Below the pieces are notes generated by a model, which was given only the letters and a program-made list of their open reading frames with translations, did not search any database and had not been told where the DNA came from. 64,000 nt of DNA from Azoarcus sp. CIB (GTDB lineage: Bacteria > Pseudomonadota > Gammaproteobacteria > Burkholderiales > Rhodocyclaceae): positions 2,542,001-2,606,000 of the forward strand of contig NZ_CP011072.1 of assembly GCF_001190925.1 (NCBI RefSeq), written 5' to 3'. The position numbers and the translations under genes were made by a program. Shown piece after piece: positions 1 to 64,000 of this stretch. The number at the start of each line of letters is the position of its first letter. The stretch's first letter is position 1.

Positions 1-489
1 ACTTTCGGTATCCACGCGACCGTCGCCATGCGCCACCGCCTCCAGCGCAATGTCATAGACCCGCGGCCGTCCGGCGGACTCCCCCGCTGCGCCCTCATCC
101 AGGCGCGGCAGCTCGCGACTGTAGCCTTTGGGCAGGTGCCGCTTGGCCGTGCTGATCTGCTCTTCGATGAGATAAAAATTGTCGAGCAGCCAGTCCCCGG
201 CCGGCGTAATGCGGCGGTTCTCCGTCACCGCAACGGTCAGCAGCCTGCACACGCCGACCAGGGCGCTCTCATTTGCCGCCAATCGCCCCAGAAGCTGGTC
301 CGGGCCTCGCTCCGGGGCCAATCGGTGCGCCGCCGCGAGCGCCTTGCCATGCTGCTCCATCTGATCGGCGCTGAACAATTCCGATCGCAGCGGCGGCTCC
401 TCGTCGGGCGAGGTCCGTGGCCAGCCGCCGGCGCGAAGCTGCGTCTCCAACTGCTGCAAATATGCGATGAGCTTCGTGCCGGCTTTCAA
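1..489 (-). CDS. cyclic beta-1,2-glucan synthase (NdvB-like), N-terminal part
   Basis: Only the first ~163 codons lie in the window; the gene runs off the left edge. The reading frame contains the stretches PAGDWLLDNFYLIEEQI and AKRHLPKGYSRELPRL, which I recognise as the N-terminal signature of the very large cyclic beta-1,2-glucan synthase/GH94 family that makes periplasmic glucans for osmoadaptation. An in-frame TGA lies at 520-522, so the start must be downstream. A TTG at 489 preceded by AAAAAGG is the best candidate; the first ATG is at 360. Family assignment rests on recall of this signature; the catalytic domains are outside the window. Confidence 0.75.
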   Translation of the reverse strand, partial: MKAGTKLIAYLQQLETQLRAGGWPRTSPDEEPPLRSELFSADQMEQHGKALAAAHRLAPERGPDQLLGRLAANESALVGVCRLLTVAVTENRRITPAGDWLLDNFYLIEEQISTAKRHLPKGYSRELPRLDEGAAGESAGRPRVYDIALEAVAHGDGRVDTES

Positions 490-554
490 TTCAGGGGCCT
501 TTTTCCAGAAGATGAAACCTCAACAAGGGCAGCGCATCACGCGCGCGGAACCGC

Positions 555-1796
555 CTACTCTCCAAGCAACTCCGCCACCGACTCGAGTTCCTCCACATGC
601 TGCGTCACCACCTTCGCGATGACGGTGATCGGAATGCTCAGCAACAAGCCCCAGACCCCCCACAGCCATGCCCAGAACAGCAGCGAGACGAATACGGCGG
701 CCGTGTTCATCTTGGCGATCCGGCCAGTCATCCAGGTGGTGACGAAGGTGCCGACGAAGGTCGCGATCGCCACTGTCGCCCCCGCGACCAGCAAGGCCGT
801 CGACAGGACGTCGAACTGCATGAAGGCCGCCATGCCGATGCCGACAGCCGCCACGGCCGGACCGAAGTACGGGATGATGTGCAGCAGCCCTGCCGCCACG
901 GCCCAGGCACCGGCGTTATCGAGCCCCACCCAGCGCAACGCGATCCAGGTGAGCACGCCCACCAGCACATTGGTCGCCAGCAACATGAACATGTAGCGCT
1001 GGATCGATTCGTTGATGTCGTCGAGGATGTGTACGGTGATCTTCTTGCTCGAGATCGAGGGACCCGTAAGGCGCACCAGCTTCCTCTTGTAGGTATCGCC
1101 GGAAAGCAGCAGGAAGAAGGTCAGGAACAGCACCATGGCTGCCTGGCCGATCATCCCCACGGCCCCCATGGAGCCCACCAAAAGGAAGTTGCCGAGCTTG
1201 AAGCCGGGTGAATCGACGACGACGCGCGTCGCCGGCTGCCGCGGCGTGGTGCCCATGCCTGCAGCCTGGCTCGTGACCTTCTCGATCTCGCTCGCCGCGG
1301 TCTGCACCTTCTGCATCGTGCTCGCCTCGCCTTTGCGCAGACTGTTGAGGCCGGCCGACAATTTGCTGACCGCGTCGGGCACCTGATCGAGGATCGTCTG
1401 CATCTGCCCGCGCAAGGAGAATGTCCCCAGGCCGAGCGCACACACGACCCCCACCATCACCACGACGGAACCCGCCACGCGCGGAACCCTGATCCGCTCA
1501 AGCCACACCACGAGCGGGTTCAGCGTGTAGGCGAACAGAATCCCGAGCAGCATCGAGATGAAGAAGCCCTGCGCCCACTCCAACGCGAACACCACCGCCA
1601 CGGTGGCGAGGATGCCCAGCGCCAGGCCTCGCGCATCCGTTCCCATATCGACCGTGGGCGCGGTCGCATCGTCGGCAACCGCAGCCGGGACAATGACCGA
1701 CTCCGTAGCGACCGACTCCGCGACATCGTTTCCTGCGCCGGCCCGGGGTTCCGGCTTCACGGGCGCTGCAGCCGGAATGTCGCCGGAGTGTGTCAT
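555..1796 (-). CDS. AI-2E family transporter (PerM/YdiK-like permease)
   Basis: A 413-aa inner-membrane protein. The first ~50 residues are Ala/Pro/Glu-rich and probably cytoplasmic. Hydrophobic segments then occur at about residues 57-90, 105-130, 210-240 and 270-395, with the long polar loop between the second and third groups that is typical of the AI-2E/PerM family (usually 350-400 aa). The C-terminal half has the family-typical HIIPYFGP and SIPITVIAK stretches. Members are linked to export of autoinducer-2 or to Na+/H+ exchange, but the substrate of this one cannot be inferred. It lies 65 bp downstream of the beta-glucan synthase start on the same strand and appears to be a separate unit. 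Confidence 0.88.
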   Translation of the reverse strand: MTHSGDIPAAAPVKPEPRAGAGNDVAESVATESVIVPAAVADDATAPTVDMGTDARGLALGILATVAVVFALEWAQGFFISMLLGILFAYTLNPLVVWLERIRVPRVAGSVVVMVGVVCALGLGTFSLRGQMQTILDQVPDAVSKLSAGLNSLRKGEASTMQKVQTAASEIEKVTSQAAGMGTTPRQPATRVVVDSPGFKLGNFLLVGSMGAVGMIGQAAMVLFLTFFLLLSGDTYKRKLVRLTGPSISSKKITVHILDDINESIQRYMFMLLATNVLVGVLTWIALRWVGLDNAGAWAVAAGLLHIIPYFGPAVAAVGIGMAAFMQFDVLSTALLVAGATVAIATFVGTFVTTWMTGRIAKMNTAAVFVSLLFWAWLWGVWGLLLSIPITVIAKVVTQHVEELESVAELLGE

Positions 1797-1975
1797 CGTC
1801 CTCGCACCTCAGCGTACGGCTCGCGCTTGAGCGCGAAGCGTTACGGGGAATTCACAAGAGGTGTCGTGCCATTCGTTCAGCAGTTTCGTCGCGAAAAAAC
1901 TCCGATGAACAGCAGCAAACCGTCGCGCGCCACTCCCGAACCCAGGGTCCGACAGTGGCGCGCGCCGGTCAGTCC

Positions 1976-2290
1976 TCACTTGAGCCGCAGGTCGTTCTTG
2001 ACCGATTTCACGCCGCCCACGCCGCGTGCCACCTGGGCCGCCTTGGCGATGTCGCCCTGCTCGGCCACAAAGCCGCTCAGTTGCACGACGCCCTTGAATG
2101 TCTCGACGTTGATTTCTGCAACTTTCAGCGAGGGCTCCTTGAGGATCGCCGCCTTCACCTTCGTCGTGATGACACTGTCGTCGATGTACTCAGCGGTCCC
2201 CTCCTGCTTCGGGCTGGATGAACAACCCACTGCCGTCACCAACGTAAGGGCCAGGAAAAATGCGGAAATATATTTGCCGAACTGTTTCAT
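1976..2290 (-). CDS. BON domain lipoprotein (OsmY-like)
   Basis: A 104-aa exported protein. The N-terminus is a lipoprotein signal with lipobox-like TAVGC followed by SSS. One BON domain fills residues ~38-104 (DDSVITTKVKAAIL, then VVQLSGFV and VKSVKNDLRL). BON proteins bind phospholipid or stabilise the envelope under osmotic stress, and this is the short single-BON form. GGAGAA seven bases before the ATG supports the start. It sits in a group of small stress-type genes. A heptanucleotide repeat lies about 30 bp upstream of the start codon. Confidence 0.9.
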   Translation of the reverse strand: MKQFGKYISAFFLALTLVTAVGCSSSPKQEGTAEYIDDSVITTKVKAAILKEPSLKVAEINVETFKGVVQLSGFVAEQGDIAKAAQVARGVGGVKSVKNDLRLK

Positions 2291-2321
2291 GATTAATTCT
2301 CCAGAGATGCATAAGAAAGGA

Positions 2322-2346
2322 CTTCTTGCTTCTTGCTTCTTGCTTC
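2322..2346. repeat. tandem heptamer (CTTCTTG), about 3.6 copies
   Basis: Three perfect copies of CTTCTTG followed by a partial copy (CTTC). The array lies between the divergence point and the start codon of the BON lipoprotein, 32-56 bp upstream of its ATG, so it may fall in the 5' leader or promoter. Seven-base units can change copy number by slippage and alter promoter spacing. No experiment supports that here. Confidence 0.8.
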
Positions 2347-2401
2347 CGACGCCCTGCCGACACGCTGTTACCTGAAACGACTACCTCGACCAGCCCATGA
2401 A

Positions 2402-2731
2402 TCAACGGCGGCTCATCAGGATTCCGACGATGATTCCCGCCGCCGCGGCAAGTCCGAGGACTTTCCAGGGGTTCTCGACTACATACTCATGAGTGGCGTC
2501 TGCGGAACGCTTGGCCTTTTCCGCAACCGCATGTCGCGAACTGTCGAGTCTGGATTTCGCCTCGACGAGCTTGCCTTCGATCTTCGTGCGAACCGCCGCG
2601 AATTCCTCTGCGGTGGAACTGGCGACCTCCTTCAGCAGGCCGTCGGCATCGGCGCCTACGCTTTTCAGATCCCTCACCAGTTTGTCCTTCATCTCTTCGA
2701 CATTGCCATGGCCGTGGGTCAGATCGTTCAT
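2402..2731 (-). CDS. DUF883 family protein (ElaB/YqjD-like, ribosome-associated membrane protein)
   Basis: A 109-aa protein with a long amphipathic helical region (residues ~10-75, rich in Glu/Lys/Ala) and one C-terminal membrane segment (VLGLAAAAGIIVGILMSRR). This is the DUF883 layout, whose E. coli members YqjD/ElaB bind ribosomes and anchor to the inner membrane in stationary phase. The ATG at 2731 was chosen because GGGAG lies eight bases upstream; the frame stays open further upstream and a second ATG at 2737 is too close to that site. It belongs with the neighbouring BON, DUF3309 and DUF1328 stress genes. Confidence 0.85.
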   Translation of the reverse strand: MNDLTHGHGNVEEMKDKLVRDLKSVGADADGLLKEVASSTAEEFAAVRTKIEGKLVEAKSRLDSSRHAVAEKAKRSADATHEYVVENPWKVLGLAAAAGIIVGILMSRR

Positions 2732-3110
2732 CGTCATTTCTCCCGAAGTGAATGGAATGAATGGGCGGGACGACAGTCGCGGCCGGACTTGCCACCGCAG
2801 CATCGCCATCGACGAGGAACCGATTTGCCGCGCTCGCTTTTGACATTTACACGCATGTCCTTGCAGGCGGATGGCCATACCTCCAAGCCCAGGCGCTCCT
2901 CTCGCATGCATCCTGTTCCTCACCGGGAATGCCGTCTGTGCGTTGGCGTACAGACGGGCGCAATCCAGTGAGTAGGATTGCAGTCAAGCATGTGGCGATA
3001 ACTGCCGGAATCGCCGGCTGGTGCGTGCGCGCCGAGAAGAGCGGCATTGGCGCGCTTCGGGAGTTTTCCCGAACGCTGCGCTGCTCCGGCTCACTGTCGG
3101 GAGAAATGAA

Positions 3111-3269
3111 ATGTCAATCGGAACAATTCTGCTGATCATTCTGGTGTTGATGCTGATCGGCGCGATTCCAGCCTGGCCGCATAGCCGGGGTTGGGGATAC
3201 GGTCCCAGCGGTGGTCTCGGGCTGGTAGTGTTGATCCTGCTCATCCTGCTGCTGTTGGGCAAGATATAG
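3111..3269 (+). CDS. DUF3309 family small membrane protein
   Basis: A 52-aa protein made of two hydrophobic segments (MSIGTILLIILVLMLIGAIP and GLVVLILLILLLLGKI) joined by a short loop containing WPHSRGWGYGPSGG. This layout and the GWGY(G)PSGG loop match the DUF3309 family, small membrane proteins often near general-stress genes. GGGAGA before the ATG supports this start over the upstream in-frame codons. Function unknown. It is followed by DUF1328 on the same strand after 120 bp. Confidence 0.85.
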   Translation: MSIGTILLIILVLMLIGAIPAWPHSRGWGYGPSGGLGLVVLILLILLLLGKI

Positions 3270-3389
3270 CGCGCGTTGTGCCGTCCGGACGTGAAGGCGC
3301 TCAGGCAGACCATGTGGTGTACAGCTCAGGTCGCAGTTCAGGCCTGTGATGTTCGCCGCGTGGGCTTCAATTAACGGGGAGCAACGAAA

Positions 3390-3554
3390 ATGCTGTATTA
3401 CGCCGCGGTGTTCCTGATCATCGCACTGATCGCTGGGCTGCTCGGCTTTACCGGCATCGCTGCCGGTGCCGTCGAGATCGCCAAGATCCTGTTCTTCATT
3501 TTCCTCATCCTCTTTATCGTCTCGCTTGTGATGGGATTCAGAGGTCGAAAGTGA
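3390..3554 (+). CDS. DUF1328 family small membrane protein (YtjA-like)
   Basis: A 54-aa protein beginning [20 protein letters not shown], with a second hydrophobic segment ([19 protein letters not shown]) and ending RGRK. This is the typical two-helix DUF1328/UPF0391 protein, normally 50-60 aa. GGGGAGCAACGAAA provides the ribosome binding site. Function unknown; members are often induced under osmotic or envelope stress, in keeping with the surrounding genes. Confidence 0.88.
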
Positions 3555-3657
3555 CCGTCCTACCGCGATGGCCCCACCACGGAGATCAGACGATCGCGTG
3601 CGACTGCGTGCGGATCGTTTGTTCGCGCAACTTCACCATTCATTCAGAGAGCCGGCC

Positions 3658-4155
3658 ATGAGAAATCCCCTGTCAGCGCCCGCCAATCCGGCAGCCCGGC
3701 ACCCTGCCCGCCTGTCCATGCTGAGCGGGCTGCCGGCCTTGGTGGTGGCCCTCGCGATAGCCCTGCAATGTGCCCCGCTGTCGGCCCAGGACGGCGATGC
3801 GGCGGCGCGAATCAACGCCACCAGCGCCCCGCAGGCGGAAGTTCCCTGGATGAGCGGCGGTATCGGCGATGAAGCACGCGAAGAAATGCGCAAGTCGGCG
3901 TCGGCTTACAACGTGCATATCGTGTTCAGCGCCCGTAATGGCGACTACCTCGCCACCATTCCCGTCACCGTGACCCGGCGCAACGGCCAGAAAATCTATT
4001 CCGGCTCCAGCGAAGGCCCCCTGCTTTACCTCAAGCTGCCGCCCGGGTCCTACCAGCTTGCGGCCGAAATTGACGGCGTGTGGCAAAACAGGCGTATCGA
4101 GGCCGGCACATCCGGACGCGCCACAAAGGTGATGTTCGTCTCCAGAGGCGAGTGA
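3658..4155 (+). CDS. exported protein with carboxypeptidase-regulatory-like fold
   Basis: A 165-aa protein with an N-terminal signal: a basic start, then a hydrophobic stretch ending in LQCAPLSAQ before DGDAA. Residues ~85-160 contain an Ig-like/regulatory pattern (IPVTVTRRNGQKIYSG, then LYLKLPPGSYQLAAEIDG) as in carboxypeptidase-regulatory-like domains of periplasmic proteins. The ATG at 3658 gives a proper signal peptide. The frame is open further upstream, but that extension has no signal character. Function unknown; it is probably periplasmic. Confidence 0.65.
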   Translation: MRNPLSAPANPAARHPARLSMLSGLPALVVALAIALQCAPLSAQDGDAAARINATSAPQAEVPWMSGGIGDEAREEMRKSASAYNVHIVFSARNGDYLATIPVTVTRRNGQKIYSGSSEGPLLYLKLPPGSYQLAAEIDGVWQNRRIEAGTSGRATKVMFVSRGE

Positions 4156-4192
4156 CTCGGAAGCCCGCCTTGGGGAGCCAGCCTTCGCCAGC

Positions 4193-5632
4193 TCAGGCCG
4201 CCATTCCGACATCTCCCCGCGCAGCGCGCAGCTTGACGTCAAGGTCACGCAGCGCCGTGCGCAATCCTTCTTCGATCACCGGGTGATAGAGCGGCATCTC
4301 GAGCATCTGCGCAACCTTCATCCCGTTCTGCAGCGCCCAGGCAAGCAGGTGTGCCAGATGCTCGGCCGCGGGGGCCAGCATTTCCGCGCCCAGGAAACGG
4401 CCGCTCGCGACCTCGCCATAGAGGTTCAATAGGCCCTTGTTCCTGAGCAGGATGCGCGAACGGCCCTGATCTTCGAAACTCACCTGTCCGGTGGCAAAGG
4501 TCCCCGGTTTCAGCGCACGCAGGCCGCCCCCCACGATGCCGATCTGCGGATCGGTGAACACCACGCCGATGCGCGCGCGGCGCAGTCCTGGCTGCACCGC
4601 GCTGCCAAGCGCGAGCCGTGCGGCATTCTGGCCGGAAATACGCCCCTCGTCGGTCGCCTCGTGCAGCAGCGGGATGAAATTGCCCGCATCGCCCGCAATG
4701 AAGATCGGGCTTGCCCCGTCTGCGCTCACCGTCCGGGTGGTGAATGGATCGAACACCGGTACGCCTTTCGCGTCGAGTGCCAGCGTGGTCTTGTCGAGCC
4801 CGATGTCCGTCACATTGGGCGTACGACCGGTCGCCGCCAGAACATAATCGAAATACTCCATCAGCTCGGCGCCAGTCGACCCCGCGCGTCGAATGGCGAC
4901 ACGATCGCCATAACGGTGCATGTCGGCGATGTGCGCATCGGGCGCCAGCGTGAATTCCTCGTTGAGGGTCGCGCAGGCGTATGCGCGGATCTCCGGATCG
5001 CTGATCGGGCCGACGCGGCCACCACGACCGAGCACCGCAACACGCACGCCCAGCCTGTGCAAAGCCTGCCCCAGTTCCAGCCCGACGATCCCCGGGCCGA
5101 TCACGGCCACGGCCTTGGGCAGATCGTACCAGTCGAACACGTCATCGCTGGTGATCAGGCAGTCGCCCAGGGACTCGAACGAATCCGGATACACGGCACG
5201 CGAACCCGTTGCGATAACGATGGCCTTGCTCGTGACCCGGGTATGGTCGGCGACCACGAGCGTATGGTCGTCGACGAAACACGCCTGCCCGCGAATGCGC
5301 TCTGCATCGGGAATGTCCTCGACGTCGCGCAGCACGAAGCCGACAAAGCGGTCGCGCTCGCGTCTCACCCGGTCCATCACCGCGTGGCCATCGATGCGGA
5401 TACCGCCGTTGGCATGGACGCCAAACCCCGCGGCCCGCCCGACTGCGTGGGCGGCCTCGGCGGCGGCGATCAGGAGCTTGCTCGGCATGCAACCGACGCG
5501 TGCGCAGGTGGTGCCATATTCGCCGCCTTCGATGATCACGGCGGCAGCCCCGGCCTTCCTGGCAGCATGGAATGCGGCAAGACCTGCGGTGCCGGCACCG
5601 ACCACTGCAACATCAACTTGCACGGTCTTCAT
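4193..5632 (-). CDS. dihydrolipoamide dehydrogenase-type flavoprotein disulfide oxidoreductase
   Basis: A 479-aa class I pyridine nucleotide-disulfide oxidoreductase. Seen in order: an FAD-binding GAGTAGL near residue 12, the redox-active pair in TTCARVGCMPSK (~42-52), a second nucleotide-binding motif GPGIVGLELG (~180), FIAGDAGN, and a C-terminal dimer interface with YHPVIEEGL carrying the catalytic His-Glu. All catalytic elements are present. The gene stands alone, with no 2-oxoacid dehydrogenase genes nearby, so it may be an accessory lipoamide dehydrogenase or another disulfide reductase of the family. GAGGATGAGAC precedes the ATG. Confidence 0.85.
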   Translation of the reverse strand: MKTVQVDVAVVGAGTAGLAAFHAARKAGAAAVIIEGGEYGTTCARVGCMPSKLLIAAAEAAHAVGRAAGFGVHANGGIRIDGHAVMDRVRRERDRFVGFVLRDVEDIPDAERIRGQACFVDDHTLVVADHTRVTSKAIVIATGSRAVYPDSFESLGDCLITSDDVFDWYDLPKAVAVIGPGIVGLELGQALHRLGVRVAVLGRGGRVGPISDPEIRAYACATLNEEFTLAPDAHIADMHRYGDRVAIRRAGSTGAELMEYFDYVLAATGRTPNVTDIGLDKTTLALDAKGVPVFDPFTTRTVSADGASPIFIAGDAGNFIPLLHEATDEGRISGQNAARLALGSAVQPGLRRARIGVVFTDPQIGIVGGGLRALKPGTFATGQVSFEDQGRSRILLRNKGLLNLYGEVASGRFLGAEMLAPAAEHLAHLLAWALQNGMKVAQMLEMPLYHPVIEEGLRTALRDLDVKLRAARGDVGMAA

Positions 5633-5725
5633 GTCTCATCCTCGTTTCGCCACCGTGAGGATGAGACTAGCTCCACATCACCATCGAGTCAGTGCGGAAG
5701 CCCTCATAGCGGACTTCGAACCGGA

Positions 5726-7945
5726 TCAGATTCCGCTGACGAACGCCTCGAAGGCTTCGACGGGCATGGGACGACCGAACAGATGCCCCTGATAGGCATC
5801 GCACCTCTGCCTATCGAGAAACGCCCGTTGCGCCTCGGTTTCCACCCCTTCGGCGATGATGTTCAGGCCGAGGCTCCGCGCCATCGTGATGATGGCCGTG
5901 ACAATGGCCGCGTCAGCGCCATTATCCGGAAGGTTGAGGACAAACGACTTGTCGATCTTGAGCTGATCGAGCGACAGGCGCGTGAGGCAGGAAAAGGATG
6001 AAAACCCGGTGCCGAAATCATCGAGCGAAAAATGGATACCCAATTGCTTGAGCGTCGAGATTTTCCGGATCGTATCGGGGACGTCGTCCAGCACCATGCT
6101 TTCGGTCAGTTCGAACGTCAAGCGCTGCGGATTCGCATGGCTGGACTCGAGCACATTGCGCACCTGATCGACGAATTCGGGCTGGCGGAACTGGCGCGCA
6201 CTGACGTTGACCCCCAGCATCAGTCCGCGGGTGCGCTCGCCATGGGACCATGCAGCGAGCTGTGCGCAGGCCGTCTCGAGCACCCAGCGGCCAATCGGCA
6301 GAATGATCGACGTCTGCTCCGAGATCGGGATGAACTCCTCGGGTGCGATCAATCCGTGTCTCGGGTGCTGCCAGCGCAGCAAGGCTTCGGCGCCGATGAG
6401 CCGTTGCGAGCAGTCGAACTGCGGCTGGTAATGCAGCATGAACTCGCCGCGTTTGATCGCGTGGCGCAATTCGTTCTCGAGCGTGCTGCGCCGGTCGAGC
6501 GCCGCCTGCATCGACGGGTCGTAGAAGCGCACCGTGTTGCGGCCCGCCGTCTTGGCCTGATAGAGCGCGAGGTCGGCATGTTTCAGCAGATCCTCGACGG
6601 TATCGTGCGCGCTCATCAGGCGCACGCCGATACTGGTCGTGCAGTGGAATTCGGCGCCGCCGAGCTCGAACGGTTGTGCGATGGTCTCGGTCAGCTTCTC
6701 GCCGACCTGTTGGGCCAGCAGGGCGGCCTCCTCCGCTTCCGCACTCAAGCCTTCCAGAATCATGATGAACTCGTCGCCACCGAGGCGTGCCACCGTGTCG
6801 CCTTCACGCAAGCCGGCGCGCACGCGCTGCGCCACCTCGACCAGCAAGAGATCGCCGACGTCGTGGCCACGGGTGTCGTTGAGCGTCTTGAAGTTGTCCA
6901 GATCCAGAAACAGGATCGCGCCATACAGACCATTGCGGGAGCTCGCAGCCAGCGCATGCCCCAGCCGGTCCTGCAGCAGGCGCCGGTTGGGAAGGTGGGT
7001 GAGCGGATCGAAAAAGGCCAGGCGGTGGATCTCCGCCGCCGCCTGGCTCTTCTCGGTGGTATCGGAAAATGCGCCGACGTATTGGGAGACGCAGCCTTCG
7101 GGCGTCGTAACGGCGGAGATGGTCAGCCATGCGACGTAGAGTTGTCCGTTCTTGCGTCGATTCCAGACTTCGCCCTGCCAGTAGCGCGTCGCCTTGAGCG
7201 TCTGCCACATGTTCCGGTAGAACGCCTTGTCGTGGCGTCCCGAGCGCAGCAAAGCCGGCGTCTTCCCCACTGCCTCGGCCGCGCTGTAGCCGCTCAGCTC
7301 CGTAAAGGCGCGGTTGACCCGGATGATGACGCCATTGGCGTCGGTAACGATCATCCCCTCCTGCGACTCGAATGCAATGGCGGCGATGCGTCGATCTTCC
7401 TCGGCTTGGCGGCGCTCGGTGATGTCGGTAAACGCGATGCGCATCACCGGTGTCCGCCCCGCCATATCCATCACCACGCACTGCAACTGGGCCGGAAAAA
7501 GCGAGCCGTCGCTCCGCCGCAGCCGCAGTTCGCAATTCAGCGTCACGTTGGTCTGGCCCTTCCACGCGGCGGCGATGTGCCGCCGCCAATCGTCCTGAGC
7601 TTCCGGGGCAATGAACTGGTCGAACCTGCGCTGATTCAGTTTTGATCGCGGTACACGCATGAGCGCCGCCGCGACGAGATTGGCTTCGGTGATGACCTCA
7701 TCCCGGGACAGCGTGAGATAGCCCATCGGGGCGAAATCGAAGAGATTCGCATAGCGATCGCGCGACTCCTCCGCCTCGATGCGGGCCTGGCGCAACGCCT
7801 CGTTCTGCATCTCCAGTTCGATCTGATGCACCTGGAGTTCGTGCAGCAGCGCATCGTCCGATCGTTGCGGCACCGCCCGGGCACTGCCGAGTTGCGCCTC
7901 GGCGGCTATCCGCAGAGGATCTTTGCTACCCGCGCTCTTGCCCAT
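5726..7945 (-). CDS. PAS-PAS-GGDEF-EAL cyclic di-GMP turnover protein
   Basis: A 739-aa soluble signalling protein. A coiled coil (LLHELQVHQIELEMQNEAL, ~33-60) leads into PAS 1 (~62-175) and PAS 2 (~180-300). A GGDEF domain (~305-470) has RLGGDEF intact and an I-site RxxD (REGD) five residues before it. An EAL domain (~485-735) has EALLRWQHP, ELTES and DDFGTG intact. Both synthetic and degradative active sites therefore look functional. No membrane segment is seen. The coiled coil plus first PAS resembles the C-terminal module of the Crp-like protein at 14352-15686. Confidence 0.92.
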   Translation of the reverse strand: MGKSAGSKDPLRIAAEAQLGSARAVPQRSDDALLHELQVHQIELEMQNEALRQARIEAEESRDRYANLFDFAPMGYLTLSRDEVITEANLVAAALMRVPRSKLNQRRFDQFIAPEAQDDWRRHIAAAWKGQTNVTLNCELRLRRSDGSLFPAQLQCVVMDMAGRTPVMRIAFTDITERRQAEEDRRIAAIAFESQEGMIVTDANGVIIRVNRAFTELSGYSAAEAVGKTPALLRSGRHDKAFYRNMWQTLKATRYWQGEVWNRRKNGQLYVAWLTISAVTTPEGCVSQYVGAFSDTTEKSQAAAEIHRLAFFDPLTHLPNRRLLQDRLGHALAASSRNGLYGAILFLDLDNFKTLNDTRGHDVGDLLLVEVAQRVRAGLREGDTVARLGGDEFIMILEGLSAEAEEAALLAQQVGEKLTETIAQPFELGGAEFHCTTSIGVRLMSAHDTVEDLLKHADLALYQAKTAGRNTVRFYDPSMQAALDRRSTLENELRHAIKRGEFMLHYQPQFDCSQRLIGAEALLRWQHPRHGLIAPEEFIPISEQTSIILPIGRWVLETACAQLAAWSHGERTRGLMLGVNVSARQFRQPEFVDQVRNVLESSHANPQRLTFELTESMVLDDVPDTIRKISTLKQLGIHFSLDDFGTGFSSFSCLTRLSLDQLKIDKSFVLNLPDNGADAAIVTAIITMARSLGLNIIAEGVETEAQRAFLDRQRCDAYQGHLFGRPMPVEAFEAFVSGI

Positions 7946-8493
7946 CGTCCCTGATCCTCACGTACACATTTCGGCTTTCCGCATCCTCAGCAAAGCCCCG
8001 AGGCCGTTGGCGGGAGCGTCAATACCGACGATGCAAATCTTCCGGGGTGGAGGCACCCTTGTCGGTGAGTCAGAGGGGGATGCCGAGGCGGCCGTTGCAA
8101 CCCGGACGCCCGGAACGTTCTTCCTGTTACCTTGCTGCGTGCTACAGGGTCTCCCTGAGTGTACCGGACTGCATACCCGCAACTGGTATGCTACTCCAAT
8201 CCCGGCTCGGTCCTCGTCACGCCTGACGTTAATCCAATTGGAATCACCCAGATCGGGCAATGCGAGCTGCCGCTTTACCCAAAAAAGGTTTTCCGGGATG
8301 GCCGCTATAGGCGGGACTGCTCCACAGCGACTTTACGCCGCAGCAGCCCCGCCGCTCTGTTCGACAGCGCACAGATCAATGCATGGCCTACACTTAGGCT
8401 GTGCTGCGGGTCGTGCCCCTGCCTGCTGGCAGACGTGTCGTGGCCAGCACTGCTGCGCTTTTGCCTGTCCAGAGGATTCCGGAGGACGGTTCG
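7946..8493. other. intergenic region with an inverted repeat
   Basis: There is no convincing gene in this 548-bp gap between the divergent GGDEF-EAL and cardiolipin synthase genes. A 100-codon minus-strand frame exists but shows no family resemblance. GCATACC (8171-8177) and GGTATGC (8185-8191) form a perfect 7-bp inverted repeat with a 7-bp spacer, a possible operator. Confidence 0.5.
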
Positions 8494-9882
8494 ATGCCGA
8501 AATCGATCGCCCCGCTGATTAGTGTATTGGGTGTGCTGATTCTGGCGCTCGCCAGTTGCATGAGCCTGCCTACCATCGTGCCCGACCTCGCCCCGCGCCG
8601 CGGCCCTGCGGTGCAACTGCAAGGCGCACGCGGTCCGCTGTCGGCCGAGCAGAGCAAGGCCATCCTCGACCGGCTCGCGAGCGGCGGCCGCGACACCGAC
8701 ATCTTCGCCCGTCACCTGGCACTCGAAGAGGCCATCGTCGGCAGTCCCCTGACGACCGGCAACCAGGTGCTGCTCCTCCAGGACGGCCCCGCCACCTACC
8801 GGGCAATGCTGTCGGCCATCCAGGGCGCCCGCGACCACATCAATATGGAGACCTACATCCTCGACGACGACGAGGTCGGCCAGCACTTCGCGCAGGCGCT
8901 GATCGACAAGCAGCAGCAAGGCGTCCAGGTCAATCTCATCCGTGACAGCGTAGGCACCATCGGCACGCCGGCGGCTTTCTTCCAGCGGCTGAGCGACAGC
9001 GGAATCCGCGTACTCGAATTCAATCCCCTCAACCCGCTGGTGACCCGCAAGGAATGGGAGCTGAACCAGCGCGACCACCGCAAGCTGCTGATCGTCGACG
9101 GACGCACCGCATTCCTGGGCGGCATCAACATCAGCAGCGTCTACTCCGGCAGCTCCACTGGCAAGCGTTCGCGCCCCCGCCCCGACGGCAGCGTGGCGTG
9201 GCGCGATACCGACCTGCAGCTGCAGGGACCGGTGGTTGCCGAGTTCCAGAAGCTGTTCCTCGCGACGTGGGAAGCGCAGAAGGGCGACCCGCTGACCGGG
9301 AAAGACTATTTCCCGCGCCTCGAGAACGCCGGCCGGCAGGTGGTGCGCGCGATCGGCAGCTCGCCCGACGAACCCTACAGCCTGATCTACGCCACGCTGC
9401 TTTCGGCCATCGGCAGCGCCGAGACCAGCGTGCACCTGACCAACGCGTATTTCGTCCCCGACCCGCAGCTGCTCGCCGCACTCGAAGCCGCGGCCGGACG
9501 CGGCGTCGATGTGAAGCTGATCCTGCCCAGCCAGACCGACTCGTGGCTGGTGTTCCATGCCGGGCGCCGCTACTACGGGCAGCTACTGCGAGCCGGGGTC
9601 AAGATCTACGAGCGGCGCGGGGCGATCCTGCATTCCAAGACCGCGCTGATCGACGGCGTGTGGTCCACGGTGGGATCGACCAACCTCGACTGGCGCAGCT
9701 TCCTGCACAACTACGAGTTGAACGCGGTTGTGTTGGGCGCGGAGTTTGGCAGCCAGGTGCAGGCGATGTTCAAGAAGGACCTGGCGGAGTCCGACGCGAT
9801 CGTGCTGGAGGCATGGGAGCGCCGCGCGCTACACCTGCGCCTGCAGGAATGGTTTGCACGGGTTTGGGAGTACTGGCTCTGA
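8494..9882 (+). CDS. cardiolipin synthase / phospholipase D family protein (ClsC-like)
   Basis: A 462-aa protein with an N-terminal lipoprotein-type signal (hydrophobic stretch ending ALASC, ~residue 21). Two HKD catalytic motifs are intact: HRKLLIVDGRTAFLGG in the first half and HSKTALIDGVWSTVGSTN in the second, each with the expected His, Lys and Asp. This is the phospholipase D superfamily arrangement of cardiolipin synthases, which join phospholipid head groups at the inner membrane. GGAGG eight bases before the ATG fixes the start. The lipobox-like N-terminus differs from the two-helix N-terminus of ClsA. Confidence 0.88.
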   Translation: MPKSIAPLISVLGVLILALASCMSLPTIVPDLAPRRGPAVQLQGARGPLSAEQSKAILDRLASGGRDTDIFARHLALEEAIVGSPLTTGNQVLLLQDGPATYRAMLSAIQGARDHINMETYILDDDEVGQHFAQALIDKQQQGVQVNLIRDSVGTIGTPAAFFQRLSDSGIRVLEFNPLNPLVTRKEWELNQRDHRKLLIVDGRTAFLGGINISSVYSGSSTGKRSRPRPDGSVAWRDTDLQLQGPVVAEFQKLFLATWEAQKGDPLTGKDYFPRLENAGRQVVRAIGSSPDEPYSLIYATLLSAIGSAETSVHLTNAYFVPDPQLLAALEAAAGRGVDVKLILPSQTDSWLVFHAGRRYYGQLLRAGVKIYERRGAILHSKTALIDGVWSTVGSTNLDWRSFLHNYELNAVVLGAEFGSQVQAMFKKDLAESDAIVLEAWERRALHLRLQEWFARVWEYWL

Positions 9883-9920
9883 GCCGGGCGTCTCCAGACA
9901 TCCCGCCAGGTCCGGTGCGA

Positions 9921-12527
9921 TCACGCCCCCTGTACGCGCGTTTTTCCTGCACCACCCGCCACCGCTGCGCGCAGCTCCGCTTCCAGACGCTTGGCGACGC
10001 TGATGTCGAGGAAGGTGATGACGACGCCCTCGATCACGTTGTCCATGGTGCGATACGGCATGATGCGCACGGTAAACCAGCGGCCGTCGCGCGTGGCGAT
10101 CTGCTTTTCCGAGAACATCAGGGTGCGCAGAACCTCGCGGGCGTCGTCTTCCAGTGCGGGGTAGTCCAGATCGGTCACGAGGTCCGACAACGGTCGCCCG
10201 GCATCGGCGGCAATCAGCTTGATGACGCGCGTCGCAAGCGGGGTGAAGCGCCGCACATGGAGCCGGTTGTCGAGGAAGACGGTGGCGATTTCCGTGCTGT
10301 TGAGCAGGTTCTGCATGTCGTTGTTGGCGCTCGACAAGTCATCGACTTTCGATTGCAGCTCGATGTTCACCGTCTGCAGCTCCTCATTCAGCGACTGCAT
10401 CTCCTCCTTCGACGTGGTGAGCTCCTCGTTGGTCGACTGCAGCTCCTCGTTGGTCGATTGCAATTCCTCGTTGGCCGACTTGAGTTCTTCCTGCGAGGTC
10501 TGCATCTCCTCGCGCAGGGAGCGGACTTCGTCGCGCGCCTGCTGCAGCTCGCGCTCCAGTTCGGTCTGCCGCGCACTGCGTGATGTCCCACGACCGCCCT
10601 TTTGGGTTTCGGGCAGCGGCGGCAGTTCCGCAAACACGATCATCACCATGCCGCGCAGCGGCTCCGGCTCCTCGATCATCTGCACGACAAGGCCAACCCT
10701 GCGCGTTATTGCGTCGTCGCTCACGCGTATGTCGGTGCGCTCGACGCGGCCGCGATTGCGCGTGACCTGGTACAGCGCGCTGCCGATTTCCGCGCGCAGC
10801 CCCTCGCGTGCCATCGCGTAAATGTTCCAGTTGGCCTTGCCGGCGGCCGGCTCCAGGTAGCGTCCGGTGCGGCCGTTGATGTAGACGATGTCGCCGCGGT
10901 CATTGACCAGCACCGCCGCCGGTGCGAACTGCCGCAACAGCAATTGGTCTGCAAGGCCTTGCAGGTTGACGGGCGGTGGCGACACCCTGGCCTCGCCCTC
11001 CCAGACGGGAAGACTACGGCCACGTGCAGGGAAGTCGATGTCGACGGCCTGCGCCGGAATGTCGATGCGGCGAAAGATACGCGCCTTGGCGTCGATCGGG
11101 GCGAACAGGTCGGTCGCCGGTCCAAGCGCCTCGGAGTTGCCCAGGAACAGCACGCCGCCGGGCGTGAGGCTGTAATGGAACAGCGGCAGCAGCTTCCTTT
11201 GCAGCTCGGCGCTGAAGTAGATCAGCAGGTTGCGGCAGAGCAGCAGATCGAGCTTGGTGAAGGGCGGGTCCTGGATCAGGTTCTGCGGCGCGAACACGAC
11301 CATCTCGCGGATTTCCTTGCTGACCTGATAGCCGTCGTCGGTGGCGACAAAGAAACGCGCCAGCCGCTCGGGCGAAACGTCGGTGACGATGTTGGCCGGA
11401 TAACGTCCCTGACGCGCCCGGTCGATCGCGTCGGTGTCGAGATCCGTGGCGAAGATATGCAGTGAAAAACGGCTGGCAGGTTTGAACTTCTCCATCGACT
11501 CCTTGAAGACGATCGCCAGCGAGTAGGCCTCTTCGCCGGTCGAACAGCCGGGCACCCAGGCACGCAGTACACGGCTCGCGGATCCGCGCGCGAACAATGG
11601 CGGCAATGCCTCATCGCGCAGGCTGTCCCAGGCTGCGGGGTCGCGGAAGAAGCTGGTCACGCCGATCAGGAATTCCCTGAACAGCAGTTCGAGCTCCTGC
11701 GGATTCTCCTGCAGGAAGCGCACGTAGGTGGCGATGCGGTCGATCTGGTGAATGCCCATGCGCCGCTCGATGCGGCGGTAAAGCGTGGACTTCTTGTAGA
11801 GCGAGAAGTCCTGGCCGTTATGCGCGCGCAGGAGAATCAGCACCTTCTCCAGCCCGCTTTGCAGCTGGCTATCGACGACGGGTTCGGCGGTGGCAGCGCG
11901 CGCGGCGTGCCGGAGGCTGGCGAGGATGCGTGCGGGCAGTTCGGCGGCGGGGGCGACGATGTCGACCACGCCGGCATCGATCGCGCTGCGCGGCATCGCG
12001 GAAAAGGCCGCCGAGGCCGGATCCTGCGCCAGGGCGAGACCGGCGTTTTCCTTGATGGCGCGCATGCCGGCGCTGCCATCCGAACCCATGCCGGAGAGGA
12101 TCACGCCGACCGCCAGCTGGTGACGGTCCTCCGCCAGCGATTTCAGGAAGAAGTCGATGGGCAGGCGCAAGCCGCGCGGCGCGGCAGGCTCGAACAGGTA
12201 GAGCGCACCGCGCAGCATCGACATGTCGCGGTTCGGCGGGATCACATAGACGTGGTCCGGTTTGACCTTGAGGCGATTCCTGGCCTGCACTACCGGCATC
12301 GCCGTGGCGCGCTGCAGCAAGTCGGGCATCATCCCCTTGTGGGTCGGATCGAGGTGCTGAACGATGACGTAGGCCATGCCGCTGCCTGCCGGCACCTTGG
12401 CCAGGAACTGCTCCAGCGCCTCGAGACCGCCGGCCGAGGCGCCGATGCCGACGACCGGAAACGCTTCGCCGCCGGCCGCCTTCGGCGACGCGGTGTACGC
12501 GGAGGGATCGGATTCCTGCTTGGCCAT
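9921..12527 (-). CDS. CheB-CheR-PAS fusion signalling protein
   Basis: An 868-aa protein. A CheB methylesterase domain (~20-205) carries GIGASAGG, IVQHLDPTHKG and GMGSDGSAG, i.e. the Ser-His-Asp triad, without a receiver domain. A CheR methyltransferase (~215-480) contains SFFRDPAAWDSL and WVPGCSTGEEAYSLAI. A PAS-like segment, a long coiled coil of NEELQSTNEEL-type repeats (~640-740) and a terminal PAS (~740-855) follow. Most known relatives go on into a histidine kinase or GGDEF output; this one ends after the PAS. No other chemotaxis genes are near. The ATG at 12527 has AAGGAAG upstream. Confidence 0.9.
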   Translation of the reverse strand: MAKQESDPSAYTASPKAAGGEAFPVVGIGASAGGLEALEQFLAKVPAGSGMAYVIVQHLDPTHKGMMPDLLQRATAMPVVQARNRLKVKPDHVYVIPPNRDMSMLRGALYLFEPAAPRGLRLPIDFFLKSLAEDRHQLAVGVILSGMGSDGSAGMRAIKENAGLALAQDPASAAFSAMPRSAIDAGVVDIVAPAAELPARILASLRHAARAATAEPVVDSQLQSGLEKVLILLRAHNGQDFSLYKKSTLYRRIERRMGIHQIDRIATYVRFLQENPQELELLFREFLIGVTSFFRDPAAWDSLRDEALPPLFARGSASRVLRAWVPGCSTGEEAYSLAIVFKESMEKFKPASRFSLHIFATDLDTDAIDRARQGRYPANIVTDVSPERLARFFVATDDGYQVSKEIREMVVFAPQNLIQDPPFTKLDLLLCRNLLIYFSAELQRKLLPLFHYSLTPGGVLFLGNSEALGPATDLFAPIDAKARIFRRIDIPAQAVDIDFPARGRSLPVWEGEARVSPPPVNLQGLADQLLLRQFAPAAVLVNDRGDIVYINGRTGRYLEPAAGKANWNIYAMAREGLRAEIGSALYQVTRNRGRVERTDIRVSDDAITRRVGLVVQMIEEPEPLRGMVMIVFAELPPLPETQKGGRGTSRSARQTELERELQQARDEVRSLREEMQTSQEELKSANEELQSTNEELQSTNEELTTSKEEMQSLNEELQTVNIELQSKVDDLSSANNDMQNLLNSTEIATVFLDNRLHVRRFTPLATRVIKLIAADAGRPLSDLVTDLDYPALEDDAREVLRTLMFSEKQIATRDGRWFTVRIMPYRTMDNVIEGVVITFLDISVAKRLEAELRAAVAGGAGKTRVQGA

Positions 12528-12813
12528 GACCACACTTCCTTTTAGCACCGGTCAACGCCCGGCCACGATGCCTCGACGGCACTACCCTGCCGGAACACCC
12601 GCAGGTGTTGCAAATTCGGCGGCCGACACTGTAACAGTCTTCCCCGACGTGCCGTAACGAAGGTCGCCCGGCGCGCTAATGCTGATCACCGCCGGACCCT
12701 GCGTCTGTACGGCACCGTACCGACACGGCCGGCCCGGGCGACCAGACTTTTCCATATCTTCCGGACGCGCGGGCGCATCTGCACCGCGCCGACGGATCGA
12801 GGAGATGGATCCC

Positions 12814-13548
12814 ATGAAAAAGAACAAGATGAACCTGCTCATGCTGCCGGGGCTGCTCAATGACGCGAGCCTGTTCGAGCATCAGGCGGAGGCACTGGCG
12901 GATCTGGTCGGCATCACGATCGCCGACCTGACCGGCTCGGACTCGATCACCACGCTTGCCGCGGACGCCCTGGCGCAAGCCCCTGCGGGGCCCTTCATGC
13001 TCGCCGGGATGTCGATGGGGGGGTATGTCGCGTTCGAGATCATGCGCCAGGCGGGGGAACGCGTGCAGGCGCTGGTACTCCTGAGCACGAGTGCACGCCC
13101 CGATACGACGGACGCCACCAAGGCCCGTGAGGAACTCATCGCACTCGCCGAAACCGACTTCCCCGCGGTCATCGAAAAGCTGCTGGCACGCATGGCGCAT
13201 CCCGACCATGCGAATACACCCGAGGTCGGTGGCGTTTTCCAGTCGATGGCGAACGGCCTGGGACGCGACGTGTTCGTGCGCCAGCAGCGCGCCATCATCG
13301 GACGCGCGGATAGCCGCCCTACCCTCGCCAGCATCCGCTGCCCGACGCTCGTGATGTGCGGGCGGGATGATCAGGTCACGCCGCCGGAAGTCCACGAAGA
13401 GCTTGTCGCCGGGATTGCCGAGGCGCAGCTCGTGATCATCGAGGAATGCGGCCATCTCTTGCCGCTGGAGCAGCCGGACCAGGCTACCGCGATCCTGCAC
13501 GACTGGCTGTCGGAACTCCTCGGCTCACCACGTTCGAACCCGAACTGA
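12814..13548 (+). CDS. alpha/beta hydrolase
   Basis: A 244-aa alpha/beta-hydrolase fold protein. The nucleophile elbow is GMSMGG (~residues 67-72), the acid is likely in CGRDDQVTPP, and the histidine is in EECGHLLPLEQP. The short cap and the MLPGLLNDASLF start resemble small esterases/lactonases of the BioH/MenH-like group. The substrate is unknown. The ATG at 12814 was chosen over 12805 because GGAG is better spaced from it. No operon partner; VIT follows on the opposite strand. Confidence 0.82.
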   Translation: MKKNKMNLLMLPGLLNDASLFEHQAEALADLVGITIADLTGSDSITTLAADALAQAPAGPFMLAGMSMGGYVAFEIMRQAGERVQALVLLSTSARPDTTDATKAREELIALAETDFPAVIEKLLARMAHPDHANTPEVGGVFQSMANGLGRDVFVRQQRAIIGRADSRPTLASIRCPTLVMCGRDDQVTPPEVHEELVAGIAEAQLVIIEECGHLLPLEQPDQATAILHDWLSELLGSPRSNPN

Positions 13549-13595
13549 CCCCGCTGACTGGACGATAAGCATCGACGAGCATTGTCGGAACCGGC

Positions 13596-14297
13596 TCAAA
13601 CCGCCGCCCCGAACAACGACCCCACGCCCGCGGTAATCGCCATCGCGAGCGCACCCCAGAAGGTGACCCGCCACGCGCCCGTTAGCATGGCCGCCCCGCC
13701 CACCCGTGCCGCAACGCCGCCCAACAGGGCGAGGAACGCGAGCGAGGTTCCCGAAACCCACGGGATCAGCGCCTGCGCTGGCGCCACGGCCGCTACCACG
13801 AGCGGCAGCGCCGCACCGACCGCGAAGCTCGCGGCCGACGACAGCGCGGCCTGGACCGGCCGGGCGCTCAGTTCTGCGGAGATTCCGAGTTCGTCGCGCG
13901 CATGGGCTCCGAGGGCGTCGCGCGCCATCAGCTGCTCGGCAACCTGTTGCGCAAGACCCGGCTCGACTCCCCGGGCGACATAGATCGCCGCCAGCTCGCG
14001 GTGTTCCGCGACCGGGTGCATTTCGATTTCGGTGCGCTCGCGCAACAGGTCGGCCTTTTCGGTGTCGGCCTGCGATTGGACGGAGACGTATTCCCCTGCG
14101 GCCATCGACATCGCGCCGGGCACCAGCCCGGCAACGCCAGCAACCAGGGCTTCCCCCTGCGCCGCACCGGCAGCCGCGACGCCGATCACGAGACTGGCGG
14201 TCGAAACGATGCCGTCGTTGGCGCCGAGTACGGCAGCACGCATCCAGCCGATACGGTCGGTGCGGTGGCGTTCGGCGTGACGTCGGGCAAACTTCAC
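13596..14297 (-). CDS. VIT family (CCC1-like) Fe/Mn transporter
   Basis: A 233-aa membrane protein with the VIT1/CCC1 signature near the N-terminus (LGANDGIVSTASLVIGVAAA), then GAMSMAAGEYVSVQSQ, a cytoplasmic acidic helical region with HARDEL, and three more hydrophobic segments to the C-terminus. The family exports Fe(II) or Mn(II) from the cytosol. The start is a GTG at 14297; the preceding ATG frame closes at once. The ribosome binding site is weak, so the exact start is less certain. It stands alone. Confidence 0.9.
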   Translation of the reverse strand: MKFARRHAERHRTDRIGWMRAAVLGANDGIVSTASLVIGVAAAGAAQGEALVAGVAGLVPGAMSMAAGEYVSVQSQADTEKADLLRERTEIEMHPVAEHRELAAIYVARGVEPGLAQQVAEQLMARDALGAHARDELGISAELSARPVQAALSSAASFAVGAALPLVVAAVAPAQALIPWVSGTSLAFLALLGGVAARVGGAAMLTGAWRVTFWGALAMAITAGVGSLFGAAV

Positions 14298-14351
14298 GTT
14301 GGGCAGTCCATGTAGGTCAATCCGGACGACACGATCGCCGCACAGGCAGCA

Positions 14352-15686
14352 TCAAGCCCGGGGCAAATCCTCGAGCCGCGTTCGCCACGACGGATCACGC
14401 TCTTGCAGGACCTTTTCGGCCAACCTTTCGGCGGTGACGTCAATCACCACCATGCGGCATTCACGACCGGTTTCGTCTGCGACGGCCTCGATCCTGACGA
14501 TCGCTTCGGGACGCTGGCTGCTGGCCATCAGGACGACCTCGCATTTCTTCTTGCATTTTGCGTCAAGCACCTCGTCGAAGAAGCAGGTGAAAATCGGCAG
14601 GAATTCCGGCTTGAGCGACGCGGCAAAGCGATACCGTCCATGTTGTGAGCGCTTGATACCGAGCAAGATGGCACCCGCGAGATTCACATCGAGAATGACC
14701 CCGAGCGCGTCCAGCGTAAAGTAGCCGACCGGTGCAAAGTCATACACATCGGCGTACCGCCTGCGCAACGAATCCGCTTCGTCATACGCCTCGCGAAGTT
14801 CCTCGTTATGCAGTTCCAGTTCGATCTCGTGCACCCGCAGTTCGTGCAGCAAGCGCTCGGCGTCCCAAGGCGTGGTCGGCACGCTGGGTTGCGTTTGCCT
14901 TAATCGGGCCTCGGCACGCTTGCGCAGGGTTGCCGGATTCGGCCGCACGCGATACTTGGTCAGGTTGGCCGGCATCAAACCGAACAGACGGTCGTATTCC
15001 GACTTCACCACGGCGTAGCATTCGCACGCCCGCGCTTCCAGCCCTGCACGATCGGTCAGCTTGATATGCCCGCGGTGGTAATGAATCAGTCCGGCCGCCT
15101 GCAGCTTTCCGGCGGCCTCGGTAACGGCTTCGCGGCGCACCCCCAGCATGCGGGCAATCAGTTCCTGGGTCACATCGAGCTGATTGCCCGGCAGCAGGTC
15201 AAAGCTGAGGAGCAGCCAGCGACACAGCCGCTGGTCCACCGCGTGGTGTCGATTGCACACGACGCTCTGCGCCATCTGCGTCATCAAGGCCTGGGCGTAC
15301 GAGAGCGACAGGCGCTGCAGACTGGCACCCTGGTCGATCTCCCAGCGCATCACTTCCGCCCGCAGGCGATAGGCACTGCCACCGTTCTGAACCGTCACCG
15401 TGTGCATCGTGGTTTCGCCACCCAGCACCAGCGGAATGCCGACCAGGCCATCATTGCCGGTCATCGCCAGTTCGGTCGATGAGCCATCCCGGGTCGAAAA
15501 GGTCATCGAGACGATGCATGTCGTCGGGAAATAGACGAACGCCAGTTGGTCACCCGACTCGTAGAGCACCTCGCCAGGCGTAAAGGTGACGAGGTCCAGG
15601 TCGTCGACCAGCCGGGCGTACTCCTTCACGGGCAAGGCCGCCAGAACACGGTTCTGCCTCGGATTGTGCATCACCGAATGCGGCAT
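14352..15686 (-). CDS. Crp/Fnr-type regulator fused to a C-terminal PAS domain
   Basis: A 444-aa protein. Residues ~15-130 form a cyclic-nucleotide-binding-like beta barrel and ~150-230 a winged helix-turn-helix (DVTQELIARMLGVRREAV), as in the Crp-like group common in rhizobia and betaproteobacteria (usually ~240 aa). It continues for another ~200 residues: a coiled coil (ERLLHELRVHEIELELHNEE) and a PAS domain (~315-430). No FNR-type cysteine cluster is seen. GAGGAAGG before the ATG supports the start. The extension suggests that a second signal modulates DNA binding; target genes are unknown. Confidence 0.85.
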   Translation of the reverse strand: MPHSVMHNPRQNRVLAALPVKEYARLVDDLDLVTFTPGEVLYESGDQLAFVYFPTTCIVSMTFSTRDGSSTELAMTGNDGLVGIPLVLGGETTMHTVTVQNGGSAYRLRAEVMRWEIDQGASLQRLSLSYAQALMTQMAQSVVCNRHHAVDQRLCRWLLLSFDLLPGNQLDVTQELIARMLGVRREAVTEAAGKLQAAGLIHYHRGHIKLTDRAGLEARACECYAVVKSEYDRLFGLMPANLTKYRVRPNPATLRKRAEARLRQTQPSVPTTPWDAERLLHELRVHEIELELHNEELREAYDEADSLRRRYADVYDFAPVGYFTLDALGVILDVNLAGAILLGIKRSQHGRYRFAASLKPEFLPIFTCFFDEVLDAKCKKKCEVVLMASSQRPEAIVRIEAVADETGRECRMVVIDVTAERLAEKVLQERDPSWRTRLEDLPRA

Positions 15687-15805
15687 TGCGCCTTCCTCAT
15701 GCCGTCAGCCCGCGGTTCAATGGCGGCGACACCCGAGTTCGCCAACCGGGCCGCAACACGCGCAGCGGAGGCTATGCACGACGTGGCGCGTGAGCAGTCG
15801 CATGG

Positions 15806-15952
15806 CTACACACCACGTCCGCTGATCAGCCGGATCAATACAACCACGATCGCAATCACCAGCAGGATGTGGATGAAGCCGCCCAGGGTGGTCGAGCTCA
15901 CCAGGCCGAGCAGCCACAGGACCAGCAGCACGACTGCAATGGTATAGAGCAT
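15806..15952 (-). CDS. lmo0937 family small membrane protein
   Basis: A 48-aa protein (MLYTIAVVLLVLWLLGLVSS, then a second hydrophobic segment ending ISGRGV). The MLYTI start, the two helices and the TTLGGFIHILLVIA middle match the lmo0937 family, small stress-associated membrane proteins of unknown function. AGGATTCC precedes the ATG. It fits with the other small membrane stress proteins at 2400-3550. Confidence 0.8.
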   Translation of the reverse strand: MLYTIAVVLLVLWLLGLVSSTTLGGFIHILLVIAIVVVLIRLISGRGV

Positions 15953-16392
15953 GGAATCCTCCTCGCTTGTCAGGCCGGATCCACGCCATCGCGCATCATC
16001 CGGGACCGCGCCGGCGGCTCGCGATCCGCCAGGATCGCGGACGCGCCGCCCGCCATGTCGCTATCAATATTCGATTTGATCGGGGGCGTCTGTCTGGCAG
16101 CGCACACAAGGGTCCCTGACATCCACGCGGAGGACCAAGACCGGGCGTGACACGACCGACATAGGGGGAGTATGCGCTCGCCCTGTCGGGGAGGCGCTGG
16201 ACCGCATACCGTGACGGAGGACCAACGGCAGCGCGTTAGTGATTTCTTCGGCGTCTCCCTGACCGTGTTCTCCCGGAGTGACTAACCTACAGGGAGATCA
16301 CAGCAGTCCACCACGCGCACCACCACTCGAGAACGCGAAGATTCTTGGTCAGTCTCGTCGCGGGTTGGGTTGCCACTCGTTGGGAGCAGCAC
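15953..16392. other. intergenic region, no gene seen
   Basis: 440 bp between the lmo0937-like gene and the HD-GYP gene. No open frame with family resemblance and no clear promoter or terminator was recognised. Confidence 0.5.
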
Positions 16393-17649
16393 ATGAACTC
16401 GTTCAACAAGCGAACCGCGGCACGGATTGCGGTCGTCAGCGCGCTGCTCGCCGCGCTGGCCAGTCCTGTCGCGTGGTTCGTCACGTATAAACGTGCCGAG
16501 GATGGAACGGTATGGCTTGCAATCGACGAGTCACGCCGTCTTCTGCATCATTTCGGCGCTATTGACCTCACCGGCCTGGATGCAGGGGACAACGCCCGCA
16601 AGGCGGCGGATGTCCTTGCAGGGGGACTCTTCGACATTGCTGAAATCTACGATCAGGAGGGAGTCAAGCTCGCACACGCAATGACCGAAGAGGGCAAGGT
16701 GGTTGAGGAACAACTCCCCTCGCACGCTCGTCCCACTTACCGTGCCGGCTTTCACGAGAGCTTCAAACTTGAAGACAAGCGTTGGGCGTTGCGGGTTTTT
16801 GTGCCACTGCGAGGGGCCGCCGACGCGGATCGGATCACTGGATACTTCGAAGGTGTCCGCGTCGTCCCCCCGTGGCAGCGCGAGCAGTTGCGTGCGGACG
16901 CGCTCAGCGCTGCCCTGATGGTCGGGCTCGCCGCGGTGCTGTGCGGCAGCGCAATCTATCCCGTCGTCGTGCGCCTGTCCGCCGACAATGAGCGCAAGGC
17001 CCGCGAAATCCTCGATTCGCACCTCTCGATGATGGAAGCGCTCGGGCGTGCCGTCGCGATGCGGGATTCCGACACCGGGGCCCACAATTTCCGGGTTGCC
17101 TGGATTGCTGCGCGCATCGGCGAACGCCTCGACCTGGCCGGCAGGGCGATGCAGTCCCTGATCGTCGGCAGTTTTCTGCACGACGTCGGCAAGATCAGCA
17201 TTCCCGATGCGATTCTGCTCAAACCGGGCAAGCTCGACGCCGAAGAGAGCAAGATCATGCACACGCACGTGGCGCATGGCGAGGAGATTGTTTCCGGCAT
17301 CGGATGGCTGGAGGACGCGAATGCGATCGTCGCGGCCCATCATGAAAAGTGGGACGGCTCGGGTTACCCGCGCAAACTGTCGGGTGACGAAATCCCGCTT
17401 TCCGCCCGCATATTCTCCGTGGCGGACGTCTTCGATGCGCTCAGCTCAAAACGCCCCTACAAAGAGCCGATGAGCTTCGAGGCAACGATGTCGATCCTGG
17501 AGGCGGACACCGGAAGCCATTTCGACCCGCGCGTGATGACTGCCTTCCGCCCCATTGCCCGCGAGGTATTCAATTGCCTTGGCCGGTGTAACGAGGAGGA
17601 TGTCCGGCGCCTGCTCGAAGAGCGGGTTCGCTTTCATTTCGGCGTTTAA
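16393..17649 (+). CDS. HD-GYP domain cyclic di-GMP phosphodiesterase, membrane-bound
   Basis: A 418-aa protein. One membrane helix near the start (~12-32), a periplasmic region of ~150 residues, a second helix (~175-195), then a cytoplasmic HD-GYP domain (~210-400). Catalytic motifs are intact: HDVGK, a later HTHVAHGEEIV, and HHEKWDGSGYP (canonical HHExxDGxGYP). It probably hydrolyses cyclic di-GMP in response to a periplasmic ligand. The ATG at 16393 with GGGAG upstream gives the N-terminal anchor directly. It is a separate unit. Confidence 0.9.
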   Translation: MNSFNKRTAARIAVVSALLAALASPVAWFVTYKRAEDGTVWLAIDESRRLLHHFGAIDLTGLDAGDNARKAADVLAGGLFDIAEIYDQEGVKLAHAMTEEGKVVEEQLPSHARPTYRAGFHESFKLEDKRWALRVFVPLRGAADADRITGYFEGVRVVPPWQREQLRADALSAALMVGLAAVLCGSAIYPVVVRLSADNERKAREILDSHLSMMEALGRAVAMRDSDTGAHNFRVAWIAARIGERLDLAGRAMQSLIVGSFLHDVGKISIPDAILLKPGKLDAEESKIMHTHVAHGEEIVSGIGWLEDANAIVAAHHEKWDGSGYPRKLSGDEIPLSARIFSVADVFDALSSKRPYKEPMSFEATMSILEADTGSHFDPRVMTAFRPIAREVFNCLGRCNEEDVRRLLEERVRFHFGV

Positions 17650-17956
17650 TGCCTGAAGCGAGAAGAACCAAGCGCCCTCCGGAATTGCGACTGCGTTCTT
17701 TCGATTGGCAATCTTGTCCCGTGCGCAGGGTCCGCACGGCGCTCAGCGTCAGGCCGGCGACGGCAAGCAATCTCAGCTCGCGCGCCGTTCAGAATCGATT
17801 CACATCTGCGTACGCACAATGTGTTGTGTTCCATGCGATCGCGGCAGGCAAGGAAGCAATCTTGACTTGGCCTGACGCTTGCCTCGGGCGGAGTAGGCCA
17901 TCGTCCGAGCTGATTGCTCCCATCGCTGGACATCCCCCACCCGCCGGAGAACGCGC
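17650..17956. other. intergenic region, no gene seen
   Basis: 307 bp between the HD-GYP gene and the flavocytochrome gene, same strand. Short frames on either strand show no family resemblance. Confidence 0.45.
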
Positions 17957-19276
17957 ATGATTCCCGCACTGACTGCATTGATCGCCATTGTTGCCGGCAC
18001 CTGGGGCTGGGGCCTTGTCGTGAACGGTGCGGGTCCGGGATCACTGCCGTGGGTCGTCTACGACCAGGGGCTCTACCTGAGCGGCCTGCTCGCGATTGCA
18101 TTGATGTCGCTCGCGATGGTGATGGCGGCGCGACCGCTCTGGGCCGAGCGCCTGCTCGGGGGCATGGACCGCACCTACCGACTGCACAAGTGGGCGGGCA
18201 TTCTGGCCGCCGGCTTCGCAGCATTGCATTGGCTGCTCGAGATGGCCGATGACGTGATCGAGACACTGTACGGTGAAGCCGGCCGCGCGGGTGACGAGGA
18301 CGTCTCAGGCGTGCTGGATACGCTCCGGGATGCCGGGGAGGAACTCGGCGAGTTCGCCATCTACCTCGTCCTCGCGATGATCGTCCTGGCGCTGTGGAAG
18401 CGCTTTCCGTACAAATTCTGGCGCCACATTCACCGCGCGATGCCGGTCCTGTACCTGATGCTCGCCTTTCATGCCGCCGTGCTGGCGCCGACGACTTACT
18501 GGAGCGAGCCGACCGGGTTGCTGCTTGCAATGGCGTTGGCCGCCGGCACGCTCGCCGCCGTCTGGTCCCTGACCGGGCGCATTGGCCGCGGCCGGCAAGC
18601 CCGGGGTATCGTGACCGCAGTGGCCTCGCCGGCGGCGAACGTGACCGAAGTGGTTTGTCGCCTCGACGGGAACTGGCGCGGACACCAGGCGGGGCAGTTC
18701 GCGTTCGTGACCTTCAATCGGTTGGAGGGCGCGCATCCATTCACGATTGCCAGCGCGGACCAGGGAGACCGCAGCGTGGGGTTCCAGATCAAGGCGCTCG
18801 GCGACTACACTCGTGAGCTTTCGCGCCGCATCGCTGTCGGCCAACCCGTCACCGTCGAAGGCCCATACGGACGCTTCGAACTGGCGCGTCAGGACCGCAA
18901 GGCGAGGCAAATCTGGGTCGCTGGCGGAATCGGCATCACGCCCTTCCTCGCCTGGCTCGACGCGCTTCGGGGAAATCCCTCCGCAGCGCCGGTTGCCGAC
19001 CTGCACTACTGCACCCGCGCCGGCGCGGACGACCCGTTCGTGGGCCGACTGGAAACGCTATGCCAAGACCTGCCGTCTGTCACGCTGCATGTTCATGACA
19101 CCGCTCGAGATGGCGCCCTGAGCGCCGAAAGGCTGGCGAGCTTGCATGACCGCAGTCAGCGGGTGGAGGTGTGGTTCTGCGGCCCGCGTGCCTTTGCAGA
19201 GCAGCTGCGAAGCGGTTTTGCACGGGCCTGGCTCGGCCGCTTCCGCTTCCATCAGGAAGCCTTCGACATGCGGTGA
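17957..19276 (+). CDS. ferric reductase-like transmembrane flavocytochrome (FRE/NOX type)
   Basis: A 439-aa protein. Residues ~1-215 form about six membrane helices with histidines suited to haem ligation (RLHKWAG, ALHWLLE, HIHRAMP, AFHAAV). Residues ~220-439 form an FAD/NAD(P)H-binding reductase of the ferredoxin-NADP reductase fold, with HPFTIASA for FAD, GPYGRF, AGGIGITPFLAW for NAD(P)H and the CGP motif near the C-terminus. It should pass electrons from NAD(P)H across the membrane, for example to ferric iron or oxygen. GCCGGAGAACGCGC precedes the ATG. No regulatory partner adjoins it. Confidence 0.9.
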   Translation: MIPALTALIAIVAGTWGWGLVVNGAGPGSLPWVVYDQGLYLSGLLAIALMSLAMVMAARPLWAERLLGGMDRTYRLHKWAGILAAGFAALHWLLEMADDVIETLYGEAGRAGDEDVSGVLDTLRDAGEELGEFAIYLVLAMIVLALWKRFPYKFWRHIHRAMPVLYLMLAFHAAVLAPTTYWSEPTGLLLAMALAAGTLAAVWSLTGRIGRGRQARGIVTAVASPAANVTEVVCRLDGNWRGHQAGQFAFVTFNRLEGAHPFTIASADQGDRSVGFQIKALGDYTRELSRRIAVGQPVTVEGPYGRFELARQDRKARQIWVAGGIGITPFLAWLDALRGNPSAAPVADLHYCTRAGADDPFVGRLETLCQDLPSVTLHVHDTARDGALSAERLASLHDRSQRVEVWFCGPRAFAEQLRSGFARAWLGRFRFHQEAFDMR

Positions 19277-19354
19277 AGAATGCGCGAAGCGCTCGCCGAA
19301 CGCGGGCTGCTTCGCGCTTTGATCCGGGCGAAGTGATGCTGCGGACGCCCGGAT

Positions 19355-19834
19355 TCAACCGCGGCGAGCCGCCTCGATCGCAGCGATATCGATTTTTGTC
19401 ATCCCCATCATCGCCTCGAACGCCCGCTTGGCCGCCGCCCGATCAGGATCGGTGATCGCGTCCATCAGCGCGCGAGGGGTGATCTGCCAGGACAGCCCCC
19501 ACTTGTCCCTGCACCAGCCGCATGCGCTTTCCTCGCCGCCATTTCCGACGATCGCGCTCCACAGACGGTCGGTTTCGGCCTGGTCATCGGTCGCGACCTG
19601 GAACGAGAAAGCCTCGCTGTGTTTGAACTCCGGGCCTCCGTTCAGCCCGAGACAAGGGATCCCCATCACGGTGAACTCGACCGTCAAGACATCGCCCTGC
19701 TTGCCCGCCGGATAGTCGCCGGGGGCACGATGGACAGCGCCCACCGCGCTGTCCGGGAAGGTCTCGGCGTAGAACTTCGCTGCGTCCAGCGCGGTGCCGT
19801 CGTACCACAGGCAAATCGTGTTCTTGCTGGCCAT
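19355..19834 (-). CDS. VOC superfamily protein (PhnB / 3-demethylubiquinone methyltransferase-like)
   Basis: A 159-aa protein. The start MASKNTICLWYDGTALDAAK, the YAETFPDS motif, LTVEFTVMGIPCLGLNGGP and the C-terminal WGLSWQITPRAL are typical of the PhnB-like VOC group (often named 3-demethylubiquinone-9 3-methyltransferase, although that activity is doubtful). AGGAGA before the ATG at 19834 fixes the start; the open frame extends upstream without family similarity. It is a single-gene unit, function unknown. Confidence 0.88.
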   Translation of the reverse strand: MASKNTICLWYDGTALDAAKFYAETFPDSAVGAVHRAPGDYPAGKQGDVLTVEFTVMGIPCLGLNGGPEFKHSEAFSFQVATDDQAETDRLWSAIVGNGGEESACGWCRDKWGLSWQITPRALMDAITDPDRAAAKRAFEAMMGMTKIDIAAIEAARRG

Positions 19835-20058
19835 CTTCGCTCTCCTGAGGCACCTGATAGGTGCACAGACACCGCGCAGACGACAGGTTCCGCCGCAGCC
19901 AAAAAACCTGCTGGCGAACGCCTCCGCGCAGAAGCGAAGCCTTTCCACCGTTCTAGTATCGTCGGCGGCTGCAGGCAATGCCCACGATCCCTATCCCAAC
20001 GAGCCAGCCACTTTGCCCTTCGCCGCGACTTCAGCCACGCACCCCCGATCCGGGCAGC

Positions 20059-22389
20059 CTAGCCACGCTCCACTTCCACCCGCGGCGCCCGAAAGCCTTC
20101 AACAAATTCCTCGATCTGCTCGGCTGCGATGGGCTTGCTGAAAAAATACCCTTGAATCCTCTGGCACCCGATGCTCCCCAGAAAATTGAGCTGACCCTCC
20201 GTCTCTACCCCTTCGGCCACCACCTGCAGGCCGAGCTTTCGCGCCAGCAGCATCGTCATTTCGCAGATCGCTGCGTCGTTCTCGTCTGTCTCGAGATCCG
20301 TCACGAATGAGCGATCGATCTTGATAATGTCGATGGGAAAGAGCTTCAGATAGGCGAGCGATGAGTAGCCGGTACCGAAATCGTCGAGGACCACCTTGAC
20401 GCCTAGATCGGTCAGCGCATTCAGCATCACGATGTTCTGCTGCGGATTCCGCATCGCCATCGATTCGGTGATCTCCAGATGAATGCAACTGGCAGGCACT
20501 CCGGCACGCTCCACGGCTTGCTTGACCAGGTCCGGCAAGTCCTTTTCCTGGAATTGGACCGCGCTCAAGTTCACCGACATCTTTAGCTCGTTCAGTCCCG
20601 CGTCGTGCCAGCGCTTGAGCTGCTGGCAGGCTTCTTCGAGGATCCATTTCCCGAGCGGCAGAATCAGTCGGGTTTCTTCGGCTAGAGGTATGAAGTCGCC
20701 CGGGAGAATGATTCCTCGCTCCGGATGACGCCAGCGCACCAGGGCTTCGACGCCGACGAGCTGGCCGCTGTCGAGCTCGATCTGCGGCTGGTAATGCAGG
20801 ACGAACTGTCCTTCGGTCAGCGCGACCTCCAGCGCCTTCTCCGCCCTTACACGCTCAGCGACGGCCGTCCGCATCTCCTCGGTGTAGAACTGAAAATTGC
20901 ACCGGCCGGCCGCCTTGGCGCGGTACATCGCGATATCGGCATTCCTGACGAGCTCGTTGATTTCCATCGCATCGTCGGGATAGAAGCAGATGCCGATGCT
21001 CGGCGAGGTGCGCAACTCATGGTCGACGATCGGATAAGGCGCGGCGACCTGATCGATGATCTTGCCGGCGACCTCGGCCGCATCCGACATGTCTTCGATC
21101 GTGCTCAGGACGACGACGAATTCATCCCCGCCCAGCCGGGCGACGATATCGCTGTGCCGCACGGCGTGCTCGAGGCGTTTTCCGACCTCGATCAGCAGTC
21201 GATCGCCGACGTGGTGGCCGAGCGTGTCGTTGATCGACTTGAAGCCGTCGAGGTCGATCAGCATGACGGCCATCGCCTTGCCGCATCGCTGAGCCATGGC
21301 GATGCTCTGCTCCATGCGCTCGTAAAGGCTGCTGCGGTTGGGCAGGCCGGTCAGTCCGTCGTGGTGGGCGAGAAAACGGATCCGGTCCTCGGCCCGTTTA
21401 CGCTCGGTGATGTCGCGCGCGATCCCGATGACGCCGGCCGGCGCCCCATCCGCGCCGGGCAATGGCGCCTTTACGGTCTCCAGCAGGATCGCCGGCCTGC
21501 CGTCGGCCGCCGGAACCAGCTCCTCGTTGCGGCGCGGTTCGCCGGCGGCGATGGCTTCCCTATCCTTGCCGCGGAAAAATTCGGCCAGTTCGGCCGGGAA
21601 GAAGTCGTCGTCGCGGCGACCGACGACATTACCGACGGTACTGCCTACCAGGCGCTCGAACGCCCTGTTGCAGGACAGGTACACGCCGTTCGTATCCTTG
21701 AGCCAGACCGGGTCGGGCAAGGCATTGATGAGCGCTTCCATGCGCCCCTGGCTTTCTTGCAGTCGCAGATTGGTCAGCGACAGATGCGACAGGTAGGCAG
21801 CCAGGTTGACGACCAGGCCCATCACGCTGCGCACCTTTTCGCGGCTGAAGCGCGGGATGCCGGCGATGGCCGCCAGATACGCGGTCTTGTCGTAGTTGAA
21901 ACGCTCGGCCTGGGACGCAAAGAAACTTTCGTCGACGACGTCGTCTTCGTAGAAGAATTGGCCGCAGTACAGATTGCCCAGGTGCTGCTCACCGACGAAT
22001 ACGGGCGTAACGACGTCCCATAATCCGTTCTTGCACTTGTAATCGACGAACTCGCCCTTTCGCAGATGGCTGGCGAGAAAGAGGTCGCTCTCGGTGCAAT
22101 TGACGCCCGAACCCGAAACCGCGCGATGGAAGGCCGTGCAGGCCGTTTGCCAGCCGGCGCTCTGCAGGATGTTGCCGTCGAGGTCGAGCAACGCCGTGGC
22201 GATGCCGACCAGATCGGACAGCCCGTCGAGAAACGTACGCAGCGATTCGACGTCGATCAGCGCGGCGACGTCGACTTGCGACACCGGATTCCGAGGCCGT
22301 GTCTGAACCGAATCGGCCGTGAATTCGTTCCGTGGTACCGCCTTGTGCCATTGCACAGGTACGGCCTCAGGTGGCGCTAATCTGCCCAT
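20059..22389 (-). CDS. PocR-PAS-GGDEF-EAL cyclic di-GMP turnover protein
   Basis: A 776-aa protein. Residues ~40-200 match a PocR ligand-binding domain (FHRAVSGSGVNC, YKCKNGLWDVVTPV, LGNLYCGQFF), which binds small organic ligands or redox signals through conserved cysteines. A PAS domain (~205-320) follows, then GGDEF (~330-490; RLGGDEF with an RHSD I-site) and EAL (~510-760; EALVRWRHP, EITES, DDFGTGYSS), both apparently catalytic. No membrane helix. AGGAAG supports the ATG at 22389. It is divergent from the ribbon-helix-helix regulator gene. Confidence 0.92.
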   Translation of the reverse strand: MGRLAPPEAVPVQWHKAVPRNEFTADSVQTRPRNPVSQVDVAALIDVESLRTFLDGLSDLVGIATALLDLDGNILQSAGWQTACTAFHRAVSGSGVNCTESDLFLASHLRKGEFVDYKCKNGLWDVVTPVFVGEQHLGNLYCGQFFYEDDVVDESFFASQAERFNYDKTAYLAAIAGIPRFSREKVRSVMGLVVNLAAYLSHLSLTNLRLQESQGRMEALINALPDPVWLKDTNGVYLSCNRAFERLVGSTVGNVVGRRDDDFFPAELAEFFRGKDREAIAAGEPRRNEELVPAADGRPAILLETVKAPLPGADGAPAGVIGIARDITERKRAEDRIRFLAHHDGLTGLPNRSSLYERMEQSIAMAQRCGKAMAVMLIDLDGFKSINDTLGHHVGDRLLIEVGKRLEHAVRHSDIVARLGGDEFVVVLSTIEDMSDAAEVAGKIIDQVAAPYPIVDHELRTSPSIGICFYPDDAMEINELVRNADIAMYRAKAAGRCNFQFYTEEMRTAVAERVRAEKALEVALTEGQFVLHYQPQIELDSGQLVGVEALVRWRHPERGIILPGDFIPLAEETRLILPLGKWILEEACQQLKRWHDAGLNELKMSVNLSAVQFQEKDLPDLVKQAVERAGVPASCIHLEITESMAMRNPQQNIVMLNALTDLGVKVVLDDFGTGYSSLAYLKLFPIDIIKIDRSFVTDLETDENDAAICEMTMLLARKLGLQVVAEGVETEGQLNFLGSIGCQRIQGYFFSKPIAAEQIEEFVEGFRAPRVEVERG

Positions 22390-22501
22390 GATCTTCCTGC
22401 CTCTTGTCCGGATAGGATGCGCGGTCACTGGCGGCGCCGTCGGGCGATTGCGAAGATAACAGTATAGGACTTTCCGCCGGGCCCCATTCCTGATCCGCAG
22501 C

Positions 22502-22548
22502 TTGACAGGACGCCTCCCTCGCCTACACTACCATCCATACAGATGGTA
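22502..22548 (+). promoter_or_regulatory. sigma-70 type promoter with overlapping palindromic operator
   Basis: TTGACA at 22502-22507 and TACACT at 22524-22529 are separated by 16 bp. The perfect inverted repeat TACCATC (22529-22535) / GATGGTA (22542-22548) starts at the end of the -10 element and reaches the ribosome binding site. This placement would let the encoded ribbon-helix-helix protein repress its own operon. It is an inference from position and symmetry. Confidence 0.5.
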
Positions 22549-22559
22549 AGGAGATGGTG

Positions 22560-22976
22560 ATGAGCGTCCACGAGTTGCGCCAGAAAGCCGGTGAGGTTAG
22601 CGAAAAGATCACGATCAACCTCGGTGTCGTCGACCTCGGGCAGATCGATCTGTTGGTGCAGGAAGGGTTCTATTCCAACCGCACCGACCTGATCCGTACG
22701 GCAATCCGCAATCAGTTGACCACCCACGCAGAGGTGGTCAGGGAAACGGTGGCGCGCAAGACATTTGTCCTCGGGCTCCAGCGCTACACGCGCGCCGATC
22801 TCGAGGCCCTGCAAGCGGCCGGGCAGAAACTGCAGATCCAGGTGCTGGGCCTGGCCACCATCGCAACCGACGTGTCTCCCGAACTTGCCCTCGCCACGAT
22901 CGATTCGATCGTCGTGCTGGGGGCCTTTCATGCCAGCGCCGCGGTCAAGGCCGCCTTGGCTGATCGCATCCATTGA
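22560..22976 (+). CDS. ribbon-helix-helix (CopG-type) transcriptional regulator
   Basis: A 138-aa protein. Residues ~15-50 have the beta strand plus two helices of CopG/MetJ-type DNA-binding proteins (EKITINLGVVDLGQIDLLV, then SNRTDLIRTAIRNQL). The C-terminal ~80 residues (TFVLGLQRYTRADLEALQAA onward) are an extra domain seen in homologues beside PHA depolymerases. The ATG at 22560 is preferred over 22554 because AAGGAG is six bases upstream. The stop overlaps the open frame of the next gene but lies 68 bp before its likely start, so the two are probably co-transcribed. Confidence 0.8.
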   Translation: MSVHELRQKAGEVSEKITINLGVVDLGQIDLLVQEGFYSNRTDLIRTAIRNQLTTHAEVVRETVARKTFVLGLQRYTRADLEALQAAGQKLQIQVLGLATIATDVSPELALATIDSIVVLGAFHASAAVKAALADRIH

Positions 22977-23044
22977 CCCACAGCGTGTCACGCGCGGCCC
23001 CGGTCGATCCCGATCGAGCGCCAGCGCACAGGAGAGATTCCGTA

Positions 23045-24355
23045 ATGAACGCACCGATGAATTCCGCAATGCTGGAGGCGCTGCGTCTGACTCGCGCCGG
23101 GCAGTTGTTCGAGGCGACCACGCTCATCCAGCGCGCCCTCCACGGCGGGCACGGGAACGAGCCCGCCAGCAGATCGACCTCGAACGAGACGGTGATCGAC
23201 GGTGACGTCGTCCTGATGGACGCGGAGCCCGCCCCCCATCGCGCTGAACGCAGGCCGCGCGCCGCCGAGGCGACGGACGCCGACTTCATCATCGTCGACG
23301 TCCAGCCCGATCCCGCCCCGCAGTCGCAGCACGCGCCGCAGGGTGGCCCGGTCTGGTCACGATTCGACGCCGCCAGGCTGCGTGAGCACCTGCAATCCCT
23401 GCAGGGATCACTCCGGCAGCCGATGGCGAAGGGCGTGCCGCAACCCTTGCCCGAAGGCGCGCAGTTCGTCACCGCGTCCTATTCCAATCCTGCCGGGGCG
23501 CGCAGCTACAAGCTGTATGTGCCGAGCGCTTATCGCGGCCAGCCGCTGCCGCTCGTCGTGATGCTGCACGGCTGCACGCAGGACCCCGACGATTTCGCCG
23601 CCGGCACGAAAATGAACGAGCTCGCCGAAAAGCAGCAGTTCCTCGTTCTCTACCCGGCCCAGAACTCGGGCGCGAACGGGTCGAAATGCTGGAACTGGTT
23701 CAAGGCAAGCGACCAGCAGCGCGACCAGGGCGAGCCTTCGATCATCGCCGGCATGACACGTCAGGTAAGCGGCACCCATGCGGTCGATGCGCGCCGCATC
23801 TACGTCGCCGGACTTTCGGCGGGCGGCGCGATGGCGATGACGATGGCGGTCCGCTACCCGGAGCTTTACGCGGCAGTCGGGATCCATTCCGGGTTACCGC
23901 ACGCCGTGGCGCGCGATCTCCCGTCCGCGCTGGCGGCCATGCAACAAGGCCGTGCCTCGTCACCAGGTGGCGCAGCCCAGGCGATTTCCGGTGCGCCCCC
24001 GGTGGCGGCGATCGTGTTTCACGGCGACCGTGACACCACGGTCCATCCGGGCAACGGCGACGGGGTGATCGCGCAGTGCATGCCGCCCAGCGCGGCGCAG
24101 CGAGCGAAAGCCGCGCCCGACGCGCGCGTCACGGTGGAACACGGACAGGTGCCGCAGGGGCATGCGTATACCCGCACCCTCTATCATCAGTTCGACGGCC
24201 CATCTATCGCCGAACATTGGCTGATTCACGGTGCCGGCCATGCCTGGTCCGGCGGCAGTGCGCGCGGCTCTTATACGGATCCCAAAGGGCCGGACGCGGC
24301 CGAGCACATGTTGCGCTTCTTCCTCGAACACCCGCTGGCTGAAACGGCTGGCTGA
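23045..24355 (+). CDS. PHB depolymerase family esterase (short-chain-length PHA depolymerase, type 1 domain)
   Basis: A 436-aa protein. The N-terminal ~120 residues are low-complexity and acidic. The catalytic domain (~125-430) holds the oxyanion motif MLHGCTQDPDDFA, the nucleophile AGLSAGGAM, the acid in FHGDRDTTVHP and the histidine in IHGAGHAWSGG. No signal peptide is apparent, so it may act on intracellular granules or on other esters. AGGAGA before the ATG at 23045 supports the start. It follows the ribbon-helix-helix regulator, which probably controls it. Confidence 0.87.
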   Translation: MNAPMNSAMLEALRLTRAGQLFEATTLIQRALHGGHGNEPASRSTSNETVIDGDVVLMDAEPAPHRAERRPRAAEATDADFIIVDVQPDPAPQSQHAPQGGPVWSRFDAARLREHLQSLQGSLRQPMAKGVPQPLPEGAQFVTASYSNPAGARSYKLYVPSAYRGQPLPLVVMLHGCTQDPDDFAAGTKMNELAEKQQFLVLYPAQNSGANGSKCWNWFKASDQQRDQGEPSIIAGMTRQVSGTHAVDARRIYVAGLSAGGAMAMTMAVRYPELYAAVGIHSGLPHAVARDLPSALAAMQQGRASSPGGAAQAISGAPPVAAIVFHGDRDTTVHPGNGDGVIAQCMPPSAAQRAKAAPDARVTVEHGQVPQGHAYTRTLYHQFDGPSIAEHWLIHGAGHAWSGGSARGSYTDPKGPDAAEHMLRFFLEHPLAETAG

Positions 24356-24494
24356 CGAGTTGCCCCTGCCCTGCCCACGGGCGAACCCTGCCAGGGCAGC
24401 GAAGTGACGCCAGACGCATGCCGGAGCTCTACCCCTCCGGGAACTCAGCGCCCACGATGCAATCGGAGATATGCCACCGCACTCTCGGAAAGCG

Positions 24495-25715
24495 ATGACC
24501 TCTAACCTCATTCGACTATTCACGGCCGCCATCGCTCTGGCGGCACCCGGTTTCGACGACGGGGCAGCCGCCCGCGAAATCCCCACCGCGACGGCCGCCT
24601 CCGCCTGTCTCGCGCCTGCCGCCTGGAACAGCCTTGACGGGGAGCGGCCGCGCGTCACGGGCGCTTTGCCGCTGCTGACGGAAATGGCGAAGCGCGACGT
24701 TGTGCTGCTCGGGGAGCTCCACGACGAGCACGACCATCACCGCTGGCAGTTGCAGGCGCTCGCCGCGCTCCATGTCCAGCGGCCGAACATGGTGATGGGA
24801 TTCGAGATGTTCCCGCGCCGCGTACAGCCGGCGCTGGACCGTTGGGTAGCCGGGGAGCTCACGGTGAAGGAGTTTCTGGAGCAGTCCCAGTGGGGCAAGG
24901 TCTGGAACCTGCCGGCGGAGTTGTATCTGCCGCTGTTCGAGTTCGCCCGCATCAACCGCATCCGCATGGTCGCGCTGAACGTCGACCAGCAGCTCACCCG
25001 CACCATCGCCGATAAGGGCTGGGAGGCGATCACGGCGGCAGAGCGGGAAGGCGTGGGCCGCCCCGCGGCACCGGCCGAAGACTATCGCGACGTTCTGTTC
25101 CAGGTGTATCGCGAACACCCGGCCCGGAAGGGCAAGGCGGATGACAAGCCGGCGCGCAGCGATGCGGCATTCGCCCACTTCGTCGAGGCGCAGACCACCT
25201 GGGACCGGGCGATGGCCGAGGCCCTGGCGCGGCCACTGTCCGCGGGACCGGCGGGGGAAAAGCCCTTGGTGGTGGGCGTCATGGGCAGCGGCCATATCCG
25301 CTACGGCCATGGCGTGCCCCATCAGTTGCGCGACCTCGGCGTGACCCGCATCGGCACCCTGCTCCCCGTGCCGGCGGACTTCAACTGCGAGGATGTTCGT
25401 ACCGGCTTGGCGGACGCCGTGTTCGCGCTGCCGAGGTACGCGGCGGCCACGCCGGAGCCCCCGCGGCTCGGTGTGCGGCTGGATGAGGACGGCGGCACCG
25501 TAAGCATCGCCAGCGTCACCGTCGGAAGCCTGGCCGACAAGACAGGCCTGAAGAACGGCGACCGTCTGCTGGAAGTGGCGGGGCAGCCCGCGAAGCAGCT
25601 GCGGGCGGTGATCGCGTCGGTGCGCGCGCAGCCGCCGGGAACCTGGCTGCCGATGCGCGTGAAGCGCGGCGACGAGACGCTCGATCTCGTCGTCAAATTC
25701 CCCCCCGCGCCGTGA
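24495..25715 (+). CDS. ChaN family lipoprotein-like protein with C-terminal PDZ domain
   Basis: A 406-aa exported protein. A signal peptide covers residues ~1-26. The ChaN domain (~45-290) contains VVLLGELHDEHDHHRWQL, MGFEMFPRR and MGSGHIRYGHGVP, matching haem/iron-related ChaN proteins (formerly DUF399). A PDZ domain (~310-400; VTVGSLADKTGLKNGDRLLE) follows. The ATG at 24495 has GGAAAG upstream; an earlier ATG at 24471 is less well placed. The stop codon overlaps the GTG of the next gene by four bases (GTGA), showing translational coupling to the M1 peptidase. Confidence 0.86.
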   Translation: MTSNLIRLFTAAIALAAPGFDDGAAAREIPTATAASACLAPAAWNSLDGERPRVTGALPLLTEMAKRDVVLLGELHDEHDHHRWQLQALAALHVQRPNMVMGFEMFPRRVQPALDRWVAGELTVKEFLEQSQWGKVWNLPAELYLPLFEFARINRIRMVALNVDQQLTRTIADKGWEAITAAEREGVGRPAAPAEDYRDVLFQVYREHPARKGKADDKPARSDAAFAHFVEAQTTWDRAMAEALARPLSAGPAGEKPLVVGVMGSGHIRYGHGVPHQLRDLGVTRIGTLLPVPADFNCEDVRTGLADAVFALPRYAAATPEPPRLGVRLDEDGGTVSIASVTVGSLADKTGLKNGDRLLEVAGQPAKQLRAVIASVRAQPPGTWLPMRVKRGDETLDLVVKFPPAP

Positions 25716-27781
25716 GGACGGGTTCCCTGGCGCGGGTGGGGTCAGCCCTCGCGTCTGTCCTGCTCGCTGCCCTGCTCCCTGTCCTGTTCCTTTTCCCCTC
25801 CGCGGCGCGGGCGGCGACCCGGACCCTGGATCTCGCGATCGAGCTCGATCCCGCCACGCGCCGTCTCGCAGTGCAGGCCGACCTGTCCCCAGCCTCCCGC
25901 GATTTCCGTTTCGAGCTGCATGAGGCGCTGGAAGTGACCACTGCCACGGCGGGCGGCAAGCCCGTGGCAGTCCGCCCGGCGGGACGCCACGGTTTCATCC
26001 GCACCTGGCAAGTGGCACTGCCTCCCGCCGCCGAGCGGCTGCATCTCGAATATGCCGGCACCCTGCCCGCCCTGGACCGCACGCTCGATCATCGCGACGT
26101 GGTCCAAGGGCTGTCGCCGGTGGCCTCGGCGGAAGGGAGCTTCCTGCCCTCGGGCGGCGGGTGGTATCCGCGGCCGGCGGCGCTGTTCGCATACAACGTG
26201 ACACTGACCGTACCGGGGAACCAGCGGGCGCTGGTGGCCGGGCGGCTGAAGTCCGAAGAACTTCCTGGCGACGGGTCGGACCGCTACCGGGCTCGCTTCG
26301 AATTCGCGCAGCCCGCCGACGGCATCGACCTCATGGCGGGCCCCTGGGTCGTCCGCGAGAAGGTGATGCCGCGAGCCTCAGCGGAGCCGGTGCGCCTGCG
26401 CACCTACTTCTTCCCGGATCTGGACGCCATCCCCGGCCTTGCCGAGGGCTATCTGGACGACAGCCAGCGCTACCTCGAACGCTACGGCGAGGAGATCGGG
26501 ACCTATCCCTTCACCGAGTTCTCGGTGGTGGCGAGCCCGCTGCCGACCGGGTTCGGCATGCCGACGCTGACCTACCTCGGCGCCGACGTGCTGAAGCTGC
26601 CGTTCATCCGCGCGACCTCGCTCGGCCACGAGGTGCTGCACAACTGGTGGGGGAACGGCGTCTACGTCGATTATGCTCACGGCAACTGGTCGGAGGGGCT
26701 GACCACCTTCATGGCGGACTACGCCTACAAGGCATCGGAGTCCGCCGAGGCGGCCGGCGCGATGCGGCTGGGATGGCTGCGCGATTTCGCCGCCGTACCC
26801 GCGGGTGACCACCAGTCGCTGGCCGATTTCCGCTCCCGCACCCACGGCGCTGCTGCCGCGGTGGGCTACGGCAAGGCGGCGATGCTGTTTGTGATGCTCC
26901 GCGACACCATCGGCGCGGAGGCCTTCCGGAGCGGCATCCGTGCATTCTGGCAGTCGCAGAAGTTCCGCACCGCCTCATGGAGCGACCTGCAGGCGGCCTT
27001 CGAGCGCGCCTCGGGTCGGTCTCTGGATGCCTTCTTCAAGCAGTGGATCAACCGTGCTGGCGGCCCGGCGGTCAGGATCACCGCAGCCGATGTACGCCAC
27101 ACGGCGGCGAGCGCGCGACTGACACTCGCGGTGGAGCAGAACGCGCCGGCCTATGCCCTGCACCTTCCCGTGCAGCTTGTCTTTCCCGACCGCGCGGAGA
27201 TGCGCTGGATCGACGTCGACAGGGAACGGCAGGCGGTCACGCTAGATGTAGGGGCGATGCCCACAGGCGTGCGTCTGGACCCCGAGCTGCAGGTCTGGCG
27301 CCTGCTCGGGCAGGAACAGTTGCCGCCCATCCTGCGGCAGTGGGTCATTGCCCGGAGTCCTTATCTGGCACACGCCTCCGCGGCGGCGGACGTGCGTGAG
27401 GCGAGCGTCGCGCTGGCCCAGCGCCTGTTCGAAGTTAGCCCACACGCAATCGCGCCGGGCGAGATGACCAAGGGAAGCGGGCCGGTGCTGCTGGCCGGTC
27501 TGCACGCGGACGTGGATGCTGCGCTGGAACGCGCGGGCCTGCCGCCCCGGCCCGAGCGCCTGGCCGGTCGCGGCAGCGCCCAGGTGTGGACCGTCGCGGC
27601 TCCGGCCGGCGCACCGGTGGCGGTCGTCTCGGCTCGGGACGCGGAATCGCTGCGGGCGTTGCTGCGCCCTCTGCCTCACTACGGCGCGCAGAGTTGGCTG
27701 GTGTTCGAGGGCGCGCGGCTTGTCGAGCGCGGCGTATGGCCCGCCCCCGCCCCACTCATCCCGGTACGCGGCCCGCCGTGA
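25712..27781 (+). CDS. exported M1 family metallopeptidase
   Basis: A 689-aa protein with an N-terminal signal ending near SAARA. The catalytic domain (~260-450) has the zinc site HEVLHNWWGNGV followed 18 residues later by the third ligand in NWSEGLTTF, i.e. HExxH-x18-E. An N-terminal beta domain (~35-240) and a C-terminal domain (~460-689) surround it. Members are aminopeptidase N-like, but the GxMEN exopeptidase motif is not clear here (the matching stretch reads GFGMPTLTYLG), so specificity is uncertain. It starts with GTG overlapping the ChaN stop, so the two are made together, probably in the periplasm. Confidence 0.85.
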   Translation: MRTGSLARVGSALASVLLAALLPVLFLFPSAARAATRTLDLAIELDPATRRLAVQADLSPASRDFRFELHEALEVTTATAGGKPVAVRPAGRHGFIRTWQVALPPAAERLHLEYAGTLPALDRTLDHRDVVQGLSPVASAEGSFLPSGGGWYPRPAALFAYNVTLTVPGNQRALVAGRLKSEELPGDGSDRYRARFEFAQPADGIDLMAGPWVVREKVMPRASAEPVRLRTYFFPDLDAIPGLAEGYLDDSQRYLERYGEEIGTYPFTEFSVVASPLPTGFGMPTLTYLGADVLKLPFIRATSLGHEVLHNWWGNGVYVDYAHGNWSEGLTTFMADYAYKASESAEAAGAMRLGWLRDFAAVPAGDHQSLADFRSRTHGAAAAVGYGKAAMLFVMLRDTIGAEAFRSGIRAFWQSQKFRTASWSDLQAAFERASGRSLDAFFKQWINRAGGPAVRITAADVRHTAASARLTLAVEQNAPAYALHLPVQLVFPDRAEMRWIDVDRERQAVTLDVGAMPTGVRLDPELQVWRLLGQEQLPPILRQWVIARSPYLAHASAAADVREASVALAQRLFEVSPHAIAPGEMTKGSGPVLLAGLHADVDAALERAGLPPRPERLAGRGSAQVWTVAAPAGAPVAVVSARDAESLRALLRPLPHYGAQSWLVFEGARLVERGVWPAPAPLIPVRGPP

Positions 27782-27878
27782 CGCTGTTCATTCCCCGACT
27801 GCTGCAATCGCCAGCGTCGGCCCTTCCGCCGTCGCTGGCGCTGCAGTTCACGAGAGCGGTTTCGACAAGCGCCTCGCG

Positions 27879-28631
27879 CTAGCCGACGGTATAGCCGCCA
27901 TCGACCACAATCTCTTGTCCGTAAATGTTTTTGGCGGCGTCAGAGGCCAGAAAAACGGACGTCTCGGCAATGTCTTCCGGTTGGCCGAAGGCACCCGGCA
28001 AGAGCCGCGAAGTGATCTTTTCGGCAACCGCACCGAGTACGTCAGGCGGCAGCCCGACCGTTCCCCAGAGCGGTGTCCCGATCGGCCCCGGCGCGATCGA
28101 ATTGACCCTGATGCCTTGTGGCGCGAGCTCTGCGGCCAGGGTCTGGGACAGGGATTTCAGCGCCGCCTTGCTCGCACTGTAAATAGCCAGGCCGGGGAAG
28201 CCGACCTGGGTAAGGAAAGTGGTGATGAACTGAATCGATCCGCCCTTGCGGATATGGGGGATGAACAGGCGGGCGGTTTCCGCGGCCGCAAAGAAATTGA
28301 CCGAAAACTGCGTATTGAAGGCTTCGGCGGTGCTGGCCTCGAACGAGACGACTCGCGCGATTCCTGCATTCGGAATGACGATATCCACGGCGCCAAATGC
28401 CTGGACGGCTTCGTCAACGAGGCGCTTCAGGTCTTCGGATCTGGTCACGTCGCCAGCCACGACTTTGACCTGCCCGGGATAGGCCGCTTCCAGTTCCTGC
28501 AAGGCAGCACGATTGCGGGCGAACGCGACGACCTTGGCACCTTCTCCGGCAAATTTCTCGACAATCGACTTCCCGATTCCGCTACTGGCGCCAGTGACCA
28601 CGGCAACCTTGCCATCCAGCTTCTTCACCAT
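27879..28631 (-). CDS. short-chain dehydrogenase/reductase
   Basis: A 250-aa classical SDR. The cofactor motif TGASSGIG is at ~12-19, NAG is present in IPNAGIARV, the catalytic Tyr and Lys are in YSASKAALK, and the C-terminus is GQEIVVDGGYTVG. The motif Ser that usually precedes the Tyr is replaced in FITTFLTQVGFPG, where a Thr may serve. The substrate is unknown. GGGAGC precedes the ATG at 28631. It is convergent with the M1 peptidase gene. Confidence 0.9.
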   Translation of the reverse strand: MVKKLDGKVAVVTGASSGIGKSIVEKFAGEGAKVVAFARNRAALQELEAAYPGQVKVVAGDVTRSEDLKRLVDEAVQAFGAVDIVIPNAGIARVVSFEASTAEAFNTQFSVNFFAAAETARLFIPHIRKGGSIQFITTFLTQVGFPGLAIYSASKAALKSLSQTLAAELAPQGIRVNSIAPGPIGTPLWGTVGLPPDVLGAVAEKITSRLLPGAFGQPEDIAETSVFLASDAAKNIYGQEIVVDGGYTVG

Positions 28632-28876
28632 GCTTTGCTCCCAAGATCGTCCCGGGGCCCGGGAATATGGACAAGAATGGTGGAGACGCAAACTATTCTC
28701 ATTGATTGCCATCAAGAAGAAAGGCGCCGACACGGTGGAGTGATGTGGTCCTGCAGGTTAAGGGAATCAACAACCCGGAGCGATTCAGTCGCAAACTTGC
28801 CTTCTTTGCGGCCGCGGCTCGCATTCTCTCCAATCCGCAGACCTCATCGAGCGCTGCATCTTCCGGAGAACGTCCT

Positions 28877-29965
28877 ATGCCCAACACCCGAAACCCAAAC
28901 GCCGTTCGTATGGAGTTCGCTCCCGGCTCCTTGGTTCAAAACAACTTGTCGGGCGCGGCCTTCACCGGCGACTGGCTCTGGGTGGCAGGCGACGAAGCCT
29001 GTGGCCTGGACCGCCTGCGCCGGCTCGACGCGGTAGGCCGCGAGGCCTTGCGTTTTGGCGAAGCCCGCGACTTCCCGCTGGCCGACCTGCTGGACCTGCC
29101 CGGTGCGGCCGACGAAGAGGCCGACCTGGAAGGCATGGCGGTGGCCGATGGTTACCTGTGGGTGGTCGGTTCGCATGGCCTCAAGCGCAAGAACGCCAAG
29201 CCGGACCGGGACCACGCCGACAACGCCAAGCGGCTGGGGAAGGTGGCGCTCGACAGTAACCGCCGCCTGCTGGCGTGTCTGCCCATCGAAGCCGACGCCC
29301 AGGGCGAGCCCTGCCTGGTGCGCAAGGCTCAGGACGGCCGGCGGGCATTGCGGCTGAAGGGCGATTCGCAGGCGAACGTGCTCACCCGCGCGCTAGCCGA
29401 CGACCCTCACTTCGGCCCCTACATGGCGATCCCGGGCAAGGACAACGGCTTCGACATCGAAGGCCTGGCGGTGGACGGACGCCGGCTGCTGCTCGGCCTG
29501 CGCGGCCCGGTGCTGCGCGGCTGGTCGGCGCTGCTCGAGATCGCGGTCGAGGCGCGCGGCGATCAACTGCACCTGGCACCGCTGGACGACAGCGGCACGC
29601 TGCTGCGCAAGCACTTCCTGCAGCTCGACGGCCTGGGCGTCCGCGACCTGCACTTCTCTGGCGATGATCTCTATATCCTCGCCGGTCCGACGATGGTGCT
29701 CAACGGCGATATCCGTGTTTTCAAGTGGCCGCTCGCCAGACCCACGATGAAAGCCAACCGGGAACCGGTGCGTTTCGAAACGGCGCTGACGGAGTCGGTT
29801 TCGCTGCCCCACGGGCGCGGCACGAACCGCGCCGAGGCGATCTGTGACCTGCCGCCCGCGATCGCCGGTGGCAAGCCCAGCTGGCTGGTGCTCTACGACG
29901 CGCCTGGCGCCGATCGCCGGGACGGCGAGCACGTTGTCTTCGGCGATCTGTTGCGGCATGAATGA
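28877..29965 (+). CDS. DUF3616 domain protein
   Basis: A 362-aa protein with beta-propeller-like repeats (LWVAGDEACGLDRL, EGMAVADGYLWVVGSHG, IEGLAVDGRRLLLGLRGPV, LHFSGDDLYILAGPT), matching DUF3616. No signal peptide is seen, and no enzymatic function is established for the family. The ATG at 28877 follows GGAGAACG. The last codons overlap the start of a truncated lipid-kinase-like frame, so the original operon was probably DUF3616 plus diacylglycerol kinase. Confidence 0.85.
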   Translation: MPNTRNPNAVRMEFAPGSLVQNNLSGAAFTGDWLWVAGDEACGLDRLRRLDAVGREALRFGEARDFPLADLLDLPGAADEEADLEGMAVADGYLWVVGSHGLKRKNAKPDRDHADNAKRLGKVALDSNRRLLACLPIEADAQGEPCLVRKAQDGRRALRLKGDSQANVLTRALADDPHFGPYMAIPGKDNGFDIEGLAVDGRRLLLGLRGPVLRGWSALLEIAVEARGDQLHLAPLDDSGTLLRKHFLQLDGLGVRDLHFSGDDLYILAGPTMVLNGDIRVFKWPLARPTMKANREPVRFETALTESVSLPHGRGTNRAEAICDLPPAIAGGKPSWLVLYDAPGADRRDGEHVVFGDLLRHE

Positions 29966-30107
29966 GGGTTCGCAGCCTGAGTCGTCGGGGGCCGACAGCG
30001 CGCAGCGCTCCGCGATGTCGATCCCGCGCCTCGATCCTGCGTCGCCCCTGCTGTTCGTGATCAACGACGCTGCGGGAGCCCTCGACGTTGATGCCAAGCG
30101 TGCCTGA
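29958..30107 (+). pseudogene. N-terminal remnant of a diacylglycerol/lipid kinase-like gene
   Basis: A 49-codon frame overlapping the DUF3616 stop by 8 bp. It contains ASPLLFVINDAAGALDVDAK, which resembles the nucleotide-binding first strand of bacterial diacylglycerol kinases (pattern PLFVVxNxxSG). It stops after AKRA, and a continuation (RLIEQS) appears in another frame just downstream before similarity is lost. The rest of the gap to 30367 shows no gene. The reading as a frameshifted, truncated kinase is an inference from a short match. Confidence 0.4.
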
Positions 30108-30367
30108 TCCAATCGGCCCTCGCGGCGCCTCATCGAACAGTCTTCATGGCGACACCTCTTGGTCGAGTTGGTTAGCCAGATTGTTGGCCCCTTTTTTAGG
30201 ACAGCGTTTCCGCCCCCCGCTTGATCGACCGACTCTTCAGTGACGAGATAGATGCCGGCCCGGTAAAGCATCCTTCACCGAGCCGGCGCAAACCGATGAA
30301 GATCAGAACGGAGAGCGACACATCGTCATCGGAGGGGAAATGTGGGCCGCAACGAGCCCGTTTGGAT

Positions 30368-31312
30368 TCAGCGCAGGGCGCTCGCCAACTCCGGCACGAC
30401 CTCGAACAGGTCGCCGATCAGGCCGTAATCCGCCACCTGGAAGATCGGTGCTTCCGGATCCTTGTTGATCGCGACGATCACCTTGGAATCCTTCATGCCC
30501 GCGAGGTGCTGGATCGCGCCCGAGATGCCGACCGCGATGTAGAGCTGCGGCGCGACGATCTTGCCGGTCTGCCCGACCTGGTAGTCGTTGGGCACGTAGC
30601 CCGCGTCGACCGCGGCGCGCGAAGCACCCAGCGCGGCGCCGAGGGCGTCGGCGAGCGGCTCGAGCAGCTTGTGGTAGTTCTCGCTGTTACCGAGGCCGCG
30701 ACCACCCGAAACGATGATCTTCGCCGCACCGAGTTCGGGACGTGCGCTCTTGGTCAGTTCGCGGCCCTTGACGGTCGTCAGACCCAGATCGGCACCGGCA
30801 GCGACGGCTTCCACGGCAGCGGAGCCACCCTGGCCGGCGGCTTCGAAGGCGGTCGTACGCACGGTCATCACCTTCACGGCGTCGGCCGACTTCACGGTGG
30901 CCATCGCGTTGCCGGCATAGATCGGGCGCACGAAGGTGTCGGCCGACTCGATGCCGGTGACGTCGGAAATCTGCGCCACATCGAGCAACGCGGCGACGCG
31001 CGGGGCGACGTTCTTGCCGTTGGCGGTGCTGGGGGCGAGGATGTGGGTGTAGCCTGCAGCATTGGCGACAACCATCGCGGCGACGTTCTCGGCGGTCTGC
31101 GAGTCGTAGTGGGCGGCGTCCGCAACGCGCACCTTGGCGACGCCCGCGACCTTTGCCGCCTGCTCGGCCGCCGCGCCGCAGTTGGCGCCGGCGATCAGCA
31201 CGTGGACCTCAGTTGCCAACTGAGTACCGAGCTTGGCCGCGGCCGAAACGGTGTTGAGGGTCGCGGCCTTCAGGCTCGCGTTGTCGTGTTCTGCAATAAC
31301 CAGGATCGCCAT
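30368..31312 (-). CDS. etfA: electron transfer flavoprotein subunit alpha
   Basis: A 314-aa protein. The C-terminal FAD-binding region has the ETF-alpha signature [19 protein letters not shown] followed by [19 protein letters not shown], and the N-terminus ([15 protein letters not shown]) is typical. ETF shuttles electrons from flavin dehydrogenases to ETF-ubiquinone oxidoreductase. It lies 2 bp downstream of etfB and is the last gene of a long minus-strand run beginning at 40350. FAD-linked hydroxyacid and acyl-CoA dehydrogenases are known ETF clients, and one such candidate is encoded at 43274-44674. Confidence 0.96.
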
Positions 31313-31314
31313 GT

Positions 31315-32076
31315 TCAGATCACCTTCGCTTCGTTCTTGAGCTTGTCGACGAGTTGCGCGACGTCCGCAACGCGCACGCCGGCGCTGCGCTTGGGCGGCT
31401 CGGCCACTTTCAGCGTCGCCAGGCGCGGCGCGACATCGACACCGAGATCGGCCGGCTTGACGATGTCCAGCGGCTTCTTCTTCGCCTTCATGATGTTCGG
31501 CAGCGTCGCGTAACGCGGCTCATTGAGGCGCAGGTCGGTGGTGATGACCGCCGGCAGCTTGATCTCGAGGGTTTCGAGACCGCCGTCGATCTCGCGCGTC
31601 ACGGTGGCAGCACCGTCGCCGAGCGCGACCTTCGACGCGAAGGTGGCCTGCGGCCAGCCCATCAGCGCGGCCAGCATCTGGCCGGTCTGGTTCGAGTCGT
31701 CGTCGATCGCCTGCTTGCCGCAGATCACGACCGTCGGCTGTTCCTTGTCGCACAGTGCCTTCAGCAGCTTCGCCACGGCGAGCGGCTGCAGCTCGGTGTC
31801 GCTCAGTTCACCACACTCGACGAGGATGCCGCGGTCGGCGCCGATCGCCATCGCGGCGCGGATCGTCTCCTGGCAGGCCGCGACACCGCAGCTCACCGCC
31901 ACGACCTCGGTCGCGATGCCGGCTTCCTTCAGCCGCACGGCTTCCTCGACGGCGATCTCGTCGAAGGGGTTCATGGACATTTTCACGTTCGCGATATCGA
32001 CGCCCGTGCCGTCCGCCTTCACTCGCACCTTGACGTTGTAATCGACTACGCGTTTGACGGGTACCAGGATCTTCAC
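31315..32076 (-). CDS. etfB: electron transfer flavoprotein subunit beta
   Basis: A 253-aa protein: [19 protein letters not shown] at the N-terminus, [17 protein letters not shown] and a central [18 protein letters not shown], all standard for ETF-beta (AMP-binding subunit). The start is the GTG at 32076 with GGAGG seven bases upstream. It is tightly followed by etfA. The preceding gene (hemerythrin) ends 27 bp upstream, so etfBA may be transcribed with the ABC/oxidoreductase operon as well as from a local promoter. Confidence 0.96.
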
Positions 32077-32103
32077 AAATAATCCTCCGGAAGTTCTCAC
32101 AGT

Positions 32104-32709
32104 TCAGTTGGCAGTCCGAAAATCCTGGTTCGCAGTGGAGCCGCCAAGGCCGATCGGCGCAGGCGCAAGACTGACGATCTTTTCGAACAAGGCCGCATAC
32201 TCGTCCTCGACCCCGCGCCAGGGGTTGTGGTTGGTCAGAAAGGCGGCATCGATGACTGCCCAGTCGTCCGCAAGCAACCGCTCCTGCGCCAGGGGAAGCA
32301 ATTCGCGCTCTTCTTTCAGGATGTGTTGCCACTGAAAGTCGACATACTCATTCACCCTTTGGTGGAAGGCGTCGAGTCCTGCCTTTTCGGCATTGCGATA
32401 ATGAATCAGCGCCCGCTCCAGCTCGGCGGTCAATTTCGGGCCACGCGCGTGCTGCTGCATCAATTCGTCAATAAGCGGCCCGGCATCCGGGGCGCGCAGA
32501 CGCAGCCGGGCGAACAGGTATTCGTCTTCCTTGTGATGATGTACCTGCTCCGGAACCTCGGTGACATATTCGATCATCGCCGCAAGGAGTCCGAAGTCGG
32601 CCGTGTAGCGGCCTGCGGCGATACCGTCCACAAATTCACGCAGCGCCGTCAGAACGGCCTCGAAGGCCCGATGCTCGTTCAGAATCAGATCAATCGAAGT
32701 CTTTTTCAT
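32104..32709 (-). CDS. hemerythrin-like HHE domain protein
   Basis: A 201-aa protein with an N-terminal four-helix HHE cation-binding domain: LNEHRAFEAVL, VHHHKEDEYLFARL, QQHARGPKL and the C-terminal Glu/His in WQHILKEERELLPLA. These residues could hold a di-iron centre that binds O2 or NO or senses redox. It begins with ATG after GAGGAATGCC. It is placed between hemB and etfB; the reason is unclear, although iron/haem or redox protection is plausible. Confidence 0.88.
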   Translation of the reverse strand: MKKTSIDLILNEHRAFEAVLTALREFVDGIAAGRYTADFGLLAAMIEYVTEVPEQVHHHKEDEYLFARLRLRAPDAGPLIDELMQQHARGPKLTAELERALIHYRNAEKAGLDAFHQRVNEYVDFQWQHILKEERELLPLAQERLLADDWAVIDAAFLTNHNPWRGVEDEYAALFEKIVSLAPAPIGLGGSTANQDFRTAN

Positions 32710-32774
32710 GGCATTCCTCGTTTGCAATCGCATCCGCAGCCGGGGCTGCGGACATCGGGGCTTTCAATGGGTCG

Positions 32775-34550
<1,776 letters not shown>

Positions 34551-34564
<14 letters not shown>

Positions 34565-35552
34565 TGGGGTGTTCCTTTACTGAAAGCATGATTTTTCCGA
34601 TATGCCGGCTGCTCTCCATCAGCGCATGCGCGGCTCCCGCATTCTCCAGCGGGAAAACGGAATGAATGACCGGCAGGCACCTGCCCTGCTCGATCAGCGG
34701 CCATACCGTGGCTTCAAGCCGGCGTGCGATATCCGCTTTCTGGTCGTCGCTGCGTGCCCGGAGCGTCGAACCGGTCAGCGTCAGGCGCCGCAACATGATG
34801 GGTGTCGCATCGAAATCGAAATGACTGCCCTCGAGGAACGCAATCTGGAGCAGGCACCCCTCCAGCGCGAGACAGCGGAGATTCCTTTCCACGTAGGGGG
34901 CGCCGACCATGTCGAGGACGACATCGACGCCGCGGCCGGAGGTTTCACGCGCGATGACCTCGGCGAAATCCTCGCTGCGGTAATTGATCGCCCGCGTCGC
35001 GCCTGCCGCGACGCAGGCCTGCAGTTTTTCCCCGCTCCCGGCGGTGGCATACACCGTTGCACCGAAGGCATTCCCCAGCTGGATCGCCGTCAGGCCGATG
35101 CCGCTCGATCCGCCATGGACCAGCAAGGACATGCCCGCAGCCAGACCGGCGCGGTCGAACACGTTCGCCCACACGGTGAAGTAGTTTTCGGGCAGCGCCG
35201 CGGCCTGCAACATCGTCACGCCCGCCGGAATCGGCAGGCAGTGGCGCGCATCGGTGACACAGAATTCGGCGTAGCCGCCGCCCGGCGTGAGCGCACATAC
35301 GGCATCGCCCGGCTTCCACCGTGTGACGCCCTCGCCGACGGCGACGATGACTCCCGACACCTCGAGCCCAAGCCACGGTGACGCGCCGGTCGGCGGCGGA
35401 TACGATCCGGATCGCTGCAACACGTCGGGGCGATTGACGCCGGCGTAATGCACCTCGATCAACACCTGGCCAGCAGCCGGTGACGGACACACATCATCGA
35501 CGACGCGGAGCACGTCCGCAGCGCCGCCCGAACCATGATCGATTCGTTTCAA
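34551..35552 (-). CDS. NAD(P)H quinone oxidoreductase, zinc-independent MDR family
   Basis: A 333-aa medium-chain dehydrogenase/reductase of the quinone oxidoreductase/PIG3 type: AGVNRPDVLQRSGSYPPP at the N-terminus, LGLEVSGVIVAVGEGV, and the NADPH-binding VHGGSSGIGLTAIQLG. The zinc ligands of alcohol dehydrogenases are absent, as expected. The start is the TTG at 35552 with AGGAG eight bases before it. It lies 64 bp after livF and overlaps the SDR, so it is an enzymatic member of the transporter operon. Confidence 0.9.
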
Positions 35553-35616
35553 GGCAACATCTCCTGAATTGATTGGGCAAGCGACGCCGGCAGGAACGCC
35601 GGCGGCCCGGGATCGC

Positions 35617-36321
35617 TTACATGCCGAGGTAGGCTCGTCTGACGTGGTCGCTGTCGAGCAACTCCTGACCGGTGCCACTCAGCGAGATTTCTCCGTTCTC
35701 GAGAACGTAGCCGCGGTCGGCGAGCTTCAGCGTGTGGAACACGTTCTGTTCGACGATCAACACGGTGATGCCCTGCGCCGTGATCTTCTCGATGATCTCG
35801 AACATCATCTCGACCAGCAGCGGCGACAGGCCCAGCGACGGTTCGTCGAAGATCAACAGTTTTGGGGAAGCCATCATGCCGCGCGCGATGGCAACCATCT
35901 GCTGCTCGCCCCCCGACAAGGAGCCGGCGTGTTGCGCCAGGCGTTCGGCAACGCGCGGAAACATCTCGAGCACTTCATCGAACCGCTTTGCGACCGTCGA
36001 GCGGGCTGCCTTCTTGTAGGCGCCCATCAGCAGGTTGTCCTTGACCGTCAGGAACGGGAACAGTTGCCGGCCTTCGGGGATCATCGTCAGCCCCCGCTCG
36101 ACGATCTCGTTGGCGGGGCGGTTCGCGATGTCGCCACCATCGAAGGTGATGCTGCCGCTTTGTGCCCGCACGACGCCGCACAGCGTCTTCAGCGTCGTGC
36201 TCTTGCCCGCACCATTCACGCCGACGATGGTGACGACCTCGCCTCGATTCACTTCGAACGAGATGCCGCGAAGCACTTCGCTCTTGCCGTAGCCGGCCCT
36301 CAGATCATGCACTTTGAGCAC
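35617..36321 (-). CDS. livF: branched-chain-type ABC transporter ATP-binding protein LivF
   Basis: A 234-aa ATPase: Walker A GVNGAGKST, Q-loop region, signature LSGGEQQMVAIARG, Walker B LLIFDEPSLGL, and the family ending LLDSDHVRRAYLGM. The GTG at 36321 has AAGGGG seven bases upstream and gives the usual LivF length. The start overlaps the end of the LivM-LivG fusion gene by 17 bp. It couples ATP hydrolysis to uptake of an amino-acid-like or aromatic acid substrate. Confidence 0.93.
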   Translation of the reverse strand: MLKVHDLRAGYGKSEVLRGISFEVNRGEVVTIVGVNGAGKSTTLKTLCGVVRAQSGSITFDGGDIANRPANEIVERGLTMIPEGRQLFPFLTVKDNLLMGAYKKAARSTVAKRFDEVLEMFPRVAERLAQHAGSLSGGEQQMVAIARGMMASPKLLIFDEPSLGLSPLLVEMMFEIIEKITAQGITVLIVEQNVFHTLKLADRGYVLENGEISLSGTGQELLDSDHVRRAYLGM

Positions 36322-38182
36322 TTTGATACCCCTTGCCGTCTTGCACCCGGATGGCGTCGGTCTTCGTCGCCCGATGCTGCCGTTCGCTACCGCCCGTCCC
36401 GGGCTTTGCGCTTTCATAGCCCTTGCCGAGATACGCCTGGATGACTTCGGTATTGGTCACGACCTCTTGCGGACTGCCGCTCGTCAGCACCTGGCCGGTA
36501 TGGATCACCAGGATGCGATCGGACAATGCCATCGTCGCCTGCATCAGGTGCTCGATGAGGAGCACCGACACCCCCGCGTCGCGAATCCTGCGCACCATCG
36601 CGATGGCCTTCTCGACGTCGGACGGATTAAGCCCGGCCATGACTTCGTCAAGGAGCAGCACCTTCGGCCGGGTCGCGAGCGCCCGTGCCACCTCGAGGCG
36701 CTTCAGGCCGCCGACGGTCATGCTCTTCGCTTCGGTACCGAGCAACGCGCTCAGGTCCGTCAGATCGGCCACCTCGCGAGCAACCTGCTCGGCCTCGGCA
36801 CGGCTCTTTGTGTGCATGAAGGCGCCGAGCATGATGTTCTCCAGCACGCTGAGGCCGGAGAACGGCTGCGCGATCTGGAACGTGCGGCCCACTCCTGCTC
36901 GGGCAAACGCATTCGGTGAGGCCGGACTAATCCAACCGCCGCCATCGCCAGCAATCGTCACCGAACCGCTGTCGGGCCGGATGAAACCTGACAGCTGATT
37001 GAACACCGTCGTTTTGCCCGCACCGTTGGGCCCGATGACGCCGAGGATTTCGCCCGAATGCAGCGTCAGCGACACGTCGTCGGTCGCCTTCAGTCCGCCG
37101 AAATTCTTCTTGAGATGTTCGGCCTTCAGGATCGGCTCGCCCTGCGGCGGACGCGCAACGTGGTGCTGCAGCGACGTCACTTTAGGCTCGGTGATCGTCC
37201 CCAACTGAGGCAGGCGGTCGACGAGTTCCCGGACACGGTTGCCGAACTGGCCGACGATACCTCTCGGCATGGTCAGCACGACCACCACCAGGATGACGCC
37301 ATAAATGAAGCCGTGCGTCCCGCTACCGAGGCTGCTCAACCAACCGCGCGCCAGTTCCGCGACCGGCAGCACCAGCACGGTCCCGGCCAGCGGGCCCGCC
37401 ACGCTGCCAAGTCCGCCAATCAGCGCGAACATTGCAACCTGGATGGAGAGTTCCAGCGAAAAGGCGGCCGACGGTTCGATGAAGGTGAGATACATCGCGT
37501 GGAAACTGCCCACCATGCTGGTGAGGATTGCGGAGATCACGGCGGCGATGATCTTCACCCGTGTCGTATTGACGCCCACGGCTTGGGCTGCATCCTCGCG
37601 CTCGCGCACGGCAACGAGGTAGAAGCCGAGGCGCGACTGGCGCACATACCATGCAACCCACAATGTGGCGAGCAGGAAGCCGAACGCGATCAGCAGGTAG
37701 GGCAGCTTCTCGCGAAAGATCATCCACGGCAGGCCGATGTTCAGCGGCACGCTGAGTCCCGCCGAGCCGCCGGTCCAGTTGCCTTGGTGGACCACCAGCA
37801 GCTTGACCACCTCGAGCATCGCAATCGTCACCAGTGCGAAGAACGGTCCGCGCAGCCGGAGGGTCGGATAGCTGATGGCAACAGCAAGCACGGCCGACAC
37901 GGCAGCGCCCATGAACATGCCGATCCACGGCGTCACGCCGAAATTGATGGTCATCAGCACGGCCGTGTAGCTGCCTACGCCGTAAAACACGGCATGGCCC
38001 AGCGACATCTGTCCGGCATAGCCGCCGACCAGGTTCCATGCCGTCGCCAGCGCGCCGTAGACGCAGATCAGGACGAACAGGTGATAGACGAACGGGGAGT
38101 TGAACGCGAGCGGCACGAGCACCAGCAACGACAACACCAGCAGGCTCACGTACGTTCGTGGGTGACGCAGATTCGGAATCAT
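36305..38182 (-). CDS. LivM-LivG fusion: ABC permease joined to ATP-binding domain
   Basis: A single 625-aa frame. Residues ~1-330 are a LivM permease with about ten membrane helices (SLGHAVFYGVGSYTAVLM; GLGSVAGPLAGTVLV). Residues ~360-600 are a LivG ATPase with Walker A GPNGAGKTT, Walker B VLLLDEVMAGL and LIEHLMQATMALSDRILV. The signature motif reads TVGGLKRLEVARAL, a degenerate form of LSGGQ. An extra ~35-residue tail follows. Separate LivM and LivG are more common, but fusions are known. AGGAG precedes the ATG. It lies between livH (14 bp upstream) and livF (overlapping). Confidence 0.92.
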   Translation of the reverse strand: MIPNLRHPRTYVSLLVLSLLVLVPLAFNSPFVYHLFVLICVYGALATAWNLVGGYAGQMSLGHAVFYGVGSYTAVLMTINFGVTPWIGMFMGAAVSAVLAVAISYPTLRLRGPFFALVTIAMLEVVKLLVVHQGNWTGGSAGLSVPLNIGLPWMIFREKLPYLLIAFGFLLATLWVAWYVRQSRLGFYLVAVREREDAAQAVGVNTTRVKIIAAVISAILTSMVGSFHAMYLTFIEPSAAFSLELSIQVAMFALIGGLGSVAGPLAGTVLVLPVAELARGWLSSLGSGTHGFIYGVILVVVVLTMPRGIVGQFGNRVRELVDRLPQLGTITEPKVTSLQHHVARPPQGEPILKAEHLKKNFGGLKATDDVSLTLHSGEILGVIGPNGAGKTTVFNQLSGFIRPDSGSVTIAGDGGGWISPASPNAFARAGVGRTFQIAQPFSGLSVLENIMLGAFMHTKSRAEAEQVAREVADLTDLSALLGTEAKSMTVGGLKRLEVARALATRPKVLLLDEVMAGLNPSDVEKAIAMVRRIRDAGVSVLLIEHLMQATMALSDRILVIHTGQVLTSGSPQEVVTNTEVIQAYLGKGYESAKPGTGGSERQHRATKTDAIRVQDGKGYQSAQSA

Positions 38183-38196
38183 TGTGCGCACTCCTG

Positions 38197-39069
38197 TTAT
38201 TCCGATCCGCGCCCCAGGCCAAGCAGGCCGGTCGGGCGAACCACGAGAATGAGGATGAAGATGACGAAATAGACGACCTCTTTCAGGTCGGGGGAGATGT
38301 AGTAACCCGCAAGGCTGTCGACCAGTCCGATCAGCAGCGCACCGATCAGCGCGCCGTAAAGGCTCCCCATGCCGCCGAGCACGACGACGACGAATGCCGT
38401 CAGCGTGAAATAGCTGCCAACGGTCGGGAACACCGGGTACTGCGTCGACAACAGGGCCGCGGCGAGCCCAACGCATGCGGCCCCGAGGCCGAATGCGTAG
38501 ACGTACATCCGGTCGACATTCACGCCCATCAGGCTGGCTGCATAGCGGTGCTGCGACACGGCGCGGAAGGCCCGCCCGACGTAGGTGCGCTGCAGGAACA
38601 CGTGCAGGCCGCCCACCAGTGCGATGGACATCAGGAAGGTCACCAGCTGGCCGCTGACGATACTCAGCTCTCCCAACTGAAAACTCTCCGCACCGAACCC
38701 CGGCGAGATCTGCCTGACGTCCGCACCGAAGATCAGCAGACCCAGATTAAGCAGGGCCGTCGAGACGCCAACGGTCGCAAAGATCTGAATGTGCGGATCC
38801 GCCTTGAGCAGCGGCTGAATGACGAAACGCTGAATCGCCGCGCCGGTCACGAACAGCATCAGGGCAACCGGAATTGCGGAAACATACGGATGCCACCCGA
38901 GTTGCTGCGAGGCCAGGAACACCGCGTACATCCCGATCATCAACAGCTCGCCGTGCGCAAAATTGACGACACGTACCACGCCGAAAATCAGGGTCAGGCC
39001 GATGCTGATGATCGCGTAGGCGCCACCGAGCAACAGGCCGTTTACGATCAATTGAAGGAAGATATCCAT
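38197..39069 (-). CDS. livH: branched-chain-type ABC transporter permease LivH
   Basis: A 290-aa permease with about eight hydrophobic segments. It starts MDIFLQLIVNGLLLGGAYAI and has the family motif GLTLIFGVVRVVNFAHGELLM and a C-terminal VLGGMGSLYGALIGALLIG. It forms the membrane channel with the LivM half of the fusion protein. It follows the substrate-binding protein gene by 66 bp. The imported compound is not predictable from the permease. Confidence 0.94.
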   Translation of the reverse strand: MDIFLQLIVNGLLLGGAYAIISIGLTLIFGVVRVVNFAHGELLMIGMYAVFLASQQLGWHPYVSAIPVALMLFVTGAAIQRFVIQPLLKADPHIQIFATVGVSTALLNLGLLIFGADVRQISPGFGAESFQLGELSIVSGQLVTFLMSIALVGGLHVFLQRTYVGRAFRAVSQHRYAASLMGVNVDRMYVYAFGLGAACVGLAAALLSTQYPVFPTVGSYFTLTAFVVVVLGGMGSLYGALIGALLIGLVDSLAGYYISPDLKEVVYFVIFILILVVRPTGLLGLGRGSE

Positions 39070-39135
39070 TTCGGCTCCTTGTCCCGACGTATCGACCGGA
39101 AGCCCGTCGATACGTCGAAACCTGGGTTTATCCGG

Positions 39136-40350
39136 TCAGCGTCCGACCACCGGCTCGCTGACAGCCACTTCCTTCGGGAATACCGTGACCAGCTTGCCGT
39201 TCTGCCACTGCATCAGGTTGGCCTTGGCCTGGCGATTCTGTCCGTCCTCGCCGAACTCGAACCCCCAGCCGCTTGCCGTTGAGCCAGCGGGTTTCTTGTA
39301 GGCCATGACGGCCCCGCGGATCTTGTCCTTGTCGGTCGAGCCTGCGGTAGCCAGCACATCCAGGAAGGCCTTCGCGCCAACGTAGTTCGTCAGGCTATGG
39401 CCCGAGCGCGGCGCGGCGCCGTAGCGCTTGGTGTACAAGGCGACGAAACTCTTCAGTCCGGGCGCCCCTTCCTCACGCGTTTCATACTGCGTGAAGTCGA
39501 CGTTGAACGCACCGTTGAGGGTTTCGCCCAAGGCGGTCGCGGTATCCGCCATCGAGTAGCCGCCACCGGCGCCGATCATGGCCTTCGGCTTGAAGCCGGC
39601 CGCCTTGGCCTGATTGAAGAACAGGATCGTGTCGTTCTGGTAGGAGGTCTGCATGACAACGTCGGCCTTCGCCCCCTTCAAGCGCAGGATCAGGGAAGAC
39701 AGATCGACGGTCTTCGCCGAATACGGCAGGATCTCGACGACGTTCAGCCCGTCGCGCGCCGCCTTCTCCTTCTGGAATCCGGAAATGGTCGTGCCGTAGA
39801 GGCTGTCCTCATGGATGATCGCGATCTTCAGCGATTTCGGATCGACCTTCAGGGCGGGCGCAATGACGTGCGTCACCGCATCCACCATCCCCTCCGCGAA
39901 GTTCTTCGCGGTCGGGTTGCTGCGGAACACGTACTTGTAACCGCGTCCGGTCACGGAGTCGGAGACCGCACCGAGTTCAAAGTAGGGCACGCCGGCGAGT
40001 TCGGTGACCTGTGTGGCGGCAAAAGCGAGCGCCGAAGAATAGCTGCCGAAGATCGCCGCGACGCCTTCGACCGAAGTCAGCCGGCGCGCCTCCCCGACCG
40101 CCTGGTTCGCATCCACGGCATCCGCCTTCACCAGCGCGATCTTCTGCCCGTTGATGCCGCCTGCGGCGTTACGCTCCTCGACCGCCAGTTCAAGACCGCG
40201 GTAGCTCTCATTGCCGAGGAGCGCCAGGCCGCCACTGAACGGGTATAACGCGCCGACCTTGAGATCGGCGGCAGCAACCGAACCGGCCGCAATCAGCGAC
40301 ATGCCGAACCCGGCACACAGCGACAGACACTTCCGTGCAAATGTTCTCAT
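39136..40350 (-). CDS. ABC transporter periplasmic substrate-binding protein (LivK/aromatic acid type)
   Basis: A 404-aa protein with a signal peptide ending AAGSVAAADL. The mature start LKVGALYPFSGGLALLGNES is characteristic of type 1 periplasmic binding proteins of the Peripla_BP_6 group, which bind branched-chain amino acids, aromatic acids or short acids. GGAGGAG precedes the ATG at 40350. It is the first gene of the operon directly behind the LacI-type operators and is transcribed divergently from the regulator. Confidence 0.92.
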   Translation of the reverse strand: MRTFARKCLSLCAGFGMSLIAAGSVAAADLKVGALYPFSGGLALLGNESYRGLELAVEERNAAGGINGQKIALVKADAVDANQAVGEARRLTSVEGVAAIFGSYSSALAFAATQVTELAGVPYFELGAVSDSVTGRGYKYVFRSNPTAKNFAEGMVDAVTHVIAPALKVDPKSLKIAIIHEDSLYGTTISGFQKEKAARDGLNVVEILPYSAKTVDLSSLILRLKGAKADVVMQTSYQNDTILFFNQAKAAGFKPKAMIGAGGGYSMADTATALGETLNGAFNVDFTQYETREEGAPGLKSFVALYTKRYGAAPRSGHSLTNYVGAKAFLDVLATAGSTDKDKIRGAVMAYKKPAGSTASGWGFEFGEDGQNRQAKANLMQWQNGKLVTVFPKEVAVSEPVVGR

Positions 40351-40397
40351 CAACGTCTCCTCCTTAAGATTTCCCGATGTTCGCGGCACTCAATAAT

Positions 40398-40474
40398 TGA
40401 AGCGCTTTATAGTGTGAACTTGCATGTGCTTCAACGTATGAAGAGATTAGCACACCTTTTTTTGAAGCGCTTCA
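40398..40474 (-). promoter_or_regulatory. promoter and twin LacI-type operators of the transporter operon
   Basis: Operator O1 TGAAGCGCTTTA (40398-40409, 11 of 12 palindrome bases) and O2 TGAAGCGCTTCA (40463-40474, perfect) have centres 65 bp apart. On the minus strand TTGAAG (40434-40429), 17 bp and TATAAA (40411-40406) form a good sigma-70 promoter whose -10 overlaps O1. Central CG palindromes of this kind are typical LacI/GalR-family sites. The binding protein is probably the adjacent divergent regulator. Confidence 0.75.
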
Positions 40475-40604
40475 TTTTTTTAATTTGATGCCTGGAACGA
40501 ATTTTCCGGGATATCATCACAGCGTAGATGAAGGCATCTTCGCGGCAAAGTAACAGCCGTTACTTAGCCACGGTGGACCTCCACAAAACCAGCTGAACAA
40601 GGCA

Positions 40605-41633
40605 ATGCCAAAACAGACCAGACCCGCCACCCTAGAAGATGTTGCACGTCTCGCAGGCGTATCGTTGGGCAGTGCGTCGCGCGCGCTGTCGATACCTGAA
40701 GCAGTGAAGGCGAAGACGCTGACCAAGGTCATGACCGCCGTGTCGCAGCTTGGCTACGTGCGGAATGGCGCCGCCAGGGCCCTCGCATCGCGCAAAACGC
40801 ACACGATTGCTGCGATCTATCCGACGCTGAAGAATCCGATGTACGCCAACTCGGTCGACTCGCTGCAGCAGACCTTGTCCAGCGTGGGCTACCAACTGGT
40901 AATCGGCAGCCATGAATACAGCGTCGAGCGCGAGATCAATGTGGTGCGAGCCATTGTCGAGAACAGCATCGACGGCATCATCCTGGTCGGTGCGGACCAC
41001 GATGAAGAAGTGTTCCGGCTGATCCGCCAACGCAATCTCCCCTACGTCCTGACGTGGTCGGTCGATGAGAGCGACTATCAGCACAAGGTCGGCTTCTCGA
41101 ATCACGTTGCCGCGTACGAGATGGCGAAACGCGTCCTCGCGAAAGGCCACACGCGCATCGCGCTGTGTGGCGGGCCGACCATCCACAACGAGCGCGCCCG
41201 CGCTCGAATCGCGGGCGCACTCGCGGCGATCCGCGAAGCAGGACTGGAGGTGCCACCCCATTGGATCATCGAAGCCCCGTTCTCGCTCGAAGGCGGGAGT
41301 GAGGTAATTGCCAAGCTGTGGCAGATGGCTGACCGGCCAACGGCGCTGATGTGCGGCACCGACCTGCACGCCATTGGCGCACTTCACGAATGCAGGCTGC
41401 GGGGCATCGAGGTTCCGCAAACCCTGTCCGTGACCGGCTTCGACGACATCGAATTCGCCCGCATCGCGACGCCTCCCCTCACGACGGTGCGCGTCCCGAT
41501 CACCGAGATCGGGGTGCACACTGCCTACAAGATCGTCGCGCTGATCGAGGATCGGCCGCTGGGTGACGAACCCCTGCTGTTAACGCAGATCGTCGAGCGC
41601 GAGAGCCTCGCCGCACCTCCCCCGCTACAGTAA
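40605..41633 (+). CDS. LacI family transcriptional regulator
   Basis: A 342-aa regulator. The N-terminal helix-turn-helix is TLEDVARLAGVSLGSASRAL (~8-27), with the hinge NGAARALASRKT and a periplasmic-binding-like effector domain from ~60 (IAAIYPTLKNPMY; DGIILVGAD; SVTGFDDIEFA). This is a full-length LacI/GalR protein. It is divergent from the ABC operon and lies between it and the ALDH operon; both have matching palindromes in their control regions. The effector is unknown and is probably the transported compound or an intermediate. Confidence 0.94.
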   Translation: MPKQTRPATLEDVARLAGVSLGSASRALSIPEAVKAKTLTKVMTAVSQLGYVRNGAARALASRKTHTIAAIYPTLKNPMYANSVDSLQQTLSSVGYQLVIGSHEYSVEREINVVRAIVENSIDGIILVGADHDEEVFRLIRQRNLPYVLTWSVDESDYQHKVGFSNHVAAYEMAKRVLAKGHTRIALCGGPTIHNERARARIAGALAAIREAGLEVPPHWIIEAPFSLEGGSEVIAKLWQMADRPTALMCGTDLHAIGALHECRLRGIEVPQTLSVTGFDDIEFARIATPPLTTVRVPITEIGVHTAYKIVALIEDRPLGDEPLLLTQIVERESLAAPPPLQ

Positions 41634-41667
41634 CGCGGCGAGGGTGCGGCCAGGTGCGGCGCGCGAG

Positions 41668-43266
41668 TCAGCCGCGGCCGGCATCCTCCAGAATCAGGTC
41701 CGCCGCCTTCTCCGCCACCATCATCACGGCCGCCTGGGTGTTCCCGGATACCATTTTGGGCATCACCGAGGCATCGACGACGCGTAGTCCGGCGAGCCCG
41801 CGCACACGGAGCCGCAGGTCGACCACTGCGTCGTCGTCCTCTCCCATGCGGCAGGTGCCGATCGGGTGATAGATCGTCTGGCCGTTCGCACGCGCAAACT
41901 CGAGCCAGTCGGCATCGGTGACGACGTCGCTGCCGGGACTCATCTCATGCTCGATGTACTTTCGCAGCGCCGGCTGACCGACGATCCGTCGTGCGATCTG
42001 CATGCCGCGCACCATGCACTGCTGGTCGAGCTCGGACGCGAGGAAGTTCGGGCGGATCACCGGGCCAGCGTGAGGGTCGGCCGAGCGGGCGTGAATGCTG
42101 CCGACGGACTCAGGGCGCAATTGGGTCACGCCGATCGTCATGCCGGGCGCCCGGTCGAGGATCCGTTCCGCCGCGTTGGCGTAACTCGCATGCACGAAGA
42201 AGTACTGCACGTCGGGCGTCGGCAGCTCGGGCCGAGTCCGCACGAAACCGTGCACGAGGCCGGTCCCCAGCGTCAGGATGCCCGTACGGCGTGTGAAATA
42301 CTCGGCCACCGCCAGCGCAAGGCGCCATCCGCGCGCCATCTCGTTCAGCGTCACGGTATTCCTGACGCGCCAGTTCATTCGCGTCGCGAAATGGTCGATG
42401 TAGTTCTCGCCAACGCCAGCGAGCGGGTGCAGCACCGGAATCCCCAGTGATTGCAGCAACGCAGGCCTGCCGATACCGGAGAGTTCGAGAATTTGCGGCG
42501 TCTGCACCGCACCGGCAGCCATGATCACCTCGACCTTCGCCTGCGCCGTGACTTCCCGCTCACCCACACGATAGGTCACACCGACACAACGCCGACCGTC
42601 AAGATTCAAGCGAAGCACATGGGCATTGGTCACGATGCACAGATTGCCACGCCGGCGTGCCGGCTTCAGGTAGCCATCGACGACACTCCAGCGACGGCCA
42701 CGGTGCTGGGCGACCTGATAGTAGCCAAAACCGTCCTGCCGGCCGGCGTTGTAATCCTCATTCAGGGCATGCCCGTCTTCACGCGCAGCCTGCAGGAAGG
42801 CATCGGCGATCGGAAAGCGCTCATCCACGCGTGACAGATTCATCGGGCCGTCATGGCCTCGCCGCTCGTCGCCGTCCTGGTAGCTTTCGAGCTTCCTGAA
42901 ATACGGCTCGACGTCACGCGCTCCCCACCCACGGGCCCCGGCTTGCTCCCATGCATCATAGTCCTCGGGCTGACCACGGGCGTAGATCATCCCGTTGATC
43001 AGGGTCGATCCGCCGAGGCCCTTGCCACGTGGCACGGCGATCTTGCGGCGCAGCGTGTTGTCCTCGGGTTCGGTCTCGAAACACCAGTTGAATTTGCGAT
43101 TGGTCAGCAGCTTGCTGAAGCCGGCCGGGATGGGAATCCACATGCTGCGTGCCTCGCCACCGGCTTCGAGCATCAAGACGCGGAAGCGCCCCGATGCGGT
43201 CAAACGGTTGGCCAGAATGCAGCCGGCAGTCCCGCCGCCGACGATGATGTAGTCAAATTGGTCCAT
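41668..43266 (-). CDS. GMC family oxidoreductase (choline/alcohol dehydrogenase-like)
   Basis: A 532-aa flavoenzyme. FAD-binding IIVGGGTAGCILANRL is at the start, followed by the GMC signature PRGKGLGGSTLINGMIY, and the catalytic His in YHPIGTCRMGED with the later SGNTQAAVMMVAEKAADLI. The family oxidises alcohols to aldehydes with FAD. The ATG at 43266 begins the dinucleotide-binding fold immediately, 7 bp after the preceding gene ends. It is the last gene of the ALDH operon, so an alcohol-to-aldehyde step followed by the operon's aldehyde dehydrogenase is a reasonable guess. Confidence 0.92.
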   Translation of the reverse strand: MDQFDYIIVGGGTAGCILANRLTASGRFRVLMLEAGGEARSMWIPIPAGFSKLLTNRKFNWCFETEPEDNTLRRKIAVPRGKGLGGSTLINGMIYARGQPEDYDAWEQAGARGWGARDVEPYFRKLESYQDGDERRGHDGPMNLSRVDERFPIADAFLQAAREDGHALNEDYNAGRQDGFGYYQVAQHRGRRWSVVDGYLKPARRRGNLCIVTNAHVLRLNLDGRRCVGVTYRVGEREVTAQAKVEVIMAAGAVQTPQILELSGIGRPALLQSLGIPVLHPLAGVGENYIDHFATRMNWRVRNTVTLNEMARGWRLALAVAEYFTRRTGILTLGTGLVHGFVRTRPELPTPDVQYFFVHASYANAAERILDRAPGMTIGVTQLRPESVGSIHARSADPHAGPVIRPNFLASELDQQCMVRGMQIARRIVGQPALRKYIEHEMSPGSDVVTDADWLEFARANGQTIYHPIGTCRMGEDDDAVVDLRLRVRGLAGLRVVDASVMPKMVSGNTQAAVMMVAEKAADLILEDAGRG

Positions 43267-43273
43267 GGCATCA

Positions 43274-44674
43274 TCACCCGGTGACAATTGTTTGAGGAAG
43301 CACCTTGCCCGGATTCATCAACCCGGCCGGGTCGAGGGCAAGCTTGATGCGCCGGGCCAGCTCGAGCTCCGGAGCCGACCGACAGCGGTGTAACTCATCG
43401 ACCCGGTACTGGCCGATTCCGTGTTCGGCTGAGATGCTTCCGCCATGGGCGACGACAAGGTCATGGACGAGGCAATTCAGGGCCTGACTGTCGGCGTCAG
43501 GCGGAATGATCACGTTGTAGTGGATATTGCCGTCACCGGCGTGGCCGAATGCGTTGATGCGCGCCTGCGGAAACGCTTTCATCACGGCCTCGTCGGCAAC
43601 TCGCAGAAAGGCCGGAATGAGGGCGATCGGAACCGACACGTCGTGCTTGATCGAACGCCCCTCGCGCGCTTCCGCCTCGGTGATCGATTCGCGAAGGTGC
43701 CATAGCTCACGCTCTTGTTTTTCGGACTCGGCGATCACTCCGTCGCTCGCCGCGCCTCGCTCAAGCACGTCAGCCAACATCTCCTCCACTGCATCTCGGA
43801 GCGACGGCAGCGAGGAACTGGCCTCCAGCAACACATACCACGGGGCCGGGGCCAGGGGCGTCGTCAGTCCGACGTGGCGTGCAACGAGCTCGAGTGCGGG
43901 ACCTGACATCAGCTCGAACGCATTCAGCGTCTCGCCGATCGCCTGACGTGCCAGACGCAGGACCGCCAGCGCATCGTCCGCGGACGGCACGGCCAGCAGC
44001 GCCGTCACCCGCTGCCGCGACTTCGGCGCAAGCTGCAGCACCGCCGCGGTAATGATGCCCAGCGTGCCTTCGGTACCAATGAACAGCTGCTTCCAGTCGT
44101 ACCCCGCATTGTCCTTGCGCAACTGTCGCAAGCCGCTGACGATCGAGCCGTCGGCCGTCACCACCTCCAGCCCGAGCACCCGCCCGCGCGCCATGCCATA
44201 GCGCAACACATTGGTGCCCCCGGCATTGGTCGACAGGATGCCGCCGACGCGTGCCGAACCCTCGGCCGCAAGGGTAATCGGTAACAGCAGACCCGCGTCG
44301 GCAGCCGCCTCCTGGGCGACCTGCAGGATGCAACCGGCTTCGACTTCCATCGTCTCGCCGATGACGTCAAGGCTGCGAATCGCCGACATGCGTGACAGTG
44401 ACAGGATCACCTGCTCACCGCTGGCGTCAGGCGTCGCCCCGCCCGAAAGACCGGTGTTACCGCCATGCGGAACGATCGGCACACCGGCCGCCACGCACAG
44501 TCGCACCACCGCCGCAACCTCCGCCGTGCAGCGCGGCAACACCGCACACCGTGCCCTGCCCTTGAACATGCCTCGCCAATCAGTGCAGAACGGCGCCAGA
44601 TCGGCCTCGTCGGTGATGACGCCACGCTCGCCGACGATGCGGCGCAATGCTTCAATCGAGAAGTCTTCCATCAT
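43274..44674 (-). CDS. FAD-linked D-2-hydroxyacid dehydrogenase / glycolate oxidase subunit GlcD-like
   Basis: A 466-aa enzyme of the VAO/PCMH flavoprotein family. The FAD-binding domain has PHGGNTGLSGGATPD and GTEGTLGIITAAVLQL; the C-terminal cap has FGHAGDGNIHYNV and EHGIGQYR, with the metal-binding histidines. Relatives oxidise D-lactate, D-2-hydroxyglutarate or glycolate and often pass electrons to ETF. The ATG at 44674 overlaps the preceding stop as ATGA, so translation is coupled. EtfBA from the neighbouring LacI-linked operon may be its electron acceptor. Confidence 0.9.
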   Translation of the reverse strand: MMEDFSIEALRRIVGERGVITDEADLAPFCTDWRGMFKGRARCAVLPRCTAEVAAVVRLCVAAGVPIVPHGGNTGLSGGATPDASGEQVILSLSRMSAIRSLDVIGETMEVEAGCILQVAQEAAADAGLLLPITLAAEGSARVGGILSTNAGGTNVLRYGMARGRVLGLEVVTADGSIVSGLRQLRKDNAGYDWKQLFIGTEGTLGIITAAVLQLAPKSRQRVTALLAVPSADDALAVLRLARQAIGETLNAFELMSGPALELVARHVGLTTPLAPAPWYVLLEASSSLPSLRDAVEEMLADVLERGAASDGVIAESEKQERELWHLRESITEAEAREGRSIKHDVSVPIALIPAFLRVADEAVMKAFPQARINAFGHAGDGNIHYNVIIPPDADSQALNCLVHDLVVAHGGSISAEHGIGQYRVDELHRCRSAPELELARRIKLALDPAGLMNPGKVLPQTIVTG

Positions 44675-45480
44675 GCCCCCACCGCCTCGGCTATCCCCAT
44701 GAATGCAGCCATCAGCTCGATCTGGCACGCGAGCATTGGCGCACCGTAGTGAATGCGGCAGCCCTGCCGTTTGGCGGCCAGCAGCAATGGCGTGTCGGCC
44801 GGCTGCATGATGATTTCCGCGACGATCTGATTCGCTTCCAGGCGTTGCGCGTCGCACGGCAACGCATCCCCCGGGCGCAGCCCCAGCGAGGTTCCATTGA
44901 CGACGATGTCATGACCTGACGGATCGTCCGTCCCGACGGCAAGGGGCAGGAGCGGGTAGGCCGCAGCGAGACGGTCGACGAGGTCGATGGCCTTTGCAGT
45001 CGTGCGGTTGGCGACGGTCAGCCGTGCCACACCGGCCTTCGCCAGCGCAAACGCGATCGCGTTGGCCGCCCCGCCGGCGCCGGCGAGATACGCGCTGCGT
45101 CCCTCGGGGTCGATTCCCTCCCGCCGCAACCCGGCGATGAAGCCTTCACCGTCGAGCATTTCGCCAATCAGGTGACCGTCCGGACTTCTCCGTACCACGT
45201 TGACCGCGCCAATTCGCGCCGCAGCCGGTGACACCTCGTCGCACAGCGCCACCATCGCGGTCTTGTGCGGCACGGTCACAACGAAGCCGTCCAGGTTGTT
45301 CATGCCCCGCAGGCCGGCCACCACCGACGCAAGCTCCCCGGCGGTAACATGAATCGGCACCATCACGCTATCGACCCCGCGCGCCTGCAGCAGACGGTTG
45401 ATCCCCTGAGGGGTTTTCACGTGATGGATCGGGTCGGCAAGAATGGCGCAGATTCGCGTCGTTCCAGTAATCTCGTTCAT
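44671..45480 (-). CDS. shikimate dehydrogenase-like (AroE family) oxidoreductase
   Basis: A 269-aa AroE-fold protein. VTVPHKTAM supplies the conserved Lys, and there is an NADP-type loop (GAGGAANAIAFAL, TVANRTTAKA), NGTSLGL, and the C-terminal IHYGAPMLACQIELM. The substrate-binding SKSP motif of true AroE is altered (HHVKTPQG) and NTDG is replaced by LDGEG, so the natural substrate is probably not shikimate. It sits 4 bp after the ALDH gene and overlaps the FAD-linked dehydrogenase, in an oxidative catabolic operon and not among aromatic amino acid genes. Confidence 0.88.
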   Translation of the reverse strand: MNEITGTTRICAILADPIHHVKTPQGINRLLQARGVDSVMVPIHVTAGELASVVAGLRGMNNLDGFVVTVPHKTAMVALCDEVSPAAARIGAVNVVRRSPDGHLIGEMLDGEGFIAGLRREGIDPEGRSAYLAGAGGAANAIAFALAKAGVARLTVANRTTAKAIDLVDRLAAAYPLLPLAVGTDDPSGHDIVVNGTSLGLRPGDALPCDAQRLEANQIVAEIIMQPADTPLLLAAKRQGCRIHYGAPMLACQIELMAAFMGIAEAVGA

Positions 45481-45484
45481 GGAT

Positions 45485-46918
45485 TCACGCCAGCGTGTAG
45501 GTTGTTTTCACCGAGGTATAGAACTCGCGTGCGTAACTGCCCTGCTCACGCGGCCCGTAGCTCGAACCTTTGCGACCGCCAAACGGGGCGTGGTAGTCGA
45601 CGCCGGCCGTGGGCAAATTCACCATCACCATCCCCGCCGTCGATCGCCGCTTGAAATCCGTCGCATGCTTCAACGAGGTCGTGCAGATGCCCGATGACAG
45701 GCCAAACACGGTGTCGTTGGCGACCGCCACGGCTTCTTCATAATCCTTGACACGGATGACGCTCGCGACGGGGCCGAACACCTCCTCGCGGTTGATGCGC
45801 ATCGAATTCTCCGTATCGGTGATCAGCGCCGGCGCCAGGTAATGGCCAGCGGTCGCGCGCTGCAGCAGATCGCCGCCGAACACCACTCTCCCACCGTCAG
45901 ACCGTGCGCTCTCGATGTAGGACAGATCCTGATCGAGCTGATCCTGCGAGACGACCGGCCCAATGTCGGTGCCGGGCTTCAAGGCGTCATCAATCTTGAG
46001 CGCCGACAGCTTCTCGACCATCGCAGCGATGAAGCGGTCGTGGATGCCGTCCTCGACGATCAAGCGACTCGAACCCGTGCAGCGCTGACCGGTCGAGTAA
46101 AACGAGCCGTTGATCGCGACCGACACCGCCACATCGAGGTCGGCATCGTCGAGGATGACCAGCGGATTCTTTCCGCCCATCTCGAGTTGCACTTTCGCTC
46201 CCCGCTCCATGCAGTCCAACCCGATACGTCGCCCCGTGCCTGTCGACCCGGTAAAGGTCACGGCGCGAACCTTTGGCGACTTCACCATCGCGTTCCCGAC
46301 TTGGGAGCCGGCTCCCATCACCAGGTTGAACACACCGGGAGGTAGATTGCCTGCACGCGCGATGATCTCGGCCAGCGCCCACGCGCTGCCAGGCACCAGA
46401 TCGGCGGGTTTAAACACCACCGAGTTGCCATAAGCCAGGGCCGGCGCGATCTTCCATGCCGGGATCGCAATGGGGAAGTTCCACGGCGTAATGATGCCGA
46501 TGACACCTTCCGGCTCACGGTGGACGTCCACGTCCACCCCCGCGCGGATTGCCGGCAAGCGCTCCCCGCCGAGGCGCAGTGCCTCGCCCGAGAAGAACTT
46601 GAACACTCGACCCGCACGCGTCACTTCTCCGATGCCCTCGGGCAAAGTTTTTCCTTCCTCGCGCGACAGCAGTCGGCCAAGCTCCTCGCGCCGCGCCAGC
46701 AACTCCGTGCCGATACGGTCCATCGCATCGGCACGCTCTTCCGCAGTGCTGCGCTGCCACGTTTGCTGCGCGTCGAATGCCGCATCGATCGCATGCCGCG
46801 CCTGCGCCTCGTCTGCCCGCGCGTATTCACCAACCAAGTCGTCCAGATTCGAGGGATTGATGTTGCGGTTGATCGCAACACCCTCCACCCATTCGCCGCC
46901 GATAAAGTTCTTGAACAC
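45485..46918 (-). CDS. NAD(P)-dependent aldehyde dehydrogenase (alpha-ketoglutaric semialdehyde dehydrogenase-like)
   Basis: A 477-aa class 3-type ALDH. Asn in TPWNFPIAIPAWK, general base Glu in LEMGGKNPLVI, nucleophile Cys in STGQRCTGSSRL and the C-terminal FGGRKGSSYGPREQG resemble the alpha-ketoglutaric semialdehyde dehydrogenase branch. The start is the GTG at 46918 with AAGGAG seven bases before it. It is the first gene of the ALDH-AroE-GlcD-GMC operon, behind a LacI-type operator pair. Family substrate assignments are unreliable, so the true aldehyde is open. Confidence 0.92.
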   Translation of the reverse strand: MFKNFIGGEWVEGVAINRNINPSNLDDLVGEYARADEAQARHAIDAAFDAQQTWQRSTAEERADAMDRIGTELLARREELGRLLSREEGKTLPEGIGEVTRAGRVFKFFSGEALRLGGERLPAIRAGVDVDVHREPEGVIGIITPWNFPIAIPAWKIAPALAYGNSVVFKPADLVPGSAWALAEIIARAGNLPPGVFNLVMGAGSQVGNAMVKSPKVRAVTFTGSTGTGRRIGLDCMERGAKVQLEMGGKNPLVILDDADLDVAVSVAINGSFYSTGQRCTGSSRLIVEDGIHDRFIAAMVEKLSALKIDDALKPGTDIGPVVSQDQLDQDLSYIESARSDGGRVVFGGDLLQRATAGHYLAPALITDTENSMRINREEVFGPVASVIRVKDYEEAVAVANDTVFGLSSGICTTSLKHATDFKRRSTAGMVMVNLPTAGVDYHAPFGGRKGSSYGPREQGSYAREFYTSVKTTYTLA

Positions 46919-47003
46919 CGACCTCTCCTTTCGTCGATCCTGTGAATCACATGGCTCTCCGGAGGCTCCAGCATTCAAGCCCAAGCCTTCAGCCACTCAC
47001 TTT

Positions 47004-47081
47004 TGTAGCGCTTCCAAAACAACGATGATCAGAATTTATATAAGTACCAAGACAATGTAAACCGTTTTTTGAAGCGCTTCA
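47004..47081 (-). promoter_or_regulatory. control region of the ALDH operon with twin LacI-type operators
   Basis: TGAAGCGCTTCA at 47070-47081 is identical to O2 of the transporter operon, and TGTAGCGCTTCC at 47004-47015 is a two-mismatch copy. Centres are 66 bp apart, nearly the same spacing as at 40398-40474. Between them the minus strand is AT-rich, with TTTACA and TATAAA as possible -35/-10 elements. The gap 46919-47303 contains nothing else that I recognise. Confidence 0.72.
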
Positions 47082-47303
47082 TTTTTGTAATGTCGGCTCA
47101 ATGCGATTCAACGTCCCAGTCGTGTCATCACGTCGACCGCTACCGCCGATGCGCCACCTGCTGGAATCGAGGAGTCTGCTGCTCAGGTACGGCGCGCTCG
47201 TTGACGCCGCGCTGATCGCCACACCGCCCTCGACCGAGAACTGCGAGGGCAAGCGTTACGTGATGGTGACGCAAAGCACGAAGGGCGCCACCTGGGCTCG
47301 CGC

Positions 47304-47741
47304 ATGGGAAGCCGCGATGCGTATGCCCGTGGCGATCAGGACGTCGTGGAAGACCCCGTGCTCGGACCGCACGAGATCGCCTTCATCGAAGCGCGCGACA
47401 GCTTCTACCTGGGGACGGTGAGCGAAACCGGATGGCCTTACGTCCAGCATCGCGGCGGGCCGACGGGTTTCCTCAAGGTGCTCGACCCGCGCACGATCGG
47501 GTTCGCCGACTTCAGCGGGAACCGGCAGTACGTCTCGGCGGGCAATCTGGCCGGCGACAATCGTGTCAGTCTGTTCCTGATGGACTATCCGCACCAGACG
47601 CGCCTGAAGATCCTGGGGCGGGCGCGGGTCGTCGACGAGGATAGCGAACCGGAATTGCTCGCACGCCTCGACAACCCGCATTACCGCGCACACGTCGAGC
47701 GCGGGATCGTGATCCGCAGTCGCACGAGCCGTCCGACATAG
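47304..47741 (+). pseudogene. truncated pyridoxamine 5'-phosphate oxidase family gene
   Basis: A 145-codon frame with the FMN-binding split barrel of small PPOX-family proteins: RDSFYLGTVSETGWPYVQHR, GFLKVLDPRTIGFADFSG, NRQYVSAGNLAGDNRVSLFL and the closing ERGIVIR. Family members continue into a conserved end of about 15 residues (FDWNCPQHI-like); here the frame ends in unrelated SRTSRPT. The N-terminus also looks short. Similarity breaks at about 47708, just where the ECF-linked region begins, so this is probably a gene cut by a rearrangement. Confidence 0.6.
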
Positions 47742-47837
47742 TGCTGCAACTTCTCCACTTCGATCTCCTCGAACAAGGCGACCGCGCTGTCCGTTCCCAC
47801 TCGCTCGGGCTGGGGCCGCGGTCATCGCTCCTACCGA

Positions 47838-47866
47838 TTTGTCGTTTGCCGGCCACGCACCCTTAC
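47838..47866 (-). promoter_or_regulatory. ECF-type promoter motif (copy G)
   Basis: On the minus strand GTAAGG (47866-47861), 16 bases, CGACAAA (47844-47838). It has the same spacing as the other copies in the region. It points towards the PPOX break, where only a short open stub (about 40 codons) remains, so the gene it served may have been lost. Confidence 0.5.
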
Positions 47867-47876
47867 AGCGCACCTC

Positions 47877-49058
47877 ATGCAAAACACCGAGAAAGGCACG
47901 CCCACCGAAATCGTCCTCGTCGGGGGCGGGCACAGCCATGTCGAGGTGATCCGCCGCTTCGGACTGCGGCCCTTGCCGGCGGCGCGGCTCACGGTAATCT
48001 GCACGGATGCGCAAACGCCCTACTCCGGCATGCTTCCAGGCTATGTCGCGGGCCACTACGAAGCCGATGACATTCATATCGACCTGCCCCGCCTCGCCGA
48101 CTGGGCAGGTGTCCGTTTCGTGCAGGACGAGGTCGTGGGCATCGACCGCCAAGCGCGCACCGTGCGCTGTGCGTCCGGGCTGGAAATGCGCTACGACTAT
48201 CTCTCGCTCAACATCGGCTCCGCCCCGCGCATGGGTGACGTGGCAGCGGCCGATTCGCCGGCCGTGCCAGTGAAGCCGATCCGCAACTTTCGCAGGCGCT
48301 GGCTGGACTTGTTGCAGCGCGTATGCACGCACCGCGAGCCGAGCACGACGATCGCGGTGGTCGGCGCCGGTGCGGGCGGGGTCGAGCTGCTGCTGGCGAT
48401 GCAGCACCGCCTGCGCAGGGAGATTCGCGCGAGCGGCCGTCAGCCCGATCAGCTGCGCTTCCACCTGTTCACCAGCAGCGCGCAGATCCTGCCGACGCAC
48501 GCTGCGCGCGTCCGTGAGCGCTTCATGAGCGCGCTCGCCGAGCGCGGCGTCATGCTCCACCTCGGGGTCAAAGTCGGCCACGTACGCGGCGGGCACATCG
48601 AAACCCGCAATGGCGTGAGCGTCGATGCGGACGAGATCGTGTGGGTGACCCAGGCCGGGGGCGCGCCCTGGCTGCGCGATACCGGTCTGGCGCTCGATCC
48701 GGATGGCTTCGTCCAGGTCGATGACAACTTGCGCACCGTCTCCGACGAACGCATCTTCGCGGCTGGCGACGTTGCGAGCCTGGTAAGCCGGCCGCTCGCG
48801 AAGGCCGGCGTGTTCGCCGTCCGCCAGGGCCCGATCCTGGCGGAGAACCTGCGGCGTGCGGCCCTCGGTCAAGCGCTCCTGCGCTATCGCCCGCAGCGCC
48901 GCTGGCTGGCACTGATCACGACCGGGGAACGTTACGCGGTGGCCTCATGGGGGCCGCTCGGCGTCGCCGGCCACTGGGTGTGGCGGTGGAAGGACGCCAT
49001 CGACCGGCGCTTCATGGCGCGGTATCGGGAATTGCCGGCACGGCGGGCGAGCGCCTGA
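47877..49058 (+). CDS. FAD-dependent pyridine nucleotide-disulfide oxidoreductase (SelD-associated NDH-2-like)
   Basis: A 393-aa flavoprotein. EIVLVGGGHSHVEVIRRFG at the N-terminus, TPYSGMLPGYVAGHY, VVGAGAGGVELLLAM for NAD(P)H and IFAAGDVASL near the C-terminus identify the group that is often fused to, or adjacent to, selenide water dikinase. This copy has no SelD domain and no SelD gene beside it. No CxxC redox pair is seen. Relatives occur in rSAM/selenodomain (arsenosugar) clusters, which fits ArsM and ArsS next door on the other strand. Substrate unknown. Confidence 0.85.
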   Translation: MQNTEKGTPTEIVLVGGGHSHVEVIRRFGLRPLPAARLTVICTDAQTPYSGMLPGYVAGHYEADDIHIDLPRLADWAGVRFVQDEVVGIDRQARTVRCASGLEMRYDYLSLNIGSAPRMGDVAAADSPAVPVKPIRNFRRRWLDLLQRVCTHREPSTTIAVVGAGAGGVELLLAMQHRLRREIRASGRQPDQLRFHLFTSSAQILPTHAARVRERFMSALAERGVMLHLGVKVGHVRGGHIETRNGVSVDADEIVWVTQAGGAPWLRDTGLALDPDGFVQVDDNLRTVSDERIFAAGDVASLVSRPLAKAGVFAVRQGPILAENLRRAALGQALLRYRPQRRWLALITTGERYAVASWGPLGVAGHWVWRWKDAIDRRFMARYRELPARRASA

Positions 49059-49110
49059 GAATACATCCGTTCGCGCCGAGCCCGTCGCTTCAGGCCATCG
49101 CGGATGCCTC

Positions 49111-50157
49111 TCAGCAGCATGCGCCCCCCGCACCCGCCATGGTTTCCCGGTCGAAGGGGATCTGGCTGCCACAGCCTTCGAACAGCCCATAGTGCCGCTC
49201 GACGCTGCCGATGAAGTCGAAATGCTCGCGGAAACGCGACTCGGCGAGCATGCGCCAACTGTTGCCGCACACGGGAAAGACGCGCCCGGCCTCGATGTCG
49301 TGGTGCTTGTCGAGGCGGAAGCGCTGCGCCATCGTCGGCACCGTGCCGCGATAGATCACCGCTTGCCCGTAGTCCTCGCACTGCGGTTCGAGCCCGTCGA
49401 GCTTGAACAGGCGGTAAGTGGCCGAGTGGAAGCCGATGCCGGCCGCCCGCTCGGCGAGCGCGGGATCGGTGATCGCAATTGGCCGGTCCTCGACCAGACG
49501 CGGATCGCCGAAGCCATGGCGCTTGGCGAGCGCGATGAAGTCGCCCCAGTAGAGGGCGCCGCCGAGGCATTCGCCGTAGAGCAGCGGATCATTGCGCACC
49601 TGCGCCGGCACGCGGCGGTCGGCGTAGATGTCCGAGAAGTAGAACTCGCCGCCGGGTTTCAGCAGGCGGAACACTTCCCTCAGCACCGCGTCCTTGTCCG
49701 GCGAGAGATTCACGACGCAGTTCGAGACCACCACGTCGAAGCTCGCCTCGGGCAGCCCCAGTTCGTCGAGTTGTTCGATGTAGCCGAGCTTGAAATCCAC
49801 GTTGTCGCGCGCATGTCCGAAGGCTTCGCGATGATGGTCCCGGTGCCGCAGGGCGACTTCCAACTGCGCCTCGGTCATGTCCACGCCCACGACCTGCCCG
49901 TTCTCGCCGACCAGTTGCGACAGCACATACACATCCCGCCCCGTACCGCAGCCGAAATCCAGCACACGGCAGCCGTCGAGCAGCGGCGGACATACCAGCC
50001 CGCAGCCGTAGTAGCGCGACAGCACCTCGGGGTGCACGCGAGCGAGCAGCGGCTTGAGCCACGCCGGCATCTGGCTCGCGTCGCAGCACGCCGTGGTACG
50101 CAAGTCTTCGCTCGATTGCAGTGCCTTGCCGTAATAGTCCTTCACGATGTCATGCAT
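49111..50157 (-). CDS. arsM: arsenite S-adenosylmethionine methyltransferase ArsM
   Basis: A 348-aa methyltransferase. The SAM-binding motif is VLDFGCGTGRDVYVL, followed by a cysteine in VVSNCVVNLSPDK as in ArsM, a C-terminal CGNSWRMLAESRF region with HYGLFEGCG, and a terminal GACC. The several conserved cysteines, including the early TTACC, are the arsenite-binding thiols of the family. It methylates trivalent arsenic. It follows arsS by 50 bp on the same strand, the standard arsenosugar pair. Confidence 0.9.
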   Translation of the reverse strand: MHDIVKDYYGKALQSSEDLRTTACCDASQMPAWLKPLLARVHPEVLSRYYGCGLVCPPLLDGCRVLDFGCGTGRDVYVLSQLVGENGQVVGVDMTEAQLEVALRHRDHHREAFGHARDNVDFKLGYIEQLDELGLPEASFDVVVSNCVVNLSPDKDAVLREVFRLLKPGGEFYFSDIYADRRVPAQVRNDPLLYGECLGGALYWGDFIALAKRHGFGDPRLVEDRPIAITDPALAERAAGIGFHSATYRLFKLDGLEPQCEDYGQAVIYRGTVPTMAQRFRLDKHHDIEAGRVFPVCGNSWRMLAESRFREHFDFIGSVERHYGLFEGCGSQIPFDRETMAGAGGACC

Positions 50158-50207
50158 GACGCATCACTCCGAAGTGTCGAAATCGTTCGGATCCTGCAGG
50201 GTGGCCG

Positions 50208-51206
50208 TCAGGCCGCGCACTTCGCCGCTTCGGTTTCGCCGTCCGCGAGCGCGCCGCCGCAGCTCGACCCCTGCCCTGCCGTGCAGCCATAGCAATGGTC
50301 CGCGACGCGAATCGCACTGCCGGCCAGCATCGCAGCGGCCGCGTCACGGATGTGGAGCTGCGGGAGGGCCTCGCTCGCGATCGGCATGTCGAGCTGCTGG
50401 TTGAAGTCGCAGTCGTAGAGATAGCCCTGCCAGTCGACGCTGACGAGGCTGCGGCACATCACCGCCGCGAGGTTGTCGTCACGGTGCGCCTCGCGCAGCG
50501 TGTGCATGTAATCGTGGAACTGACCCTTCGAGACCAGCATGCTGCCGAAGCGCTTGATCGGCATGTTCGCGAGCGTGAAGAGCTGGTTGAAGCGGATGCC
50601 GAACTCGGCGCCGAGGTGCTCGCGATAGGCGCCCTCCAGCCTCGTCTGCGGCGGCGGCAGCACCGGCCCCTGCGGGTTATAGACGAGGTTCAACAGCAGT
50701 CCGCTGCCGACGGAGCCGTAACCCAGCGCGTTGAGCTTTTGCAGGCCGCGGATACTCGCGCCGAAAACGCCCTTTCCGCGCTGCCGGTCGACGTTGTCCT
50801 CGAGATAGCACGGCAGCGAAGCGGCGATCTCCACCCCCATCTCGGCGAGGAAGCGCGCCAGATCCTCGTAACCCGGCTCTTCGAGGATGGTCAGGTTGCA
50901 GCGGTCGATCACCCGCAGGCCGCGTGCACGCGCCGCCTTCACCAGCCGCGGGAAGTTCGCGTTCATCTCGGGCGCGCCGCCCGTCAGATCGAGCGTCCGC
51001 ACTGCCGGGCTCGCGTCGAGGAAGTCGATCACCGCATTGGCCGTCTCTTTGGTCATCTCCTCGCTACGATTCGGCCCGGCATTCACGTGGCAATGCACGC
51101 AGCTCTGGTTGCAGCGGTAACCGAGATTCACCTGCAGCGTCTCGATCGTCCCGCGCCGGATGCGCGGGAAGTCGGTGGCGGCGAGCAGCGGAAAGGTGGG
51201 GTGCAT
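50208..51206 (-). CDS. arsS: arsenosugar biosynthesis radical SAM protein ArsS
   Basis: A 332-aa radical SAM enzyme. The cluster motif is CNQSCVHCHV (CxxxCxxC, ~33-40), with LDLTGGAPEMN and a C-terminal Cys-rich segment CYGCTAGQGSSCGGA. In some relatives a selenocysteine occurs in that tail; here all codons are Cys. ArsS adds a 5'-deoxyadenosyl group to methylated arsenic to form the arsenosugar core. AGGAG supports the ATG at 51206. An ECF-type motif lies about 35 bp upstream of the likely transcript start. It forms an operon with arsM. Confidence 0.9.
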   Translation of the reverse strand: MHPTFPLLAATDFPRIRRGTIETLQVNLGYRCNQSCVHCHVNAGPNRSEEMTKETANAVIDFLDASPAVRTLDLTGGAPEMNANFPRLVKAARARGLRVIDRCNLTILEEPGYEDLARFLAEMGVEIAASLPCYLEDNVDRQRGKGVFGASIRGLQKLNALGYGSVGSGLLLNLVYNPQGPVLPPPQTRLEGAYREHLGAEFGIRFNQLFTLANMPIKRFGSMLVSKGQFHDYMHTLREAHRDDNLAAVMCRSLVSVDWQGYLYDCDFNQQLDMPIASEALPQLHIRDAAAAMLAGSAIRVADHCYGCTAGQGSSCGGALADGETEAAKCAA

Positions 51207-51247
51207 TCGAGGTGCTCCTGACGCAGTCGTTCTGTCGTTAATGGTGA

Positions 51248-51275
51248 ATAGTCGGCTTGGTGGGTCGATCCTTAC
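51248..51275 (-). promoter_or_regulatory. ECF-type promoter motif (copy E) upstream of arsS
   Basis: On the minus strand GTAAGG (51275-51270), 15 bases, CGACTAT (51254-51248). The spacer is one base shorter than in the plus-strand copies. The arsS start codon lies 42 bp downstream of the -10-like box, a normal leader length. Confidence 0.55.
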
Positions 51276-51364
51276 AACCGCAAGTATCGATTTTTTGTCG
51301 GGACAAGCGTGGCGAGGCAAAACGAGACGAAGAAACAGCAGATGCCGTTCGCCCTGAGCCGACA

Positions 51365-51631
51365 ATGAAATCCCTTCGACAGGACCTGTTCTCCAACGTC
51401 CGCAACGACCTGCTGGCTGGCCTCGTCGTCGCGCTGGCGCTGATTCCGGAGGCCATCGCCTTCTCCATCATCGCCGGCGTCGGTCCGAAAGTGGGCCGCG
51501 AGGGCGGACGTGCCGCCGATGTGCCTTCGGTGCCGAAGAGTGAGCCGGCGACGGCGGGAACGCTCCCGCTTGTAAGGATTCGAGGTCGTACCGCGACCAA
51601 GCAGAGGGAGCACATGCTGCATCCCGAATAA
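51365..51631 (+). pseudogene. N-terminal fragment of a SulP/SLC26 family anion transporter
   Basis: The frame opens [20 protein letters not shown] and continues [20 protein letters not shown], the N-terminus and first helix of SulP transporters. After about 43 residues similarity ends and an unrelated tail ([16 protein letters not shown]) follows. A full SulP gene would be ~500 codons or more, so only the 5' end remains. Its last codons (51614-51631) read MLHPE-stop just behind ECF motif A and after GAGGGAG, so a tiny leader peptide is conceivable but unproven. Confidence 0.65.
51572..51600 (+). promoter_or_regulatory. ECF-type promoter motif (copy A)
   Basis: TGTAAGG (GTAAGG at 51572-51577), 16 bases, CGACCAA (51594-51600). 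It precedes the NPCA-repeat peptide gene (ATG at 51675) and the pentaheme cytochrome. The motif is shared with copies B, C, D and F. Confidence 0.7.
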
Positions 51632-51674
51632 CGGACCGCCGCCGTTCCAATCATCAGACAGAGAGGCTTACCCG

Positions 51675-51881
51675 ATGAAAATGCTATCCCGCAAGACCGT
51701 TTCCCTCGGACTGGCTGCCTTGGCTTCCGCCGCGCTGGCACTCCCGGTTGCCGCAGCAAACCCTTGTGCGGCGAGTCCATGCGCCGCGAAGACGATGAAC
51801 CCTTGTGCAGCCAAGAACCCCTGCGCAACGAATCCCTGCGCAACAAACCCCTGCGCAACAAACCCCTGCGCGGCAAGGTAA
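51675..51881 (+). CDS. secreted Cys-rich [11 protein letters not shown] repeat peptide
   Basis: A 68-aa protein. Residues ~1-28 are a clear signal peptide (hydrophobic core ending LPVAAA). The mature part of ~40 residues is almost entirely repeats: [11 protein letters not shown], then NPCAAK and three NPCAT units, ending NPCAAR, giving seven cysteines. At the DNA level 15-bp units repeat in tandem. I know no named family for it. Regularly spaced thiols suggest binding of soft metal(loid)s such as As(III), Cu(I) or Hg, or disulfide cross-linking. GAGAGG precedes the ATG. It is followed after 6 bp by the pentaheme cytochrome gene. Confidence 0.8.
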
Positions 51882-51887
51882 TCGGCC

Positions 51888-53144
51888 ATGGCGATCGGGA
51901 ACGGGGGCGCTCGGGGGTTGCTCGTTGGATTCACGCTCGCGTTGACCGCCTGCGGTCCCGATCTCCGCTCGCCTCCCGTTCCGTCGCCAGCCGATCATGA
52001 ATCGTTTCTGGATCGGCACTGGCAACGCCCCCTCGCCCCCCAGGGAAGCGCGCCCGCTGCCTTCAGCCCGCAAGAGGCCTCACTCGACCCGGCCGCTTGC
52101 GGCCAGTGCCACCCGCAGCAGTTCGCCGACTGGCAGACCACCTTGCACAGCAAGGCGATGGGCCAGGGTCTCGTCGGCCAGTTGCAGGAGATGGACGCGG
52201 ACGCCGTCGAGGAACATCAAGCCTGTCTGCGCTGCCACGCCCCGCTCGCCGAGCAGGCCGCCGACCTGCAGCAAAGTCTTTCCGGCGCCTCCGATACGCC
52301 CTCTGCGCGGCCTGACGGCGCTGCCTTCACGCACGGCCTCAGCTGCGCCGGCTGTCATGTGCGCGAGCACCGTCGCCTGGGTCCGCCGCGGCGCGACGGC
52401 AGCGCTCCGGCGGCGGGCGACACCCTGCCCCACGGCGGCTGGCAGGTTGCCCCGGCCTTTACGGACTCGCGCTTTTGCGCCACCTGCCACCAGTTCGAGT
52501 CCGACGGCTACAGCCTCAATGGCAAGCTGCTCGAGAACACCTACGAGGAATGGCGGGCAAGCCGCCACGGCCGCGACAACCAGACCTGCCAGTCCTGCCA
52601 CATGCCCGACCGGCGCCACCTTTGGCGCGGCATCCACGACCCGGAAATGGTGAGATCGGGCCTGACGATCGAATTTTCGCAGCCCGCCACCGACACCAGA
52701 CACGTGCGGGCCGAACTCACGATCACCAGCCACGGCATCGGCCACGCCTTCCCGACCTACATCACGCCGCAAGTGATCGTCGACATCGGCCAGGCCGGTC
52801 CGGATGGTGCTTTCCTGCCGCAGACGGTGGAACGCCATCTGATCGCCCGCGACGTGAGCCTGGACCTTACCGAGGAACGCTCCGACACCCGCATCCTGCC
52901 CGACGAAATGCGCCGCTACGTGTACGAACAGCCGATTGCAGCCGGCGCGGCCGAGCTCGTCGCCCGCATCCGCGTCGAGCCCGACGCCTTCTACGCCGAG
53001 TTCTACCGCGCGACGCTGCGCGATGCGGGCTACACCAAGGGGCGTGCGGCGATCCGCGAGGCCCTGCGGCAGGCCGAACGCTCCGGCTACGTGCTGTACG
53101 AGTCGCGCCGGAATCTGATCGCTGCGGACCTGCCCAGCCGATGA
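51888..53144 (+). CDS. pentaheme c-type cytochrome (cytochrome c554-like), exported
   Basis: A 418-aa protein. The N-terminal signal has a lipobox-like LTAC near residue 20. Five CxxCH haem sites are visible: CGQCH, CLRCH, CAGCH, CATCH and CQSCH, all in residues ~65-245. The C-terminal ~170 residues are haem-free and beta-rich. The arrangement resembles the multihaem cytochrome c554 group, which moves electrons in the periplasm. It follows the NPCA peptide gene by 6 bp, so the two are co-expressed, probably from ECF motif A. Electron partners are unknown. Confidence 0.85.
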
Positions 53145-53340
53145 AAGGGGTAGAGGATGGTCGCCAAGCCGTCTACCACCAGTCGGCTCCCCCGCTGCCG
53201 ACCAGTTCCAGCACGAAATCGTGCAGGCGCACGAGGTCTCGCACGTCGTCGGTTCCCAAGCAGCGGCATCGGTGCGAGTGCGAGCGCCACCATGAGCACG
53301 AACCAAGATCCGCCGGTATTTTCGAGCCCGCTCTACATCA

Positions 53341-53368
53341 TTAGTCGCCGCGCCGGGTTCGCCCTTAC
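53341..53368 (-). promoter_or_regulatory. possible ECF-type promoter motif (copy H)
   Basis: On the minus strand GTAAGG (53368-53363), 15 bases, CGACTAA (53347-53341). It resembles copy E in spacing, but no intact gene lies downstream on that strand, so it may be fortuitous or left from a lost gene. Confidence 0.35.
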
Positions 53369-53406
53369 TGCGCCCGCCCCGCCCGATAAAAATTCCTGCC
53401 GGCCGT

Positions 53407-53435
53407 GTAAGGAAGCTGCTCCCTGCTACGACGAA
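53407..53435 (+). promoter_or_regulatory. ECF-type promoter motif (copy B)
   Basis: TGTAAGG (GTAAGG at 53407-53412), 16 bases, CGACGAA (53429-53435), about 70 bp before the ATG of the NPCA-repeat cytochrome. Confidence 0.7.
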
Positions 53436-53506
53436 CACGCATGACCTGTCGCTCACCGGATGGGTCGTGGGGCAAAAAACACCAACTTCACACGGAGGGA
53501 CATCCC

Positions 53507-54160
53507 ATGAAACACGCTTTGAAGAGTCGTACCGTCACCACGATGATTTCTGCCGGACTGCTGAGCGCCACGCTGGGCATGCCGCTCGCGGCCTTCGCAC
53601 AGGCCAACCCCTGCGCAGCGGGCACGCACACTTCGCGTGCCGCCAACCCCTGCGCCGCGAACCCGTGTGCGGCGAAGAACCCGTGCGCGGCCAAAAATCC
53701 CTGCGCAGCCAAGGCCATCCAGCGGCCCACCGGCTACAAGCCCTACAAGGGCGATCGTGCGGAGCTCGTGGCAGCTGGCAAGAAGCTCTTCTCCGATGCC
53801 AGCCTGTCGACAAACAACTCCTCATGCGCCACCTGCCACACCGGCTACGCCGCCTACAAGCAGAGCTTCGCGCAACCCTTCCCGCACAAGGTCGAGATGG
53901 CTGACGGCATGTACGGGATGAAGCAGATTCACCTCGATGAAATGGTGCAACTCTGCCTCGTCACGCCCATGGCCGGAAAACCCCTGAACTGGCAGTCCAG
54001 GGAGCTTGCGGCGCTGGTCGCCTATATGGAAGAGGAGCAGAAGGGCTTCAAGGCCAATCTCGCGAAGAACCCTTGCGCGGCAAAGAACCCGTGCGCGGCC
54101 CGGAACCCCTGCGCCGCGAAGAATCCATGCGCCGCAAAGAATCCATGCGCGGCGAAGTGA
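53507..54160 (+). CDS. NPCAAK-repeat monohaem c-type cytochrome
   Basis: A 217-aa exported protein. A signal peptide ends near AAFAQA. Then come five NPC units (NPCAAG, NPCAAN, NPCAAK x2 and variants), a cytochrome c domain with one haem site SCATCHTGY and a likely Met ligand in VTPMAGKPLNW, and a C-terminal tail of five more [12 protein letters not shown] units. A haem domain flanked by thiol repeats is unlike any family I know. GGAGGG precedes the ATG. The stop overlaps the GTG of the next gene (GTGA). The repeats link it to the 68-aa peptide at 51675; they probably share a ligand or partner. Confidence 0.8.
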   Translation: MKHALKSRTVTTMISAGLLSATLGMPLAAFAQANPCAAGTHTSRAANPCAANPCAAKNPCAAKNPCAAKAIQRPTGYKPYKGDRAELVAAGKKLFSDASLSTNNSSCATCHTGYAAYKQSFAQPFPHKVEMADGMYGMKQIHLDEMVQLCLVTPMAGKPLNWQSRELAALVAYMEEEQKGFKANLAKNPCAAKNPCAARNPCAAKNPCAAKNPCAAK

Positions 54161-54945
54161 GCACGGCCGACACCGCCGGGAACCCGACCGCCCCCTTCCC
54201 TGACGAAGGGGCGGTCGAACTTCTGACCGCCCCGGACCTTGCCGACTACCTGCCCAAACTCGAGAACCTCGACCGCGAGACCCGCCGCGCGCTGTTGCAG
54301 GCCGGACGGGAGGTGCTCGAGTGCCGCCGCGTCCTGAGCAAGGTCGGGCTCAACGTGGTCGGCGAGGTGCTGCGCGACCAGGGCGAGTTCGTCGAGATGG
54401 AGCACTATCCGCGCGACGATGTGTTCGACGCGGAGACCCACGCGCAGTACTACTACCACGCCCATCGCGGCGAGCTCGAACATGGGCATTTCCACACCTT
54501 CCTGCGCGCCGCAGGCATGCCCGACGGCGTCTGCCCCCTGCCCTTTGCGCGCGCCACCGAAGCATGGTCGGCCGGCAATGAGGCGATCAGCCATCTCATC
54601 GCGATCTCGATGGATGCTTGGGGCGAACCCATCGGGCTGTTTGCGTGCAACCGCTGGGTCACCGGCGAGACCTGGTACCCGGCCGAAGACGTGATCGGCA
54701 TGCTGGACCGCTTCGTGATCGACCACGCCTGGCCGTCGTGGCCGACCAACCGCTGGATCAGCGCGATGCTGCGCCTCTATCGTCCATGGATCGAGGGGCT
54801 GCTATGGCATCGCGATGCGGTGATTGCCGCCCACCCCAACGCACGTCCGGACGACGACGTCTTCGAGAACCGTACGCTCGAAATAACCGGCCTTCTTCCG
54901 ATTTCCGTCGATCGCCTCCTCGCAGCTCTCGCGGAATCCATCTGA
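54157..54945 (+). CDS. conserved protein of unknown function (possibly DUF6969)
   Basis: A 262-aa soluble protein starting with GTG that overlaps the preceding stop. No signal peptide or membrane helix. Notable residues include DAETHAQYYYHAHRGELEHGHFHTF (cited in parts: ETHAQYYYHAHRGE, then LEHGHFHTF), a His/Glu-rich segment that could bind metal, and WVTGETWYPAEDVIGMLDRF. From memory it resembles DUF6969, but I am unsure. Translational coupling to the NPCA cytochrome suggests a role in making, loading or modifying that protein. Confidence 0.6.
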   Translation: MSTADTAGNPTAPFPDEGAVELLTAPDLADYLPKLENLDRETRRALLQAGREVLECRRVLSKVGLNVVGEVLRDQGEFVEMEHYPRDDVFDAETHAQYYYHAHRGELEHGHFHTFLRAAGMPDGVCPLPFARATEAWSAGNEAISHLIAISMDAWGEPIGLFACNRWVTGETWYPAEDVIGMLDRFVIDHAWPSWPTNRWISAMLRLYRPWIEGLLWHRDAVIAAHPNARPDDDVFENRTLEITGLLPISVDRLLAALAESI

Positions 54946-54959
54946 AACTCCGCGCACGC

Positions 54960-54988
54960 GTAAGGTTTCGCGCCCCCGAAGCGACGAA
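54960..54988 (+). promoter_or_regulatory. ECF-type promoter motif (copy C) before the sigma factor operon
   Basis: GTAAGG (54960-54965), 16 bases, CGACGAA (54982-54988). It lies 20 bp before the start of the 37-aa peptide gene and upstream of the ECF sigma gene, consistent with autoregulation. The implied leader is very short. Confidence 0.65.
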
Positions 54989-55007
54989 TCCGGGAGGAGG
55001 CCACAAA

Positions 55008-55121
55008 ATGAACTTCAGGCATATGATCGGCAGGTGGATCAACCCTCTCCTGCAGCCCGGTTCTGGCGCGCACGGCCACGAGTTGCTCGCGAGTCTGCTG
55101 GTGATGGCTTGGAAAAAATAG
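55008..55121 (+). CDS. 37-aa small protein upstream of the sigma factor
   Basis: A short gene with a strong ribosome binding site (GGGAGGAGG, 54992-55000). The peptide has a basic N-terminal part (MNFRHMIGRWINPLL), a middle QPGSGAHGHE and a hydrophobic end LLASLLVMAWKK. It is followed after 19 bp by the sigma factor gene. It could be a leader or regulatory peptide or a membrane-associated partner of the anti-sigma factor. No family is recognised; reality as a gene rests on the ribosome binding site and position. Confidence 0.55.
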   Translation: MNFRHMIGRWINPLLQPGSGAHGHELLASLLVMAWKK

Positions 55122-55140
55122 GCGGGACGAGGAGCGAGCA

Positions 55141-55758
55141 ATGACGAACGGAAGTGCTGAAGCGACCAGGATCCTGTGGGACGACCCGTCGATCGTGGCA
55201 ATCCGGCGTGACATGCTGCGCTTTGCCCAACTGCAGCTGCGCGATGCGGGTGCCGCCGAGGACATGGTCCAGGAAGCACTGATCGCAGCCATGGACAGCG
55301 CCAAGAGCTTTGCCGGGCGGTCGGCCTTCAAGACCTGGATGTTCGGCATCCTGCGCCACAAGATCGTCGACCACCTCCGCGCCTCCTCGCGCGAAATCTG
55401 CGGCACGGATCTGGTCGCACAGGCCGATCCGCAGGCGGAGCTGAAGAATTTCGACGCGCTCTTCGACCAGCGCGGATTCTGGAACCCCGACGATCGCCCC
55501 GCCACCTGGACCGATCCCGACGCTTCCTTCTCGCAAAAGCAATTCTGGGAGATCTTCGATGCCTGCCTCGATCACCTGCCGGACCAGATTGCGCGCGTGT
55601 ACATGATGCGGGAGTTCCTCGACTTCGAGACAGCGGAAATCTGCCAGCAGCTGGGCATCACCAACGGCAACTGCTGGGTCATCCTGCACCGCGCACGCCT
55701 GGGGCTGCGCGAGTGCCTCGAAAATAACTGGTTCCAAGGGGAGGCAATCCAATGCTGA
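55141..55758 (+). CDS. ECF-type RNA polymerase sigma factor
   Basis: A 205-aa sigma-70 family protein. Region 2 is seen in FAQLQLRDAGAAEDMVQEAL and FKTWMFGILRHKIVDHLR; region 4 in CLDHLPDQIARVYMMREFL and ETAEICQQLGITNGNCWVIL. An insert of ~40 residues separates them. It has no region 1.1 or 3. GAGGAGCGAGC precedes the ATG. Its last 7 bp overlap the zinc-finger gene. The recurring GTAAGG-N16-CGACNAA motifs around it, including copy C upstream, make it the likely regulator of the whole cluster. Confidence 0.92.
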   Translation: MTNGSAEATRILWDDPSIVAIRRDMLRFAQLQLRDAGAAEDMVQEALIAAMDSAKSFAGRSAFKTWMFGILRHKIVDHLRASSREICGTDLVAQADPQAELKNFDALFDQRGFWNPDDRPATWTDPDASFSQKQFWEIFDACLDHLPDQIARVYMMREFLDFETAEICQQLGITNGNCWVILHRARLGLRECLENNWFQGEAIQC

Positions 55759-55943
55759 ACTGCAAGGAGGTCACCCGCCTCATGTCGGAAGGGTACGAAC
55801 GGAAGCTCACGCTCGGCGAGCGGCTTTCACTGAAGATGCACACGATGATGTGCATCGGCTGCACCAATTACGGCAAGCACATGGACTTTCTCCGCAAGGC
55901 GGCCAGGAGACTGCGCGAGGGAGGCGCTGGCGGCGAACGCTAA
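55752..55943 (+). CDS. zinc-finger anti-sigma factor (zf-HC2 type)
   Basis: A 63-aa soluble protein with the His/Cys zinc site of ZAS anti-sigma factors in KMHTMMCIGCTNYGKH, preceded by CKEVTRLMSEG. It lacks a membrane segment or sensor domain, so it is the minimal type that responds in the cytoplasm, for example by thiol oxidation or metal displacement. Overlap with the sigma gene by 7 bp indicates stoichiometric co-expression. It probably binds the sigma factor and releases it on stress. Confidence 0.85.
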   Translation: MLNCKEVTRLMSEGYERKLTLGERLSLKMHTMMCIGCTNYGKHMDFLRKAARRLREGGAGGER

Positions 55944-56063
55944 ACCCCGCGGCGCTCTCGCGGAGCTGCACGAGGGGATTCCCGCTGAACCCTGTCGGAC
56001 ATAGACAGCGGACGATCACACTTGGCAGCGCCGACCCGACCAGGGCGATCTGCTAGACCCTGA

Positions 56064-56339
56064 TCTCGCACGCGCGCCAGCCTGGTGCTGAGCGCCACCG
56101 GCGCCGCGCTCGCAGCCGGTCGCTGGTTTGTCCGCATTGATCTGCGTGCCGGCGTAACGATTGCCGCCGTCGCAGGCGGATTGCTGATGGGCTACGGTGC
56201 ACGCATCGGCTTCGGCTGCACCATCGGTGCTCTCCTTTCGGGGATCGCCTCCACCAGCCTGCACGGCTGGCTGTGGTTCGCGGCGGTGCTCCCCGGCATC
56301 TGGATCGGCACGAGGCGTCGTCGGGGTTTGGGCCTTTGA
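56064..56339 (+). pseudogene. C-terminal fragment of a YeeE/YedE family sulfur transporter
   Basis: The frame contains GGLLMGYGARIGFGCTIGAL, then LSGIASTSLHGWLWFAAVLP and GIWIGTRRRRG, the closing helices of YeeE/YedE (thiosulfate-type) transporters. An in-frame stop at 56061-56063 and the lack of upstream similarity show that the N-terminal part is missing (whole members are 140-400 aa). It lies between the anti-sigma gene and ECF motif D. Confidence 0.65.
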
Positions 56340-56354
56340 GGCCACGGCGAAGGT

Positions 56355-56383
56355 GTAAGGAATCGAGGATCTCCCGCGACCAA
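56355..56383 (+). promoter_or_regulatory. ECF-type promoter motif (copy D)
   Basis: TGTAAGG (GTAAGG at 56355-56360), 16 bases, CGACCAA (56377-56383), directly before the TVP38-FAD reductase fusion gene. Confidence 0.7.
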
Positions 56384-56397
56384 GTCAGGAGGGGCAA

Positions 56398-58668
56398 TTG
56401 CGCCAGCTACGCCACATGGGTCTATACAAGATGAAAACGAACCGACTTCTCCTGCTCGCTGCGATTGCCCTGACAACACTGATGTTCTTTGCCTTCGATC
56501 TCGACCGCTACCTCAGCCTCGAGTTCTTCAAGGCACAGCAGACCGCCATCGAGGTGTGGCGCGATGCGCGCCCCCTCGCCGCTGCGGCGGCTTTCTTTGT
56601 CATCTACGTCGCAGTCACCGGCCTGTCCCTGCCCGGCGCGGCGATCATGACGCTCGCCGGCGGCGCAATCTTCGGGCTGTGGGCAGGATTGCTGATCGTC
56701 TCCTTCGCCTCGACGCTGGGCGCCACCCTCGCCTTCCTCGCTTCGCGCTTCATCCTGCGCGATACGGTGCAGGCGCGCTTTGGCGAACGGCTGCGCGCGA
56801 TCAACGCGGGGATCGAGAAGGAAGGCGCCCTATACCTATTCACACTGCGCCTGGTGCCGGTGTTTCCGTTCTTCGTCATCAACCTGGTGATGGGGCTCAC
56901 GCCGATCCGCACCTGGACGTTCTATTGGGTGAGCCAGGTGGGCATGCTCGCCGGCACCGTCGTATATGTGAACGCCGGCACCCAGCTCGCACAGATCGAC
57001 TCGCTGTCGGGCATCCTCTCGCCCGCCCTGCTCGCCTCCTTCGCACTCCTCGGCGTATTCCCGCTGATCGCGAAGAAGCTCGTCGAGATGGTGAAGGCGC
57101 GGAAAATCTACGCCGGCTGGAAGAAGCCGGCCCACTTCGACCGCAATCTGGTGGTCATCGGTGCCGGCGCGGCCGGGCTGGTGAGCAGCTACATCGCCGC
57201 CGCAGTGAAGGCGAAGGTGACCCTGGTCGAAAAACACAAGCTGGGCGGCGACTGCCTGAATACCGGCTGTGTGCCGTCGAAGGCGCTGATCCGCTCGGCG
57301 AAGCTGCTGTCGCACATGCGGCGCTCGCAGGAATTCGGCATTCGCTCCGCCCGCGCGGAGTTCGACTTCGCCGACGTGATGGAACGCGTGCATTCGATCA
57401 TCAAGACCGTCGAGCCGCACGATTCGATCGAGCGCTACACCGGGCTTGGCGTCGAGGTGATCGAGGGCCGGGCGAAGATCGTCTCGCCCTGGGAAGTGGA
57501 AATCGCACGTAACGACGGCGGGCACGAGACGCTCACCACGCGCAGCATCATCATCGCGGCCGGCGCCCGCCCCCACGTGCCGCCGATTCCCGGCATCGAG
57601 GACGTCGGCTACTACACCTCGGACACGATCTGGACCCTGCGCGCCCTGCCCCGCCGCCTGCTCGTGCTCGGCGGCGGTCCGATCGGTTCCGAACTGACGC
57701 AGACCTTTGCCCGCTTCGGTGCGGCGGTGACCCTGATCGTGAAGGGCGAGCGGATCATGCCGCGCGAGGATGCGGAGGTCTCCGAGATGGTGATGGCACG
57801 CTTCCGCGCCGAAGGCATCGACCTGCGCACCGGCCACGACACCCGGCGTTTCGTCGTCGAGAATGGCGAGAAGATCCTGATTGCCGGACACAATGGGCAG
57901 GACGTCCGCATCCCCTTCGACGTGCTGCTGGTTGCCGTCGGGCGGTCCGCGCAATTGAAGGGCTACGGCCTGGAGGAACTGGGCATTCCGACCGGACGCA
58001 CGATCGAGGTCAATGAATACCTGCAGACGAGCTTTCCGAACATCTACGCCGCAGGCGATGTCGCCGGTCCGTATCAATTCACCCACACCGCCGCCCATCA
58101 GGCCTGGTATGCGTCGGTGAATGCGCTGTTCGCACCGTTCAAGAAATTCCGGGCCGACTATTCGGCGGTGCCGTGGGCGACCTTCGTCGACCCGGAAGTG
58201 GCACGCGTGGGTCTCAACGAGCAGGAAGCCCGGGCGCGCAACATCCCCTTCGAACTCACCCGCTTCGACATCGCGGATCTCGACCGCGCCATCGCCGACG
58301 GCGAGGCGCATGGCTTCGTCAAGGTGCTCACCGTGCCCGGCAAGGACAAGATCCTCGGCGTCACGATCGTCGGCGAGCACGCCGGCGACCTGATCGCCGA
58401 ATACGTGATGGCGATGCGCCACGGACTAGGGCTCAACAAGATCCTCGGCACCATCCACATCTACCCGACGCTCGCGGAAGCGAACAAGTACGCGGCCGGC
58501 GAATGGAAACGCGCCCATGCGCCGCAAAAACTGCTCGAATGGGTCGGGCGATTCCACGACTGGCGCCGTTCGGCAAGGGGCGCCGCGCGGCCCGTTTGCG
58601 ATACCGGACGTATCGCCCGAACCGAATCGACGGCCTATAAGGAAACCGGGGCTTGCGGCGACCAATGA
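56398..58668 (+). CDS. TVP38/TMEM64 membrane domain fused to a mercuric reductase-like FAD oxidoreductase
   Basis: A 756-aa protein. Residues ~15-235 are a TVP38/VTT membrane domain (YVAVTGLSLPGAAIMTLAGG; FRLVPVFPFF-like LRLVPVFPFFVINLVMGL). Residues ~245-715 are a class I disulfide oxidoreductase with FAD motif VVIGAGAAGLV, redox pair GGDCLNTGCVPSKAL, NAD(P)H motif LGGGPIGSELTQ, and catalytic HIYPTLAEA. The Cys-rich N-terminal tail of MerA is absent. The TTG at 56398 is chosen because AGGAGG lies five bases upstream; ATG codons at 56416 and 56431 are alternatives. Such fusions accompany arsenosugar clusters. Confidence 0.88.
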   Translation: MRQLRHMGLYKMKTNRLLLLAAIALTTLMFFAFDLDRYLSLEFFKAQQTAIEVWRDARPLAAAAAFFVIYVAVTGLSLPGAAIMTLAGGAIFGLWAGLLIVSFASTLGATLAFLASRFILRDTVQARFGERLRAINAGIEKEGALYLFTLRLVPVFPFFVINLVMGLTPIRTWTFYWVSQVGMLAGTVVYVNAGTQLAQIDSLSGILSPALLASFALLGVFPLIAKKLVEMVKARKIYAGWKKPAHFDRNLVVIGAGAAGLVSSYIAAAVKAKVTLVEKHKLGGDCLNTGCVPSKALIRSAKLLSHMRRSQEFGIRSARAEFDFADVMERVHSIIKTVEPHDSIERYTGLGVEVIEGRAKIVSPWEVEIARNDGGHETLTTRSIIIAAGARPHVPPIPGIEDVGYYTSDTIWTLRALPRRLLVLGGGPIGSELTQTFARFGAAVTLIVKGERIMPREDAEVSEMVMARFRAEGIDLRTGHDTRRFVVENGEKILIAGHNGQDVRIPFDVLLVAVGRSAQLKGYGLEELGIPTGRTIEVNEYLQTSFPNIYAAGDVAGPYQFTHTAAHQAWYASVNALFAPFKKFRADYSAVPWATFVDPEVARVGLNEQEARARNIPFELTRFDIADLDRAIADGEAHGFVKVLTVPGKDKILGVTIVGEHAGDLIAEYVMAMRHGLGLNKILGTIHIYPTLAEANKYAAGEWKRAHAPQKLLEWVGRFHDWRRSARGAARPVCDTGRIARTESTAYKETGACGDQ
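58637..58665 (+). promoter_or_regulatory. ECF-type promoter motif (copy F)
   Basis: TATAAGG (ATAAGG at 58637-58642), 16 bases, CGACCAA (58659-58665). It lies inside the 3' end of the TVP38-FAD gene and 37 bp before the glycosyltransferase start, so it can drive the downstream three-gene operon. Confidence 0.6.
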
Positions 58669-58702
58669 GGTAACGCCCTACCGTGAGCAAGGTGGTAAAA
58701 GC

Positions 58703-59374
58703 ATGAGAATTTCGATCGTTGTACCCGTGCTGGACGAGGCGCCAAACATTGCTGCGCTGGTTCGACAGCTTGGCCCGCTCGTGCGCGAGCGCGTCGACGT
58801 ACTGCTCGTCGACGGCGGCAGCACCGATGGCACCCCCGCCCTGGCCGAGCGCGCGGGTTTTCGGGTCATCCGCAGCGAGCGCGGGCGCGCACGCCAGATG
58901 AACGCCGGCGCGGCACTCGCCGCAGGCGACGCCCTGCTCTTCCTCCATGCGGACACGCAGCTGCCGCCCGACGCGCTGCGATGCGTCGAGGCCTGCCTGA
59001 TCGCGGGCCACGAGTGGGGCCGCTTCGACGTCCGCATCGCGGGCCGCCCCGCCATGCTGAAAGTGGTCGCCGCCCTGATGAACTGGCGCTCGCGCCTGAC
59101 CGGTATCGCCACCGGCGATCAGGCCATGTTCATGACACGCGCTGCCTACGCCGCGGTCGGCGGCTATCCCGATCAGCCGCTGATGGAAGACGTCGAGATG
59201 TCCCGCCAGCTGCGCGCGCGATCCCGCCCGGCCTGTATCGGAAGCAAGGTCACGACCTCGGGCCGGCGCTGGGAGACACGCGGCGTATGGCGCACGATCT
59301 TCCTGATGTGGCGCCTGCGCTGGGCCTACTGGCGCGGACGTCCCGCGAGCGAACTGGCGCAGGCCTACCGATGA
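58703..59374 (+). CDS. arsenosugar biosynthesis family 2 glycosyltransferase (TIGR04283)
   Basis: A 223-aa GT-A fold glycosyltransferase: MRISIVVPVLDEAPNIAALV, VDGGSTDGT, the RGRARQMNAGAALAAGDALL stretch and FLHADTQLPP, ending in MEDVEMSRQLR. This matches the rSAM/selenodomain-associated transferase 2 family found with ArsS. It probably transfers a sugar during arsenosugar assembly. AAGGTGG precedes the ATG. The stop overlaps the next start as ATGA. Confidence 0.9.
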   Translation: MRISIVVPVLDEAPNIAALVRQLGPLVRERVDVLLVDGGSTDGTPALAERAGFRVIRSERGRARQMNAGAALAAGDALLFLHADTQLPPDALRCVEACLIAGHEWGRFDVRIAGRPAMLKVVAALMNWRSRLTGIATGDQAMFMTRAAYAAVGGYPDQPLMEDVEMSRQLRARSRPACIGSKVTTSGRRWETRGVWRTIFLMWRLRWAYWRGRPASELAQAYR

Positions 59375-60099
59375 AGCCGGCACGCGTCGTCATCATTGCG
59401 AAAGCGCCGATCGCCGGATTCGCGAAGACGCGCCTGACACCCGCGCTGGGCGCCGAGGGCGCGGCACGGCTCGCACGACGAATGTTGGAACACACCGTGC
59501 GCACAGCCCTCGAGGCCCGCGTGGGGGCCGTCGAACTGTGCGTCACGCCCTCGCCAGACAACCCTATCTGGAAAACCCTGGATCTGCCCGACGGCCTCGA
59601 ATGGAGCGAGCAGGGCGACGGCGATCTCGGTGCCCGCATGGCACGAGCCACTGAGCGGACGACCGCCGCCGGCGAAGCAGCGCTATTGATCGGCACCGAT
59701 TGCCCCGGCCTCACTGCCCTTCACCTGCGCATGGCGGCCGAAGCACTCGTGGACCACGATGCGGCAATCGTTCCGACCGTCGATGGCGGATACGCCCTGC
59801 TGGCCCTGAGACGCTTTCATCCCTGCCTGTTCACCCACATGCCCTGGAGCACCGACGCCGTCGCATTCGAAACCCTGTGTCGCATCGGGCGGCTCGGCTG
59901 GAACGTGAAGTCGGCACAGCCGCTGCACGACATCGACGAACCCGAAGACCTCGCGTGGTTGCCCGCCGGATGGCACGACGATGCAGGCCCGCCCGCCGAA
60001 TCCGTCCTACCTACCCCATCGCATATTTCGGGGCCTTCCGCCGCGCATACACCCCCCGTCACCGTCCCGCGCGGCCTTAGGGATGCGACACGCGGATGA
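59371..60099 (+). CDS. arsenosugar biosynthesis glycosyltransferase (TIGR04282, DUF2064)
   Basis: A 242-aa nucleotidyl/glycosyl transferase-like protein: VVIIAKAPIAGFAKTRLTP at the N-terminus, IGTDCPGLTALHL in the middle, DGGYALLALRR and PLHDIDEPEDLAWL near the end. These are the hallmarks of DUF2064/TIGR04282 (rSAM/selenodomain-associated transferase 1). The C-terminal ~35 residues are Pro/Thr-rich and extra. It is coupled by ATGA overlaps to the genes on both sides. Confidence 0.9.
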   Translation: MKPARVVIIAKAPIAGFAKTRLTPALGAEGAARLARRMLEHTVRTALEARVGAVELCVTPSPDNPIWKTLDLPDGLEWSEQGDGDLGARMARATERTTAAGEAALLIGTDCPGLTALHLRMAAEALVDHDAAIVPTVDGGYALLALRRFHPCLFTHMPWSTDAVAFETLCRIGRLGWNVKSAQPLHDIDEPEDLAWLPAGWHDDAGPPAESVLPTPSHISGPSAAHTPPVTVPRGLRDATRG

Positions 60100-60878
60100 G
60101 GCGACTCCCGTTCGCCCTTCTCGGCGCCGCCATCCTCGCGCTCGCCCCGACGGCCTGGGGTGCTCCCTCACCCGTTTGGGTGGGTCGCTTCGGTAGCGAC
60201 TCGGATGCCCTGCCGGAACCGTGGCGCGTGGTCCGCCTCAACAACAGTGTGCCCGCGACCCGGTACCGGCTCGTGTACTGGGACGGCATCAACGCAATCG
60301 AAGCCCATGCGGACCGCAGCATGGCCCTGCTCGCGAGGCCCGTCGACGTCGACCTGAGGCGCACCCCGACCCTGTGCTGGCACTGGCGCGTCGAGGGCAT
60401 CGTGACGTCGGCCGACATGACGACCAAGCGCGGCGACGACTACGCGGCTCGCGTGTACGTCGCCTTCCGTCTGCCCCCCGATGAACTGAGTCTGGCCACC
60501 CGGGCGAAGCTCAGCCTCGCCCGCAGCCTTTACGGGTCGGACGTTCCCGACGCCGCGATCAGCTATGTCTGGGACAACCGCCACCCGGTCGGTACGCGTC
60601 GCCCCAATGCCTACACCGAGCGCACGCTGATGGTCGTCCAGCGCACCGGCGATCGGCACGTGCGCACCTGGGTCCCCGAGCGGGTAAACGTGTTGAAGGA
60701 CGCGCGAGAAGCCTTCGGGACGGACCGAGTCGAACTGGAACTGCTCGCCATCGCAGCCGACACCGACAACACCGGGGAACAGGTGCGCTCGGGTTTTGCA
60801 GACATCCACTTCGTCGGAGAGAACGAGAATTGCCGCATCGCTTCGGATCCCCGGGAAATGGGCACGCCGCCTGAATAG
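60096..60878 (+). CDS. DUF3047 domain exported protein
   Basis: A 260-aa protein with a signal peptide ending TAWGA. The DUF3047 domain covers most of the rest: LCWHWRVEGIV, GDDYAARVYVAF, ISYVWDNRHPVGT, and the C-terminal ELLAIAADTDNTGEQVRSGF. Function unknown; the fold is probably a lectin-like beta sandwich. The start overlaps the previous stop (ATGA), so it is part of the glycosyltransferase operon and may act on its product in the periplasm. Confidence 0.85.
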   Translation: MRRLPFALLGAAILALAPTAWGAPSPVWVGRFGSDSDALPEPWRVVRLNNSVPATRYRLVYWDGINAIEAHADRSMALLARPVDVDLRRTPTLCWHWRVEGIVTSADMTTKRGDDYAARVYVAFRLPPDELSLATRAKLSLARSLYGSDVPDAAISYVWDNRHPVGTRRPNAYTERTLMVVQRTGDRHVRTWVPERVNVLKDAREAFGTDRVELELLAIAADTDNTGEQVRSGFADIHFVGENENCRIASDPREMGTPPE

Positions 60879-60919
60879 AAGCTGGAAGCGCAAGAACTGC
60901 CGCACGTGAACAGAACGAA

Positions 60920-60950
60920 GTGCGGCGGCAACCGCAAGGCGCCGCCGCAC
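60920..60950. terminator. GC-rich hairpin after the DUF3047 gene
   Basis: GTGCGGCGGC (60920-60929) and GCCGCCGCAC (60941-60950) pair perfectly over 10 bp with an 11-base loop. It lies 42 bp after the stop codon. No T-run follows, so it may act as a weak or Rho-assisted terminator or as a mRNA stabiliser. Confidence 0.5.
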
Positions 60951-62082
60951 GAGTGCGGTCAACGACGTTGCGCGGTTTCAGGCTCATCCGCACGAATTCG
61001 TGCTTGTAGGGCGACTCGCCCACCTTGGTCACGACGCCGCGTCCGAGCTTGTAGCGGTAGTTGTTGGTCATCGGATCGGGCACCGATGATCTAAATCCGT
61101 GATTCGATTCGTTCCTGCCAGGGCCAAGCCAGAGTCCCGAGCGAGCGGGCTTCAGGAGTGCGACGTCAGGGCCATCGACGCCTGCCATGCAATCGACGGT
61201 GCGACCGCGCGGTTTCTCTCCCCTGCCTTGTCGTGATTTGCGCGCCGTCGCATCCCTCCATCGGCAGGTTCGCATCGCGATGCTCATACCGGCGCATAGG
61301 ACAACGGATTGTTCGGTCCGCGGATCTTGCACATTTGAGGATACGAACGTTGTCCGCCGGGTGATGCGGCATATGCCTTAGGCGTATTCAAGGAGACAAA
61401 CCGCGCAGAACGCGTGGCGACTGGAATTGCACCGTTGCGCCCCCTATCCGGGGAATACGCATCCAGTGCTCAACACAACCGAACAAAGCACTTGCGTGAC
61501 TTTCTGCAATATGCCTTTGGCTTACCTAAGAATCGTAAGTCCTTGAATATATAAGGTGCCATACCGGGATAGAACCGGTGACAGCTGGAGCCACACTCAC
61601 CGACGCTTTTCTTTTAAATCAGTACGTTAAGTTAATTTCTGATCTACAAAATCCCGCCAACTACCCCCTTGAAAGCCGCATCAGTGCTAAAGCCTTAGCC
61701 GTTTTGTAGAACGGTTTCGATTGATGACAATGCCCTCAATTTTTCCGCCAATCAATGCTAATTTCCCTTGCGCAAGGCCAGACTGTTCATCGCAAATGCG
61801 AAGCCTACGGTGCGTCTCCACGTTAGCCGGCGGGATCGACAGCCGTGATGCCCGCTGCGGCGCCGGCTCTTCTCCCACCTGCTCGTTCGACAGGCGCGCG
61901 CGCAAACAACCGGACCGAGTGATTGACTGGCCCTGTACCGAATCGCACTCATCACTGCATGACTCAGCCAACTCAGCGACACTCATCCGGGGCACGAGCG
62001 GAACGGCGGCAGCCCGTCTCTGCCACTGCTCCCACGCTTGACATTATTCCCCGAACGTCTCGAATCGACTGTCTTTGTCTTC
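60951..62082. other. region without confident genes, partly AT-rich
   Basis: Open frames exist but none is convincing. A minus-strand frame opening at 61071 (MTNNYRYKLGRGVVTKVGE) looks protein-like for about 38 codons and then runs antisense through DUF3047. Another minus frame (61687-61995, 102 codons) has no known relatives. The stretch 61480-61720 is visibly AT-richer than the rest of the window and contains short stem-loops. Confidence 0.4.
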
Positions 62083-62513
62083 CATTGAGGAATCTCGCCT
62101 TCACGCTGTGCCTGTACTCCGGCCAGATGTGCACGATGACGCAGGCGATCGTCGTGCCGGCCGACGGGATAGCCACCGACCAGGGGCACAAGAGCTACGA
62201 CGAGTTGTGCGCCGATCTGACCGCATCGATCGACAAGTTCCTCGCCGACCAGGCGGTCGCGACCGCCGTGCTGGGTGCGATCCAGTCGCCCGACACCCTC
62301 GCCCGCATCGCGGAGGCGCCCGAGCACGGCCCCGTCATGCTCGCATCGAAGAAGATCGCCCACGCCGAGCTCCCCGGCGCCGAAGTGCGTTCGCCGGTGC
62401 TGCTCGCGTGCGACGCTGCCGACGAGAAGAGCTACATGGAAGAGCGCTTCGGCCCGATCGCCTTCGTCGCCAACCGCTTCCGCGTCGTGCAGCGCCGCTA
62501 CCACGTCGAGTGA
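62083..62513 (+). pseudogene. internal fragment of phenylacetate degradation aldehyde dehydrogenase paaN
   Basis: The frame reads LRNLAFTLCLYSGQMCTMTQ, then IVVPADGIATDQGHKSYDE and VRSPVLLACDAADEKSYMEE, ending RFGPIAFVA. These correspond to the central catalytic part of PaaN (including the region around the nucleophile Cys in SGQMC). Similarity starts abruptly at ~62083 and ends after FGPIAFVA, where an unrelated NRFRVVQRRYHVE tail leads to a stop. Full PaaN is ~550 aa or more, so both ends are missing. Confidence 0.65.
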
Positions 62514-62579
62514 GCGGCCCCGGCGATCGAATCCCCTCCTGACCTCCCCTTCAAGGGGGAGGAACAAGGGGCCGGCAGC

Positions 62580-63041
62580 TCACTCTGGGACTCCCGGCGT
62601 GCCCCCCGCGCTGCGCGGACGCGCCTTCAGGATCGCGCTGGGCTCCCCGCGCAACACCTTGATCAATTCGGCGCGCGCCCGTTCCCGCTCGAGCCCCTGA
62701 GTAACAAGCGCCGCGATCAGTTCGCCGAAGCGCGCCCGGCGCCGCAGTCCCACCTCGCTGGTATCGCGGCGGTCGCGGAAGCAGTCCATCAGGGTCGAGC
62801 CGCACACGCAGTTGCGGAACAGCTCGACGATCACCTGTCCGTCGTCGTCCACCGCCTGCTTGAGTCCGCTGCGGCCGCTGCCCACCCGCTGCGTCTGCGC
62901 AATGTAGTCATCGGCGTCGCGATAACTGCGGCCGCAAGCAGCGCAGCGCTTGGGGAACGCACTGGCGGCAATCTCCCTCAAGCCGGCATAAAGCCCCGCA
63001 TCGATACCGAATTCCTGCCCGTCCGGAACCGTGTCCGCCAT
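62580..63041 (-). CDS. hypothetical protein with paired cysteines
   Basis: A 153-aa soluble protein. Cys residues occur as KRCAACGRSY (~33-38) and RNCVCGSTLMDC (~76-86), suggesting a zinc or Fe-S site. The C-terminal half is Arg-rich and helical (FGELIAALVTQGLERERARA). Pro/Arg-rich last 15 residues. No family is recognised. The ATG at 63041 begins a balanced protein; the frame is open upstream to 63170 but overlaps the neighbouring EAL-REC gene. It is read from the same strand just after that gene and may be co-transcribed. Confidence 0.6.
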   Translation of the reverse strand: MADTVPDGQEFGIDAGLYAGLREIAASAFPKRCAACGRSYRDADDYIAQTQRVGSGRSGLKQAVDDDGQVIVELFRNCVCGSTLMDCFRDRRDTSEVGLRRRARFGELIAALVTQGLERERARAELIKVLRGEPSAILKARPRSAGGTPGVPE

Positions 63042-63102
63042 GACCTGTGCCCTGAAGGCACGCACCCTTCCCGCGCGTGCCTTATCCGTGTCTATTCTCG
63101 GA

Positions 63103-64000
63103 TTATATGCGCGCCTCATCGGCGCATACGCGCGCAAACGCATCACGTATCGTGCTGCGCAGCTCCTCATCGTCCCACGGCTTGAGCAAGAACTTGCTGA
63201 CTGCCCCGCTATTGATCGCGCGTGTTATCGCATCGACGTTTGCGTACCCCGATAGCACCATGCGCACCGTCCTGGGGTGCAGGTCCTTCACGCGCATGAG
63301 AAACTCGCTGCCGTTCATGCCCGGCATCCGCTCGTCGGACAGCAAGACGTGCACCCGATGCCTGGCCAGGATCTCGAGCCCCTCCTGGGCCGATCCCGCG
63401 GTCAGGATGCGGTAGCCATCGCCGCGCAGCAGGCGTTTGAGCGCGTTCAGGACGTTCGGCTCGTCGTCGACCAGCAGCAGGGTCGGCTCCGGCGCGTCCA
63501 CGGCGGCCTCCGCGCGGTTCATGCGCACCCCGCCGCGCAGCATGACAGCGATCGCCTCGCCGTCCACCGGCCGGCTGAAGTAGTAACCCTGGATCTCGTC
63601 GCACCCGCGTCGCCGCAGATATTCCATCTGGAATTCGTTCTCGACCCCCTCCGCGATCACCTTGAGCCGCAGGCTGTGCGCCAGCTGGATCGTCGCGACG
63701 CAGATCGCGGCGTCGCCGGGGTCGGTCGTCACGTCGTTCACAAAGGCGCGGTCGATCTTCAGGTAGTCGAGGGGAAAGCGCTTGAGGCAGGCAAGACTCG
63801 AATAGCCGGTGCCGAAATCGTCGAGCGCGAGCGACACGCCAAGCGTCTTCAGTTTCTGCATCGTGGCCACCGCGTCGTCGACGTCGACCATCGCCGTGCT
63901 CTCGGTGATCTCGAGTTCGAGCCGCGACGCGTCCAGCTTCTCTGCAGCCAGCGACTCGGCAATCATGCGATCGAGCTGGCCCGAATGGAACTGACGGGCC
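63103..64000 (-). CDS. EAL-receiver domain response regulator, C-terminal part
   Basis: The gene enters from the right edge; its 5' end is outside the window. Visible are the second half of an EAL domain (ARQFHSGQLDRMI, LEITEST, DDFGTGYSSLACL, AEGVEN, EIQGYYFSRP) and, after a short linker, a C-terminal receiver domain (LLLVDDEPNVLNAL; phospho-acceptor Asp in LLSDERMPGM; Lys in FLLKPW). A receiver at the C-terminus after an output domain is less usual than the reverse. It probably degrades cyclic di-GMP under phosphorelay control. The cognate kinase is not in the window. Confidence 0.88.
   Translation of the reverse strand, partial: ARQFHSGQLDRMIAESLAAEKLDASRLELEITESTAMVDVDDAVATMQKLKTLGVSLALDDFGTGYSSLACLKRFPLDYLKIDRAFVNDVTTDPGDAAICVATIQLAHSLRLKVIAEGVENEFQMEYLRRRGCDEIQGYYFSRPVDGEAIAVMLRGGVRMNRAEAAVDAPEPTLLLVDDEPNVLNALKRLLRGDGYRILTAGSAQEGLEILARHRVHVLLSDERMPGMNGSEFLMRVKDLHPRTVRMVLSGYANVDAITRAINSGAVSKFLLKPWDDEELRSTIRDAFARVCADEARI

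Follow-up and report, generated by a model that had tools for sequence, protein, structure and literature searches.

A probable autoregulated ECF sigma regulon of the Neisseria sigmaE / Haemophilus RpoE2 type in a deletion-shrunken island of Azoarcus sp. CIB

The window analysed in this study, a stretch of 64,000 nucleotides from Azoarcus sp. CIB, very probably carries an autoregulated ECF sigma regulon of the type represented by Neisseria sigmaE and Haemophilus RpoE2, in an island that has been shrunken by deletions. The motif RTAAGG-N16-CGACNAA is confirmed as a real feature of the window. It occurs six times, at 47838-47866 on the minus strand and at 51572, 53407, 54960, 56355 and 58637 on the plus strand, and the expectation obtained from 100 shuffles was 0.00. 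All six copies had been located correctly in an earlier sequence-only reading, as had two minus-strand copies with a 15-base spacer at 51275 and 53368; the -10 box at 51275, however, reads CGACTAT, and not CGACNAA as that reading had it. In the whole 5,257,030-base genome, the exact N16 motif was found only at these six positions. With either an N15 or an N16 spacer before CGACNAA, seven copies were found genome-wide, 7/7 in the island. The genome-wide scan by which the earlier reading wished its claim to be judged showed no similar density elsewhere: 8 of the 26 copies of the loose form RTAAGG-N15-17-CGAC lie within the 10.8-kb island (binomial 5e-16). Of the remaining 18, 11 are within genes and the best score is 18.7; two intergenic sites (L021 and L026) score 17.7 and 17.2. 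A matrix built on 52 sites from relatives, none of them taken from the own genome, returned exactly the same eight sites in the window; these scored 19.3-28.5 bits, and no other position exceeded 12 bits. The reversed window, used as a control, gave two matches above 12, the highest being 13.7.

The island encodes an ECF sigma factor of 205 aa (55141..55758, plus strand) of the TIGR02943 / NF009184 family, followed by a ZAS-type anti-sigma factor of 63 aa (55752..55943, plus strand) with the pattern C4-x25-H30-x3-C34-x2-C37. Sigma/anti-sigma systems of this type are known chiefly from Neisseria and Haemophilus, where their targets are few. The sigma factor scored 278.2 bits with NF009184 (cut-off 276) and 252 bits with TIGR02943 (cut-off 162.2); it is the one protein in the genome that passes the latter cut-off, and other sigma-like genes exist. 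The anti-sigma factor scored 76.7 bits with NF052368 (cut-off 50). In the alignment, H30, C34 and C37 are present in 77/77 rows and C4 in 74/77, the remaining 3 being gapped. Searching the PDB with the sigma profile returned 16 sequences, all labelled sigma factors and none close, and a PDB search with the anti-sigma factor returned no matches. The gonococcal sigma and anti-sigma factors pass the same NCBIfam models, and Neisseria sigmaE (NMB2144)-MseR shares both families and the ZAS ligands with the window pair. According to the available text of PMC2893595, the Neisseria sigmaE operon is autoregulated, a role of Cys4 and the ZAS in the anti-sigma factor is described, and the promoter is GTMAGBWTT - 12-13 nt - CGTCTAAH. 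Compared with the promoter given there, the window motif has the same -35 core and the same 15/16 geometry and partly keeps the WTT after the core, while its -10 box, CGACNAA, has A replacing T. The gonococcal sigma operon carries GTCAGT-N15-CGTCTAA. In the window the motif precedes the sigma operon, which may be autoregulated; this arrangement was found in seven genomes, this one included.

Comparison among relatives supports a link between the motif sites and the window sigma factor. Ten genomes of the genus have a close sigma factor or its remnant (nine intact; in G008 only C-terminal fragments) and carry 3-9 sites each; seven others carry 0-1. The ten genomes have 59 N15/16 sites in total against 17 in a reversed-pattern control; the seven without a close sigma factor have 2 against 12. 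Site-gene pairs also recur, with arsS in 10 genomes and with the HD-sigma operon in 7, the window being included in both counts. In 61 named loci, an upstream site above 16 bits was found at 34/228 genes of 17 sigma-linked families, compared with 11/1019 other genes. It speaks against the regulon that 194/228 sigma-linked genes in these loci have no site over the threshold, and that the sigma gene itself has one in only 4/60 cases; other lineages thus rely on variant promoters, on transcription through an operon or on no such site. The proposal of the sequence-only reading that one sigma factor controls all units is thus supported by co-occurrence, the published promoter and the conserved site-gene pairs, with the reservation that the sites at 47866 and 53368 (both minus strand) now have no intact target.

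As that reading stated, the plus-strand sites precede their units in turn. The N16 site at 51572..51600 lies 74 nt ahead of the ATG of an exported NPCA-repeat peptide of 68 aa (51675..51881, plus strand; signal-like start by eye). Site-linked homologues of this peptide are present in relatives, and a Pfam search of its coding region (51675-51878) gave no match, DUF2282 included. A multiheme cytochrome c of 418 aa with five CxxCH motifs by eye follows (51888..53144, plus strand; Cytochrome_C554 and MtrC/MtrF-like matches). The N16 site at 53407..53435 lies 71 nt ahead of the likely ATG, at 53507, of a SoxA/TsdA-type monoheme cytochrome that carries NPCA repeats at each end (53507..54160, plus strand; PF21342), and NPCA-cytochromes in other families likewise have a site upstream. 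A DUF6969 protein of uncertain start (54133..54945, plus strand; PF22308, E 8.9e-84) lies 3' of this gene. The predicted regulon further includes arsenosugar genes and a TVP38-FAD reductase. The arsS gene (50208..51206, minus strand; radical SAM / DUF3641, PF12345 and PF04055), in a correction to that reading, is served by the N15 site at 51248..51275 (minus strand), 41 nt ahead of it; in nine other genomes a site lies 30-43 nt ahead of arsS. The arsM-like methyltransferase (49111..50157, minus strand) has the arsenite methyltransferase model NF008823 as its best NCBIfam match, at 170.6 bits, below the cut-off of 263. On the plus strand, the N16 site at 56355..56383 lies 47 nt ahead of the ATG, at 56431, of a fusion of VTT (TVP38) with a pyridine nucleotide-disulphide reductase (56431..58668; PF09335, PF07992, PF02852). 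The ATAAGG copy at 58637..58665 (N16, plus strand) sits within the 3' end of this preceding gene, as it does in G003, and 37 nt ahead of a glycosyltransferase ATG at 58703. Two arsenosugar biosynthesis glycosyltransferases are found here, of the TIGR04283 (58703..59374, plus strand; 273.3 bits, cut-off 182) and TIGR04282 (59371..60099, plus strand; 198.9 bits, cut-off 134) families. To our knowledge, the purpose of arsenosugar genes in bacteria is not clear.

The remaining sites face traces of deletion. The site of the sigma operon (54960..54988, N16, plus strand) precedes a 37-aa ORF (55008..55121, plus strand), which the sequence-only reading took for a peptide gene of its own. Comparison with relatives showed instead that it is the surviving N-terminal piece of a 313-aa HD-domain gene, which in six relatives lies 18-20 nt (coordinate difference) behind the orthologous site; the intact gene of G003 has an HD_5 Pfam match. 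About 1.05 kb has been lost behind the stub, including an NrtS-like gene (NrtS 28.1 bits, cut-off 25). The operon has lost its first two genes and retained the sigma and anti-sigma genes. Judged by the relatives, the minus-strand sites at 53341..53368 (N15) and 47838..47866 (N16) are orphan promoters whose targets survive elsewhere. A site of the former type lies in four relatives 40-43 nt ahead of a DUF3179-type gene (identity from a scan of the L063 member), which is deleted in the window. A near-identical counterpart of the latter is followed in G005 by a 68-aa ORF, for which no NCBIfam match was found, and then by a YeeE-like ORF (by eye); in the window the corresponding stretch is broken off, and no intact gene was found downstream of the site. 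Two further remnants, both on the plus strand and supported by synteny, are those of a SulP sulfate permease (51365..51631; PF00916, E 4.6e-06; 491 aa in G003) and of the C-terminal part of a YeeE-type sulfur transporter (56085..56339; PF04143 positions 240-310 of 310; 385 aa in G003). Orphan promoters facing deleted genes would provide a natural record of regulon decay.

It is worth considering whether the regulon itself is a relic, its sites and sigma factor still present but its use to this strain ended by the deletions. Truncation or loss has affected the HD and NrtS-like genes, the DUF3179-type gene, SulP, YeeE and the small ORF that would follow 47866, and the genus-mate G008 is without an intact sigma factor. 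However, open frames are kept for the sigma and anti-sigma factors, the NPCA genes, arsS, arsM, TVP38-FAD and both glycosyltransferases, the sigma factor shares 98% identity with its G003 counterpart, and the promoter boxes have stayed intact. We therefore consider a relic unlikely.

Two other explanations concern the origin and the reader of the sites. The motif might be the site of another regulator or sigma factor, its closeness to the sigma gene being incidental: the link between them is drawn from sequence evidence only, the genome has the other sigma-like genes mentioned above, and sites persist in G006 (the arsS site, where no sigma factor of the family passes the cut-off) and in G008 (four sites, alongside the fragments). 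Against this, the two-box form with 15/16 spacing matches the promoter of this sigma family in the available text of PMC2893595, the number of sites tracks the presence of a close sigma factor within one genus, and the site stands ahead of the sigma operon in seven genomes; such an explanation seems very improbable. Still less credible is the idea that the sites are copies of a duplicated promoter-gene repeat, alike by common origin and not by function. Paralogy of the two NPCA genes is conceivable and the island is rearranged, but the spacers and flanks differ among the sites beyond the two boxes, and unrelated gene families in unrelated genomes carry the site. In distant orthologues the boxes are conserved and the flanks diverged, the pattern named as speaking against duplication.

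For the autoregulated sigma regulon, the following mechanism would seem to be reasonable. By analogy with its family, the small, cytoplasmic anti-sigma factor would bind zinc via C4, H30, C34 and C37 and keep the sigma factor inactive, and a thiol-attacking stress in the envelope, for which hypochlorite-like oxidants, copper, mercury and arsenic are candidates, might lift this block. The free sigma factor would then, as the comparisons strongly support, guide RNA polymerase to GTAAGG-N15/16-CGACNAA promoters. These would drive its own operon and genes presumably serving envelope thiol/metal defence: the exported NPCA peptide, the NPCA-tailed cytochrome, the multiheme cytochrome, the TVP38-FAD reductase, arsS/arsM and the two arsenosugar glycosyltransferases. 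Several deletions have shortened the island in this genome, and three of the targets are now stubs or absent although their promoters are intact; the sigma factor, the anti-sigma factor and the other targets persist. Such a regulon would extend the system to a many-target island in environmental proteobacteria, place arsenosugar genes within an envelope stress regulon and provide a searchable promoter rule.

The known systems differ from the window mainly in their targets. Neisseria has a small regulon, consisting of msrA/msrB and the sigma operon, whereas that of the window would comprise NPCA proteins, cytochromes and arsenosugar genes; msr genes, which are among the known targets, were not seen in the island, where all seven genomic CGACNAA sites lie. 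In other genomes, sites were found upstream of an MsrA gene and of a molybdopterin oxidoreductase read as MsrP. The Haemophilus influenzae pair RpoE2-HrsE, likened here by description only, is likewise an ECF sigma factor with a ZAS anti-sigma factor (67 aa in HrsE); in the accessible part of PMC7907618 it serves envelope oxidative-damage repair and controls msrAB, mtsZ, a DMT transporter and a DoxX cluster, unlike the window. The inducing signal is uncertain, because expression of the meningococcal system was unchanged by oxidative stimuli (PMC2893595, available text) but the Haemophilus system is reported to be induced by HOCl, H2O2 and paraquat (PMC7907618, accessible part).

NPCA-repeat peptides and NPCA-tailed monoheme cytochromes were found in 9/300 genomes of the order, spanning seven genera and six families. 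All nine have a TIGR02943-type sigma factor, and in 6/9 the motif lies directly upstream; this exported cysteine-repeat family is so far confined to genomes with this sigma family (9/9). The ECF-controlled SigF/NrsF-MrpX/YedY1 hypochlorite system of Azospira, with its periplasmic scavenger peptide, resembles this arrangement in concept and differs in having an anti-sigma factor of the NrsF type and a methionine-rich peptide, not a cysteine-repeat one. Bufferins (DUF2282 / EGKCG peptides with MNIO) are, like the NPCA peptide, small, exported and cysteine-containing. DUF2282 genes in several relatives are preceded by the motif, and the gonococcal sigma operon, in the stretch that was read, encodes DoxX, MNIO and DUF2063 together with a peptide of the EGKCG type (by eye). 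Unlike bufferins, the NPCA peptide is without a match in Pfam. The MNIO model PF05114 had 0 matches in the own genome, and 2/14 control genomes had one; the reading of the NPCA peptides as MNIO-modified bufferins was therefore rejected for this genome. We tentatively propose, with the balance tipping slightly toward doubt, that NPCA proteins, undescribed in a limited literature search, are envelope thiol/metal buffers that replace bufferins in MseR-type ECF regulons, in the forms of a free peptide and an NPCA-tailed SoxA/TsdA-type cytochrome, and that this stress response also has arsenosugar biosynthesis as one of its branches, which would then not be an ordinary arsenic-resistance operon.

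Two minor observations on individual sites may be added. In other genera, sites were found within the 3' end of sigma genes, in a stretch encoding CKExxITxTN-like residues. They were initially regarded as a coding coincidence; a synonymous-codon test pointed the opposite way (19/59 sigma genes with p<0.05, combined 4e-8), although the loci are related and the result is thus not independent evidence. By eye, the site at 56355 resembles a fusion of two adjacent promoters of G003.

The motif RTAAGG-N16-CGACNAA had been placed at 47866 on the minus strand and at 51572, 53407, 54960, 56355 and 58637 on the plus strand, with 15-base-spacer copies at 51275 and 53368 (both minus), and a pattern search confirmed all eight positions. 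The sequence-only reading had noticed none elsewhere in the window. A two-box matrix trained on 52 relatives' sites, none from the own genome, agreed: the eight scored 19.3 to 28.5 bits with no other site of the window above 12, against two matches above 12 (maximum 13.7) in the reversed window; since the training sites were picked by the consensus itself, this matrix was not blind to the consensus, while the own genome was unseen by it. In the single-contig genome (5,257,030 bases), the N16 pattern had no further exact copy; with one mismatch allowed, 34 matches including the six were found, versus 30 for the reversed pattern. The proposed genome-wide density check, run with the loose pattern RTAAGG-N15-17-CGAC, matched at 26 positions, of which eight are in the island. 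Of the 18 outside, 11 lay within genes, including the top scorer (18.7 bits). Two loose intergenic copies precede genes: the end of one (L021, 17.7 bits) touches the start codon, and the other (L026, 17.2 bits) lies 127 nt upstream. These may be weak regulon members or chance matches.

The number of sites followed the presence of the sigma factor. A close sigma (identity 65% or more) was found in 10 of the 17 genomes of the genus, counting one with fragments only (G008). These ten carried 3 to 9 N15/16-CGACNAA sites each (total 59; reversed control 17), whereas the seven remaining genomes carried 0 or 1 each (total two; control 12). Five of these seven have a sigma of another family branch, 49-53% identical. 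There were two exceptions: G006 retains an arsS site without any family sigma above the cut-off, and in G008, where sigma survives as two C-terminal fragments located behind other genes, four sites remain. The G008 locus (L069, 5694-10663) has one fragment behind the start of an HD gene and the other behind DUF6969, and it also contains arsS (246 aa) and a short NPCA gene; here the same island has decayed a second time. Beyond the genus, sites were few, at about control level in most genomes.

Conserved site-gene pairs, with genes called by a home-made script and distances taken as coordinate differences, were also found. The site precedes arsS in ten genomes (distance 30-43), the HD-sigma operon in seven including the window (18-20 where the HD gene is intact, as it is in six) and DUF3179-type genes in four (40-43). 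The NPCA genes, TVP38-FAD, a TIGR04283-type glycosyltransferase and a CzcE gene are further recurring site-linked orthologues. In more distant genomes, sites precede genes for MsrP-like and MsrA proteins and for a DUF2282 bufferin; these loci yield no base rate because they were fetched for holding a site. G075 has a site 61 nt upstream of the gene (L081, 5166-7277) for a 703-aa protein, which we take to be OvoA-like. A similar neighbourhood on an Acinetobacter portensis plasmid (L195) comprises SulP, a universal stress protein, sigma, anti-sigma, thioredoxin, YiiX, arsS and TVP38-FAD; arsS there is preceded by a copy of the motif (GTAAGA), and the module is therefore also plasmid-borne.

Selection was weaker in a test on 61 named loci that had been found by sigma alone and contain 1247 genes preceded by 100 bases or more. 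Upstream sites scoring above 16 bits were found for 34 of 228 genes in 17 sigma-linked families versus 11 of 1019 others, the families having been named after their recurrence near sigma was seen and the threshold set after the ranking was viewed. The anti-sigma contributed 12/47, with sites within the sigma gene, and DoxX 5/18, in two clusters; the others were sigma (4/60), DUF2282 (3/10), TVP38-FAD (3/11), ArsM (2/7), SelD-N-like oxidoreductase (2/5), ArsS (1/6), TIGR04283 (1/8) and TIGR04282 (1/6). No such site in these loci preceded MNIO (0/17), DUF2063 (0/16), EGKCG peptide (0/6), peroxidase-like (0/6) or YiiX-like (0/5) genes. For the labels MNIO, DoxX, DUF2063 and YiiX-like, a single member of each family was scanned; ArsS, TVP38-FAD and DUF2282 match the plasmid annotation, and the remaining labels were assigned by eye.

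A promoter-like copy lies within the 3' end of the sigma gene in L126, L132, L149, L152, L156, L159, L162-L166, L172 and other loci, where the sequence encodes CKExxITxTN-like residues of region 4.2; the anti-sigma start follows about 50-160 nt downstream. A synonymous-codon null was beaten at p<0.05 by 19 of 59 sigma genes (combined 4e-8, the loci not being independent). Through such a copy, sigma may drive transcription of the anti-sigma alone; none was seen in the window's own sigma gene.

The sigma factor (55141..55758) exceeds the TIGR02943 and NF009184 cut-offs and is the sole genome member over the former; the anti-sigma (55752..55943) exceeds that of NF052368. H30, C34 and C37 are present in all 77 rows of the anti-sigma alignment; C4 is found in 74, the other three being gapped at that position. 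The switch would be zinc release or thiol oxidation, and the purpose might be envelope thiol/metal defence. The gonococcal sigma is 38% identical to that of the window, and it and its anti-sigma pass the same models. The neisserial promoter consensus is GTMAGBWTT, 12-13 nt, CGTCTAAH, which counted from GTAAGG equals GTAAGG-N15/16-CGTCTAA (PMC2893595). The gonococcal sigma operon has GTCAGT-N15-CGTCTAA 34 nt upstream of the DoxX start. In the sigma tree, the gonococcal row stands beside the other 90 family rows, its place unsure because of its long branch. Sequence comparison establishes the family membership, the zinc ligands, the promoter motif and the conserved site-gene pairs. The regulon type is already known; as far as our searches went, its content in Azoarcus sp. 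CIB is not described in the literature.

The NPCA proteins recur as two forms, a free peptide (51675..51881 in the window) and a cytochrome that has one heme and carries NPCA repeats (53507..54160). When 300 genomes of the order were searched with a DNA pattern encoding [10 protein letters not shown], nine matched, representing seven genera. Every one of the nine has a sigma that exceeds the TIGR02943 cut-off, versus 121 of 300 overall (hypergeometric 2e-4). In six of the nine (G000, G059, G130, G162, G179 and G297), an NPCA gene is directly preceded by a site scoring 20 to 29 bits. In G084 it lies about 580 nt upstream, with no intervening ORF of at least 60 aa on that strand, and in G139 the sole, weak site (15.9 bits) is inside the sigma gene preceding the NPCA gene. 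No site was found at the NPCA gene of G095, nor on the second NPCA contig of G179. In reversed controls of 13 NPCA loci, two loci of the own genome gave one 13.1-bit match each. The string NPCAAK was not found in the literature searched.

Compared with the relative G003, whose sigma is 98% identical, the window island is shortened by several deletions. In G003 the site is followed by the HD gene (313 aa), an NrtS-like gene, sigma and anti-sigma, and about 1.05 kb of this operon is missing in the window; the 37-aa peptide of the sequence-only reading is by this comparison a leftover of the HD gene. The promoter at 53368 (minus) is retained while its DUF3179 gene is lost, and SulP and YeeE are stubs. 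The left half of site 56355 resembles one G003 promoter and its right half the next, which suggests that this site arose by deletion between two promoters. The promoter at 47866 (minus) leads into a small ORF broken at its start, which in the relative G005 precedes a YeeE-like ORF (by eye). A PNPOx-like ORF (47304-47741, 145 aa) ends near this break point, so one deletion may have cut both. The deletions and stubs could in principle be assembly errors. Beside the island, a 127-base piece (60957-61083) corresponds both to the 3'-terminal part of a G003 gene (88282-90960) and to an Azonexus plasmid gene annotated as arsenate reductase (azurin) large subunit; it is probably a remnant of a lost arsenite-oxidase operon.
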